Part shown: one piece after another, positions 1 through 64,000 of the stretch | Layout: each line of letters opens with the position of its first letter | How positions within the stretch are numbered: the stretch's first letter is position 1 | Source: Tetracentron sinense | Lineage: Eukaryota > Streptophyta > Magnoliopsida > Trochodendrales > Trochodendraceae | NCBI GenBank assembly: GCA_015143295.1 | Contig: CM026554.1 | Span: forward strand, 28,843,531-28,907,530 | DNA: 64,000 nucleotides | Reading direction: 5' to 3' | Made by a program: the position numbers and the translations under genes | The notes under the pieces: model-generated | Told to the model about the DNA's origin: nothing | The model's input: only the letters and a program-made list of their open reading frames with translations | Databases searched by the model: none

Positions 1-1905
1 ACTCTTCAAATAGCAAAGCCTATAGAGTGTTTAACAAAACTTCCCTAGTTGTAGAAGAATCAATGCATGTAATATTTGATGAATCTAATCCTTTTGAATC
101 TAAGAAAATTGATGAAGATGATCAAAATGACAAAATAGTCAACATATCTAAAGATATTGCAAATTTAGAAATCAATAAAGATAATAATGAAAATCTAGTG
201 AATAATGTTGATAAAACCTTAGAAGTTGAAAACTTAGATGAAAATGTAGAAGAAAATGAACTTCCTAAGGCTTGGAGATTAATAAAAGATCATCCTAAAT
301 ATCTCATTCTTGGAAATATGGAACAAGGTGTGAGAACAAGAAGAAATATTTGTAATAACTTTGTCTTCCTCTCACAAATTGAACCTTAAGAATTCATTTG
401 AAGTAATTAATGATAAATCTTGGGGAATTGCTATGCAAGAGGAACTTAATCAATTTGAAAGAAACCAAGTGTGAGATTTAGTACCTAGACCTAATAACAA
501 ATCCATAATTGGTACTAAGTGGATCCTTAAAAATAAAAAGGATGAAAGTAGAAACATCATAAAAAAATAAAGTTAGATTAATAGCTCAAGGATACAACCA
601 AGAAGAGAAAATTGATTATGAAGAAATTTTTGCCCCGGTTGCTAGACTTGAAGCTATTAAAATGCTTCTTGCATATGCTAGTTATAAAAATTTTAAACTA
701 TATAAAATGGATGTTAAAAGTGTCTTTTTGAATGGATTTATTTCGGAGGAAGTATATGTTGAACAATCTCCTTATTTTGAAAATCATAAATTGCCTAATC
801 ATGTTTTCAAACTCACCAAAGCCCTATAGGGTTTAAAGCAAGCTCCTAGAACTTGGTATGATAGATTAAGTGGCTTCCTACTTGAAAATGATTTCATTAG
901 AGGAAAAATTGATACTACATTGTTTATAAAATCCAAAAATGATGATATGTTTATAGTACAAATCTATGTAGATGACATTATTTTTTATTCTACTAATGAA
1001 ACTCTTTGTGAAGAATTTGCTAAGACCATGCAAGATGAGTTTAAAATGAGCATGATGAGAGAGTTGAACTTCTTTCTTGGACTTCAAATCAAGCAAACAA
1101 AGGAAGGTGCCTTCATCAATCAAGCCAAGTACACAAGAGAGCTTCTCAAGAAATTTGGGATGGACAACTCAAAGAAAGCTGTCACTCCCATGAGTCAATT
1201 TACAAAGCTGGATAAAGATGAAAAGGACAAAGTGTAGAAGAAACTAACTATCGAGGTATGATTGGTAGTTTATTATACTAGACTGCTAATAGACCTGATA
1301 TCATGTTTAGTGTATGCATGTGTGCTAGATTTCAAGCTAATCCTAAAAAATCACATATGACTGCCATCGAAAGAATTTTCAAATATCTAATTGGTACAAT
1401 TAAAATAGGATTATGGTACCCTAAGAACACTTCACTAAAACTAGTTAGTTATTCTGATGCTGACTTTGCTGGATACAAAGTTGATCGGAAGAGCACTAGT
1501 AGCACATGTCACTTCTTAGGACACTCATTAGTTTCATGGTCTGGTAAGAAACAAAACTCAGTTGTTCTATCTACAGCTGAGGCTGAATATGTGGCAGCTG
1601 GGAGTTGTTGTGCTCAAACTTTTTACATGAAACAACAATTAAAAGATTTCAAACTATTCTATGATAAGAACTCTATCAAATGTGATATACAAGTGCAATA
1701 TGCATGACCAAAAATCCTATTCAACATTCAAGAACTAAGCACATTGAAATAAGATATCATTTTATAAGGGACCATGTTCAAAATGGGGACGTAGTGTTGG
1801 AATTTTTTTAAACAAATAACCAACTAGCTGATATTCACTAAACCCCTCCCTTATGATAGATTCAGTACCTTAAGAAGAGAATTAGGCATAGCTAGACTAT
1901 GTGAT
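1..1905 (+). pseudogene. Ty1/copia (SIRE-type) pol remnant: RT and RNase H
   Basis: This is the 3' part of a copia polyprotein, entering from the left edge of the window. In order one can read the end of the integrase/RT linker, the reverse transcriptase block with its YVDD-type catalytic motif near 967-980, the connection domain, and RNase H with the copia signatures STAEAEY (near 1570-1590) and DRKSTS (near 1483-1500). The reading frame is broken by several stops and small indels (for example near 470, 560, 830, 1235 and 1280), so no functional polymerase is encoded. Codon content is very AT-rich. The copia domain order, and the second ORF downstream followed by a G-rich tract and an LTR, place it in the SIRE/Maximus lineage. 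It belongs to the same element as the features up to 6245. Confidence 0.9.
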
Positions 1906-2126
1906 ATAAAATGAAAATATGCCTAGTATCTAAAATTGAAAAATCTTGGTTGAATGTGCTAAATGATGATATGTGTTGAATGATGGAATGTGTTCAATGT
2001 GTACATCTATTTGAATTGTGATTTTGATTGTTAAAAATAATCTTTTAATTAATAAAAAGAAGATTTAAAGCATGAGAAATTCGAATTTATCTTAAAAAAT
2101 AAAAAATCTCATATTTTCTAGTCTGG

Positions 2127-2251
2127 ACTCGGCGACGAGTCACTGTATAAAGCAGGACTCGTCGACAACTGCTTCAAACAGTGGCTTCTGTTTAGCCACT
2201 CGACGACGAGTCCACCCTACTTGTCGGCGAGTGCCTATAGGATTATAAATA
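2127..2251 (+). promoter_or_regulatory. Internal palindrome cluster plus TATA box before ORF2
   Basis: Four 14-bp near-palindromes of the type ACTCGTCGACGAGT lie at 2127-2140, 2157-2170, 2198-2211 and 2219-2232, followed by a TATA-like TATAAATA at 2244-2251. The same palindrome type, also four copies, occurs in this element's 3' LTR at 5370-5485 upstream of TATAAATA (5572-5579). The cluster sits about 170 bp before the ORF2 start codon. Its role as an internal promoter is an inference; the palindromes and the TATA string are directly visible. Confidence 0.6.
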
Positions 2252-2420
2252 TAAACCTAATTTTCTGAAAAATCACCAAATCATTCACTGTTCATACTTT
2301 TCAAATTCGTGTTCCCTCTCTTTTCAAGATCCTCAAATCCTCTTCCATTTTCCTCAAAACTCTTCCAAAATCATTCTATTTCATCCAAAACCCTCATATC
2401 TCTCAACCTTATCCAAGAGA

Positions 2421-4343
2421 ATGGCTCCACGCATGAAGAATCCATCTGCACCTCCAGCAAAGAAGAAAGCCACAAGAGCAGGAAAAGGGAAAGAAAAGCT
2501 TGCTGAGCCATCCCAGGAGGAGTCACCAAGTCTGTTTAAATCCAAGAGGGTTGAAGAAAACTACCAGCGGATTTTCATCAAACGTATACCAATCTTGGGT
2601 AAGGTTCCCGATCTCTCTTTGTTCAAGGACATAGGGTTAGATGTTCTGGAATCAAAATTCCAAGCCCTTAAGTGGCATCGTTTTCTTGAAACTCGTGAGC
2701 CCATGTATCCTGATTTAATCAGACAATTTTATTCTCATCTTTAATATGAAAAACCCACAAAAACCTTCATTTCTTATGCTCATGGTAAACTCAATTCTTT
2801 TACCCATACTGAACTTCAATCAATACTCAAATTGCCAAATGGGGAGATCCTAAACTACACCACTAATCAGTGGGTTTCCCATGAAGGCTTTGATGTAATT
2901 GAAGCTTTGAAAATCTTGTGTGTCAACAAGGACATCACAAAGCCTACCCCTCCCAAGCTCAAGGATCTCAACCTTGATGCTAGGCTAGGCCATCATATAA
3001 CCTATGACATTGTTCCTAGGGGAGGAGGTCGAGACTTTATTACCTTTTTTGATGTATTCTTGATTTGGTGTATCTAACTACCAAACACATTGACCTCACC
3101 TTCATCATCATGCATGTTATGCTTGATGCTTCCAAAAGACCTTCTGGAAGATTGCCATTTGGCCTTGCTCTTACCAGAATTTAGAAACACTTCAAAATTC
3201 CTTTATCTTTATATCAAGATAAAATCAATCTAGTTGATTCAGATGTATACTCAAAAGCAACCATAATGCGTATGGGTTACACATGGATTGATTTCAGGAA
3301 TGTATGGATTCCCAAAACCCAGGCCATCCCTTCATCTCCTACTGCTCCTCCTTCTATCATTCCAGACCCTTCAGCTCCTCTACCTTCTTCTGCTCCTGAT
3401 TCTATTTCTTCACCTATCCATTCCTCCATCTTCTGCAGCAGAGCCAGAGCTACCAGCCGGGTCAGAGTCTGAGGTTGAGCTAGATACAGAGGTTGAGGCT
3501 GAGCCTGAGTGGCCAGATGTGATGGTTGAGGCTGAGTATCCTGAGTCTTCCCACAGACAGGACTCACCTTTGATGATTCAGTGCCAGTTTTTGAGCCACC
3601 CTCCAAGGCAGCAATATCAGAGGATCAGATAAGCCTCATGGCTGGGCAGATTGCTTTCATAGCTTCTAGCATGGAGCAATTTCAGAGGGAGATGAGAGAA
3701 AGTCAGATCCAGTTCCAGGCTTCTTTGATAGAGAGCTATGTGAGCCTCCAGTCCGAGACTAGAGACAAACTGACATCTCTAGAGTCAAGGATGGATGGCA
3801 TTTAGGTTTGAGTTGAAGAAGAGAGATGAGTAGATAGAGCATCGACTTGAGGAGATAAAGATAGCTGGAGAGGTTATTAAGAACAGAGTAAACTCTATCT
3901 TGTCTCTAATAGAAAGGAAGGCAGTGGATGCTTCTGTGGTGAGTGAGAGGCTGAGTGATGATGTCACTAGCATTGGGAAGGCTGTAAATGTGCAAGCTAG
4001 CTACCTTCATCAGATGTCCACCTTGCTAGATGCTCAAGCTCCTGTCATTGGTGAAATGGCTTCTAGAGTCACTCAAGTGGCCATTGAGTTGATGAGCATC
4101 AGGAACAAAATAGCTCACATACCTATCCCTCTGGATGTGGATGTCTCAGCTCACCCTCAAGCACAACCAGGAGAGCAACCTCAAGGAAAGACAAAAGAGC
4201 AACCTAAAGAGAAGCCAGCTGAGCAAGTGATCTCAAGTGACACCTCTTCCTCCTCCAAAGCCCTATCAAAGACCGAATCTTCTAAGAGAAAGCACACTTC
4301 TTCAAAGCCTGACAGCTCTAGGAAGAGAGAGAAACTCAACTGA
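2421..4343 (+). pseudogene. Second ORF of SIRE-type element (plant transposon protein domain), decayed
   Basis: This is the extra ORF that SIRE-type copia elements carry 3' of pol, often called envelope-like; its domain is the 'putative plant transposon protein' type. The ATG at 2421 starts a basic, lysine-rich N-terminus (about residues 1-35), then a folded region with the pattern REPMYPDLIRQFYSHL near 2695-2742, which corresponds to VREFYSNFSE in the intact relative at 18856. An in-frame TAA at 2742 and a frame change after 3077 break it. Beyond, a Pro/Ser-rich stretch (3310-3450) and a probable coiled coil (3610-4130) lead to a charged Gln/Lys/Ser-rich tail ending at 4343. Function is unknown; an envelope role for this ORF type has been proposed but not shown. 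Confidence 0.75.
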
Positions 4344-4858
4344 AGACCTTGTTTTTTTTTTTTTTTTTTGGATGTATTGATTGTTATTTTTTCGGAAAAC
4401 AATTCTCATTCATGTACCCACATTTCTGATATATACATGATCTTTTTACAGTCTTATCATGAGTTATTTATTTTCTCCATTTTGTTTTTGATAATGTCAA
4501 GGAGGAGAAAAATGTGAATGTTGCTTATGATGATTGGTTACTAAATTGTGGATATGGATATATGAATTGTGGTTAAAATTCTGTTATGCATAATCTTATA
4601 TAATTTGACTTAACTTGAAATGAAATGAAACAAAAACTTAGGATATTTAGATATTTGGACTTTTGGTTAAGCCTCATAAAATTCTAAAAGTTGAGTACTA
4701 TTTCTTATTCTTGAATGATCCAAAATATGCAACCATTTTATATACATGCATATGCTTAGGGGGAGCTATCCTCAAAAATTTATTAGAATATATATATTGA
4801 GGGGGAGCTCAATCCCAAGACATTCACATTATTATGTCATCATCAAAAAAGGGGAGAT
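4344..4858 (+). other. 3' untranslated region of SIRE element with G-rich tracts and polypurine tract
   Basis: This non-coding stretch between ORF2 and the 3' LTR starts with a run of about 19 T (near 4352-4370), has two G-rich boxes (AGGGGGAGCT near 4759 and GAGGGGGAGCT near 4799), and ends in the tract AAAAAAGGGGAGAT directly abutting the LTR. The last tract is the expected plus-strand primer (polypurine tract). The repeated G-rich boxes are typical of SIRE-type 3' regions. Confidence 0.65.
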
Positions 4859-6245
4859 TGTTAGCCTCAAGATTACAACTCTAAGTACCCTTAATAATTT
4901 CGATGATAACACAATAATGAAATGATCATTATGGTGCTAATGTTTCCATTTAGTCTATGTACTTTCAGAGGAGAAAAAGAGCATTAAGAGCATCATTCAA
5001 GCTATGGAGGATAGAAAAGATCAACTACTCAAGTGAATCAACTCAAAAGCCAAATCTAAGTCATTTCAAGGAAAAAGCTTCAAGGACTCAAGCCAAATCA
5101 TGAAGAAGAGTCAAGACTGAGATTCCATAAGAAGACCAACTCTCAAAGTTGTCATATGTTAATCTAGGACCATGTAAAGTCCTTAAGAACTTGGAACTTG
5201 ATTGCTCAAATATACCTAGAGTGACCTTAGGAAACTTAGAATAGGTTGGACATCATTCTAAGGCCCTAAAAATGATTAAAATAATGATTTTATGAATGCC
5301 AAAAGGCCAAGACATAATTCCTATCAAATTGATCTCATCAAGATGAGTTCTCTGTAAAATTTCAGAGAACTTGTCGACGAGTGCAAGAGACTCGTCGACG
5401 AGTGGCATGACAGTAAACTCAAGTTTGAGCACTGTCTCCACTCGGCGACGACTCCAAGATTTTCCAGACTCACTCGTCGATGAGTGCTTATAGGTACTGA
5501 ACAGAACGGCTAGTTTTTCAACGCCTATTTCGCATTAAATGTTCCCACAACGGCCAAATTGATTGCTCAACTATAAATAGAGCTTATTTATAAACAAAAT
5601 ACAACACTCTTCTACTACTCATCGATTCATTGATTATCAAATCTGATCTAGCATTCAATACTCTGTTTTTCACTGAAAACCTAGAATCCCAATCCCAGTG
5701 TGTTTGAGCATTCAATTCCAATCATCTTTGAGAGATTATTAGCTTTGCTTTTCACTCTTATTCAGCTCATCAAGGAGCATTCAATTTCGGATTAACCATC
5801 CAACTACTCATTGTAAAAAGCTAAGTCAAGAATCAAGGATTCTTGCACCAGAGAAGAAGAGTTCTTCTTGTAGCTAAGAGAGGCACTCTCTTGAAGAGGT
5901 TATATCCTAAGCCTGAGAAAAAGATTGTAAAAGATGTAATTCTCACCCGTGAAAAAGGATTGTAAAGGCTTACTCTCTGCCCGTAAAGAAGAGTACGATC
6001 AGTGGAATCGTGTGAAAATCCTTGAAGCGAGAAGCTTAAAGGCGGGAACATAGGCAAGTTGTTGAACCCTGATATCAATCTCGTGTGTGGTATCTCTAAT
6101 TTTTCTCTCTCTTTTTAACTTAATAAGCTTGTAGTATTTCTGTTGATTCATTTAAATTCCGCATAAATCACTTAGAAAATTTTTAAATTGCCATTGACCC
6201 TAATCAACCCCCCTCTAGGGTTCATTAGCTAGGCAACACCTTTCA
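4859..6245 (+). mobile_element. 3' LTR of the left SIRE-type copia element
   Basis: The LTR starts with TGTTAGCCTC directly after the polypurine tract and ends near AACACCTTTCA after a run CCCCCCTCTAGGG, the same end structure as the intact SIRE element at 11456-22002. Inside are a hairpin (5347-5370), four palindromes (5370-5485) and the TATA box at 5572-5579. The left LTR is outside the window, so the exact 3' end (6238 or 6245) and the target-site duplication cannot be confirmed. Confidence 0.8.
5347..5579 (+). promoter_or_regulatory. LTR palindrome cluster and TATA box (left SIRE element)
   Basis: An 8-bp perfect inverted repeat (GTTCTCTG at 5347-5354, CAGAGAAC at 5363-5370) is followed by 14-bp palindromes at 5370-5383, 5390-5403, 5440-5453 and 5472-5485 of the type ACTCGTCGACGAGT. 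Start-to-start spacings are 20, 50 and 32 bp. A TATAAATA box follows at 5572-5579, and a transcript start about 30 bp further on would be expected. Promoter function is inferred from position in the U3 part of the LTR. Confidence 0.65.
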
Positions 6246-6634
6246 CAACCTTTGTAGAGTTTGTTTATGAATTCCCTATGTAGAGTTTTTTTGTGAATTC
6301 CCTCCTTATTAGATTACCTGATTTTCAAGATCACTAACATTTACGTCTCAAACTTATTTAGCCAAGGAGATTACAGTCTGTCACTTGCCCTAAGTAATGA
6401 TGCCCTCAACCATTAAATGCAATTTCTCTTCCTGAGTTCAAGCGCCCATTACAAAACATATTTAACTTAAAGAAATAATTTCAGGAGATAGAGAAACAGA
6501 ATCATGTATTAGCAGACATTAGGAAAAACAAAAAACAGAGAAAAACAAGCCTCAACCAGCATCAAAGATGAAATTTCCCTAGTAAAACTTCATGTGAAGA
6601 TGCCTCCCTTAAACATTCCAGCAAAGGACTCATA

Positions 6635-6668
6635 TGCTTTATCAATAGATGAATACATGATCGATGAG
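6635..6668 (+). repeat. 34-bp inverted repeat, left copy
   Basis: The 34 bases starting TGCTTTATCAATAG occur as an exact reverse complement at 7711-7744. Similarity stops abruptly on both sides of both copies. The 1.04 kb between them shows no transposase and no matching target duplication. Confidence 0.85.
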
Positions 6669-7710
6669 AGAATAAGCCAACCTTAATAATATAATTCCCA
6701 CATTACGGAACGAAGATCCAGCATTCAAAGAAGGTTTAGATTTCTATTGTGCACTCCTGAGATATGGTTTTGAATAAACGGGAATCATGATTAGGGGCGT
6801 GGTTTGAAATCTTCTGGTCAAAAACTTAGAAGCTCGCAAGCTTGTCAGCTTGGGTCACTAAGAAGTGTTAGTCACTATATGGGTTATAAAAAGGTTATAG
6901 TCAATAGATACCCCATCCCAAGTTGTACGATGGTGCTCGAAGACATTCAGCTGTAGAGGACTAATACTCGGACCTAGGTGACTTACAACCCAGGATACAT
7001 GAGCAAGTTGTTTGGACTCTGGTTGTGGGGTGTATATTTGCAGGCCTAGAAGAGCTTTGGAGGAGTTCATGGCTCAGTGCAAGACACCAAGGTATATGCC
7101 TAACATTATGACCTCTATTAGCCCTCCTATGCGTTCTTTTCTATTCCTTACTTCTACAAGGACAGGTGAAGATGCAAATCTCAGATTATTTTCATCAGTA
7201 TTTGGAAAATGTAACTTCCTGCTAGCAATAAAAGATCATTCCAAGAAGTAGAATATTACTATGACGAAATCTTGCATCTTCTGCAATGAATTTGGTGAGA
7301 GAGGCAAAGATCATATAACCCAGTATCCCTAGGATAACAAGCACAGTTGTTTATTTTGGGTGTATATGATGTTCTTCAGTTATCTCAAGACATAATTATT
7401 TGAATCAAGTTTGTAACATGAACTTTTGGCAATTTGGGATAGATAAGTTAATCTACAAAGAAAGCAGTAGGCACAATTAGAATATGACCTGATCAAGTTC
7501 CTAAAAAACAACAGAATGGTGGAATATTCCCGATACCCAGTAAAAATAAGTAAAATAACATTTGTATATATAATGAAATACAAAGAAGTGAAGGAACCAT
7601 AGGGGCAAGTAGTGAGATATCCTTTTTGTAGAACAGATTTTTATTTTTATTTTTATTTTTTTTGGTAACGGAGGGTGGGACTAGTCCCTTCGGGTGTCCG
7701 CACCGACCCA

Positions 7711-7744
7711 CTCATCGATCATGTATTCATCTATTGATAAAGCA
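7711..7744 (-). repeat. 34-bp inverted repeat, right copy
   Basis: This is the exact reverse complement of 6635-6668. It follows directly after a GC-richer repeat fragment. The sharp ends suggest templated filler DNA from break repair rather than transposon termini; this is an inference. Confidence 0.85.
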
Positions 7745-7887
7745 GAACAGATATGAAAGTGCTCATTGTAGCATTACAGAGAATACAATAGAGAAAGAGC
7801 ATTTCAAGCTAGAGCTAGAAACAACTGTTAATTCCACCACAATCTTAATATAAAACAGTACAGAAGACACAGGCACAACATTTTCTT

Positions 7888-8811
7888 TTACTTGCCAAAG
7901 AGCAGAGTCATGACGCTTCTAAATACCTGACCCCTTTTGCCAAGATGATCCCTAACAGCCTTTTCATCAGGAACAAATCCCTTAGCCTTCATCTGCTCCA
8001 AAAACTCCCTCCCCTCTTCCACCTTCTGTGCCCCGGCAAGCGCCTCGAAGAGGGTCGTGTAGGTTCCAACATTGGGACGCATCCCTTTATCCATCATCTC
8101 CAACACATACTTCTTGGCGTCCCCCAATTTCCCGTCCCTCGCGAGCCCCTTAATCAAAACAGTATAGGTGTAGGCATTGGGGGTGACCCCAGAAGCCAGC
8201 ATTCGCATATAGACCTTAAGAGCCTCCTTGCTATGCCCTCCGGCATTGGCATAGGCCTCAATGACGGCAGTGTGAGCGACAACGTCGGGCATATTGCCCT
8301 TGTCCTTGATCTGAGCGAAGAGTTCCATGGCCTCGTGGGTGAGGCCGTCCTTAGACAAAGCGTCGAACATCTTGATGGCGTTGGGAATGAGGCCATCGGT
8401 TCTCATCTTGTGGAAGATCTCTTGGAGGTCTTTGGGGTCTTTGGGGTCTTCGATTACTGGCTTCTTGCTGAATGGGTCGTATGGGGGAGGAAGCTTGCTC
8501 TTCTCTATCTCCTTCTTCTTCTTATGGTGTTGCTCGTCGTCGTCGGAGTCGGAGTCGGAGAAAGCGAAGGTTTTGTTGGTGTTGGTGGTGTATGATTCGG
8601 AGCAGAATGTTCTTGTGTTGAAACTTGTTCGATTTGTAATAGAGAAACTTGTTTGATTTGCAGAAGAAGAAGAAGAAGAGAATGAGAGTGTCGGTAGAGA
8701 AAGCGAGAACAAGGGAGGGAAATGTAAACGAGAGACGAGTAGGAGACGTCTAGTGAGGAAGGAGGGAAGAGTTTCAGAGAGAAACGACCGAGAAATAGCA
8801 GCAGCCGCCAT
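7888..8811 (-). CDS. Short pentatricopeptide-repeat protein, probably organelle-targeted
   Basis: This intronless 307-residue gene starts at the ATG whose complement is 8809-8811. The first 60-70 residues are rich in Ser, Arg and Leu with few acids, as in a mitochondrial or plastid presequence. An acidic Ser/Asp then Lys-rich linker (about residues 82-105) precedes roughly four PPR motifs (about 130-280), recognisable by units such as AYTYTVLIKGLARDGKLGDA. PPR proteins bind organellar RNA one base per repeat and act in editing, splicing or stabilisation; the target of this one cannot be read. Length and layout resemble Arabidopsis At4g38150, recalled from memory and not searched. No E or DYW domain follows, so it is a short P-type protein. 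The frame is intact and GC content is higher than the surroundings, consistent with a live gene. A fold-back MITE sits about 90 bp upstream. Confidence 0.92.
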   Translation of the reverse strand: MAAAAISRSFLSETLPSFLTRRLLLVSRLHFPPLFSLSLPTLSFSSSSSSANQTSFSITNRTSFNTRTFCSESYTTNTNKTFAFSDSDSDDDEQHHKKKKEIEKSKLPPPYDPFSKKPVIEDPKDPKDLQEIFHKMRTDGLIPNAIKMFDALSKDGLTHEAMELFAQIKDKGNMPDVVAHTAVIEAYANAGGHSKEALKVYMRMLASGVTPNAYTYTVLIKGLARDGKLGDAKKYVLEMMDKGMRPNVGTYTTLFEALAGAQKVEEGREFLEQMKAKGFVPDEKAVRDHLGKRGQVFRSVMTLLFGK

Positions 8812-8903
8812 ATCTTCCTAGGAAAATTGGTTCCTCCCTGCACCCAGTACCGCTACTGTTCGAATCAGAAAGGTGCAACAAATAAATATAGGAGCCAAAT
8901 CAT

Positions 8904-9242
8904 CTACCGTGATAACCGGATTTGGCAAATCCGGTTATCACGCCTAGAGGTCGCCACGTGTCTCCTTTGACACCCCTTAACCGTGGGTAAGGTTCACCCA
9001 CCCCTAGGGTTCACCCACCCATCCTTGGTTTTTTTTTTTAATATTAATTATTATTTTTAAATTAAAAAACTGTTTTTAATATTAAAAAACTTTAAAAACA
9101 GTTTTTTAAAAAAGAATTAATATTAAAAAAAAAACCAAGAATGGGTGGGTGAACCTAAGGATGGGTGAATCTTACCCACGGTTAAGGGATGTCAAAGGAC
9201 ACACGTGGCGACCTCTAGGGGTGATAACGGTTATCACCGTAG
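8904..9242. mobile_element. Fold-back MITE with hairpin tips in the PPR promoter region
   Basis: About 145-bp arms (8904-9049 and 9095-9242) are reverse complements of each other, sharing AGAGGTCGCCACGTG, the region around TTAACCGTGGGTAAG, and the GGGTGAACC/GGTTCACCC blocks, around an AT-rich centre that also folds. Each tip is itself a palindrome: 8909-8941 (16-bp perfect arms, one base in the loop) and 9220-9238 (9-bp perfect arms, one base in the loop). There is no coding capacity. It lies 93 bp upstream of the start codon of the minus-strand PPR gene. A clear target duplication was not identified, so the superfamily is open. Confidence 0.75.
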
Positions 9243-9684
9243 AGGATTTGACTCCATAAATACACCAGTAAAAATGCACCAGCATTACACGTAATTTTTT
9301 TTTTTTAATAATTTACCTTTTGGATACTTATATAATTTTCACAAGTATTCTAAGAATAAAAAGATTATCAAAGTTATTGCAATTGTTTGCGTGATATTTA
9401 ATATAAATTTTTTTTTCTTTTGGGTTAATGAGGTAAAGTGATACCTAAATACACACGGTCATACCTAAGGTTACCCGCTAAGGTGTCATAAGGTAAGAGC
9501 AATGCTAGGATCACTTTCCGGGAAAGGAAAGTGGACGACCGGAAAATGGACTTACCATTGCTATAAGGGTAAACTCAATCAATCACTCCAAAAGGGCCCG
9601 ACTAATGAAGCACTTGTTTATTTTATTTATTTTATTTTTTTTTTGTTTAGAGAGGTAATCTAAACACATACATTAGACCTAAAG
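9243..9684. other. Spacer with an old tandem-duplicated repeat
   Basis: No gene is visible. From about 9424 a unit of about 200 bp begins (GAGGTAA, CATACCTAAGG, GTCATAAGG, TCACTCCAAAAGGG) and a second diverged copy begins near 9641. The second copy is split by the solo-LTR nest and resumes at 25789 with GTGCCATAAGGGTAAACCC and CACTCTAAAAGGG. The first copy alone holds a 66-bp insertion (9497-9562). Confidence 0.55.
9497..9562. mobile_element. Tiny MITE-like insertion (66 bp)
   Basis: This insert is present in the first but not in the second copy of the surrounding tandem repeat. Its ends are inverted repeats (GAGCAATGCTAGG at the left, CATTGCT at the right), and it is flanked by near-identical ATAAGGTAA and ATAAGGGTA, a probable 9-bp target duplication with one lost G. 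The left end resembles the start of the MITE at 48029 (AATGCTAG). Assignment to Mutator-like MITEs is tentative. Confidence 0.5.
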
Positions 9685-10297
9685 TGTCGCGCCCCAAAAC
9701 CCACCCTAGGAGTTAGAGTGAATCTTGGACGACTCATCATAACTTGCATGACTTGTGTAGAGCCTCGAATTTTTTCACATGCACTGTTCATGCGAGTAGG
9801 GTTGTGCCCATGGGTTACCTTAGTTGGTTTAAGAACCTAGGATTGTGAATTATAAGAATAGAGTAAGGGTTGGATTCAAGGTAGATGAAATATGGAAATA
9901 AACCAAGGGTCTAGAGGAATGTCTGAACATCCCTCAAACTTGAGAGTAGTCTAGTTTTCTCACATCTTATCAGAATCAAGTGATTCTTGAACCATTAGAA
10001 CCATATTGGAATCCTCTTCGAGGTTTATATTTAATATTTTTCCATATTTTGAGTATAAGCTAAGTCAAAAAGTGGGTTTTTCGATGTTTTTCTGTTGAAA
10101 TTACAGATCAGTCCACTTGTGGGCCCATTTAGATCATTTAAAACTTAGAATTAGGAGTTTTATAAAACATGAAAGTTGTTCCTCTTTGAAAAAAGAATCC
10201 AACGCAAGTTGAATCGTCAAAATCGGACGAACAAGTCAAAAGTTATGGTCAAAATACTAAAGTAGAGTAAAATCTGTCGGAATCCGAAAAATAGGGG

Positions 10298-10443
10298 TGC
10301 GATCTATCGCAAATAAGCTGCAATCGATCGTAAAATGGTGCGATCTATCGCAAATTTCTACGATCGATCGCATTCAGGCGCGTTTTTTTGATTCCTTTCG
10401 GGTTCAAGTGCGATAGATCGCACCAAAGGTGCGATCGATCGCA
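10298..10443 (+). promoter_or_regulatory. Palindrome cluster TGCGATCGATCGCA in solo LTR
   Basis: Six 14-bp near-palindromes lie at 10298, 10319, 10339, 10359, 10409 and 10430 (starts). The core is perfect in 10430-10443 and varied by single changes elsewhere (GATCTATC, GATAGATC). Start-to-start spacings are 21, 20, 20, 50 and 21 bp. A weak TATA-like CTTAAAACC follows near 10461. A promoter role is inferred from comparison with the other LTRs in this window. Confidence 0.6.
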
Positions 10444-11455
10444 CTCGCGCCCAGTTGGCTCTTAAAACCGAGTTTTTGGGGGTTTTTGTGGGAACCTAAG
10501 CCTAGAGAGAGATTGAGAGGGAGAAAGGGGAGGAAAATTGGGGATATCCAAGAGGGGTTTTGTGGAGATCAAGTGAAGCCCAAATCAAGGTGGGTCTTCC
10601 TCACCTAGCAAGGACTCCTCCATCTTCAAGTGGTGTTCTTCCTCAAGTAAGGAGATTCCAAAACAAGGGTTTCCCCAAGATCAAGCTTGATCTTCAAGGT
10701 TAGTACACCTTCACTAGCTCACTTAGTAATAACCTAGTTTTCTTGAATTGAGAATGGTTTGAGCTTGTGTAAACCCAAATTTCTACATTTCACTAATAAT
10801 GCCCTAATTTATACAAGATGATTAAGTGGTGGATGAGATGTAGAATGTGGGATGTGGAGGCGATTGGATGCCATATGTGGAAATGTATGGTGTGATGGAA
10901 AATGGAGGATGGGCATTTTACACATAACAAACACAAGTGTATTGTTGATGAAATGCATGAACTAAGAACTCAAATAAATAGGTCTAAATAAGTTGTATAC
11001 CAAGTGTTTGATAAAATGTCTCAATGAGAATTTAAGGAATTAAATCAAGACTATGCACGCATGATTCATATGATTTTCCTAAGGAGTGAATTTGATTAAA
11101 TGCCCTACATAAATTACCTATTTCCTCACATGTCTATGGAAGGATTTTGAATGCTACATGCAACCTCTTGATTTGTACATCTCATCATGATTGCCACTTT
11201 TTGCCACACACATAAGCACACAAGAGAAATAGAGTGAACCAAATCAAGACCATGGTATCATGATTTAGGGTTTTCCCCAATTGGGTAGTTCTTGATTAAA
11301 TATAATATATGTTCCTTCAAATGCTCTATGTGATTTCATGAAGTCCCTCATGTCTAGGAAGATATAAGTGATGCTATTATGCTTTATTGTCTCACGTCAA
11401 CATGACATCACCAAGGGTCACACACAAGTACAAGTATAAGAAAAGAAAGAACCAA

Positions 11456-12689
11456 TGTAAATCCCTAAATAGGTGTTGGCAAATTCCGTGATCATTAGAT
11501 AGGTCAGTTGAGTCGAGTCGTCGAGTCATGTTCAACTTGTCAGAAAAGAAGAGAAGAGCTAAAGCTTAAAGAAGATAGAAGAAAGAGAAGAAAAAGGTTC
11601 TACTCCGGATCTAGACAGGTAATGGACTTAGAGACCCCTACCTAGGTTTGATTTGACTTAGATAACCCTAAAAATACCTAGGAGGATAGATTTAAGCCTA
11701 CCAAAGTTATTTGATCTTAGTTGAATCAAATAAAAATAAAATGAATTAATTTTGGCAAAAATTCTGTCTCAACCGATCGCTCGGTATTGCGACCGATCGA
11801 TCGGTGGCCTACCGAGCGATCGGTGGCTATCGACTGGACTAAATATTTGTATGGGGAAATTTTCCAGAGAGATGTTTTATGACCGAGCGATCGGTCATTA
11901 GAACCGATCGATCCGTTGTGAACCGAGCGATCGGTTGTGAGCACCGATCGATCGGTCCCCGTAAAAAGAATTTTTCTTTTTCTGGATTCTTTTTTTTAAC
12001 CCTATATAAACAACTTTTGAGAGACCTAATTCGTGTCTTTGATAATTTTTGAAAGAGTAGAGGTCTGAGAAACTCTTCTAGGGTTTTTCTAATTGTTTTT
12101 ATTAGATCTTTGTTGATCCCTCCTCTTTCTTAGATCCTAGAGAATGCAAGTATAGATTAAAATCTTTGATCTTGCATTGTGTGATCTCAGATCTGTATGA
12201 GATCCCTCTAGGGTTTGAAATTTACTAAATTGATTCACAACCCTACACCTTGTGTGTGTGTCCGGTGTTTGATCCGGAGCCTTCGTGGAAGGAGATCGAT
12301 CGTGTGTGATCGTGGATTTGAAGTTGCTTGAAAAGATTTGGTCGGTGTGGAACCGAAGCTGCTAAGGCAGAGATCGAACCTGCTGGTTCGTGGAAATCAA
12401 GAGTAAGAGTCTATACCTAGGAACGTCGTTTCTGTTTTGGTAAGGTCTTATCTTGTACTTGATATCTTTTCATAGTGAAGTTTATTGCTGGACAAGGTCC
12501 CGTGGTTTTTTCCCGTTAGGGTTTTCCACGTAAAAATCTTCTGTGTTTGATTTGTGTGGATTGTCTGATTGAGTTAATCATTGATTTTTAAACATATTAA
12601 TTGAAAAATTAAAATTGGTTAGAAATTATTAGATAGACCTATTCACCCCCCCTCTAGGTCTTAGAGATCATTGATCTGGATAAATTTCA
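11456..12689 (+). repeat. Left LTR of young SIRE element
   Basis: It begins TGTAAATCCC and ends ATAAATTTCA. U3 carries seven palindromes (11772-11956) and a TATATAAA box at 12003-12010. The end run CACCCCCCCTCTAGGTC is shared with the other SIRE LTRs at 6205 and 46067. It is near-identical to 20770-22002. Confidence 0.95.
11772..12010 (+). promoter_or_regulatory. LTR palindrome cluster ACCGATCGATCGGT and TATA box
   Basis: Seven 14-bp palindromes start at 11772, 11792, 11811, 11882, 11903, 11922 and 11943 (spacings 20, 19, 71, 21, 19, 21 bp). The core alternates between GATCGATC, GATCGCTC and GAGCGATC. The 57-bp gap between the third and fourth contains GGCTATCGACTGG and CCAGAGAG. TATATAAA follows at 12003-12010. 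The right LTR holds the same array at 21085-21270. This is the likely U3 promoter; protein binding is not shown. Confidence 0.7.
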
Positions 12690-12691
12690 AT

Positions 12692-12703
12692 TGGTATCAG
12701 AGC
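12692..12703 (+). other. Primer binding site (tRNA-Met type)
   Basis: TGGTATCAGAGC, two bases after the left LTR, is the standard complement to the 3' end of initiator tRNA-Met used by copia elements. Confidence 0.9.
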
Positions 12704-12756
12704 TAGTTCACTGATAAGGCTAATCCCTTAAGTGTGATCCTGTATTATCCGTGATC

Positions 12757-15700
12757 ATGAGTACTCTAAGAGAAGGAGGATCCGTCTCTCGTCCCCCACT
12801 TTTTGATGGAGAAATGAATGAGGAAGAAATGGCTCTTTTCGTTAAAAAATTTCGAAAATTTTTTAGAACGAAAAAGAGGTTTAATCCCAAACAGGGAGGA
12901 AAATCTTTTGATAAGTCAAAGTCTAAGCCCTGGGAAAACAAGAAAAATTCCAAAAGTGGCGACAAGAAATCCCAAGGTGTTCAATGTTATGAATGCCATG
13001 GCTTCGGACATATTTCACCTAACTGTCCTAACAAGAAGAAGAGTAAGGGCAAGGTGATGAATGCCTGTTGGGATGACAGTGATTCCGAGAATGAAGAATC
13101 GGACAGTTCCTCTTCAAGTGAAGATACTGGAAATCATACGGCTTTCACTGTTTCCCTATCTGGGATTCTTGAGACTACCTCTGCGGTTGATGAAAAGGAT
13201 AGAAGTGATGAAAGTATTCATACTGAGTCAAGTGATGACTTACAGAAGAGTCAAACTGACTCTGAAAGTGATGAAGATTTGAAAACAACTTATGATAAGT
13301 TGTATGCTGAAAGTTTAAAACTGACTAAAACAAAAATCTCTTTGAGCAAAAAACTCAAATTCATTCAAAATGAAAGAGATATCTGTAAACTAGTAGCAGA
13401 AGAGAAGAGTGCACTAGTTAGTCAGTTGGAAAATGAAAAAGAAGCATTTGTTATAAAAGTTCAATGTCTTTTGGAAGAGAATGTCTCATTGACTAATGTG
13501 GTCAGAAAATTAGAAGATGAAAGAGACACTTCCATGAAAGAAATTGAAGAGTTAAAAACTCTGCAAATGGAGCTGGAAACTTTTAAAGTCTCTCTTGTTG
13601 ATAAGGTGAAATTTCTTGAAAAAGAACACCAAATTACCCTTAAAGACAAGACTGACTTGATTCAGAAGGTCTATACTCTTGAAAAAGAAGTGAGAATGTT
13701 TGGTAACACCAGCTGCCTAGATGAATTAGTCAGAAAGTATGGATCAAATTCTAGTAGATCTGGGATAGGACATGTTGACACACCAACTGGTCCTTTAGCT
13801 GTTGGAACAATGGCTAGTGCAGTGTTTGAGCCAATACATTCTGAACCCAAAGAAAATTTACCTTCTACATCAAGTACTAAGGCTTATACAAATTTTGTAA
13901 AGCCTAGATATACAGCTCCTAGAGTGAATGCTTTAAGGAATCAAATTCCAGTTAGAAGAAATCTTCCTCCTCTACCAAGATTCATACCCACATGTCACTT
14001 TTGTGGTGTGAGAGGTCACATTCGACCTAATTGTAATGCATTTAGGAGAGCTCCCCGAAATGGTTCATGGAACCAAAATCTGAGTCAAGGGACTCTTCAA
14101 AGGCAGATTCAGGTTCTAGCTGAAAAGTCTAGAATGTTGAGCGATGATGTTAACAGAATTGCTCAAATCTCTAGGACAAGGACTGGTCAATTTATTCCAA
14201 ATGATTATTCAAGAGGAAATAATTTGACTTATCAAAAAACTAGAACTGAACAAAACAGAAAAAGGTCAAGGAGGACAAAAAAGAAAAAGGTCTCTACTAC
14301 ACAGATTAATGATCAAAGATCTAAACAAAGTTTAAAGACTGTGTATGTGAGAAAGGAAGACCTTAAGTGCTTTGTCATTCATACTGCCTTGAAAGCCCAA
14401 AACACAGAAATGTGGTACTTCGATAGTGGGTGTTCTCGGCATATGACAGGTAACAAGTCCTTATTTATTCAATTTGAGGACTGTCCTGATGGGACTGTTA
14501 CTTTTGGTGATGGAAGCAAGTCTTTAGTCAAAGGAAAGGGTATCATCAATTCACCAGGCATACCTAAATTGAAAGATGCCTTGTTTGTTGAAGGACTGAA
14601 AGCTAATTTAATTAGCATAAGTCAACTATGTGATGATAATCATGCTGTGCACTTTACCCAAAATAAATGCTTAGTCATTAATGGTAAAGGTAAGTGTGTT
14701 CTAGAAGGATTGAGAACCACTGACAATTGCTACGGCCTAACTCCCAGTACTATTCCCTCAAATGTCTGTTATAAGACTAGAATTGAGGAAGTTGATTTGT
14801 GGCACCGAAGACTAGGTCACATGAACTTTAAAGACCTATGTAAAATCTCTAAGCAAGAGCTTGTGAGAGGTGTTCCCAAACTAGGAAAGCCTTCTACTGC
14901 TGTGTGTGGGCCATGTCAAATTGGTAAACAAATTAGGACCCCACATAAGAAGACTTCAAGTATTGCTACTTCATATCCACTGGAATTAATTCATATGGAC
15001 CTTATGGGTCCTACAAGAACTGAAAGTCTAGGTGGAAAGCGATACATCCTAGTCATGGTTGATGATTTCTCTAGAATGTCTTGGGTGGCATTTATAAGAG
15101 AGAAATCCGATGCTTTTGACAATTTCAAAAGTATTTGCCTGAAAATTCAAAATGAGAAAAGATGCCCAATCACTCGAATTCGAAGTGATCATGGAAAGGA
15201 GTTTGAAAACTCTAAGTACAACGACTTTTGTGATGAGACTGGTATCAAACATGAATTTTCTGCACCTATTACACCTCAACAGAATGGTGTAGTAGAGAGG
15301 AAGAACAGGGTTCTCCAAGAGATGGCTAGAGTTATGCTTCATAGCAACAATCTAGCTTCTCATTTCTGGGCTGAGGCAGTTCACACTGCTTGCTATATAG
15401 TTAATAGAGTTTTTGTAAGACCTGGAACAAGGAAAACCCCATATGAGATGTGGAATAACAAGAAACCTAGTGTCAAGTACTTTCGAGAATTCGGAAGTAA
15501 ATGCTATATCCTTAAGGATAGAGAGCAACTGGGAAAATTTGAATCCCGGAGTGATGAAGGGATATTTCTTGGGTATTCCACCAACAGTAGAGCTTATCGA
15601 GTGTATAACTTGAGAACCTCTACAATTATGGAGTCCATAAATGTAATTGTGGATGACTCTGGTGTTGAAAATGTGCAATGTGAGGATGATGAAAGTGCTG

Positions 15701-17415
15701 AAAATGAAGATGTTGAAATTATTTCAACTTCACCTATTGATAAGCAAACATCTCCATTAAAACCTACACATCCTAGGGTCATGAGTCCTCACACCTCCAC
15801 TGATATTATTGGTGATGTTGAAAGTGGAGTGAGAACGAGGAAACAAATTGAAAATGAAGTTAGCTACATTTGCTATACTTCATCTTTTGAACCCAAGAAT
15901 GTAGCTGAAGCTCTTGCAGATGATAATTGGATAAATGCAATGCAAGAAGAGTTACTTCAGTTTACTAGGAATGATGTTTGGTATTTAGTACCTAGGCCTA
16001 ATAATACAAATGTGATAGGTACCAAATGGATTTTCAAGAACAAATCTGATGAAAAAGGTACTATCATAAGAAATAAGGCTAGGTTAGTTGCACAAGGATA
16101 TACCCAAATTGAAGGTATTGACTTCGATGAAACTTTTGCTCCTGTAGCCAGACTAGAATCAATAAGAATTCTTCTAGCTGTGGCTTGTAATATGAAATTC
16201 AAACTTTTTCAAATGGATGTTAAGAGTGCCTTTCTGAATGGCATTCTACATGAAGAAGTCTATGTGGAACAACCAAAAGGGTTTGAAGATCCACATCACC
16301 TTGATCAAGTTTATCGACTAAAAAGGGCCCTCTATGGTTTAAAACAAGCTCCAAGAGCTTGGTATGAGAGGCTGACTACTTATCTCTTGGAAAACGGATT
16401 TTCGAGAGGGGGAGTAGACAGAACCCTTTTCATAAAGAAAGTGAAAGGTGATATTGTCATCGCCCAGATATATGTTGATGACATAGTATTTGGTTCCACA
16501 TTAGACTTACATGCTCATTCATTTGCTGAACAAATGAAAAATGAATTTGAAATGAGCATGGTTGGTGAGCTAAGTTTCTTCCTTGGTCTTCAGATCAAGC
16601 AATTGGATTCTGGGATCTCAGTATCTCAAATCAAATATGCAAAAAATTTAGTGAAGAAATTTGGAATGAGTTTTGCTAAGCATGCTAGGACTCCTATGAG
16701 TACTACTATAAAGCTTAGTAAAGATATTTCAGGGAAGGATGTCGATAAGACTAATTATAGAAGCATGATTGGTAGTTTGCTCTACCTAACTGCTACTAGA
16801 CCCGACATAGCCTTTAGTGTTGGAGCATGTGCCCGTTATCAAGCAAATCCCAAAGAGTCTCACTTAGTTGCTGTCAAGCGTATCATTCGCTATGTGAGTG
16901 GAACTTTGTCCTTAGGCCTCTGGTATTCTTTCGATACAAATGTCATTGTTGTGGGGTATTCTGATGCTGATTGGGCTGGAAATACTGATGATAGGAAGAG
17001 CACCTCCGGCGGGTGTTTCTATATTGGAAACTGCTTAGTTGCTTGGCTTAGCAAAAAGCAGAATTCCATTTCCTTGTCTACAGCCGAGGCTGAGTATATT
17101 GCAGCTGGTAGTTGTTGCACCCAACTTCTGTGGATGAAACAGATGTTGAAGGATTATGGAATTGATCAAAGCACTATGATTGTGTATTGTGATAACACAA
17201 GTGCAATCAATATCTCCAAAAATCCTGTGCAACACTCTCGTACAAAGCATATAGACATTAGGCATCACTTCATTCGTGATCTTGTTGAGCAAAAAGTTGT
17301 GTCTATTGAGTATGTCCAAACAGAAAATCAATATGCGGATATTCTCACAAAACCTTTAGATTCCCTTAGGTTTGAACTCCTTAGGAAATCCATCGGTTTG
17401 TGTGGAGTTGAGTAA
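12757..17415 (+). CDS. Gag-Pol polyprotein of young SIRE element, capsid region deleted
   Basis: This open frame of about 1552 residues starts at the ATG at 12757 (the GTG at 12751 is in frame but unlikely). The N-terminus reads normally to PPLFDG, then jumps directly to an acidic/basic linker, so the copia gag capsid domain expected there is absent while the frame is kept. Next come a CCHC zinc knuckle ([14 protein letters not shown], about residue 76), a coiled coil (about 185-320), a second CCHC knuckle ([14 protein letters not shown], about 411), protease with DSG (about 555), integrase with its HHCC finger (about 682-725) and DDE core, reverse transcriptase with YVDD (about 1238), and RNase H (STAEAEY, about 1443). 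The protein would copy and integrate the element. Pol looks intact, so it could serve other copies; mobilising itself would need capsid supplied in trans. Confidence 0.93.
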
Positions 17416-18599
17416 TGGTGTACTTGTTTTATAGCCTATGTGTTTTTAATGTTCTATTTAAGTCATAGAGCTATTTTTTTTGTTATTTTCTTTAAGTAAT
17501 AAAAATCCAAAAACATTCAAAAAATTGAAAAATATTGCAAAAAATAATGTGTTTGTATGACCTTATTTATCCTATCTTTTAGCTTAATGTTATTTCCTTG
17601 AAATCATATTTAACCATATAATCCAAGGATAAATATATCATAGGATTGAATAAAATAGGAAAGTTCAATTGTTGGTTCGATCTTGTGATTGAATTTGGTC
17701 ATGCTAATTAACCTCAGTTAGAGTTGAGCATACAATGATGTTCTAATTTGCACAAGCACTCTGACTGATTTTTTAGATGGTTTTAGTTCCTATATAAAGG
17801 TTCTGATATTATACCATATGGTTCCCTAGATTAATCAAATCTAGTATAACCAATGTCATAAAAAATTCCATAAGGTGAGCCCCCTAGATATAAAAATTAT
17901 TGACATGGAGAGGACTACCTGTGAGTTTGTGTGATAGCTACTAGTGAATGCAAACAGTGAGTAATGGCTACCTAGACAAACAGTAGGTATCTATATGGAT
18001 TGCTAGTGTGAAAGCCCCTACTGTCATTAGAAAGAGCTACCTTCTCACTTGAGTGAAAGTCACCAGTGTGCTAGTGTCTATATATGTGTACTCCAAAAAG
18101 AATTTACATAATGAGTACAATTTGACTGAAAAAGAAATGAAATAAATTGATTAGTCAAATATGGGGTAAAAATTGCTCATCAGATAAATATGGATGATTA
18201 TTGGTTTTAACACTAGTTTTTGAAAATTTTAGAGTCCCATTTGAAATATAATGTCAAAATCTAGATTAAGGAAGGAAACCAATTCAACGAGTCAAGTAAT
18301 GAATTTTGATTTCATACTCACATTACTTCTAATTGTATCTTGACTCTGATTGTGAATTTGATGCAAATATCATATTTAATCACCGGTGAAAATCAATTAA
18401 TGTTTTCATAATCCTTGTTTATGCCTATACTTGATATATCAATTCTTGGGTGATTATTATCTATGATTTTTATGAAATCACATGTTGCAAATTTTTTTAT
18501 AAGTTGGTCATTTTGAGGTGAAAATGTATTTTAAATGTTCCATTGGTTGAGGGGGAGAAAAGGTTTTAACCGTAAAAATTTTTGAAAAATTTTCAGACC
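17416..18599 (+). other. Spacer between pol and ORF2 of the young SIRE element
   Basis: This AT-rich non-coding region of about 1.2 kb has loose repeats of CTAGTG and GTGAAAG (17930-18080). A G-rich tract GAGGGGGAGAAAAGG at 18549-18563 resembles a polypurine tract and lies just before the internal palindromes. Confidence 0.6.
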
Positions 18600-18657
18600 A
18601 CCGATCGCTCGGTGCTAAAGACCGATCGATCGGTCTTTCGTGAACAGGGTTATAAAA
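18600..18657 (+). promoter_or_regulatory. Internal palindrome pair plus TATA box before ORF2
   Basis: ACCGATCGCTCGGT (18600-18613) and ACCGATCGATCGGT (18621-18634), spaced 21 bp, are the same two palindrome variants, in the same order, as the first two in this element's LTR. TATAAAA follows at 18651-18657, itself inside a near-palindrome GGGTTATAAAACCC. The ORF2 start lies about 200 bp downstream. It may be an internal promoter for ORF2. Confidence 0.6.
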
Positions 18658-18855
18658 CCCTCATTTCTATTTTTTTGTTCACTTGTTCTCCGATCTCCAG
18701 AGCGATCTCTCGGTTTCCTCTCCTCCAAATCTTTCCTACGAACATTCCATTCTACTCTAAAGGTTTCCCAAGCATCTAAAAGGTAAGAGTTGTGCATTTT
18801 CTTTGCTTTAGATTGATTTTCTCATCTAGGGCATCATTTCTTGCATTTTCTTCAA

Positions 18856-20145
18856 ATGGCTTTCGTTTTGTCGTTAATCCTTCTTGCCTATCTCATGTCT
18901 GGCATCCCCAAACGTCGGAGGTTGGTCCTCAACAACCAAGAGGATCCTCCTCAAGATGAGGAAAACCTAGAGCCCTTTACTTTCACTCCAATAGGGCATG
19001 GTATTTCCATTGGGGACAGGCCAATTCGTAGAATGATTGATTCTACAATTGAGAATCGTCAAAAATCTCTGGCTGATAAAACTCGGAAAAATAAAGGTAA
19101 AGCTTCATCTTCCCAGTCCAGTAAGTTATCCCAGTTTATCAGTCCTACTGCTGCTCAACTCTATAGTGAGTATTTTAGCAAGAAAGGTGTTATGGTTGAA
19201 AGGGACATACATATTTCTGATTTTGGTGATTATTATCTTCCTACTCTCATTTCAGATCGTCAATGGGAAGGTATACTTACCTTATCCGGTCCTGCTTCTG
19301 TCCAGTTAGTTAGAGAATTTTACTCTAATTTTTCTGAAATCAACCAGAAAAAATGGTCATTCAAATCTCGAGCATTAGAACAATCTGTTGTCATAAATGC
19401 TGATTTGGTTTCTAAATTCCTTGGGTGTCCTCGAGTTCCAAATGCATATTATCCTTATATTTATAAAACTGATGAGGATAAAGACTCCATGGAACATGTT
19501 GTTACCTTTCTAAGTGGTACTCCTACGTTTTGGGTTGGGTCTCTTATTGAAGTGACGAAACTCACTAAGGATGCTAGACTAGTAAACCTAGTTATGAGTG
19601 CAAATATCCATCCAAAGGTTCATACTGCGGACCTTAGGGAAGATAGAGCTAGATTTTTGTTTAGTCTTCTACGTGGGCGTGATATTGATCTTGCCGCTCA
19701 CATCATTGACTTGATGATCCAAGCCCATCAAACTAATACAGCAGTTGGAGCCCTACCATTTGGTTCACTCATCACTAAACTTCTTGGTTCTCAAGGGGTT
19801 ATCGCTCCTCCTGGTGTTCCTACTCGAGTTCCTAAGGGTCCAATCACCAAAAAGACCCTAGCTCAGAGTTTTTCACATGCCTCAGTTTGAGATACAGAGG
19901 AGGGAGCAGAAGTTGGTGCTGGGTCATCTCGTCCTCCTCCGACCACTATGGACGATCTTGGGAGGATGATGAGAGAGATGCAGATGGATCTCCGGACTCA
20001 TATTTCTTCATACGAGGAGTTTACTACAGAAGTTCGTGGTAGACTTGGATCTCTCGATGCAGCAGTGCTTGGAGCACAGAGAGATGTTCGAGATTTTCGA
20101 GCTTACTATGAGTCACAGCTCACTTCTGATGATGAGCAAGAGTGA
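18856..20145 (+). pseudogene. ORF2 (plant transposon protein domain) of young SIRE element, one premature stop
   Basis: One reading frame runs from the ATG at 18856 to 20145 with a single in-frame TGA at 19888-19890. A second candidate start at 18895 gives MSGIPKRRRL and avoids a short hydrophobic stretch (MAFVLSLILLAYL) that may be untranslated or a signal-like segment. The domain of the 'putative plant transposon protein' type covers about residues 90-330, with VREFYSNFSE near 19309 and a C-terminal ALPFGSLITKLLG block near 19750. After the TGA come a Pro-rich hinge and a helical tail (19948-20145). It is homologous in pattern to the broken ORF at 2421-4343. The role of this ORF in SIRE elements is not established. 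Confidence 0.75.
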
Positions 20146-20757
20146 TGGTTCATGATAGAAGTTGTTTTTTAGTCGAGTGACAGACTTTGTTTACCATTTT
20201 GATGTATTTTGTCTTGGTTGTACTTAGTACAAACCTTCTTGGTTATTATTGACTTGTTATGGATGTATACATTTGAATGGTTTATGCTCATTACTTTCTA
20301 TCTCATCTCCTTTCAATGGTTTATGCTTTTCTTTTCTAATCCACCTTTGGCATTTCGAGCCAAAAAGGGGGAGAATGGTATTATAGATGTTATGGATTGT
20401 GTTATGGATGATGGATGAGCTTTTGGAATACTAACCTGTTATGGATTGTGAATGGTTATACATATTTTCATACCCTGTTATGGATTGTGAATGGTTATAC
20501 ATATTTTCATACCTGTTATGGATTGTGAATGGTTATACATATTTTCATCTTATATGTTATTTCCCATGCTTCACAGGTTTTTTGATTTAGCATGTGCAGG
20601 CAAACAGGTTCTAAGTTTGGTAAATCATGACAAGTTAACATGTCAAAAGTCATGTAATTATTTTTGAGTCATGTAAAGGTCAATTTTCCATTTTTGAATC
20701 AATTGGGAAAATTTGAACCTAGTATATGAATTAGTTTTGTTTTGTCCCGGAATTGCC
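20146..20757 (+). other. 3' untranslated region of young SIRE element with 39-bp tandem repeat
   Basis: This stretch is non-coding. Three tandem units of 38-39 bp (starts 20435, 20474 and 20512, ending near 20549), each CCTGTTATGGATTGTGAATG followed by a GTTATACATATTTTC-like tail, are almost identical. G-rich AAAAAGGGGGAGAATGG occurs near 20364, like the scattered G-rich boxes of the left SIRE element. Confidence 0.7.
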
Positions 20758-20769
20758 AAAGGGGGAGAT
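20758..20769 (+). other. Polypurine tract
   Basis: AAAGGGGGAGAT directly precedes the right LTR and is the expected plus-strand priming site. Confidence 0.85.
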
Positions 20770-22002
20770 TGTAAATCCCTAAATAGGTGTTGGCAAATTC
20801 CGTGATCATTAGATAGGTCAGTTGAGTCGAGTCGTCGAGTCATGTTCAACTTGTCAGAAAAGAAGAGAAGAGCTAAAGCTTAAAGAAGATAGAAGAAAGA
20901 GAAGAAAAAGGTTCTACTCCGGATCTAGACAGGTAATGGACTTAGAGACCCCTACCTAGGTTTGATTTGACTTAGATAACCCTAAAAATACCTAGGAGGA
21001 TAGATTTAAGCCTACCAAAGTTATTTGATCTTAGTTGAATCAAATAAAAATAAAATGAATTAATTTTGGCAAAAATTCTGTCTCAACCGATCGCTCGGTA
21101 TTGCGACCGATCGATCGGTGGCCTACCGAGTGATCGGTGGCTATCGACTGGACTAAATATTTGTATGGGGAAATTTTCCAGAGAGATGTTTTATGACCGA
21201 GCGATCGGTCATTAGAACCGATCGATCCGTTGTGAACCGAGCGATCGGTTGTGAGCACCGATCGATCGGTCCCCGTAAAAAGAATTTTTCTTTTTCTGGA
21301 TTCTTTTTTTAACCCTATATAAACAACTTTTGAGAGACCTAATTCGTGTCTTTGATAATTTTTGAAAGAGTAGAGGTCTGAGAAACTCTTCTAGGGTTTT
21401 TCTAATTGTTTTTATTAAATCTTTGTTGATCCCTCCTCTTTCTTAGATCCTAGAGAATGCAAGTATAGATTAAAATCTTTGATCTTGCATTGTGTGATCT
21501 CAGATCTGTATGAGATCCCTCTAGGGTTTGAAATTTACTAAATTGATTCACAACCCTACACCTTGTGTGTGTGTCCGGTGTTTGATCCGGAGCCTTCGTG
21601 GAAGGAGATCGATCGTGTGTGATCGTGGATTTGAAGTTGCTTGAAAAGATTTGGTCGGTGTGGAACCGAAGCTGCTAAGGCGGAGATCGAACCTGCTGGT
21701 TCGTGGAAATCAAGAGTAAGAGTCTATACCTAGGAACGTCGTTTCTGTTTTGGTAAGGTCTTATCTTGTACTTGATATCTTTTCATAGTGAAGTTTATTG
21801 CTGGACAAGGTCCCGTGGTTTTTTCCCGTTAGGGTTTTCCACGTAAAAATCTTCTGTGTTTGATTTGTGTGGATTGTCTGATTGAGTTAATCATTGATTT
21901 TTAAACATATTAATTGAAAAATTAAAATTGGTTAGAAATTATTAGATAGACCTATTCACCCCCCCTCTAGGTCTTAGAGATCATTGATCTGGATAAATTT
22001 CA
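20770..22002 (+). repeat. Right LTR of young SIRE element
   Basis: It begins TGTAAATCCC and ends ATAAATTTCA, followed by the target duplication ACCAA. Compared with the left LTR there is one changed base in the third palindrome (GAGCGATC to GAGTGATC), two further substitutions and one fewer T in a T-run. Confidence 0.95.
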
Positions 22003-22045
22003 ACCAAGAACAAGAAACGTGAATGATGAAACAAGTATGAATATC

Positions 22046-22155
22046 AAGGGTAGGGCATATCCCTAGGATATGTCATACCTGGCTCACAAGTGACCAAGCA
22101 TGAATGTCAAGGTAGGGTATATCCCTAGGATATGTCATACCTGGCTCACAAGAAA
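22046..22155 (+). repeat. 57-bp tandem repeat, two units, in solo LTR
   Basis: Two units contain ATATCCCTAGGATATGTC followed by ATACCTGGCTCACAAG. CATATCC-CTA-GGATATG in the first unit is a perfect hairpin. A related hairpin, CATATC-ATAG-GATATG, appears near 24440 in the minus-strand solo LTR, which supports a shared family origin. Confidence 0.7.
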
Positions 22156-22171
22156 ATATGATAAGCAAGAA

Positions 22172-22640
22172 AATGAAGATGCTATTGTGTTCCGTTCAAT
22201 CATAGTTCGGGCATTAGTTAAGCAAGTAAATTTACTAGTGTGTTCCGTTTCATTATAGTCCGGGCATTAGTAAAGCAAGTCAAGAGGCTAATGTGTTACG
22301 TTCCATTATAGTCCGGGCATTAGTCAAGCAAGAATAACTAGTATGTTCCGTTCCACCATAATCCGGGCACTAGTCAAGTCAAGGCAAGGATACTAATGTG
22401 TTCCGTTCAATCATAGTCCTGGCATTAGTAAGCAAAATGCTAATGTGTTCCGTTCCATTATAGTCCGAGCATTAGCAAAGTAAGGCAAGGGCTAGTATGA
22501 CCGTCCAAGTCATAGTTCGGGTACTAGCCAAACAAGACATGAGGCTAATGTGTTCCGTTCCGTTATAGTTCGGGCATTAGTTAAGCAAGACAAGAACCTA
22601 GTACGTCTGTCTATTTCATAGTTCGGGTACTAGCTAAACA
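22172..22640 (+). repeat. Nine-unit hairpin-forming tandem array in solo LTR
   Basis: About nine units, spaced about 50-60 bp, each contain GTGTTCCGTTC and CATAGTYCGGGC-like cores bounded by complementary ends. Four units (near 22286, 22391, 22440 and 22541) end in CTAATG/CATTAG; units near 22489 and 22597 end in CTAGTA/TACTAG; the unit near 22339 has CTAGT/ACTAG. The paired ends change together, so each unit can fold into a stem. It lies in the 3' half of the interrupted plus-strand solo LTR. Confidence 0.75.
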
Positions 22641-23996
22641 AGAACAAAAAGGCATGTATGATTCCCACGATACAAGAACAAGACAAGAATAAGTTGTAAA
22701 TACGGCAAGCAAGTTTTGGAAACCACAAAAAGTATTTTCAAGAACAAGTCATGACTTTTGAATACGAATTTACGATGCATGAGTTAAAATATGATGTTCA
22801 TGATTTACTTTACGTTGTTATGTCGTTTTAGCTTCCGCACTCTGATTATGTATCTTTTGGATGAACTGTATCATGTATTACATATTAATGTTACTACTAT
22901 TATTAGTTAGTAGCTTGCACTCGCTGAGTATTCCATGTTCAGCCGTACTTTTATGTCAGCAGGTACACTAGACGAGATATGGACTCGGGTCCCTTGGATG
23001 GAGGTAGCTCAGGGTGAGCAGGAGGTTATTCGGATAGTGACCTAGATATTAGGAGGCTTGGCATATGGCCAATGGTTGGGACGAGAGAGAGAGAGAAATG
23101 TATTTTGGGATTTCCCTTTTGGAGATTTTTCATATAAACTTGAGTGGGTAACTCAAGCATTTGCACTCTTGTGATTATTGTATTTTATCCGATCATTGTT
23201 TCTGTGGACACTTGGAGTTACATTTATGTTAAAGAAAATTTTAGTTCACTATTCTGAATGCCTTGTATACTCTTTGCAGGTTTGATTTCAGGTTAAGTCA
23301 CGTCACCAAAGTATCTTAACTCCTAGGGGGTATTTTGGGGCGTTACAACTTGCTTGATCAAAATAACCTGCAAAAGACCTGGAGCATACATAATAGAGGA
23401 CAATAATAGCGGAAACATAAACTATAAAGCACAGTGGAAGACTAACAAACCTCTATGTATATGCGTACATGATCCAAGTTTGATACAAAATAAATAAAGA
23501 CAAAGAAAGTGCGGACATGCCCGCCAAAATACATAAATATAATTCTCAAGCTCCCCCACAGCTAATCCACTCAGAATCTACCACAACCTAATAGTAACCC
23601 TCGACCAGAGGTTCCTCCATAGGCTCCTCAACGTACTCCTCCTCCACCCATGGGCCAGGAGCACATACATCAAATGGAGCAGTAGCTCCCTCAGAACCTG
23701 CCGACATAAACGTACGGCTGAGTATGGAATACTCAGCGTGTACCAAATGCTAACCAACAGTCATAGTACAACAACAATGCTATATATATATACAGCAGGA
23801 AACAATTCAGATCATAACAGGAAAGTAAAGCAGTTTATATTCATGCTTACATTTCGTAAAAGCCGATAAAACCCTTGAAAACATCGTGCACTTGACTTGA
23901 CTCAAATCATCATTTTCATGTTTGAAAACTTGTCTTGTCTATCTTGTCATATCATGTCATGTTATGCGTGTCATGTGTGTCATGCCATGTCATGCT

Positions 23997-24415
23997 TGCT
24001 TGGAAAATAAACTACTTGTGAGGGAAGGGAAACCCTTCTTCCTAGATGCATCATGCTTGTCATGCCATATATTATACTTGCTTGGAAAATAAACTACTTG
24101 TGAGGGAAGGGAGACCCTTCTTCCTAAATGTTCATGCTTGTCATGTCATATATCTTGCTTGCTTGGAAAATAAACTACTTGTGAGGGAAGGGAAACCTTT
24201 CTTCCTAAATGCATCATGATTGCCATGTCATGTATCATGCTTGCTTGGAAAATAAACTACTTGTGAGGGAAGGGAGACCCTTCTTCCTAAATGCTCATGC
24301 TTGCCATGCCATATATCTTGCTTGCTTGGAAAATAAACTACTTGTGAGGGAAGGGAGACCCTTCTTCCTAGATGCACTTGCGAGGGAAGGGAAACCCTTC
24401 TTTATGAATGCATGT
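23997..24415. repeat. About 82-bp tandem array, five units plus a partial, in the minus-strand solo LTR
   Basis: Units start near 23998, 24079, 24159, 24241 and 24324, each with CTTGGAAAATAAACTACTTG and GAGGGAAGGG followed by ACCCTTCTTCCTA; a partial unit lies near 24374. The pair GAAGGG/CCCTTC can form a small stem. A short ORF across the array (24209-24496) is an artefact of the repeat. Confidence 0.8.
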
Positions 24416-25312
24416 CTTGTTCTTGTCAAAAGCGAGGTAAAACATATCATAGGATATGTCTCATCTCTAATTCTTATTCTTGGAAAACCTCGATAAAACA
24501 TGTCATGCATGCCGTGCTCGTGGAATCGTGTACATACTTGCATTTGAATTTAAATATGACAATTGAGTAATTTCACAATACATAGAACATCAATAATTGG
24601 AGCAAGTAAATATTCATGCAATTTAGAGAAAACGAGAAATCACACTATCATGAGCCCTAGCAAATTCCATAAGCATTTAAGCATACAATTTCTTAATTTA
24701 CAACCCATTTATATTCACCTTGGCATTTCATCAAACATGGGGTGTGTTCATTATTTATTAAATCTGCATCATGCTTTTCTAGATGGATTGATGTTCACAT
24801 CACACATGTATGTTTATTATGGATACAATGCCCTCCCCATTTCATTCACCACATCATTCCACACGGCATCCAATCGCCAACATCCATCTCCATTCACACT
24901 ATTCACACATCCCAACTCATAGCACATTTATAGATGAGGGAAAACAAAGAATAGGGAAAGAAAAAAGAAAACTATAACTAAGAGGGTAGCACAAGGTACC
25001 GACCTTGTATAGAGGAAGAAACCCCTTGCAAAACGTGCGTGAGTTGCTGCCCTAGCTTGGAGAACGTGCTCCACGAGCTTGAACCTTGGATTGAAGAATC
25101 CAAGCCTTTTGGAACAATCTTGAGTTCACAACCCTTTGATTTCTTCTCAAGAGGATGCCCTAGGTTTAGAATCCCCTTTCTCCTCTCTCCTTATCTCTCA
25201 AATCTCTAAGTGTTGTGAATGAGCCCTCAAGACTCGGGCGAGTCTTATAGGTAAAGGGTATAACACCTAAATACCGAAAAAGCCCTTAATGAAATTCTAC
25301 AAAACGCGGGGG

Positions 25313-25519
25313 ACCGAGCGATCGATGGTTATGACCGATCGATCGGTTGCCTACTGAGCGATCGATGTTCTTGACCGAGCGATCGGTGTTCTTGACCGAG
25401 CGATCGGTCAAAAATATGCTCTCTGAAATTTTTTCTCATACAAAAAAGTTAACCAGTCGATAGCCTCTGATCGATCGGCTGTGGACCGATCGATCGCTAC
25501 AATAGACCAAGCGATCGAT
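25313..25519 (-). promoter_or_regulatory. Palindrome cluster ACCGATCGATCGGT in the minus-strand solo LTR
   Basis: Eight 14-bp near-palindromes occur at 25313, 25334, 25353, 25374, 25395, 25466, 25485 and 25506 (starts; spacings 21, 19, 21, 21, 71, 19, 21). The 71-bp step contains, on the minus strand, GGCTATCGACTGG and CAGAGAG at the same positions as in the young copia LTR's 71-bp step. It is the same palindrome family as in the copia LTR at 11772-11956. Confidence 0.7.
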
Positions 25520-25788
25520 GGTTTGTAGGTTTTTGACCCTGAGTCCATTTTCACCCATTCCTACTATTTGGACCCATTCTACTTCTATTCTAACATTTTC
25601 TAAACTTGACTAGGACCTCTTTAAAACTTATAGGCTTTATTAAATAATTTATCTAGTTAATTATAGCCTTCTTGACACAATTCCATCGAAGTTTCAAATT
25701 CTTATTTCATAAAATTGAGATTACAAGACACCATGCCTTGACACACATCCCAAGGCATATACAAAAAGTTTCGGGGCTCTACATAAAG

Positions 25789-26764
25789 TAACCACTAGGG
25801 TGCCATAAGGGTAAACCCAAACAACCACTCTAAAAGGGCTTGACTTGAGGAGGGTTTGATCCCTACTAATACTCTAGTTGAGTAAGAGTATTAGACTAAG
25901 CAACTAATATTAATCACCAAGAAAGAAAGATAAATTATGCTAATAAGAATGAAAATAAAACGAATAAACTCTATAATTGTCCAAATATAAAATATTGTTC
26001 TTCAAATCTAAACTAAATTGAATAAAAAGTTTAGAATATAAATTGATTTGTTTGCATGCCTTTCAATGCCTTTGTGTTTTCTTTTTATTTTTGACAGTTT
26101 ATCATGGTCATAATAATCAACTTCTTCACTAATTGCTTTATGTACTACAAAATTATCTTTATCTTTACTATTATAATGCGAGAACCTTGCGTAGATGAAT
26201 TTTCTAAAATTCCCAAACTACCCTTATATAAAAACATTGATTTAATATTTTACTTTGATTCCCAAACCACCCCTTGCATTTGATTTAATGTTTTACTTTA
26301 ATTTCCAAACTACCCCTTGCTCATCTATCTATTTAGAATCACAGCTAATCGTGATTGAACTCAGGGAGAGTTCAATCGCACCCGCGAGTTAACACGTGTC
26401 CCTTTTAACTCCTATTAACTGTGGTTAACTCCTTCCCCTCGCGCTCACGTGCCACTAGCGAGTTCAATCGCACCCGTGGGTTAACACGTGTCCCTTTTAA
26501 CTCCTATTAATTGTGGTTAACTCCTTCCCCTCGCTCTCACATGCATCGCACGTGCCACCCGCTAGTTTGATATAATGTCAATTTTCTTTTTATCCATCTT
26601 GATGAGAAACACATGAATCTTGTCTTTATAACCTATCACTTGATTAAAAAAAATTATTTTCACCTTGCAATAATGTTAAACACTAATGTTTAAATTTATG
26701 CACATAAAGACGATTTTATTGTAAACGATATATTAAATATATTATATCTTCTTTTTGACATAGA
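25789..26764. other. Repeat-rich spacer with a 92-bp tandem duplication
   Basis: There is no gene. It starts with the second half of the old tandem repeat split by the solo-LTR nest (compare 9424-9640). At 26368-26459 and 26460-26540 there are two tandem units sharing GAGTTCAATCGCACCCG and TTAACACGTGTCCC. The rest is AT-rich without recognisable structure. Confidence 0.55.
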
Positions 26765-28060
26765 TGATCATTGTGGACATAGAATTTTGCATCATTCCAA
26801 ATAGGGAAAACTCTGATTAAGAAAATGAAAAATGTCCAAATATAGAATCATCACTTATTCTAATAAGTGGAAAATATGAATCATAATCAAATAACGGATA
26901 AGGCAATGATCAAGAACAAAAATTTGGATAAGAGATTTGGTTGATTCAAGAGAAGGTGTTAGGCACCCTTAGACTCCCAAAGGTGATTATTTACTTCCTA
27001 AATTCACTTTAAATAAGTAGAAATAATAAAATAATTCATAATTTAACATGCTATTTGAGAATAATGTGAATATGAAAACAAGCATTAAATAAAGAGTTTG
27101 CATCAAATAAGAATAAAGAATACCCCAAACTCAAGCAAGCATGAAAAGATATAGAAAAACGATTGTTTTTGGTTGGTGAGGTTCGCACTTGTGAAAGTTG
27201 CCAATGTATCCCATAAAAGGGGAACAAAACCAGCGTAGTTCACTCGGTTTCATGCAAGCACACAGTCTTATGTATAAAATAAGCAACTGATCAAATAAGT
27301 ATGATAGAAAATAAACATGGAAAATAATGTAAAAATCACACAAGTAAGCAAGCAATGACCATTTGATTTGTTTTTGTATTTTTATATTTTTAAATGGCTT
27401 GAACAGTTTAAGCTCGGGTAGGGATGGAATATGTTCTAAGAAGTTTTAACTCGTGTAGGTTTGGAGAAGACATTATGGCAAGCCCAATTCTAATCTAAAT
27501 TAAACTAGTGCCTAAGTTAGAGAATATATTAATATTTTCCTAATGAAAATACATAAATATACATAATTACTACAAGAATATAGATAATATGTACAAATAA
27601 ATATAGAGTATTATATATACATAAAAATATTTTATAGATTACAATACATAATTAGTATAAATAAATATAAACTTATACTATAGTAATCATATGTAAGATT
27701 ATGTTTACATCACCCTATTTTGGCATCCCATATTCCTTCTTTTATTTCTTTGAGGCTTCAAGGTATTCATCCAAATATCCTCTAAACCCTGTACTAAAGC
27801 CCAACATCCATACCCTAATCCAAGCCCAAGCACAAAACCTTAAGAGTAAAGGCCAAATTAAATAATAATTCAGGCTTTTGCTAGAGCCAATTTAGTCTCA
27901 CTCAAGCAAGATTTTAAAATGCATCTCGCTTGAGCGAGATCAAGTTTGCTCGAGCAAACATAGAATCAGTAGCCACTATGCATGCCATTCTCTTTTGCTC
28001 TCGAGTTGGCATCTCACTCGAGCAAAGGAAAAACTATACTCTACTTTCTCTCTCTAAAAC
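26765..28060 (-). mobile_element. Old minus-strand LTR, probably gypsy (Tat-like)
   Basis: On the minus strand the region ends in a block GGGTGCCTAACACCTTCT followed by a form of AATCTCTTATCC, comparable to GGTGCTTAAGTAACACCTTC and AATCTCTTACCTTATCC near the end of the LTR at 33168. A palindrome cluster lies at its 5' side (27898-28026). The boundaries are approximate and no target duplication was found. No coding region is attached, so it may be a solo LTR or a fragment. Confidence 0.45.
27898..28026 (-). promoter_or_regulatory. CTCGAG-type palindrome cluster in old LTR
   Basis: Near-palindromes occur at 27898-27913, 27923-27940 (ATCTCGCTTGAGCGAGAT) and 27944-27959 (GTTTGCTCGAGCAAAC, perfect), and a half-decayed copy at 28013-28026. 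Neighbouring copies are about 20-25 bp apart. This is the same layout as in the other LTRs with a different core. Confidence 0.5.
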
Positions 28061-29866
28061 ACAAGTACAGTTTCAAGTTTAGTCCTCATAGAAGATATCA
28101 AGACTATATTATCATCCAAAGATAATTTTTGAAACGTGGATTATCACTTCTACTGCCTTTAGGAGCATAATTAACATGTAAATGCATTAATCTATTTTGT
28201 AATTTCCTGATAAGGTATGAATTTGTCTATGAATTATAATATAAGAGGCCTGTTCTAAAAATAACCATCAACAAAGAAAAAAAAAAATGCTTAACGGGCG
28301 AATTCGACTATGCGCCAAATGCTCTCCTCCTCATTGGTAAAAAAAAATAAAAAAAAATTGTCTATGAATTTCTGTACCCAATTATCTATTTTGCGATTTT
28401 TTTTTAATTCAATTTTATTTTTTGTTTAATATTTAATATCCTCTGAAGAGAAAAAAAAAAAGTGGGTTAAGAGAGTATGATAGAAGAAAATATATTATAC
28501 TTATAATCGGTTTTGATTTTTAGATTTCTGTATACAAGACATGTATTTGTCAATGGATTTTAAAAATAACAATGTTTTTTTAAAAATTTATTTGTTTATT
28601 TTTAGAATCAAAATGTTCATAAAATATGTGATGATTTTTGCGGTATTATCAACTCTTAAGATTTACAGCACAACAAGCATATGGTGTACCATTCTTTGTA
28701 TCATTTTGTATCCATACATATATTTACCAGCCTAAGCCTAATATATACCAAAACCCTATCACCTTTTATCTTTATATCTTTGTTTTTTTTTTTGGTTTAA
28801 CACAATAAACATACACTATACTCAACACACACACGCCCAGGCCCAGGCCATATATATCTTTGTTAAAGTTGCAATGAAATTTATTTTAAATGAAAGTTGA
28901 AGCTAAGTATAATATTCGTTTGAGAGCAATTACAATGGTAATTAATTATAATATTGATGTAGATTTTGAAAAATAAGAATAATATTATTTTTTTATTATC
29001 TTTATTGCTTATTTTAGTGACCACTTCTATATTCAATACAAATATATTTCCTTAATTATTGATAATAATTGATTTTCTTAAACATCAATAGTGCCTCGCA
29101 CCTGCCTTTCATTTACTAGTTGCAAAAAACAAAAAAAAACCAAAGTTAGCCCACAAAACAGCTTGTGATCATAAGCTAAAGCCCGACCTAAAGAGTAGCA
29201 ATTTCTAAACTCTCTGGCAATCTTTTCAACTTATCACATGTGATTAATATATCCCAACTTATCACATGTTCAAAAAAAATGTTCAGATTATTATATTATA
29301 TTATATTATATTATATTGGGTTCAACTAAAGGTTGGCTTTTGGACCCAACAGGGTTAGGTGTTAGTATCTGTTCAGTTAGTGGGCGGGTGGAGAGTATAA
29401 TACCTACTTGACACACTTATAACATGTTCAAGTTTGGGCAGTACGGCGATTGTGATGTCCACTGTTTGTACTAATCAATCCTAACTCCTAACCCAACCTA
29501 CTACTGATTTTGATAAATGATCCCCACACCAAAAAAAAAAAAAATCACTATAATTTAAAATAATAATTAATTATTTTGTAAATAATTTATTAGATTCTAA
29601 ATTAAAAAGGAATAATTTTTTTTTAGGGTAAGTCAAATTACTAACCATGGTTTACACACAGACACACTAAAACTACTGCAAGCACGGTATATTTACACCC
29701 CAAAAATAGCAAAAGGGGCTCCATACCAAACTCCATACCAAAAAGATTCAACTTGTTCGGGCGCCCGGGACTTGGGTCCGTGATGTGCAGCGCAACACGC
29801 CCGCCACCGTCTCAGCTCTCTCCGCTGTGACTCGAACTTCCGCGACGATGCGAAACTCAACCTGCA
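28061..29866. other. AT-rich intergenic region upstream of the long PPR gene
   Basis: No gene or recognisable element is seen. It contains A/T runs, a pentanucleotide microsatellite of TTATA units at 29288-29316, and a GC-richer stretch from about 29755 onward that should hold the promoter and 5' UTR of the PPR gene. No clear TATA box was found there. Confidence 0.5.
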
Positions 29867-32260
29867 ATGCGCCATGGAAGAGCCCTTTCTTCTGCTCTCC
29901 TCAGGACTTCATCCTCCGAACTCGGAATCGTCCTCCTTGTTGCCTCCCTCTCCAAAACCCTATCCGAGTCCGGCACTCGGAACCTCGACGCCCATTCCAT
30001 TCCCCTATCCGAATCTCTCGTCCTCCATATCCTCCGAAGAAACTCTCTCCACCCCTCCAAGCGTATTGACTTCTTCAGATGGGCTTCTCTCAGACCCGGT
30101 TACAAACACTCGGCCAACACCTATTCTCAGATCTTTCATGCCGTTTGTCGAGCTGGGCATCTCCACGAACTCCGTCCCCTACTGGTTTTGATGAAGGAAG
30201 ATGGCGTTGTTGTTGATTCTTCAACTTTCAAGCTCCTCCTTGACGCTTTTATTCGATCGGGTAAGTTTGATTCGGCTCTTGAAATACTGGACGACATGGA
30301 AGAACTAGGAACTAGCTTGAATCCCCGCATGTATAATTCTGTTCTCATTGCTCTCGTTAGGAAAAACCAGGTGGGTTTGGCTTTGTCTATGTTCTACAAG
30401 CTTTTAGAAGCTTCCAATGGCGATGGGGTTGTTGTTCCAGATGCTCTCGCCTGTAACCAACTGCTTGTTGCTCTTAGAAAAGCCGATATGAGGGCAGAAT
30501 TCAAAAGGGTTTTGGGAAAATTGAGAGAGAAGGGGTTTGGGTTGGATACATGGGGTTATAATATATGCATTCATGCATTTGGGTGTTGGGCTGATTTGGA
30601 TGCTTCTCTGGAACTCTTTAGAGAGATGAAGGAGAAGAGTTCTGGTTCAGCTTCGACTGGCCCGGACTTGTGCACATATAATAGCCTAATTCGCGTGCTC
30701 TGCTCGGTTGGGAAGGTGAAAGATGCATTGATTGTTTGGGAGGAGTTGAAAGGGTCTGGTCATGAGCCTGATGCCTTCACATATCGGATCCTTATCCAAG
30801 GGTGTTCTAAATCGTATAGGGTGGATGATGCAACAAGGATTTTCAATGAGATGCAGTACAATGGGTTCCGTCCAGATACTATTGTTTATAATTCTCTCCT
30901 TGATGGGTTGTTCAAGGCAAGGAAGGTGACGGAAGCCTGCCAACTGTTTGAGAAGATGGTTCAGGACTGTATAAGGGTTTCATGCTGGTCTTACAATATT
31001 CTGGTCGATGGTTTGTTTAGAAATGCAAGGGCCGCAGCCGCTTACACTCTTTTCTGTGACTTGAAGAAGAAGGGGCAGTTTGTGGATGGTGTCACTTATA
31101 GCATTGTCGTTTTGCATCTATGTAGGGAGGGTCAGATTGAAGCAGCACTGGATTTGGCAGAAGAAATGGAAGGCAGAGGTTTTGTTGTCGATCTTGTTAC
31201 AGTTACATCTCTCTTGATCGGGCTCCATAGGCAAGGTAGGTGGGATTGGGCAGAGAGGATCATGAAGCACGTTAGGGATGGTACTTTGGTGCCAAATGTT
31301 CTCCGGTGGAGAGCCGATATGGAGGCTTCAATGAGAAATCCACAGAACAGAAAAAGGGATTACACACCAATGTTCCCATCTAAAGGCAACTTTACTGACA
31401 TCATGAATTTAATTAGTTCACCTTCTGCTGATTTGGGGATGAATGCTGGCCTTGATTCAGAAGGTAGCGAGGCCCAAGATGAGAAGAATTCTTCCACATA
31501 CACTGATCAATGGTCATCATCCCCGTACATGGATCAATTGGCCGATGAAGTCAAATCCACCAACCGTTCTTATCGTTTGTTTTCAGTATCTAGGGGGAAA
31601 CGAGTGCAGGAGAAAGGGATAGACTCTTTTGATATCGATATGGTAAATACATACCTGTCAATATTTTTAGCAAAGGGAAAGTTAAGCTTAGCTTGCAAGT
31701 TGTTTGATATCTTCACTGACATGAGTGTTGACCCTGTGAGTTACACTTACAATTCCATGATGAGTTCATTCGTGAAGAAGGGCTATTTTAGTGAGGCATG
31801 GGATGTTCTTCATGAGATGGGCGAGAAGCTTTGCCCAGCCGACATTGCGACATACAACGTGATAATTCAAGGTTTGGGGAAGATGGGAAGAGCGGATCTG
31901 GCCAGTGCTATTCTTGATCAGTTGATGCAGCAGGGTGGTTATCTTGACATTGTGATGTACAATACGCTGATTAATGCACTAGGGAAGGCAGGGCGGATGG
32001 ATGAAGCTAACAGGTTGTTTGAACAGTTGAGGACAAGTGGGATTAATCCGGACATTGTTACTTTTAATACACTTATTGAAGTTCACAGCAAGGCAGGTCG
32101 AGTGAAGGAAGCGTACAAGTTCTTAAAAATGATGTTGGATGCGGGCTGCTCCCCGAATTTTGTCACTGATACAACTCTGGATTTCCTGGAGAAGGAGATC
32201 GAGAAACTGAGGTACCAAAAAGCGTCTATCAAGCGCAACAACGGGGATGATACTATTTGA
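29867..32260 (+). CDS. Long pentatricopeptide-repeat protein, organelle-targeted type
   Basis: This intronless 797-residue gene starts at the ATG at 29867. The N-terminus (about 1-40) is Arg/Ser/Leu-rich with few acids, as in a transit peptide. A first block of about eleven PPR motifs spans roughly residues 80-490, for example TYRILIQGCSKSYRVDDA and VYNSLLDGLFKARKVTEA. A non-repeat linker (about 500-580, containing DYTPMFPSKGNF and WSSSPYMDQL) separates a second block of five PPR motifs (about 590-765). There is no E, DYW or SMR domain, so it is P-class. Such proteins bind specific organellar RNAs. Length, the split repeat array and the linker motifs resemble Arabidopsis At4g01570 (recalled, not searched). 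The frame is uninterrupted and GC content is higher than its AT-rich flanks, which suggests a functional gene. Confidence 0.94.
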   Translation: MRHGRALSSALLRTSSSELGIVLLVASLSKTLSESGTRNLDAHSIPLSESLVLHILRRNSLHPSKRIDFFRWASLRPGYKHSANTYSQIFHAVCRAGHLHELRPLLVLMKEDGVVVDSSTFKLLLDAFIRSGKFDSALEILDDMEELGTSLNPRMYNSVLIALVRKNQVGLALSMFYKLLEASNGDGVVVPDALACNQLLVALRKADMRAEFKRVLGKLREKGFGLDTWGYNICIHAFGCWADLDASLELFREMKEKSSGSASTGPDLCTYNSLIRVLCSVGKVKDALIVWEELKGSGHEPDAFTYRILIQGCSKSYRVDDATRIFNEMQYNGFRPDTIVYNSLLDGLFKARKVTEACQLFEKMVQDCIRVSCWSYNILVDGLFRNARAAAAYTLFCDLKKKGQFVDGVTYSIVVLHLCREGQIEAALDLAEEMEGRGFVVDLVTVTSLLIGLHRQGRWDWAERIMKHVRDGTLVPNVLRWRADMEASMRNPQNRKRDYTPMFPSKGNFTDIMNLISSPSADLGMNAGLDSEGSEAQDEKNSSTYTDQWSSSPYMDQLADEVKSTNRSYRLFSVSRGKRVQEKGIDSFDIDMVNTYLSIFLAKGKLSLACKLFDIFTDMSVDPVSYTYNSMMSSFVKKGYFSEAWDVLHEMGEKLCPADIATYNVIIQGLGKMGRADLASAILDQLMQQGGYLDIVMYNTLINALGKAGRMDEANRLFEQLRTSGINPDIVTFNTLIEVHSKAGRVKEAYKFLKMMLDAGCSPNFVTDTTLDFLEKEIEKLRYQKASIKRNNGDDTI

Positions 32261-33167
32261 AGATCTGTTTTTTGTGGATAAGGTTTGTCCGGGGAGAACC
32301 AATACCTGTTTCAAATTGCAAGTGAAATCCATAAAAATTGATCTTGAAAACTCTCAATGTGAGATTTTACCAATGTTTATCCTACTCGTGTGACGAGAAA
32401 ATTAAGTGTTCATAGTGACCAAAAGAGTAACCACAAGCATAGTCATACAGTGGTTTGACCCAAATATGTGTAATAGTAGTGGAGGTGGCTCATTAATAGT
32501 TCTTTATTGTTTGCAGCCATGACAAAAGAAGTCTGTGATGAGATTTCTCAGTAAAAGAATGACAATGATACAATAGTTTTGTTTGAACATGTACATTAGA
32601 AGGTGGACTCTATTGGATAATGATTTTATTTTTTGAGGTGGTATTCATTAATGTTTGGCAATATGAGATTTCATTTTGTTTGTGATTTTCCCCCCAACTT
32701 GAAGCAACAAATGGTAATAGCTAAATTCTGTCATCGAAGAACAAATTCCTTCAAGGCCAAACTCTATTCTCTTTTCTGACCAGTTTTTGATACTCTCTCA
32801 TGAATTCAAAGTCATTGACGCAACACCAATGCTGACACCAAATGACTATAAACAGGAAGATCAGAGCATGGCTAAGGCTCCCTCGACCAGAGGGAGAGGG
32901 AATGAAGCTGAAACAAACTGCAGGATCCATTTCAGAACTGCCTGCCAGAGACTCTGAAGCTCCATTGGGGCAGGGCTGACTAGGGCTGTTTCATGCATAT
33001 TGCGAAGGAAGGAACAAAAATAAATTGGTCTATGCCTTTAGAGGGTTGAGCTTCTGTAACAGTTGAGACTTTTTCTCAAGTTTTTAAGCGCGGGGAGGAG
33101 CATTATATTGCATTGAAGTCGTGCAAGCTCAATGCTGTCAATTAGTGGACTATCTCATGCATGTGCT
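32261..33167. other. 3' flank of the PPR gene, no gene seen
   Basis: AT-rich sequence follows the stop codon. AATAAAAT-like signals are not obvious within 200 bp. No ORF of interest or repeat was recognised before the LTR at 33168. Confidence 0.5.
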
Positions 33168-35553
33168 GTAAGCACCCCATTTTTACACCCCCTTAGGAGT
33201 CATCTTTCACCCCACCAATACCCCAAACCCTAACCTTTAGACAAGGGCATTTTGGTCATGTGATGGGCACAAGTAACCCTAATCCATGAAATTAAAGCTT
33301 ACTGGACCAACCTTAACTTGAATTCCTTTGATAAAGATCAAAGAAGGGTAAGAACTGAAATTTCAGAAGAGTAGAGCAGCTTGGCTGTAGAAGATACACT
33401 GCCAACTTGGAGAATACCTTTGGTTTAGCTGTTACCTCCTTTACACGCCAGATATACATAAGAGGAAAATTTTTAATGTGGGGTGGAGTGATTACTGCCA
33501 GGCCAAAAATGGCCTTTATTGATGTTGTCGATAATTTGATTACTTCCAAAATGTGAGCCGTACCAGATTTCAGTTACAGACCCTTGTCATAGACTTAAGC
33601 TTACACGTGAGAGCAAATCTCGGCAAGGTACACAGGTTGGCGGTAGAGAGATTATCGACAGCATGAAAGTGGCCTATTTTAGAGTTGGCAGTTGACCATC
33701 TACCGCCACTCTGGTATTCTTGCAACTGGCAGCAGTTCCTCTTCTAGAAAGTTCTCATACATTGGACAGAGAATGCCCTTGACATCTGGGTTTATTCACG
33801 GGGTTTTGTTCCCCTAAATTACCCATGTACTCCCAAGTCCCAACTGACCGTAACACCCCCCAATCATGTTTAGTACCACATTGGAGATGAGAGGTTTTCT
33901 CCTCCCATTCCTGTCCTATATAAACCCCTCCCCTTAACCCATTTAGAACAATTTTGGAAATCTAGAAATCCTCATAAGTTGGAGAATCTAGAAATCCTTT
34001 CAAGTTCCCTCCCAAACACTAGGAGCCGGGTAATTTTGCTAGGCAAACTAGTGTTCTGAAGTTGTTAGCCTTAACCCCCTCCCCCTCCTCTAGAAGATCC
34101 TTGGTAGACCCTCAAGCATCAGAAGAAAAGAAGAGGAAGGAGCTTGAAGGCCTTTTCAGAGACATTTCAGATAGTCTCAGGTTAGTATAAATTATGTCTA
34201 TCTTCTTCAGTTTTAGCATTTACTTCTTTTACTAGCTTTCTAGTTCTATTTCTTAGTATTCATTTCGTTTATTTATTAAGCCTTGTTAGTTGTAGAAGTC
34301 CCATTCTTATTCCTAAGGTAGTTGGGACCCCCCTATGATGCGGTCTGTTTATTTATTAAGCCTTGTTACATGTAGAAGTCCCATTCTTTTTCCTAAGGTA
34401 GTTTGGGACCCCCCTATGATGCGTTCTGTTGATTAGGGGCCCTATGAAAGGACAACAGATAAAGGATTTTTAGTATTTCCTTCCCCCTCTTTTTTCCCCG
34501 TAGAATATGGAAATTTGGACCTAGTGGGAGTCCAAAGGTCTCAAGCATGAGCACTTCCCCAGAACAGTCTGTTGTTTTTAGCACTGTTTGTGCTGGCAGC
34601 AAGTGCTCTTCCGCCAGCTCTAGTTTCATTACTAGTGAAGCTGATGGTAGATAATCTACCGCCAATACAAGGCAGTGCACAAAACAATGTTGTTCCTCCC
34701 TCCCCACTGTTAGCTCTGGGATTTTTGGGCTACTACTGTGTTTTTTCTCCCTTCAAGCCTCAGATCATGGGAAGCATAGGGTTTAGGCCAGGGGGTTCAG
34801 ACAAAGCCAAGTAAAATCTGTTCTCAGTATTACTCTGCAATGGCAGCAGATTTTCTACCGCTAGCTCCTGTTTAACTATTGCTACAATTGGCGGTAGACC
34901 ATCTACCGCTAGTAGAGAACAGTGCTCAGATCAGCACTGTCTCCCTCTTCTGGACCCTCTTGGGTACTGCCTTGGGTAGTTTCCCCTGTTCTCTAGGCTC
35001 CCCATACTTTGAGCATTTTACCCTCGTTAGTTTTTGACCCTAGAGTTACGTTAAGCTTGTCATACCATGCTCCATTCTTACAAGAGCCTAAATTGCTTAA
35101 GCCATGCATAAAATACCCAAAAAACCAGATAGAAGAAAACCCAATTTCAGTCTGGTTAGCATGCTTGTTTTGAACTACATTTGGCTTGATTCCACCTATG
35201 TGGATAAATAGGCAACCCTCTTGGGTTCAGCTCCCTTAGGTTAGAACTCTAGTTAGGTTTTGTTATGTTTTTAGAATGATGGCTATGATTGATTGATTAT
35301 CATGACTTCTCTTTGTATTGTTATTATGACTTTGTTTATGATGATATCTGTAATAGCATAGTAACAAAATAGAAGTTTCCCTTATGATTTTCTTTAGTTT
35401 GATTTAGATTCAATAGGTAACCACCTTCCGTGGAAGTTTAGGGGGTGCTTAAGTAACACCTTCCCCTAACTTAAATGAATCTCTTACCTTATCCATCAGA
35501 TTTAGGGATGACCTATTTTCCCTCCAAATTTAAATAGGTGACATTTGTGGCTA
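33168..35553 (+). mobile_element. Old solo LTR or LTR fragment, probably gypsy (Tat-like)
   Basis: It starts TGTAAGCACCCCATTTTTAC and runs to about 35553, where TGACATTTGTGGCTA could be a decayed primer-site junction of Tat type. TATATAAA at 33916-33923 is followed by a C-rich leader. Near the end, AGGGGGTGCTTAAGTAACACC and ATGAATCTCTTACC match the minus-strand LTR at 26765. It contains six 24-bp palindromes and a tandem repeat (34274-34420, units with TATTTATTAAGCCTTGTTA and GACCCCCCTATGATG). No gag or pol is attached. The 3' boundary is approximate. Confidence 0.55.
33637..34912 (+). promoter_or_regulatory. 24-bp palindromes around GGCGGTAGA..TCTACCGCC in LTR
   Basis: Six imperfect palindromes of about 24 bp occur as three pairs: 33637/33685, 34593/34642 and 34841/34888 (starts), each pair spaced 47-49 bp. 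The best is TGATGGTAGATAATCTACCGCC (34642-34663). Unlike the other clusters, two pairs are downstream of the TATA box at 33916. Confidence 0.55.
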
Positions 35554-36980
35554 GAACCATAATTTTAGTTATTGTATGAGGCGCATATCATAGACATAAA
35601 GTGAGCTTCAAGGTGTGAGGCTTGTGCCTCATGCGAGGCTCACACTTTGAGCCATGAGCCTCATGCGAATTAAGCCTTGTGGTTGAGTTTCAAGGCGTTT
35701 TCCTTAAGCCTTGTCCCAAGGCGTAAGCCTCACATGCCTTTTAAAACACTACATGTAAGTGCAATGCATGATTTTCTAGGGAATTATAATCCTTCACAAT
35801 GGGATGTATTTTTGGCTCAAGCTTGGTTAAGCTGGCTTATCGTAGGAGAAAACTTTATAAGCCCTTGAAAATGAAGCCCTAAATTATGCCAAGTAGCAAA
35901 GGACAATGTCTCCTTGAGAAACGGTGAGAACTGCGATATGGAGGGTTTAAAGAGTTCCTATTTCAATAAATAAATAAAAGAAAGTTGAATAACATAAAAC
36001 ATATATTAGTTGGTAGACCCATTTGGGGCCTGCAGCCACAAACATAAACTATGTGAACATGGAAATTTATCACCATTCCAAATTTGGGGAAATCCTAATA
36101 TGGAATAAGGCTAAACAACCACAAACAGAGCTTTCTTTTATCAATAGATATGAATGAAATCTTTTGGATAATGGATTATTCTAATTTTATGATTTATTAA
36201 ATATTTTTTTTTTTAAAATGGATTGAATCTTACGATATACGATTCGAATCCCAATATGAATCGAATCTATACTAAAACGATTTTACGATTCAATTGCGAT
36301 TTAACAACCTTGGCCACAACTGAGACTTAAATGTCTTTTCTTAATTTGTTATTTGTTTCACTTAATAACAAATAACACGTTATTTATTTCAGATAAGACT
36401 TTGAAAATGACAATGGTGATATTGGTTTTAACTAACACTTAATTTATTATGTTTAACTAATTTAGACTTTTAAAACCTTTTGAGTCTTATTTACACTATT
36501 TCCCTAGTAGACATTGCAAAAAATTTGGAACCACTGGCCCACAATGTAGTTCATGACTTATTTGCAATTTATTTTTACAAAAGTTCTACCAAATGAATTG
36601 ATGATTGAATATTATCTTCAATATATATATGAACAAAAAATGAAATCTAAATTTCAGCATTTGCGTACATTTCTTATCTCTATTTTTTTGGTAGTTAAAT
36701 AATTTAATAGTATTTCCCATGTATATGCATACGCCTACACGCCCACTCACACACATACAATGTACACAGATACAAATATATCAACTAGCGTTATATAAAA
36801 GACGTTTCAAGCAGCTCTTTTCAAGAGCTTTCATCATACAGTTTTTTCCTATAGCACCCCTACTAAGCACTGGAAATAACGCATGACCCTTTTAACTCTT
36901 CGTTCTCCATGCATTATCATGTCCACGCGTTGCTTCACATAAGCAACACATGCATCATCCATTAATCTCCACTTAATCTT
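35554..36980. other. Spacer with GCCTCA-rich dispersed repeat
   Basis: There is no gene. 35575-35760 is a repeat rich in GAGGCTT, GCCTCATGCGA and AAGGCGTAAGCCTCAC; a relative occurs in two tandem copies at 41893-42235. The remainder is AT-rich and featureless. Confidence 0.5.
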
Positions 36981-39242
36981 GTCCTCATCTCAGATCGTAA
37001 TCCAGTCTTTCTTCTTCGATTTTACCCTCATTTTTTTCTTCTTCACCGTCACTTGTGAGGCTTTTCTGAAATCTGTTGATAATGAGACGATGTCTCTCTT
37101 GCATGGTTTTAAAAACGCCGAAACCGTTACCCGATACCGTTACGCTACGTATAGGTACCGTAACGTTTTCCGACGTATTTTTTCACTAAAAAATATCGTT
37201 TTTTCACTAAAAATATCATTTTCGAAGCAATCTGGGTCTAATACTTCTTCCTTACATCTTTTTAATATTTTTTTCTATTTATTGTGATTTTTTTGAGCAA
37301 AAAAAAAAGAAGCTTAAAGGCCGAAACCGTACCGTAACGGCGTACCGTAACGGTTTCGGCCGTGTCCGTTACGATGTCCGAAACCCTTTTTTTGAACTAT
37401 GCTCTCCTGTTCACACTCCTCTTCTCTATTTCCTCACTTTCACCCCTAACCCATCTCCAACAAAGAAAACGCCCACTACAAAACGTCTGCAGACCGGTAA
37501 GTCCAAATGATCTTTGTTTGAGTTCTTCCTCTTTGTGTGGTTAAATTACTGAGGAATTTCATAGATTTGGGCCTCTATTGAGTAGAAATGAAGAGATTAG
37601 GGTTTCACAGTTTGATCTCCATTTGTTTCTTTTTTTTCCTTTCTTTTGCAATCTTCATTTGTTTCTTTTCATCTTTTCTTTTTCAATCTTTTTGTTCTTC
37701 AACTCTCTCGAACAAGTGATCAGCTCGCCCTGCGTAGAGAGCCTGCATCTATGCGGAGAGGTATATCAATATCAATATCAATTTTTTTTTTTTTTAAAGG
37801 TGTAGAGACCTTGATTCAGATTCAGAGGATTTGCAAATTAATTGTTTTTAAAATTAATCCATTACTTTTCTCCTTATTTCCCCCTTAAAAAATAAAATAA
37901 AATGAATTTCAAGTAGAGCTCTTATTTGTTCTTCAATATGTTGTTAAGATTATTGTTTTGGTTTGGGTTTTGGGAGCTATGGTGGTATCTCTCCAGCGTT
38001 GCCCTTATTTTTATTTTTAGTTCGCTCCTTGTTCTCTCCTTCTATTGCCATAAACCAGCCACACAACAGTAGGCCTTTTCCTCCCCTTTCAGCAAGTGGG
38101 TCATTCATCACCTTTATACTTGCTGTTCAGAACTAAGCTCATCTGCACTCTTGATTCCTGCTAGCAGCAGTCACGATCAAGTCCAACAGCTCAAATCAGC
38201 ACACCTTCAGCCTTGAATCTTCTCTCTACATTCGCAACAGCAGCTGTCCACCATCATCTTTGGCTTCCTCCCTCTTAGCGACAGTATTAGGTAATCATCC
38301 CCTCTTTTCCATTCTTCTTCTGTTTCTCTTGATCATTATATGTTTAAGTTGGTAATAATTTAGAGTAATTTTGAATCTGTAATTATTTAAGTAGTTAGAT
38401 TACTTCAGTTTAACCTTTTCATGGTTTTAATTCTGATTTTTTATTATTCAACTTTAGATTAGTTTTAACTAAGCTTAAACCTGGTTTAGACTAATTTAAG
38501 GTTAGTTTTTAGATTAGCAACAGTTACGACTCACAATCAAGTCCAACAGCTCAAAGCAGCACATCTTCAGCCTCGAATCTTCTCTCTTCATTCGTTACAG
38601 CAGCTGTCCACCATCATCTTTGGCTTAATCCATCTTAGCAACAGTACCAGGTAAGCCCCTCTTTTCCTTTCTTCTTCTTCTTTTCTATTTATTATTATTT
38701 GTGCAAGTAATAATTTAGAGTAGTTTCTAATCTGTAATTAGTTAAGTAGTTTGTTTAATTTAGATTATTTAGTTTTTGTCATCATTCTTTTCTTTGGTAA
38801 GGTTTTCACTCTTAATTCTATGAATCACTCTCCTCTCCACGAGCTGATGCTTATAACACGGGTCTAAGTGAAATTCTACCACTACCATAGGCAAACTAAA
38901 AGGCTATCGCAGAAGGCGTTACACTTGAAGAAGAAAAGCAACTCAGATGCAAGGTACCTTTCAGTCATTTCATCCCACGGAAGAGAAGCTTCATCCCTCC
39001 TTTCATTCAATAGACTTTGCCCCACTTCAATGGTAAGGTTAGATGCTCTCGAATATTATCTATTACATTTACCCAATCTTTGTCAACAATCAATATTTAA
39101 AATTTCTTAAATGGGTGCTCTTTTGTTCTAAACTTCTATGTTGGGTTGTGGGTGTATTTTTTCTCCTATTTGGCTGATCGATGAAGATTTAGAAATATCA
39201 GACTTGATTGATATATTTGTACATTTATTTATTATTTTTATT
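36981..39242. other. Spacer with CG-rich palindrome and a 360-bp tandem duplication
   Basis: At 37111-37165 and 37319-37380 lie CG-rich blocks built from CCGAAACCGT, ACCGTAACGG and their complements; 37319-37361 is a long imperfect palindrome. At 38160-38300 and 38517-38660 the sequence AAGTCCAACAGCTCAAA and following 130 bp (CAGCTGTCCACCATCATC) are duplicated with about 360-bp period. Both duplicates end in CAGGTAA- or TTAGGTAA-like strings that resemble splice donors, but no coding exon was identified. Confidence 0.5.
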
Positions 39243-41860
39243 GTCTATATATACTATACATATACTACGGTACTACCTTTATAAAAAGCCGCTAACTTCT
39301 CTCTTGAATGTTCTTTGCTCGCTCGACAACCCATAGATTTCCACCGCTCCGGTGATGAAGACGACACCAACTCATCATTCACGCACTCCAATGGAAAAAT
39401 AGTACTCATTTTCTATCTCATCCTCTTGGGTTCTTGTTCGATTTCCTCTTTTCATTTTTTTATTGTGCTTTGTGTTTATCTTTGCTGTTCTTGTTTGTAG
39501 GTTGAGAGCTTTATGCAAACAAGAGCTAGGGGCTTACAAAGGCAGCAAAACTAGGTTCAAATCCATTTTTCTCATTGTCAGTTAAATGGGATAGGGATGG
39601 ACGGTTTTGTTAGGGAATCTAGAGGGACATGTGTTTTCTCTCCCTCGCATTGCGACCAACTACCACCGATGATCGAAATATATAGAGTAAGCTATTTATG
39701 TATTTTCTTTATTCTGTATTAGGGTTTTGTTTAGATTTATGCATATTTTTGTTAATTATATGGATTTATGCATATAAGGGCTTTAGTGAATTGGTTTTTG
39801 GATTTACTCTATTGGATCTTCAAGAAGACCCCTTTGTCTTGAAGAAGAAGACTAATAATAGCTCTATGGAGAAGAGAACATAAAAAGGATAGTCAAATAA
39901 TCATTAAGGTTCTGTTATAGAGGGAAAAAGGAAAGGAAGGACACACTCATCTCTTTTTCTTTGGCTCTCAAACCCTCTGCAGCACCTCTCAGTCTTTTTC
40001 TCTATTTTCACCTCTCAGTCTTTTCCTCTATTTTCACTGATTGGCAACAATCCATAGAATCCACGCTCATGAAGCTTATTGAACAAATGGATGTGATTAA
40101 TTGGATAAAATATATTTTTTGGGTAAATTTTTTATATATTTTTCTATTTTTTGAATATATGATTCTAATTGAGTAGTGATATTTAGTTTTTCTTGATCTT
40201 ACCGAGGATCCAAGAGAGATGAAATAATTATGTATAATAGCAATGCATTTGATTTATTGTTTCGTGGTTTGCTCACCAAAACTGGATCTTCAGTCCTTGA
40301 GCCAAATGTCTATAAAAAGCTCAAAGTACACATGTCTACGCTGGCCTGTCTCGTGGGTATGTTTTAGGATCAATACAGCTCCCAAACGTTTACCATCTTG
40401 GATTGACTTGGATAGCATGAATTTGATTTTTGGATGGTGAAGCATGCTATCCAAGTCATTAAATTTTTTTTATAGGTAAATATCAAAAATATTAAATATT
40501 AAATATTAAAACTAACAATTTACATGCTATCCAAGTCATTAAATAGTAAAAAATTTGCCATCAAAACTAACAATTTACCATTAAATATTAAATTGTCGGT
40601 TTTGATATTTAATTTAGAAGAAATTTTATGCATTACTGATTTTGATATTAATTTTCTTTTGGTATTTTGAAATAGAGAAAGGCCTCTATCTCTCTCCATG
40701 AATACTTCTTGCTAATCAGTTTATTATTTGGGTTCATGAAATTAAAAAATGATAAGGTTTTCAGTTTGTTGTGGATGTCTAGGTAGTGAATTAATTCCTA
40801 ATGTAGATGCACCTATTGAAAAAAAATGGTAACTTGCTATGTCAAAATAGGAAGGGTGGTGGGGTTCTTGGATTGAATATAGTAGTAAGTTAATAATAAA
40901 GTTTGAAGTATTTATGTATAACAGTATTTATGTATAACAATATATTTATTTAGGATAAAAATGACAAAAGAAAGATGATTGTACCTGTAAAGCAGGGGAA
41001 TTTGCAGGGGATTGCTTTCTACCCTGAATGGATAGCAGACACCTGCTGGTATATATTTTGTGATTGAGTTAATTGTATTGGCCAACTAATCTTATGAGGT
41101 ATGCCACATATCTCACTTTAGTCTTTAGGTTCTAAATATTTGCTTGTGCAGGTATTGTTACTTCTTGAATATGGTGAATGAGGCTGAAGAAGGGACGTCG
41201 AATTGCATCTCTATGTGGATGGAGAGGCCCTTGATGATGATCAAAAGCCAATGAATGATCTCCATATATTTCAATTGTAGCAGCAAGGAGATAGCTACTT
41301 GGTATAATTAGTTCATTTTTATAATACATAGTTGCTATTTGTATTTTAAAATGTTTGTTTTCATTTTAAAGCTTTAGTACATACAGAGAAGAGAATTGTT
41401 TCAGGATGGTGGATTTCTTCCAAAGCAAACCACATTAATCCAGTTCTGCAAGCTGATGTTGTACATAATATTGAAATGAAACTTCTTCCACCTATTCCCT
41501 TGAAACTTTACAATGAAGTGATCTGATTTCATCATTGAGAAGACTATTTGATTCAAAATTGTGTTGAATTTATTTCATTTTCTTATCTATTCTTTTAGTC
41601 CATAATCATGGTATCCACATTAGAATGGAACCAAACTCACACTAGGATGAAACGTAATGTCATATTTATCCCTAGATTGTTTTTTTCCGGAGGATCAGGT
41701 TTTTTTTCCACTGTTAGCTATATATTTCTTTTAATTATATTTATTTTGCTATATATTTCTGTAATAGTATATTTTCTTTGCTCTATATTTTTTATATAAT
41801 ATTTTCTTTTCAATCAGTTTCAAGTCTTAGCACGTGCCTTGCACGTGGCAATTTAACTAG
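39243..41860 (+). mobile_element. Probable non-autonomous Helitron
   Basis: The 3' end is clear: a GC-rich hairpin CACGTGC-CTT-GCACGTG (41831-41847), 9 bases, then CTAG (41857-41860) followed by T, which is the Helitron terminus pattern. The 5' end is guessed at TCTATATATACTATAC (39243), which resembles plant Helitron starts but is preceded by G instead of the expected A. No Rep/helicase is present. Inside are exon-like blocks flanked by possible splice sites (near 40960-41050 and 41400-41530), which may be captured gene pieces that I do not recognise, and an 81-bp partial duplication (40443-40580). Confidence 0.45.
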
Positions 41861-41892
41861 TATTATATAAATGTACTTCTCTCTCTCCCTAT

Positions 41893-42235
41893 ATATATAT
41901 ATATTTCTATAATCTTTCATTAACTTTGTAAATCTTTTTACAGTTTTTCTTATATTTTATATATTTGTTAAAATGAGAGAGCATTAAGCTTTCTTGTGAA
42001 GCTTAAGCCTCACGCCTCAAGGCTTACGCTTCACGCATCTTGAGGCCCTAATCGGTATATATATTTCTATAATCTTTCATTAAATTTTTAAATATTTTTA
42101 TAATTTTCTTATATTTTATATATTTGTTAAAATGAGAGAGCATGAAGCTTTCTTGTGAAGCTTAAGCTTCACACCTCGAGGCTTACGCCTCATGCATCTT
42201 GAGGCCTTAACACCTTGCCTCACACCTTCACGTTT
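41893..42235. repeat. Tandem pair of a GCCTCA-rich dispersed repeat
   Basis: Two units of about 165 bp each run from TATATTTCTATAATCTTTCA through AAATGAGAGAGCAT to AAGCTTAAGC, then a CTTACGC-rich tail ending CATCTTGAGGCC. The second copy is slightly diverged. A related tail is at 35600-35750. Confidence 0.7.
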
Positions 42236-42674
42236 TAAAGCATTGTTAGATGTTATGTTTTTATTTGGCTGGGCGCACAATGACTATTGAGAAAGTTTGA
42301 AATTTCATGTGATGGGTTCACCTGAAAAATTATATGACCTTTCTCTATTTCCCTGTCTGTTTTTTAGCTGTCCATCTACTTGAATCATTTGGTTAAGGAT
42401 ATAACAATATAAATCAATTGTTTTGAGTATCAGCAGTTCATCACAGCTATACGCAATTACTAGAATTCTCTTGTATAAAATCAGAATTTCTGTAGTTGAA
42501 AAATTATCCTTTATGATTAAACAATAGAGAAATTGTTGCTATTACTCCGGTATAGCAAGGATAACTTCACTGCTAAGGAGGTACATGCTGCTTGATATGG
42601 AGATGAGAATTCATTTGTTTCTTCTCCAGGTATAGCTTTCATTTATGAAGTTTGCCCTGTGTTTTCTTGGGCAG

Positions 42675-43479
42675 GTGAGAACTGCATCAGTTACATGTTT
42701 TGCGGGTATAACTTCCTCTGTTTTCACAAAGGAAAAACAAGATATCTTCTTTCTTCTTCTGTAAGTGTAGATATGACATTTAAACCTATTGTTGCTTTCC
42801 CAATTGATGAATGAACCAGAGTAATTTTGATTAGGTTATTTGTTATTCCTACAAAACCTTTGTAGATCATAGCAGCCCTGAATGATGAGGTTTTTTCAGT
42901 TAGATCAGCTGCTTGTCGAGCCATCGATGTCATTGCATGTTTCCCACAAAGTTCTTATTGGTGATTCCATGTTCATGCAATGTGATTTCTTAAAGTTTGC
43001 ATGAGAACTTATTAGTTCACGTTCTTGCGAACAAGGGGCATATAAATTACCAAAATCTTCAATCATGTAGTGCAAAGATCATTGACAAGTTTATTCCTGC
43101 TGCTGAGTTTAACATGCATGACTCCTTGGTTTCGGTATATACAATCTCCATTTGTTTTTTTTAATTTAGTTTTTTTTACCTAAGCATGTACACAGTTCCC
43201 CATGAATACTTCTTGCTTCAGGCGTGAATATCAGCTTCCTGGGCACTAGCAAACATATGTGATTCTCTCCGTCGCAGTACAAGTGATTTGCCATTGGAGA
43301 GGTGTTCTGCAGGTGGGTTAGGGGTTTGAGAGGGATTAATTTATTTGTCTTATTCTCCACCAACCTTGGTTACAATTTTCCTTTTTCTTGTTTTCTAGTA
43401 TGGTCCCAAAGATGAATTCCCGATCAATAGCCCCTGTTAGCTGGATGTGCTTTGCGGTTAACAAAGGATGGTGACAAGG
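42675..43479 (+). pseudogene. Relic of a HEAT/ARM-repeat gene with introns
   Basis: Five exon-like blocks in order encode HEAT-repeat sequence: from 42675 after CTTGGGCAG (VRTASVTCFAGITSSVF), near 42866-42953 after TTTGTAG (AALNDEVFSVRSAACRAI), near 43072-43134 (IIDKFIPAAEFNMHDSLVS, then a GTATAT donor), near 43222-43313 after CTTCAG (ISASWALANICDSLRRS), and near 43441-43479 (CALRLTKDGDK, then a GTAAAG donor). A TGA opens the fourth block, and frames drift at several exon ends, so it is not functional. The gene type resembles HEATR6-like plant proteins (Arabidopsis At4g38120 by memory). Introns remain, so it is a DNA-level copy or a decayed native gene, not a retrocopy. Confidence 0.65.
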
Positions 43480-44918
43480 TAAAGAGGTTTTAACTATAAT
43501 TTTATTTAGTTTTTCCTTGCATTGTCACCTTCTTTTCTGCCTCTATTTTTTGCAATTAAGTATACATGTCAAGGTAAGCTTTGGTTTTAATTTTTTTTTT
43601 CCCTTTTAACACATCTTTCTCCATTTAATTTGTGTGTCAATACACATTAACTTGTGAGTTTGTGTCAGTATTTTTATACCTTCTTAGGTTTCTGGATTTA
43701 GGTTTATATCTACAAGTGGAGCAATTAGTTGGATAAGTGGATAGATGGATACATAAACTAGTGGTTGAGTGAACTTCAATTTCAGTGCACCATCTTTGGA
43801 TTGTTCCTAGGGGATGAGGAGCAAACCAAGGAGTTCTCTTGCAGACTTGAGCAGAGGGAGGCGGGTCTGAATGACAAGGTGAAGGGAGTCCTTGTAGGGT
43901 CCAGCATACTAGTACATTGGGAGGTTAGAAATCTTCTCGATTGGGGATTGAGTAATGGGAAGACATTGGAATGGAGAGAAGCGAGAGGAGTAGAGCCTTA
44001 GAGAGCAGAGGGGAGGGGAGGGGAGGGTCTGAAGCAAGTGGGGCATAATTCCTTTTTTTTTTTTTTTCGTGATGATCTTTTCGTGGAAATTAGGGGGTTA
44101 GGAAGTCTGAAGAGTAGGACAACTCTTTGGGCCTTAATAGGGAGAACAATGTACATTTGGTGACCCAAGGTTTTAATCTTCGACTTTGCAGGAAATTTCA
44201 CCAGCCAAATATATGAGAATTTATCCACAGATTATCGACAATTTAAAAGAGTAGATAGGACTCTCTATTGGACAATATGGGTTTTCACGCTAGCTCACAA
44301 GGTAGCCCTGCTCATATTTTATAATAGCTTTCATACTTGAAAGTAAGTAGCCATTTCTATTGTTAATACCCAATATTAGCTTCACACATACTCACAAGTA
44401 GCCATTTCCAATAAAAATTGTTCCCATGCAAATGAGATGCCTAACATATGGTCAATCTAGACTCGATCATCCTGAGAGGCCAAATAGGGATAAGTCAAAC
44501 ACCTACAAATTGGAATCTAAACCTTTTAGTAGAAACAACTAGGGTGCATGTGCATATTACAAAGCATAGCTCTATGAATTAGCCACTAATTGCATAAAAA
44601 TGAAAAAAAGTTTAATTTTAATCAACCAGAAGACTAAAGTAGGTGTATTATCCTCAATCAATTCATGTTTAGCTTGGACAAGTATGAATATGAAGATCTA
44701 GCCAAGAATACAAGACATGCAAAGGCAAATAAGAACAAACAAAAATATTTTTAGATTTTTTAAATGTTTACTTTTTTATTTTGTTTTTAATTTTCAAGGA
44801 AATAACCTAACAAAAAAAACTAAAAAGAAAAATCACACCAAAAATAACCAACCTAAACAAAAAAAAATAAACTAAGAGGAGAACAAACTACTAATATACA
44901 AGATAAAGCATAGCACTT
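43480..44918. other. Spacer with a G-quadruplex motif, no gene
   Basis: AT-rich sequence. A purine-rich stretch ends in GGGGAGGGGAGGGGAGGG (44010-44027), four G-runs with single-base loops. The ORF over 43765-44001 has no recognisable domain and is not called. Confidence 0.5.
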
Positions 44919-46110
44919 GTGTAAAGTCAGAATTCATAATTGACTAATTTCGTTGCACAAACTGAGTCAAGTTGTAATCTTGAGTACTATACATCCATGG
45001 TAGTGTTGTTCGTGAAGATGAAGTTTGAAGAGGTGCTACTAAATATCAAGATGCCAAAAGCTTGTTCTCACCTCTTAGGATGGTAAGTGACCTAGATACC
45101 TAGTCTATTACTTTGGTGGATTGACTTAGAAAATTGCTTTTACCTTAGGTAAGTAGAGGCTTGACTATAAATATAGAATTTCAGACATAAGTGCACATAG
45201 TGCATATTTGCAGACAAGCTGTATCGAGTTAGCCTTGTTTGGCTCGAGCGAAGTATGCTGGCTCATGCTCTCGGTTTTTAGAGTACTATAATGTCTGATC
45301 AATTGTACAAATTTCAGTAGCCTTCTTGCTTGAGCAAACAAGGCTGGCTCCAGCGAAGTAGTCTCGGGTTGTGACAGTGCAATTGTTGAAGCAATTCCAC
45401 TAAACATTTTGCTCGAGCGAGATATGTTTGGCTCGAGCAAGTATCGTAGAGACAGTAATTTAGTAACTTCCAAACTCTGTTTTATGGTTACCTAAATATA
45501 CTATTTGTTTTCCAGAACAAATTAAGGTTTTATTTAAGAGAGTTGAGAATTGTGAGCGTGTTTTAGGGTTTCTAACACCTCTTGGTTGAGACCCCATTGT
45601 TTTCCCTATACCTTTTCTAGAGATGCCAACTTGACTCAATTGGTCTAATACTTGCTTGCTATAATTTATTATTGTGTTCAAAGGTTTGTTAAACAATCAT
45701 TAGATATTATTCTTCATACTTAATTCATTGAGGTGATCAATTGATTAGATCGTGGATCCTGAGACCTTTGAGAAAGTTTGGCTGATGAGGAGTTCGAGTT
45801 GTTACGGTGGAGATCGAACTTGTGGGTTCATGGTTTGTAAATGTGGGGAACTTGTACCGAGGATCATTGTGTTGAGTCCGGTTGGGTAAAGTTCAAGGTT
45901 TGTAAGTGTGTTGCTTTTTTCAAAATGATCACTTGTGCTAGATGAGGTCCCGTGGTTTTTATCGAAAGGGTTCCTCATGAAAATCTTTGCGTGCTATGGT
46001 GTGCGACTTGTCTTTAAATTATTTAATCAAAAAGTTGGTAGATAATCATTAATAGACCTATTCACCCCCCCCCCCCCCGGTCTTGTGATCTCATAACTAA
46101 TAGAATTTCG
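44919..46110 (+). mobile_element. SIRE-like copia LTR (5' LTR of a truncated element)
   Basis: The 3' end is well marked: a run of 13-14 C then GGTCTTGTGATCTC and AATTTCG, followed by a decayed tRNA-Met primer site TTGGTATGAAAGC, the same order as in the young SIRE element. AGGTCCCGTGGTTTTT near 45945 also matches that LTR. The start at TGTAAAGTCAGAATTC (44919) is a guess. It carries palindromes with a CTCGAG core (45238-45441). Confidence 0.55.
45238..45441 (+). promoter_or_regulatory. CTCGAG-type palindrome cluster in SIRE-like LTR
   Basis: Units near 45238-45253 (TTTGGCTCGAGCGAAG), 45324-45339, 45344-45359, 45407-45422 and 45426-45441 share GCTCGAGC-like cores. The two close pairs are spaced 19-20 bp. 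A TATA box is not clear; TTTATTTAA near 45529 is the only candidate. Confidence 0.5.
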
Positions 46111-46171
46111 ATTGGTATGAAAGCGGGATCACTTGGCTAAAAACCTAAAGTGCGACATTAGGCAAAATCCT

Positions 46172-46475
46172 TGAATTATGAATTCATTGAGAGAGGTTGG
46201 ATCCATCATTCATCCTTCGTTATTCAATGGGAACAACTATGCTTATTAGAAAGCTCGAATGAGAGCATTCTCAAATCTTTGGACGAGAGAGTATGGATGA
46301 CTGTAGAAAAATTGTGGAAATCTTCCACTAAAATTGTAAAGGAACATACCACTATAAAACCTTCTGGTGAATGGACTCGAGATAAATTTGAGAGTTGTGA
46401 GTAGAATACGAAGGGTCTAAATGCCATCTTCATTGCTGTCAGACTTGAAAATTTTCGAAGAATCTCTAAGTGTGA
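46172..46475 (+). pseudogene. SIRE-like gag N-terminus, truncated
   Basis: Starting at about the ATG at 46172, the translation in mixed frames reads the copia gag start: a basic leader, the [12 protein letters not shown] motif near 46225, then [14 protein letters not shown] near 46290-46332 and EWTRDKFES near 46372. A TAG at 46402 and frame changes break it. The similarity stops near 46475, where a gypsy piece in opposite orientation begins. This is the capsid start that is missing from the young SIRE element. Confidence 0.65.
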
Positions 46476-46539
46476 CACATCGAAGGAGACATGAAATAAA
46501 TCACATATGAAGGGACTACTACTATCAAGATTTCTAAAC

Positions 46540-46865
46540 TTCCAATGCTCATGTTCCTCCTGAGACAATGAGTGCATCAAAATAGCATTAATAAGCACCA
46601 CCACAAACTGATCATAAAATTGTTTAAAGGTATGATTCATCATGTCTATAAACGTCGCTGGAGCATTAGTCAATCTAAAAGGCATCACTAAAGATTCATA
46701 GTACCCATTTCTTGTCCTAAATGCCATTTTAAGGATATCGTCATCCTTAACTTTGAGTTGATAATATTCAAATCTAAGGTCGATCTTAGAAAATAATTGG
46801 GCTGCTTTCAATTGATCAAACATATCATCAATCCTTGGTAAATGATACTTTTTCTTTATAGTCAC
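46540..46865 (-). pseudogene. Gypsy reverse-transcriptase fragment (Tekay/Del-like)
   Basis: The minus-strand frame encodes the palm region: [37 protein letters not shown], and the position of the catalytic FIDD motif, where it reads VLINAILM, so both catalytic aspartates are lost. The fragment is only about 105 residues and has no other gypsy domain next to it. It sits between the copia gag piece and the LTR at 46882, probably as a rearrangement remnant. Confidence 0.75.
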
Positions 46866-47233
46866 TTGATTCAGTTGTTAGTGTAGAGACCCGAATTTAG
46901 TTCATCGGCATTCGTGTCATTTATTTGAATTTCTTAGAATATATTTGTTTGATTTTAAATGCATCTGTTCCTATGGGAATTAATGTGGAATGCCTAGTTG
47001 TAGAAATCCAAAAGTTTTGGAGTTTTCTTTCACCATCATCCAACTTGATGAGACATTTTGACCTCCAAAGACTTGAAATTAGGACATCACTATTATATAA
47101 GAAATTGTTCCCCTTCGAATGAAGATTCCAACGCACTTTGAATCGTCAAATTCCAATAACCGAGTCAAAAATTACGGGTCTTTTACCGAATCAGGTTTTG
47201 GAAATAAAATATAAAAAATCAGACATGTCAAGG

Positions 47234-47395
47234 TTCGATCGATCGGAGCTACCAACCCGATCGATCGGACAAGACCAATAGGGTCTAATAGATTGGCCCT
47301 AAGTCCCGATCGATCGGGGATCGTGCACCGAAATAAAATAAAAAACGCGATTTTTTGACTTTTTGGCTTCCCAAGGATTCCAAACTCTATAAATA
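47234..47395 (+). promoter_or_regulatory. CCGATCGATCGG palindrome cluster and TATA box
   Basis: Palindromes at 47234-47247, 47256-47269 and 47305-47318 (spacing 22 and 49 bp) share a CGATCGATCG core. TATAAATA follows at 47388-47395. The layout is the same as in the other LTR clusters. Confidence 0.65.
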
Positions 47396-48028
47396 ACCTT
47401 CTAACTCATGAGTTAGGGTTTCTATATGCTTCTAAACCTAAAAGAGAGAAAAGTGAGTTTTCTAAGAGATCAAAACAGGGAATCTTAAGGAGTTCAAAGA
47501 TTAGATCAGAAAAAGGAAGAAGAAGCTTGAAGACGGGATCGAGTCTTATTCGCAAGCGATAGATCATAGGAAAGCGATCAAGTGAGTTAAATAATAAACC
47601 TAGTTTTTCATATCTTGAATATTAACCTAAAAGATGAATTAAAAGAGATAGATCTAAGTAAGAACCTAAAGATAAACAAGATTTATGAATTTTTATTGTT
47701 CCTGATTTATTAATTTATGAATCGTTAAATTAGGATGCGAAGAACCATGTTATATTTTGTTTATGCTTCAACAATGAGATTGAGATTTATATTGAATGTA
47801 TGAAATTGAATGGAAGATATGAAAGAATTTGAATGATTGAGATGAATTATTTGTGGGATTATAATTATATGTTAGTTTGATTTTGTGATCATAATTCATG
47901 AGAATTATTATTGATAAAATAGCTGGTATTATGATATTGATCTCGATTAAAAAAGGAGAGTTTAATATTTAAGTTAGATTGTGACATGTGTATTTAAATA
48001 TAAATTGTGATTATAGATTATTGAATTA

Positions 48029-48198
48029 GAGAAATGCTAGCCCTAATCTCAGTCAAACTCTACTCTCAATCTCCGCCAACCACTTGTCCATTCTTGATGA
48101 GAGAGAGTGCTTTAACCACCATAACTGATTTGAAAATGGATAGGTGGTTGGTAGAGGCTGAGAGTAGAGTTTGACTGAGAGTAGGGAAAGCACGCCTC
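48029..48198. mobile_element. Mutator-type MITE (170 bp)
   Basis: Terminal inverted repeats of about 64 bp share CTCAGTCAAACTCTACTCTCA; the ends are GAGAAATGCTAG at the left and the complement of GAGGCGTGCTTT at the right. A perfect 9-bp target duplication ATTGAATTA lies at 48020-48028 and 48199-48207, the hallmark of Mutator-like elements. It has no coding capacity. It inserted in the LTR of the Tekay/Del-type element. Confidence 0.9.
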
Positions 48199-49347
48199 AT
48201 TGAATTAATAGAAATATGAAAGGTTGTGTGTTTATTTTAGTGATATATATTTAGGTAAAGGAACCTTCGATGAGGGTCAAGTTTGCCTAGGCCTGGTTAA
48301 CATAGTGGAATGAGACGCTATGGTGAGATGTCCTATGACCCTTAACTATTAGTCTTATGTACAATTTAACCAAAAGTGTATCACTATGCACTCACCAATG
48401 AAAAATATGCACATGTATGAAGAGAGATCTAAGGGCACTAATAAGATTTCAAGTAAGACCAAAAACAAAGTAAGTATGTAATAAAGAAAGATACACGAAA
48501 GCGATAATGCATGTTTATGTTTTGCACCACCGAATACCATCAAAAGGGTGATAAGTATACCAAAGTAAGTAAGCCGTCGTACCGAAAAATGTACTGAATC
48601 GTCCGTGCCGGATAATGTACGAAGGGTAGTATCTCGGTAAAGTAAAGTATAGTAACCCCTTTTCTTATACAGTAAAACGGTATTTTAATTTATTACTGAT
48701 GCATGTGGATGTATTGTTCATAAAATGATAAAGTAAGAAGTATGAAAAGTAAGAAAGTAAGAAAGTAAGAAAAGAAAGAACGAAAAGAAAACAATTGACA
48801 TAATGCACATGTTCGTTTTCCACACTCTGATTTATGAATGTGAACTGAAATATGAAATACATGTATGTTAATGTTCATTATATTGTTTACTATTATTCGT
48901 TATAGACGCAGAGTAACTTGTTACCCAGTCAATGACTTTGTTATCAGCAAGTTCTGGTTTTGACATCTGTGCACCCAGACCGTGGGAACAAGAATAATAC
49001 ATAGAGGAACCTAAATGTGATTATCCCAAAGAAGAACGGGATCTTGATCGATGACCCTACTGTTGAAGTTGATTTATTAGTATTTAAATTTCAAGGAGAC
49101 TTTAATTGACTTTATGGAGAATCATGTTTAGTTTAGTTTCATGATTATGATCATGATGAATGATCAGGATTTTATTATATTTCAGTTGTAGTTATAGATT
49201 ACTGATATAGTTGATGTTATTAATGGAAGAAATTTTTAGGTTCGCATTTTAGTATGCCTTAAATTCTTTTAACAGGATGGTTTGTTAAGTAAGTCACATG
49301 CCAAGATCTCACATTTTCCTAGGTGGGGTTTTGGGGTGCAACAGAGG

Positions 49348-49360
49348 TGGTATCAGAGCA
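49348..49360 (+). other. Primer binding site (tRNA-Met type)
   Basis: TGGTATCAGAGCA four bases after the LTR end matches the initiator tRNA-Met primer site of this gypsy group. Confidence 0.9.
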
Positions 49361-49525
49361 AAGGCATTAGGTTAGCCAGGGCATGAGTTTAGCAATATCA
49401 TATGCTAGGATGAGTCATTGAAGGCTAGGACTAGTCATTGTTTGCTTTTATGAATTTTAGTGATAAAATTAAAGTTGTTTCCAAAATTAAACTTATAGTT
49501 ACCGTTTGTTCTCAAGATTATTATA

Positions 49526-49671
49526 ATGAGACACGGTGGCAGAGGTCGTAGATACAATACTAGGGGGAACACTGGAAGGGGCATTAGAGAAGGGCATCTA
49601 GAGGGTTATGACCAGCCCGACTTGACACAGGTTTTGGGGTCCATTGCCCAAACGATGGCACTCCTTGTAGA
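49526..49671 (+). pseudogene. Tekay/Del-type gag, first part (split by Tat insertion)
   Basis: The ATG at 49526 opens a basic Gly/Arg-rich leader (MRHGGRGRRYNTRG), then a segment ending in IAQTMALLV. The frame is open until 49671, where the Tat element starts. It resumes at 63273 in the same frame once one target-duplication copy is discounted. Confidence 0.8.
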
Positions 49672-51049
49672 TGTTGATGATAGTTATTGAAAAGTTTGAC
49701 TTGTGAAATTTTGAACTTAAGAACGTTGTTAATAATTCAATAAAATAATGACACGTGGCTCAATGGACATTCTGACATATTACATACTAAAATCCTCTTT
49801 TGAGATTTGATTAACAGAATTCCATGTTTATCTGATAATGATGATTTTAGTCATTAATGATCACTGATTTTCAGGCTTTTATGCTTTTAGTTCATGTAAA
49901 GGATTATGCTCCTTGATGACTTTTTTACCCCTACACCACTGATAAAAATTGAAATTGTTGCGCTTTTAATGCTATTGATGCAGATTCAGGCTCTAACGCC
50001 TTTGGATATTGATTCAGGCTCTAACGCCTTTGGATATTGATTTAAGCTTCAACGCCTTTCTGATGATGATGAGCTTGGTATGGATTAGTACCCCCCTCTA
50101 TGTACCTTTCTGATGACCTATACCAGAAAGAGAATTTGTTCTGTCAGGGGTGAACGGTACGGATTGGTACCCCCCGTGGGAATGAGTGTGGCTATTTCCC
50201 TTCATTACCTATTCCAGTGAAGCATGGATTACTTCCTGGGCTGACAATCAGGGAGAAAGCATTGGGGATGGATTTTTCCTCAGTTTCTCTTAAGGCTTGA
50301 CGGGATGGGTGTCTTCGTCCAACACCTCCGCTTTCCCTATTGGACTTGAGATGATTATTATTATTATTATTATGATTACTACTTAGAGGAGTGTTGTTGT
50401 CTGAACACTAATACATTACCTCAATAGGACAGTACACCATGAAAGCGTATGACCCGCTTTCACGATGTAGTTACCAACTGCTTTGGGGGAGGATGATGAG
50501 TTGTGGTTTGGAGGGCTTAGATAAAATTTGTTAAAAGATGGATATTATAAATACCGCTTTTAACCTTTGAAGAATATATCCGAAAGCTTTGGTCATAAAA
50601 GCTTAAAGGAGGTATGGTGAAAACGCCTTTATCTTGATGGAATCCAATATTTTCTCTCTAAAAGTCGGTTACAAAAATGGTTATGACAGCTGTACAAGTT
50701 AGTTATGATTTATGTTGATCACCTATAAATAGAGGTGACCCCCTCTTGTTTCAGGAAGAGATTTTTCCCAATTCTAATAAGATTTCCTGAAATCAGATTT
50801 CCAACTAGAATTTACAGAGAGAGAAAGTAAAGGATTCGTCAAGGAAAGACATTCTGTCACTACTGTTCTTCATTGTTCTTCCTTCTCTCCCTCTGAATCA
50901 TTTCTTTCTTTTTCCCCTTTCTTTCTTGATATTCCTGAATCATTTTCTCCCAAAATAACTCAATTTAGAACGGTGTGGATATCGGATTTAGGCTACATTG
51001 AGGTTACAGTAAACCCTATTTCTTCAAAAATCAAAATCACCCCTCTACA
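49672..51049 (+). repeat. Left LTR of the Tat element
   Basis: It begins TGTTGATGATAG and ends CCCCTCTACA. It holds two copies of a 28-bp unit (TTCAGGCTCTAACGCCTTTG, starts 49985 and 50013) plus a partial. The TATAAAT box (50724-50730) overlaps a perfect 6-bp stem TCACCT/AGGTGA (50719-50738). Confidence 0.92.
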
Positions 51050-51051
51050 TT

Positions 51052-51069
51052 TGGCGACTCTGCTGGGGA
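51052..51069 (+). other. Primer binding site of the Tat element
   Basis: TGGCGACTCTGCTGGGGA, two bases after the left LTR, is the primer site seen in many Tat-lineage elements. The priming tRNA is not assigned here. Confidence 0.8.
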
Positions 51070-51092
51070 TTCTGTAACAATTTTGAGAGAAA

Positions 51093-53495
51093 ATGGTGAC
51101 TAAAAAAAGTGATTCGTCTCAAGCACATGTTATTCAAGAAGAAAATAGGGAAGAATTTCATACTTCCAGAGTGGAAGTTCCTGATTTCTCTGCTGTTCTT
51201 GAGCCTTTTCTTGCTCAGTTTCAAGTGGCCCAAGTACAGATGCAAACTCAGATGCAGGCTATCCAAGGCCAAGTAGCAGCTCAATTGGCAGCAGCAGAAA
51301 AGCAGATGCTAGAGTTTTTCAAGAAAGCCCACCATGAAGATAATGTTCACAATTTGGAGAGGTCACAAGAGCATACACCTTCTCCATCTCGGCATGATAA
51401 AGAGAATGATATCCATGATAATACTCCTAAGAAAGATCCAGTTCTTTCTTCCCCACCCTGTAATCATCATGAACAAGAAGGAAGACATTCTTCATATATG
51501 CCGGCCGAAGATTTTTCTGAGATGTTCGAAAGGGAGCAAGCAAAACACTCCGGACTTTCAAACGCTTTCGATGCTAGACCGCCTTTTTCGACAAGGATCA
51601 TGAGAATGGAATATCCAGTAGGATATGTAACACCCCAGTTCACCCTTTACAACGGAAGAACTGGAAATGCTCGAGAACACGTGATGCATTTCACTGATGC
51701 TCTAAGCAGATATACCAACAATGAAGAGCTCCGCCTTCGCGAATTTGCTAAATCTCTGACTGATCGTGCCTTTACTTGGTATACGACTTTGGCCCCAAAT
51801 TCCATTCATTCTTGGGAAGAAATGGTCAATATCTTTTCCAAGAAATTCTTCTCTGTAGAAGATCGTGTTACTCTCAATACTTTGTCAAAAGAGCGACAAA
51901 GACCTAATAAAGATCTGACACAATATGTTTGCCGTTTTCGGTATTTGGTTCTAGACTGTCATGAACAAACAACTGAGGAGCAACTTGTACAAATATGTAT
52001 AGATGGAGTAGCAAAAGAATACAGAGCTTATTTGGAAGTAGCCACTATCCCCTCTTTTGACAAGCTTTATGATATCTCCCAAAGGCTCAATACAGTCATA
52101 TCTAGGGTAGCTCCACCAAGGTATGAAGACAGATATGGTAAGAGGGACAAGAGAAAGTCAGCAATGGCGGCAGAAAATTCTAGAAGGCGGCCATTCCAAA
52201 GAAGTACCTCTTATCAATCTGACAAAAGGCCAAAATATAATCCAGAAAACATTCCACCGCCTTTTCCCTGCAGCATGGCAGAAGTATTGCGTATTGTAGA
52301 AGTTTGGATTGCTGATGGCGTTTTGTACTTGCCATCACCATTCCGAAAGCCTACAGAAGAAGACAAGCAAAGTAACAAATACTGTGTGTATCACCAGACT
52401 GTACGCCATTCAACGAAGGATTGTTTTTCTCTAAGGCGGATTTTCAATGACAAAATAGTTGCTGGACATTTGAAAATCTCAACGACTCCTGAAGGATCTA
52501 TCCATCAGGATCCTTTGCCAAATCATAAAGGGAAAGAAGCGGTTGCTATGGTTTGTCATAATTCAAATCATATGGAGGAGAAAGAATTTGAAGAAGAAAT
52601 TGTCTCTAATGTTCCATCAGCAGTAGAAACTCTTTCACAGAGTTCAAAGTTTAAAAATTTCTTTGACCAAATGCATTTCTCAAAAGCGGCAAGAATAGCT
52701 GCAACAACGGATTTGACATCAGTTGCAGAAGCTCATTCAGAACATTGCTTTCTCGCCTATTCTGCCATAAGAAAGGCAATGCCAGAAATGCAAGATGTAA
52801 GTTTTACCGCCGATGATATGAAAGCTTCATCAACAGCTCATAACAAGCATTTATATGTTACAGCTTTAATAAACTCCATTAAAGCAAAAAGGGCACTGAT
52901 AGACCCTGATTCTTCCCTAAATCTTATTCCATTATCAACAGCAGTAGCAATGGGATTAGATCCTTCAAAGATTTCAAAGCAGCCTATAGAAATATTAGGA
53001 TTTGGAGGACAGTGTCAGAACACTATTGGTTATGCTACTATTAATCTTCAAGTGGGACCAATAAATTCGGCAATAAGAGTCCATGTCATTGAGGCCAATG
53101 TAAGCTATCATATTCTTCTCGGCTGCCCTTGGATTCACAAATTTCAGTTAATACCATCAACATTTCATCAATGTGTTAAGGGGGTATACAAAGGAAAAGT
53201 TATCAGAATACAAGCAACTGCTACGCCATTTGATAAAGCCGAAGCTCATATCTCAGAAGCATTGTTCTATGATGAGTTGACTGAGGAAGGTGAAACCGCT
53301 TTTGAAATGGCCAAAGGAGTTATGCTACCATCATCCATTGTTTCAACGCCATCAGAAAATTCAAAGGCGTCAAAAAGACCACGCAACGAAAGCGGGAAAA
53401 TAGAAGTTCAAAGAGGAAACTCTATCAAAGAATCAAGGGCTGGAGGCTATAAGAGGGTGATACAACCGGATGGAAAGGTTGTATACATCTTATGA
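51093..53495 (+). CDS. Gag-protease of the Tat element
   Basis: This open frame of 800 residues starts at the ATG at 51093. The N-terminus has a Gln/Ala-rich coiled coil (about residues 35-85). The retrotransposon gag domain covers about 170-330, with AREHVMHFTDALSRY and FAKSLTDRAFTWYTTL. A zinc-finger-like CVYHQTVRHSTKDC lies near 430. The aspartic protease follows (about 580-700): at the catalytic site it reads DPDSSLNLIP near 605, where the family usually has a small residue before SS, so activity is doubtful. LLGCPWIHKF near 675 is the downstream protease motif. The frame ends with a TGA at 53493, and the same frame reopens for RT, so the stop probably split an original gag-pol frame. Confidence 0.88.
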   Translation: MVTKKSDSSQAHVIQEENREEFHTSRVEVPDFSAVLEPFLAQFQVAQVQMQTQMQAIQGQVAAQLAAAEKQMLEFFKKAHHEDNVHNLERSQEHTPSPSRHDKENDIHDNTPKKDPVLSSPPCNHHEQEGRHSSYMPAEDFSEMFEREQAKHSGLSNAFDARPPFSTRIMRMEYPVGYVTPQFTLYNGRTGNAREHVMHFTDALSRYTNNEELRLREFAKSLTDRAFTWYTTLAPNSIHSWEEMVNIFSKKFFSVEDRVTLNTLSKERQRPNKDLTQYVCRFRYLVLDCHEQTTEEQLVQICIDGVAKEYRAYLEVATIPSFDKLYDISQRLNTVISRVAPPRYEDRYGKRDKRKSAMAAENSRRRPFQRSTSYQSDKRPKYNPENIPPPFPCSMAEVLRIVEVWIADGVLYLPSPFRKPTEEDKQSNKYCVYHQTVRHSTKDCFSLRRIFNDKIVAGHLKISTTPEGSIHQDPLPNHKGKEAVAMVCHNSNHMEEKEFEEEIVSNVPSAVETLSQSSKFKNFFDQMHFSKAARIAATTDLTSVAEAHSEHCFLAYSAIRKAMPEMQDVSFTADDMKASSTAHNKHLYVTALINSIKAKRALIDPDSSLNLIPLSTAVAMGLDPSKISKQPIEILGFGGQCQNTIGYATINLQVGPINSAIRVHVIEANVSYHILLGCPWIHKFQLIPSTFHQCVKGVYKGKVIRIQATATPFDKAEAHISEALFYDELTEEGETAFEMAKGVMLPSSIVSTPSENSKASKRPRNESGKIEVQRGNSIKESRAGGYKRVIQPDGKVVYIL

Positions 53496-53540
53496 CAATC
53501 AAAGGAAACTGATTCATCAAAAGAAAATCAGACTCCTACG

Positions 53541-56500
53541 ATGAATCAAATATTTCAAGCTGAAGAAACAAGTGAGATTGGGGAAGCACCAGACCAGATG
53601 CAGGATGGTGTAAAAGCGGTACAAGAAAGTCTTGAAGAAGTAAATCTTGCAGAAAATTTATCAGAAAAACGTCCAGTACTTATCAGTTCCAAGTTAGTCC
53701 CAGAAGAAAAAGAAGAAATGGTAAATTTGCTCAAAGAATACAGGGATATTTTTGCGTGGAATTATGAAGAAATGCCAAGGTTAAATCCTGTATTGGTCAC
53801 ACATAAATTGAATATTGGGCCAGGGTATGTACCAATAAAGCAATTGCCAAGGAAATTTAGACCAGATATTGAAGACCAAATCAAAATAGAAGTTGAAAAG
53901 CTCTTGAAAGTAGGCTTTATCAAGCCAATTCAACATCCTACTTGGCTAGCCAACATTGTACCAGTTAAGAAGAAGAATGGTCAAATCCGTTTCTGTGTTG
54001 ACTGAAGAGATTTAAACAAAGCATGCCCAAAAGATGAATTTCCTCTACCCAATATGGATCTATTAGTTGATGCAACAGCAGGTCATGATGCTTTTTCATT
54101 TATGGACGGTTACAGTGGGTACAACCAGATTAAGATGGCAGTAGAAGATGTAGAAAAAACAGCCTTCCGGACACCTTTTGGGAATTTTTATTATACAGTA
54201 ATGTCATTTGGGTTGAGAAATGCCGGAGCTACTTATCAAAGGGCCATGACAGCCATTTTTCACGACATGACATTGTTATCAAGTCCCAAAAGCGTCAGAA
54301 TCATGTTGATGATTTAAGAAGAGTTTTTCAATGATGCCGTCATTATCAGTTGAAGATGAATCCGTTAAAATGCGCTTTCAAAGTTTCAGCAGGTAAATTC
54401 TTGGGATTCATTGTAAACAGACATGGCATAGATATTGATCCAACAAAGGCTCAGGCAATTGCATCCATGATAGCTCCAAGCACAGTTAAAGAGTTAAAAA
54501 GCTTTCTAGGAAAGATATCCTATATAAGAAGATTCATTCCAGGACTGGCAGCTGTCATAGTACCTCTTATGCCAATCCTACGGAAGAATTGTAAGTTCAA
54601 ATGGGAATCAGTGCATGAAAAAGCTTTTAAGCAACTCCAACAGATGATGAGTTCAACAACAACCATGATGGCGCCAATTCCAAAAAAGCCTTTGATCTTG
54701 TATTTGGCTTCAACAGAAACCGCTATTGGAGCTCTTCTAGCTCAAGAAGATCTGTCTGGTTGTGAACAACCAATATACTATCTCAGTAGAATTCTCAAAG
54801 ATGCAGAATTAAGATATCCTCGGATTGAAAGGAGTTGTTTATCTCTGATCTATGCTTTACAAAAATTCTGCCATTATTTACTGTCTCATAAGATTTTTCT
54901 GATTACAAAATCTGATCCAATCAAATATCTCATGTCAAAACCAATTCTTTCAGGACGAGCAGCTAAATGGCTTCTTTCATTATCAGAGTTTGATATTACA
55001 TGTCTTCGCCTTCGTGCTATCAAAGGACAAGTAGTAGCAGATTTATTAGCAAATTTTCCAGGAAATGATGATCTGACATTAAAAGAAGAACTACCCGGAG
55101 AATTACCTAAAGCAATGACTATTGAAGCAACAGAGGAATGGTTCATGTATTTTGATGGATCTAAAACTACAAATTCAGCTGGGGCAGGTATTGTGTTAAA
55201 AGTTCCTGGGGGTGAGGTAATGTCCTTTTCTTTCAAACTGGATTTTCCTTGTTCTAACAATATAGCAGAATATGAAGCTCTTCTCATAGGTTTGTCAATT
55301 GCTAAAGAGTTAAAAGCCAAGAGAATAAATGTAATGGGGGATTCCAATTTGGTAATTAGCCAAATGGAAGGATCATTCAATGTAAAGGATGTTGGTCTAG
55401 CTCCATATAGAACAGCAATTCAGAAAATAATGACCAGTTTTGATATGGTAGAATTCAGGTATCAAGAGCGCACAGGAAACCGCTATGCTGACGCACTTGC
55501 TACTTTGGCATAAAACTAATATTTGAAGGAGAATCTTCTCAAGTGGTAGTCAAAAGGCGTACAATAGCTACGCCTCTAATGAGGGAATTATGTGAAAAAG
55601 AATCTAAAGAAGCAGATTAGAGAGAACCAATTTTGAAAGATATTTACCGCCTTCATGATTCAACAGTGGTCCCTACTACAACACTGAAATTCTTAAAAAT
55701 TTCTTGCAGATAAATGGGGATCTATATTTCAAAGGGCCTGAAGGCGTTCTGATGAGATGTGTTGGAGCAAGAGAAGCTAAAGAACAAATGATGCAAATCC
55801 ACACAAAAATATGTGGGTATAATCCCTCTGTTAGCCTGTATAGGAGGTTACAACGTTTTGGGGTATACTGGCCAACAATGGAGATAGATGCTGCTATGTT
55901 ACAGAAAGAATGTTCTGATTGTCAGATATTGCCAGATAGAGAAGAATGTCACTTTACAAATTCTTGGGAAGATTGGAAGAAACCATACAATGACTACTTC
56001 ATAGATGGGATAATGCCTACTGATCAAAATGAAGCTTTCAAGTTTAAAAAGAAAGTTGTTAAATTCTACTTTAACAAAGGAGAATTATTCAGGAAATGAT
56101 ATAATGGTATTGCTCTCAAATGTCTGTCTGGAAAGGAGGTTGAAATAGCATTACATGAAACTCATAGTGGGGATTGTGGTGTTCATCAAGGAAAAAGCAA
56201 GTTGTTTCAACACATTTTGGGATTGGGATATTATTGGCCTACAATGGAAGCAAATTCACATCTATATGTTCAAAGCTGTCATCAGTGTCAAATCAGAGGA
56301 AATGTCATTCATGCACCTGCACAGTCTCTACAGTATGTCTCTACACCCTGGCCCTTTCACACTTGGGGGCTAGATTTAGTTGGACCTGTTAATCCTCCTG
56401 CTGAAAGATATGTTTGGATACTTGTAGCTACTGAATATTTTACCAAGTAGGTAGATGCTATACCATTAAGAAAAGCTACAGGTATCATGGTGGCTAAATT

Positions 56501-57214
56501 TATCAAGGAAAACATTATTTGCCGCTTTGGAATACCAAAGGAGGTTGTCACAGATAATGGCACGCCTTTCATAAATTCTAATGTGAGAGAGTTATTGGAG
56601 AAATATGATATCAAACACAAGAAGTCAACCCCTTATTATCCTAAAGGGAATGGGCAAGTAAAGCTACTAACAAGACTATTCTGAAGATAATTGGAAAGAT
56701 GATAGAAGGTGCTCATAAAAAATGGTGTGAAAAGCTTCCAACAGCACTTTGGGCTTACAGAACTTCAGCAAGGACTGGAACATGTGTTACTCCTTTTTCT
56801 CTAGTGTACGGAACAGAAACTGTTGTACCTTTGGAAATTAAGATACCATCCACAAGAATTGAAGTATTTGATGGAGAAATGGCAAGCCTTCAAACTGCTA
56901 GGTTAGCTCAGTTGGAAGTTGTGGATGAAAAGCGTGAAGTTGTTGCTATGAAGACAAAAGCGTATCAAAGAAAAGTTGCTAAAGCGTATGACAAGGCTGT
57001 ACAACATAGAATCCTAAAAGAGGGTGACTTGGTCCTCCGAACAGCTATTCATATTAGGAATGGTACAAAAGCGGGGAAGTTTACTCCTAATTGGGAAAGG
57101 CCATTCTTGATAAGGCAAAGCTTTGATAGCGGCTACTGTCTTTTATCTACGCCATCTGGTGAAGTATTACATTATCCTATTAATGTGAAATGGTTAAAGA
57201 AGTATTATGCTTAA
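53541..57214 (+). pseudogene. Pol of the Tat element (RT, RNase H, second RNase H, integrase), broken
   Basis: RT begins near 53700 and reads KKKNGQIRFCVD up to an in-frame TGA at 54003, then PKDEFPLPNMDLLVDA onward. Near 54265-54290 the catalytic YVDD segment is deleted with a frame change, so RT is dead. The frame resumes by 54350 through the connection and first RNase H. A second RNase H of archaeal type (MYFDGSKTTNSAGAGIVL to YADALATLA, 55147-55513) identifies the Tat lineage. Integrase follows, with two finger-like blocks ending in CSDCQ (near 55915) and CHQCQ (near 56280), and DDE-core strings GLDLVGPV and VVTDNGTPF; Lys replaces the usual Glu after NGQV near 56655. Stops at 56097 and 56448 and a frameshift near 56665 interrupt it. 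Confidence 0.88.
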
Positions 57215-57285
57215 TAAAAGGAATGAACAAAAGATTTTCATATTCATTACTGTCAAAATTTACAAGGTCAATAAAAGAATAACTT

Positions 57286-60200
57286 TTACAAAATTTCTGA
57301 CGTAAAGCCTTTTTCATTCAAAGATACAAGTCTCTGAGCAGAAGCTCTTAGACGAGTATACTCTTCATGATCTGTTTTAATCTCTTCTTGTAAAGCTTTT
57401 AAGTTGTCTTGTGTTTCGGATATCTTCTTTTCTTTTTCTTCTAATATGGCTTGATGGTGGGCAATCTCTTGATGAATAGCATGAATGCTATTTTGTTCAT
57501 TCAGCACCGCCTTCTTGAGTTCTTCTGCTCTAATTATTTTGCTAGTATAGGAACTGTTCAGCTTAGCAAAATTTTTAGCCTGAAAAAACGTCATGGATAA
57601 ACTGTTTAAGAAATCCATCAGCCATTTTACATTAACATTAATGTCTTCCAGCTCCTTTAGCTCCTGGCTCCAATCTTCAAAGGTCTTTATCCTCAAAAGC
57701 GTAAGATGAGGCTTGATGTCTCTAACTTTTCTGATAATAGAGCAAACTGTCTCTATGCAGCCTGCTCTGATGATATGATTCTTCAAAGGACAAGAAGAGG
57801 TAATGTCTTGATAGCGCTTTACTATCTCTGACCAAAGAGGAAGAGAGCTTTCAGATACAGCATACCGCTTCAGAATTTCTTCAGGAGAACCTATTGATGG
57901 CGACTCAGTTGAGACAGAAGGAGTAGCAACCTCTTCACTTACGAAATTTCCGACGAAAGCAGACAAATCTAATGAAACAGTTTTCTGAGGGATTGCTGCA
58001 TGAAGATCAGAGCCAGTGATTAGTGTTTCTTCATCAGTAGTCATATTGATCTCCATACCAGAATCAATAACTGGGATCTCTTCATCAACGTTTCCTAGAG
58101 CTGTCTCTGTGGTAGTGGGAATCCTTTCATCAATAATATCCTCTCCGATAATTCCTTCCTCAACATTCTGTTCTGAAGAACCGACGATGACGCTTTCAGT
58201 AGAAGCAATCACTTGAGCATTAACGCTCTCAGTAGAAGGCACTGGTGTTTGGATATAATCAAAATGATTGAGACTAGTTGAGAGAGGAAGATTTTCAAGA
58301 GGTTGCTGTTCAGAGTTCTGAACCACAGGAGAGAAAAACGTTATTTCACTAGTTGAAGGAGGTTCCACCTCCATAGGTTGTTCTGAAGCCTCAACTCCGA
58401 CAACTTTTTCACTTGAAACATCTTCTATTTCAGCCTCAACAACATTTGATTCCTTGTCCTTGGGAGCGTCGTTAAAAAGAACCTCAACTATTGCAGAATC
58501 AGATATGATATTGTCTTCAACATCAACAGGCTCCAATATTTCAGCTTGAACGCCTTCAGAAAGTCCTTCAAAATAATACATATGTTGTTAGAACACTTTA
58601 TTAATGCATTATGAATGAGAAAATAAACAAATAAGTACATATATTGATAAAACGTTTTTTTTAAAGTAACTAACCTGCGCTTTCAGAACTAGCAATAGTA
58701 GCCTCAATCATAAGAGGTGATGAGGATTGCACAGTCCTTTGGAGAAGAAGTGATTTTGCCTTGATAGCTTGCGATCTCATTCTTTTCAGAGAAATTAACG
58801 CTTTAGCTATATCAATGGTCCTCGTAGGGTTTGCAATCTTCTGAATACCAGAGGCTTTAGCAGGTTGATCTTTCTGCTTGGAAAGCGGAGAAGAACTGGG
58901 CTCACTCTCAAGCCAGACATTTGCTAAGTTTTCAACTTGTACCCTTGCTTCCGCTGATGAAGGGAAGGGAATATCAGCAATATTATCTCTAGGAACACCA
59001 AGCCCCACTGGAGTTAATGGAGTTCCAGAGCTCCCTGCACCAATGTCTGAAGGCGGTGCTGTATTCTTTTCTTGGGCTAAAGAAGTTTCAGTCCTTCCTA
59101 ACTGATGTTGACTTTGTAAATTTTGTTTACGCATAATCAATGGTTCATTATCTTCACTATCAGAGGAAGGATCCTGTAACAATTTTTTTTAAAAAAAGAG
59201 TGTGAAATTGAAAAGCGTATGTATAAGGAATTATTTTTAAACTTTGAAAAGTATTGCTTATTGATTGACTCTCGCGCTTCTTAGAAGGAGGAGCCTTCTT
59301 CTTTATTGCAGTTTTCTTGATTCTAGGCGCTTTTGGAGTAGCCGCCTTTGGAACAGTAACATTTGCAGGCTGAGGAGGGGTAATGTTTTCCTCTCGAATC
59401 TCAGAAGGACCTCCGTCAGCAGATTTTGATTTTGGCTTTTTGGGTGGAGAAGCTACCGCTTTCCTCTTCTTGCCTGCACCAGGGGGCTCCTTCAAACATT
59501 TTTCCTTATCCATAGTCAAATTAATCGGTTGACTGATCATTGGCGGACTTTGAACAAAAGCTTTGAAAGTACCAACGCAAGCTTTCCAGAAAAGCTGATA
59601 GTTCTTCGTGCATCTGCCCATTCTGTGCTCCCCAGCCAAGTAGAAACCAACAACGAATGGCCTCAAGTTTGAAGACCAGCTCTCCATAATAAAAGCTTTC
59701 ATGGTTTTCTTCAAGGAGAAAGATTCAGCTACACCATCTGGGACACCTTGATCAAGCCCAAATTGCCTCAAACACCGATCAGGGTTGTAAGACTCGAGAC
59801 AGAAACTGTTTGTCTTGCCGCCATCCACACTGAAGAGACCTACTAGGTGACACTTAGATAAAATAGCAAAGCAATGGAGATCCTTCAATAAAATTTATGC
59901 CCGCTCTTCAGAATTTGTACCCAGAAAGGCCAAAGGAGTTTCAGAATGATAAGAAAATCTTTCAATTCCTTTCAAAGGCTCAATATAAGGCCTGAAGCAA
60001 AAACACTTTTCTTTGTCAATAAAATCAAAGATCAATGCATCCTTCTTCCTGGAAATGCTACTCCACCGCCATGCCCTGGGACTTGGGAAATCTTCAACGG
60101 CGGTATCATCAGCTTGTAATGGGGAAAATTGTCTAGCTGAAGGTGCATAGCCAGGAAAGCGTTCCCACAACCACATCTGGAGGAAAGCGGTGTGAACAAA

Positions 60201-61124
60201 TGATTCTATATTATAAGAACTTGCTGACCAAGCTTGACATTTGTGAATCTAATCTAAGTTCTTGTATAGAGTTCCTAAAAAATATATTCCCAAGGGAAAG
60301 CTTTGACCATCAGCAAGGCGGAAAGCCAGAGGAAATAATCTGTCCAAAACTTTATCTGTTGGAGCGCCTTCAAAAATGTATCTTGACAGCCACATGCAGA
60401 TGAACGCTGTCAGCTCCAAAGGAGACTTGTACTCTTTCCCATATTTATATTCTCTAACTCCTGTCTCCTTGTTCACAGGACCTTTCTCTCTGAAGAAGTA
60501 GCGTACCTAACCGTAAAAGTTTGGCCGCCTTGCATGAGATTCTGAAGCTCCCCAAACAGGATTCACTCTTGATTCCCAAACTAGAGCATGCAAAAGCCTT
60601 GCCGCTTTTATCTCTTCTTTGCTCAAAACAATGTCTTGTATATCACTGTTCCCAAATATGGGTAATCTCCATAACGCCATTACATCTTCCAAAGTAGGGG
60701 TAATTTCTCCCCACGAAGTAATAAAAGTGTGAGTTTGATTGTTCCATCTGGTAACCAGCTGTGATAAGCTATCCGTGTCTTTTCTAACTTCAAAATCCTT
60801 TGAAAGCTCTATGGCTCTAAATATCTCGGCAGCGTGAAGTTTAGGCCCATACTCTGGGTGAATAAGTATGTAGTCACACCAAGCTGTCCATTCCTTGGTA
60901 CAGCTGCTATGAGAACTGAAATTAACTTGTGAAAGCGGAAAATCTTTCCTTTCTATTCTAAACATGGTAGTAGCAAAAGGTGAAGGACAAAATCCTTTAG
61001 CTCCGTCAATATCGCCATAGGACAAAGCCCACCCATCAGGAGGAATAGCGGTATCCTAGGAGTGATGCATAGCTGAATCCCAAAATTCACTACTTAAAAT
61101 ATTTTTTTGAGAAGAGGAAGCCAT
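57286..61124 (-). pseudogene. Antisense plant mobile domain (PMD) gene inside the Tat element
   Basis: This minus-strand gene lies between integrase and the 3' LTR, convergent with pol (71 bp between stop codons). Its ATG is at 61122-61124 (MASSSQKNIL). One frame runs to about 59160 with four in-frame stops: TAG at 61056, 60507 and 60249, and TAA at 59895. It encodes a PMD of the aminotransferase-like type (FITSWGEITPTLEDVMALWR near 60660-60740, LTAFICMWLSRYIFEG near 60400, TAFLQMWLWERFPGY near 60170), then a basic Lys/Pro tail (59260-59520). A second exon starts at 59173 after TTGTTACAG; its donor partner is unclear. A third starts at 58565 after a clean 109-bp intron (GCAG|GTTAGT to TTTGAAG). 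The last exon (58565-57286) is acidic, then a Lys/Glu coiled coil (57300-57560). Total length was about 1200 residues. PMD proteins act in silencing or splicing in Arabidopsis (MAIN, MAIL1); a role in this element is unknown. Confidence 0.8.
58566..58674 (-). other. Intron of the antisense PMD gene
   Basis: The donor AG|GTTAGT starts at 58674 and the acceptor TTTTGAAG ends at 58566; the length is 109 bp and it is AT-rich. Joining the flanking exons keeps the reading frame exactly (phase 1). This supports a real spliced gene on the minus strand. Confidence 0.75.
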
Positions 61125-61858
61125 AGCTGAAAGCGTAAAAATTGCAGAAATAGAAAAATGGATTACAATGTGTTCTTATATATATATATATATATATATA
61201 AACATATACATATATAACAATAATAAATATACATGATAATAACAGATGGAAGAAGTAGATGGAATGATATAAAGTAGAAATGATCAAAACCACTCGCACA
61301 AAATAAAAAGATGAAAAAAAAAAAAAAAACAGCAAATATGAGCATAAGCAGAAGATAGAAACGGTAATAAAAAAAGAGAGGGTAAGAAAATAGAGACTCA
61401 CCAGAAGTTTAATGGATGTTCTGAAACTCCAAATATAAATTGAAAGCCTTGATCACCAAAAAAACTTAATCACAGAAGAAGAAGATGAACACTCAGAGTA
61501 TGTTTGCATGAAGAAGAAGATGAACAGTAGGTAATAAAAAGCTGATTCTTTGATTTTTATACTGTTTAAACATTTATGGTATGCGGATATCAAGAAGAAC
61601 GTTTTGGTTTGAAATTTGAAAAAATGTATAATCATAATGATACTGGCAGGCTGGCTGCGTAATCCTATTGGTTATAAATCTGATAAGTTATTTCTGTGCA
61701 GAATTTGAAAAGACAGCTTTTGATACTCAAGACGTCATATTTATGACAAGTATATTATTTAATGATTACAAATATTTTTTAAATAAAGAATGTTTTGTCT
61801 GCTCAAACGCCTTTGGTATCCTCAAACCCAAAAGCGTCCTCACAGACAGGGGGCTAAA
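61125..61858 (-). promoter_or_regulatory. 5' region of the antisense PMD gene and polypurine tract of the Tat element
   Basis: On the minus strand a TATAAAAA box lies at 61561-61554, about 430 bp before the ATG, followed by a TTCTTCTTC-rich leader (61460-61530), a poly-T/TC stretch and a (TA)n run (61170-61200). On the plus strand the same region ends in GACAGGGGGCTA (61845-61856), the polypurine tract next to the 3' LTR. That this is the antisense promoter is an inference. Confidence 0.5.
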
Positions 61859-63267
61859 TGTTGATGATAGTTATTGAAAAGTTTGACTTGTAAAATTTTG
61901 AACTTAAGAACGTTGTTCATAATCCAATAAAATAATGACACGTGGCTCAATGGACATTCTGACATATTACATACTAAAATCCTCTTTTGAGATTTGATTA
62001 ACAGAATTCCATGTTTATCTGATAATGATGATTTTAGTCACTAATGATCACTGATTTTCAGGCTTTTATGCTTTTAGTTCATGTAAAGGATTATGCTCCT
62101 TGATGACTTTCTTACCCCTACATCACTGATGAAAATTGAAACTATTGCGCTTTTAATGCTATTGATGTAGATTCAGGCTCTAACGCCTTTGGATATTGTT
62201 TCAGGCTCTAACGCCTTTGGATATTGATTCAGGCTCTAATGCCTTTGGATATTGATTCAAGCTTCAACGCCTTTCTGATGATGATGGGCTTGGTAAGGAT
62301 TAGTACCCCCCCTCTGTGTACCTTTCTGATGACCTATACCAGAAAGATGATTTGTTCTGTCAGGGGTGAACGGTACGGATTGGTACCCCCCTGTGGGAAT
62401 GAGTGTGACTGTTTCCCTTCATTACCTATTCCAGTGAAGCATGAATTACTTCCTGGGCTGACAATCAGGGAGAAAGCATTGAGGATAGATTTTTTCTCAG
62501 TTTCTCTTAAGGCCTGACGGGATGGGTGTCTTCGTCCAACACCTCCGCTTTCCCTATTAGAGTTGAGATGATTATTATTATTATTATTGTTATTATGATT
62601 ACTACTTAGAGGAGTGTTGCTGTCTGAACACTAATACATTACCTCAATAGGACAGTACACCATGAAAGCGTATGACCCGCTTTCACGATGTAGTTACCAA
62701 CTGCTTTGGGGGAGGATGATGAGTTTGGTTTTGGAGGGCTTAGATAAAATTTGTTAAAGAATGGATATTATAATACCGCTTTTAACCTTTGAAGAATATA
62801 TCCGAAAGCTTTGGTCATAAAGGCTTAAAGGAGGTATGGTGAAACGCCTTTATCTTGATGGAATCCAATATTTTCTCTCTAAAAGTCGGTTACAAAAATG
62901 GTATAGACAGCTGTACAAGTTAGTTATGATTTATGTTGATCACTATAAATAGAGGTGACCCACTCTTGTTTCAGGGAGAGATTTTTTCCCAATTCCAATA
63001 AGATTTCCTGAAATCAATTCCAACCAGAATTTACAAGAAAGAAAGTAAAGGATCGTCAAGGAAAGACATTCTGTCACTAACTGTTCTTCATTGTTCTTCC
63101 TTCTCTCCCTCTGAATCATTTCTTTCTTTTTCCCCTTTCTTTCTTGATATTCCTGAAGTCATTGTCTCCCAAAATACTCCAATTTAGAACGGTGTAGATA
63201 TCGGATTTAGGCTAGATTGAGGTTACAGTAAACCCTATTTCTTCAAAAATCAAATCACCCCTCTACA
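61859..63267 (+). repeat. Right LTR of the Tat element
   Basis: It begins TGTTGATGATAG and ends CCCCTCTACA. It has three copies of the 28-bp unit (starts 62172, 62200 and 62228) against two in the left LTR, which explains most of its extra 31 bp. The stem around the TATA box (near 62940-62960) has lost one C. Confidence 0.92.
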
Positions 63268-63272
63268 CCAGA

Positions 63273-64000
63273 CAAACCTGTTGCAGCTACACCTGAACAT
63301 GTGGAAGTGCATGCACCACCACCTCCTCCTCCTCCTGTACATCATACTGCAGGAATTGAAGCTTTCAGGAGACTGAGGCCCCCAACGTTTGATGGTACTA
63401 CTAATCCAATGACGGTTGAAGCATGAATCATGCAATTTGAGAAGATTTTAAGGGCGCTCCAGTGTACAGATGAACAGAGGGTTGATTGGGTTTCATTTGT
63501 TATGGAAGGTGAAGCCGAGCACTGGTGGAGAGCTATGGTAAGGTAGAGAGACATTACTAGGACAAGGCAGCCATGGACATGGCGGAGTTCCTGGACTTAT
63601 TCTACAAGCATATTCCCAGCATTCGTAAAAGAATAGAAAGAAATTGAACTCCTCACCTTAGAACAGGGAGTATAACAGTGGTAGAATATGAAGCAAAGTT
63701 TGTTGAACCTATCTCAATTTGCACCTCAACTGACTCTCGAATGAGAAATATGAAGGTCAGAATGTTCGAAATGGGTCCTAAGGACATTCATCAGAGACAA
63801 AGTTTCTATACTATAATTAGGAACTTTTGGAGAGGATAGTGAACAAGGTTTAGATAGCTGAGAAGAATTCTGAGGAGTTCTTCAAGAGGAGGGACAACAA
63901 CATAAGGGACAGAAGAATGGTTATAGGCCAGACCAGGGGGCCAATGCAACCAGAGAAGAGGGCCAGTCCTGCCCCCTATCTGTTGCTAGGCCGATGCAGA
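63273..64000 (+). pseudogene. Tekay/Del-type gag, second part
   Basis: The interrupted gag resumes here: a Pro-rich hinge (HAPPPPPPPVHH), then the gag capsid start PPTFDGTTNPMTVEA, a TGA at 63424 where Trp is usual, and IMQFEKILRALQC and VSFVMEGEAEHWWRAM. A TAG at 63546 and frame shifts follow. Toward 63900 a basic KRRDNN- and RGPMQPEKRASP-like stretch in shifting frames corresponds to the end of gag before the zinc finger. The element continues beyond the window. Confidence 0.8.

Follow-up and report, generated by a model that had tools for sequence, protein, structure and literature searches.

An antisense, intron-containing plant mobile domain gene and a dispersed CpG-containing word in Tat-clade retrotransposons of Tetracentron sinense

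Related genes and motif systems

Plant mobile domain (PMD) genes carried by mobile elements, and genes set antisense to gag-pol in Tat retrotransposons, are both on record in print, as an earlier note on the DNA analysed here had stated. The available portions of the literature describe Gypsy-encoded PMD-A1/A2 (Ikeda 2017, PMC5418596) and report that 57 % of Ogre elements carry a PMD as an extra ORF (Neumann 2019, PMC6317226). Our locus, found in a 64 000-nucleotide stretch of Tetracentron sinense DNA (hereafter the window), resembles these in having a PMD gene outside the gag-pol region of a Tat-clade Gypsy element; it differs in that its gene is interrupted by two introns, ends in a PEARLI-4-like exon and is accompanied by a dispersed motif, whereas the ORFs of those reports, as far as the available text goes, are predicted single open frames. 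Anti-silencing has already been put forward, as speculation in the passages available, for PMDs captured by MULEs. A second set of relatives are the antisense genes of Retand, Grande and RIRE2, known from partial texts (Vicient 2025, PMC11963269; PMC7264820), which, like ours, lie between pol and the 3' LTR. According to the same excerpts, gene23 of Grande encodes a nuclear protein and is reported to have its own promoter (PMC11963269; PMC7264820), the TRP28 domain (PF04195) marks the Retand genes (PMC11963269), and the role of Tat antisense genes in general is called unknown (PMC7264820, PMC11963269). Unlike the window gene, these genes are described in those excerpts with TRP28 and other domains and with no PMD named, and the excerpts do not mention introns.

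In VANDAL elements, VANC proteins bind short motifs scattered across the element that encodes them, with sister groups having different motifs (Hosaka 2017, PMC5735166; PMC10398659; both in part), and the window element likewise combines an element-encoded protein with a short, family-specific motif distributed over the element. As far as the available text goes, however, VANDAL elements are DNA transposons (MULEs), the VANC protein is unrelated to ours, its binding was shown by experiment, and its motifs are located in noncoding DNA and in tandem repeats, whereas the word described below, CGC(C)TTT, is found in coding parts too. The window system, an LTR Gypsy element with a PMD protein, is thus an analogue of VANC and not a member of that group. 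On the host side, the parts of the literature at hand report a common promoter motif, the DOWN motif, in genes dependent on MAIN/MAIL1 (Nicolau 2020, PMC7156037), and, by its title, modules of PMD proteins and DNA motifs that counteract Polycomb silencing (Pelissier 2025). These resemble our locus in tying PMD proteins to a DNA motif and to silencing; they are host genes, whereas the window PMD is borne by an element. Neither introns in a Tat antisense gene nor a dispersed motif of this kind in Tat elements came up in the literature covered; for both this is weak evidence of absence, as PubMed 22544262, on extra ORFs, lay outside the coverage.

The element and its antisense gene

The window contains a 13.6-kb Tat-clade LTR element of the Ogre/Retand type (positions 49672–63267; Table 1). 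Divergence between its two LTRs (K2P 0.036) corresponds very roughly to 1–3 million years by the plant rates that we take to apply; an exact 5-bp target-site repeat was looked for at the element ends and was not found. A domain scan placed RT_RNaseH followed by RVT_3 within 54335–55513, with the integrase zinc finger after both. As an additional RNase H domain, placed between RH and integrase, is the criterion for Tat elements of the Ogre/Retand type in the available text of PMC6317226, we classify the element accordingly. Within that type, the presence of a PMD and the primer binding site only suggest the Ogre lineage; TRP28, the mark of Retand antisense genes, was absent from the six antisense pieces scanned.

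Table 1. Features of the Tat element and its antisense PMD gene (window coordinates)
Feature	Position	Strand	Evidence or remark
5' LTR	49672..51049	+	1324/1421 aligned columns identical with 3' LTR; ends read in sequence
CGC(C)TTT, 52 sites on both strands, first to last site	49961..62851	.	
Primer binding site region, directly after 5' LTR	51050..51069	+	Sequence
gag-protease frame, 802 aa	51087..53495	+	PF03732, E 7.5e-14; aspartyl protease match weak
Broken pol (RT, RNase H, second RNase H, integrase), several frame pieces	53496..57214	+	
Exon 3: PEARLI-4-like, coiled-coil-like C-terminus	57286..58565	-	PF05278, E 2.3e-8
Intron 2, 109 bp, GT..AG	58566..58674	-	
Exon 2, start acidic/serine-rich	58675..59173	-	
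Intron 1, 88 bp; window copy without GT donor	59174..59261	-	
Exon 1: PMD and basic tail; four in-frame stops in window copy	59262..61124	-	
ATG-to-3' LTR stretch of antisense gene	61125..61858	-	Promoter expected here or in LTR (putative)
3' LTR	61859..63267	+	Alignment with 5' LTR

Between the integrase and the 3' LTR lies a three-exon PMD gene on the minus strand (61124–57286), antisense to gag-pol, in the position that the earlier note had given for it. The PMD that the note had read there from the letters alone was borne out by Pfam: with stops written as X, exon 1 matched PF10536 with an E-value of 1.1e-47 over practically the whole profile (2–346 of 347), and its 163.3 bits against a cut-off of 34.9 place it in the PMD family. 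No frameshift was seen in the frame 61124–59262, and the four stops held to have inactivated this copy are indeed present (codons 23, 206, 292 and 410). The basic tail is likewise present, and a coiled-coil-like stretch, predicted for the C-terminus, lies in the last exon, which is open down to 57286 in the window copy. The PEARLI-4 match in this exon covers residues 241–402, partly over the coiled-coil-like stretch, and recurs in another copy of the gene (L022, E 1.4e-8); in both it exceeds the Pfam cut-off. This domain, a dispersed motif and a second family having intron 1, both described below, go beyond what had been noted before.

Mean GC content is 0.423 in exon 1 and 0.456 in exon 2 and falls to 0.208 and 0.235 in the two AT-rich introns. 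The gene is putatively transcribed antisense to the element and spliced. A TATA box upstream of the ATG was considered as a shared promoter and rejected; it occurs in the window copy and is missing from most copies. Introns in antisense genes also mean that ORF scans confined to a single frame miss parts of such genes.

Protein searches with the first PMD piece gave no match, nor did viral-contig scans or a PDB sequence search. With all of exon 1 as the query (X at stops), three plant proteins were matched. The C-terminus of one Tetracentron sinense protein, P0002, also matched exon 3 (E 2e-4), so that it likely has the same gene layout as the window gene; for the Vaccinium protein P0004 the corresponding match (E 0.03) only suggests a common layout. 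An AlphaFold2 model of exon 1, built on 13 sequences, reached a pLDDT of 36.5, too poor for judging DNA binding by the PMD.

Copies, introns and selection

A PMD profile search of the 1.16-Gb genome, in which scoring was limited to the best 117 of 3520 candidates, listed 119 matches; owing to this limit the sample leans towards good copies. The window gene was present in 39 of the 40 copies fetched from these matches, the fortieth (L048) belonging to another family and being excluded from the counts that follow. The 39 copies, which like the window element belong to family 1, are 85–90 % identical over the full length of exon 1. An integrase end antisense to the gene was found in 36/39; in L030, L035 and L046 it was not found within the stretch examined. 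The association was also visible from the side of the integrase. When the best 150 integrase matches of 13 477 candidates were paired with the 105 Tat-type rows among the 119 PMD matches, at least 76 of the 150 had a listed PMD downstream on the opposite strand, a lower bound given that each list holds best matches only, whilst for one of the 150 a PMD in the list lay within 9 kb on the same strand. The gap from integrase to PMD is near-constant among the matches listed (median 3077 bases; 5–95 %: 3035–3181). The gene is therefore no one-off capture, a point on which the earlier note had asked for other copies.

Both introns are retained throughout. For the 88-bp intron 1, which the acceptor proposed at 59173 closes (59261–59174), the donor GT is present in 39/39 other copies and the acceptor AG in 38/39; for the 109-bp intron proposed at 58674–58566, GT and AG are each present in 39/39. 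All four splice sites are intact in 38/39 copies and none of the 39 has lost an intron. Exons 1, 2 and 3 are open in 33, 31 and 28 of the 39 copies, respectively; every exon is open and all splice sites are present in 21/39. Mismatches per site amount to 0.16 and 0.13 in the introns as compared with 0.066 at the end of exon 1 and 0.059 in exon 2, and the gap fraction is 0.14 and 0.06 as compared with 0.01 in the end of exon 1 and exon 2. The start of exon 3 has diverged like the introns (0.17). In a gene antisense to the genomic RNA, introns pass through reverse transcription in reversed, unspliced form. Retention of both introns in 39/39 copies fits this arrangement, the explanation of their persistence that had been offered from the sequence, and one that we take from retrotransposon biology.

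Exon 1 has a median pairwise dN/dS of 0.075 (38 sequences, 703 pairs) and a codon-model omega of 0.109, so that the check for purifying selection proposed for this gene came out positive. The medians were 0.193 for exon 2 (33 sequences) and 0.138 for the final part of exon 3 (31 sequences), and the integrase end gave 0.134 (33 copies); the frameshifted copies L024 and L046 were left out of these alignments and of those used for CpG retention. Read in its two other frames, exon 1 gave 1.55 and 2.27, and its frame is therefore more than chance. Sampling by profile score may have lowered dN/dS somewhat, and would not lift shifted frames above 1. On the opposite strand of exon 1 there is a mean of 30–38 stops per frame, and the three frames gave 1.60, 0.15 and 2.63 (15 of the 38 sequences); the third positions of the low frame probably coincide with those of the gene. 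We consider the gene, its introns and the selection on it to be close to certain. That the antisense transcript matters and not the protein, for example through control of the element by double-stranded RNA, is suggested as possible for such elements in the available text of PMC7264820; we regard this as very improbable here, given that dN/dS of exon 1 lies well under 1 in the coding frame but exceeds 1 in both alternative frames, and that length changes in this exon come in threes in 37/39 copies. A conserved, spliced gene under such strong selection implies that the protein matters to the element.

A second family is represented by L048 and the related locus L049, which are 85–87 % alike, and its PMD is about 34–35 % identical to that of the window. 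The PMD part of P0002 matches L048, where the PMD gene is antisense to an integrase frame. In both loci exon 1 ends at a GT after a lysine-rich tail, and the protein then continues with an acidic, serine-rich stretch; the intron-1 acceptor was read by eye in L049. As the exon-1 end and the continuation are at the matching place, intron 1 looks to be older than the split between the families. Neither L048 nor L049 showed an intron 2. The second intron of the P0002 gene model was rejected as an artefact of the model, as it spans a stop in L048 and reads as coding, by eye, in L049. The pair has a dN/dS of 0.316 with three codons at stops, which indicates that both loci are decayed.

The window PMD and the genome's other PMD loci share only about 24–28 % identity. 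In a tree without named MAIN/MAIL or PMD-A/B/C references, in which the labels 'MAIL-like' and 'host' were assigned by us, the Tat PMDs together with the Vaccinium and Sesbania proteins split from five other PMD loci with 94/94 support, on long branches, so that a phylogeny of the kind called for by the earlier note tentatively sets the element PMD apart. In the best tree the Tat PMDs of the two families do not form a single clade, as the Sesbania protein falls among them. The low identity bears on a reading in which partners of the host PMD proteins are the target of the element's protein in trans, as a decoy or mimic of MAIN/MAIL-type proteins, e.g. towards a PP7-type phosphatase, with the motif described below being read by something else. 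Strong selection on the gene agrees with such a role, as does the action of host PMD proteins with PP7L in TE silencing (PMC5418596, PMC7156037; in the portions available). The low identity to the genome's other PMDs speaks against it, however, and it leaves the motif unexplained; we consider it distinctly unlikely.

A dispersed word and its possible readers

When all hexamers were ranked in the window element, CGCTTT came first and CGCCTT second. The combined word CGC(C)TTT occurs 52 times where 4.8 ± 2.2 are expected, and is raised in each of the six element parts: the 5' LTR (9 vs 0.4) and 3' LTR (9 vs 0.3), which have the densest sites, gag-pro (7 vs 1.1), RT to integrase (10 vs 0.9), the PMD gene (14 vs 1.8) and the gap (3 vs 0.2). 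It is raised in introns-plus-flanks as in exons. The 39 family-1 copies together contain 822 sites (118 expected), and in family 2 there are 24 vs 2.8 in L048 and 18 vs 2.2 in L049. Elsewhere no excess was seen: the 50.4 kb of the window outside the element had 11 sites (15.1 expected), eight further PMD loci had 9 (9.4 expected) and six loci with a TRP28 domain had 9 (8.9 expected). Such a word dispersed over LTRs, gag, pol and the PMD gene in both PMD families is, as far as the literature covered shows, new.

Dinucleotide composition and tandem arrays were rejected as its source (for arrays, 46 sites outside them vs 4.4 expected). Codon use was assessed by synonymous codon shuffles reaching the observed count, and was rejected for gag-pro, exon 1 and the L048 integrase (0/500 each); shuffles reached the count in 4/500 cases for exon 2, 10/500 for exon 3 and 0 to 8 of 200 for exon 1 of six other copies. 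For the RNase H frame (256/500) and L048 exon 1 (125/500) the shuffles do not support an excess. Frames of this kind favour the word being a functionless by-product of composition, codon use or mutation context, and longer-order models also shrink the excess, with orders 2 and 3 expecting 8.1 and 13.0 of the 52 sites. Nevertheless, the count is still 4-fold over order 3, the word is raised in all six parts, introns-plus-flanks included, and its excess is absent from the other sequence of the genome examined, which argues against a genome-wide mutation context. We disfavour this reading as improbable. In family-1 copies differing by ≥ 5 %, CpGs within the word are retained at 0.87–0.91, those one letter off at 0.68–0.76 and others at 0.61–0.66, whether the part is coding, noncoding or integrase (p = 8e-6 in a rank test at site level, sites and copies being non-independent). 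We consider the word to be very probably a selected feature of family 1. In family 2 its CpGs are not better kept (16/22 vs 65/100; 13/19 vs 68/101).

We tentatively favour, at somewhat short of an even chance and by analogy with VANC, the explanation that the PMD protein reads this word for self-recognition and anti-silencing. The product of the selected, spliced antisense gene would be a protein in which a PMD is followed by a basic tail and a PEARLI-4-like/coiled-coil C-terminus; it may enter the nucleus, bind or be guided to CGC(C)TTT words across the element's own DNA and keep its chromatin open against host silencing; such a system would be a retrotransposon counterpart of the VANC-plus-motif anti-silencing of VANDAL DNA transposons. 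Conserved splice sites, purifying selection, presence of the motif in two PMD families and CpG retention in family 1 all point this way, and we also count in its favour that TRP28 loci, with another accessory gene, carry another word. From the literature named above, the promoter motif of MAIN/MAIL1-dependent genes, the PMD modules of the Pelissier 2025 title and the VANC motifs lend it support too. Against it stand the strand bias of CGCCTTT (13 to 2), the family-2 CpGs and the shuffles for RNase H and L048 exon 1.

That the binding protein would be the PMD protein, and not Gag, integrase or a host factor, is itself part of this reading. As motif and PMD co-occur in only two related families, the other element proteins co-vary with the motif as well, and its densest sites are in the LTRs; both observations agree with a site bound by Gag, by integrase or by a transcription or chromatin factor of the host, serving e.g. 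packaging, integration or transcription and unrelated to the PMD protein. Spread over the whole element and an even strand split of CGCTTT (19 to 18) nevertheless speak against its being a packaging signal in RNA or simply a promoter element, and a host factor leaves the other word of the TRP28 loci unexplained. We hold such a site to be unlikely, although not strongly so. Returning to recognition by the PMD protein, the dispersed motif makes a role of that protein directly testable. If it does bind CGC(C)TTT, sequence-specific anti-silencing would extend from DNA transposons to LTR retrotransposons, and the binding would bear on the origin of plant PMD silencing proteins.

The TRP28 loci were obtained from a genome search with PF04195 (best 150 of 1515 candidates scored, 23 matches listed), from which six loci were cut out; as these are related to one another they are not independent. 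The top hexamer in five of the six was CGTTGT/ACAACG, with 72 occurrences of CGTTGT over all six (5.9 expected) and 48 outside tandem arrays in five (4.8 expected). It is possible, albeit doubtful, that Tat elements generally mark their own DNA and escape silencing through lineage-specific pairs of an antisense accessory gene (PMD or TRP28, sometimes with introns) and a matching CpG-holding word dispersed over the element (CGC(C)TTT with PMD, CGTTGT with TRP28), and that the host PMD-motif modules have an origin in common with such a system. Family 1 too has about three times as many CGTTGT sites as expected (99 vs 33), and the copia element of the window has a clustered CpG word of its own, CGATCG, mostly in its LTRs; CpG words are therefore not confined to elements with a PMD.

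Sequence upstream of the antisense PMD gene

5' of the ATG of the antisense PMD gene (61125-61190), and at the equivalent site in the family-1 genome copies of this gene (L009-L047), we found in most copies a T-run with a terminal AG, followed by a shared CTTTCAG that abuts the ATG. Both are like the splice acceptors of a putative 5' UTR intron; CTTTCAG additionally overlaps with the dispersed motif CGC(C)TTT.

Related loci elsewhere in the genome

An integrase copy 99% identical to that of the window element was identified ∼101 kb before the window's own (G000:C4:28798203-28798550), with no PMD beside it among the matches listed by the PMD profile search (best 117 of 3520 candidates scored). 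The genome PMD search also revealed another type of PMD gene, with five or more near-identical loci spread over different contigs (L004-L008); this type is perhaps itself mobile. In the public gene model P0002 (HHK36_020077) at L048, a locus of the second PMD family, a FAR1 domain seems to have been joined to the element's PMD gene, and one of the modelled introns appears to span a stop. The TRP28 gene of L055 is adjoined by CGTTGT-rich tandem arrays, resembling the motif arrays reported for VANDALs.

Copia-type element of the window

A copia-type gag-pol frame is flanked by two direct repeats that are 99.7% identical, and within which two of the five clusters of a palindromic word are located.

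Coordinates of features in the window and at loci L048 and L055
Feature	Position	Orientation	Remark
CCGATCGATCGG/CGATCG clusters	11774-11949; 18602-18627; 21088-21263; 25319-25512; 47236-47311		palindromic word
Direct repeats	11456-12690; 20770-22003		
Copia-type gag-pol frame	12724-17415		
Extra ORF, 357 aa	18817-19890	sense	3' of gag-pol frame
Gene model P0002	L048 1043-4094		
CGTTGT-rich arrays	L055 2758-3150
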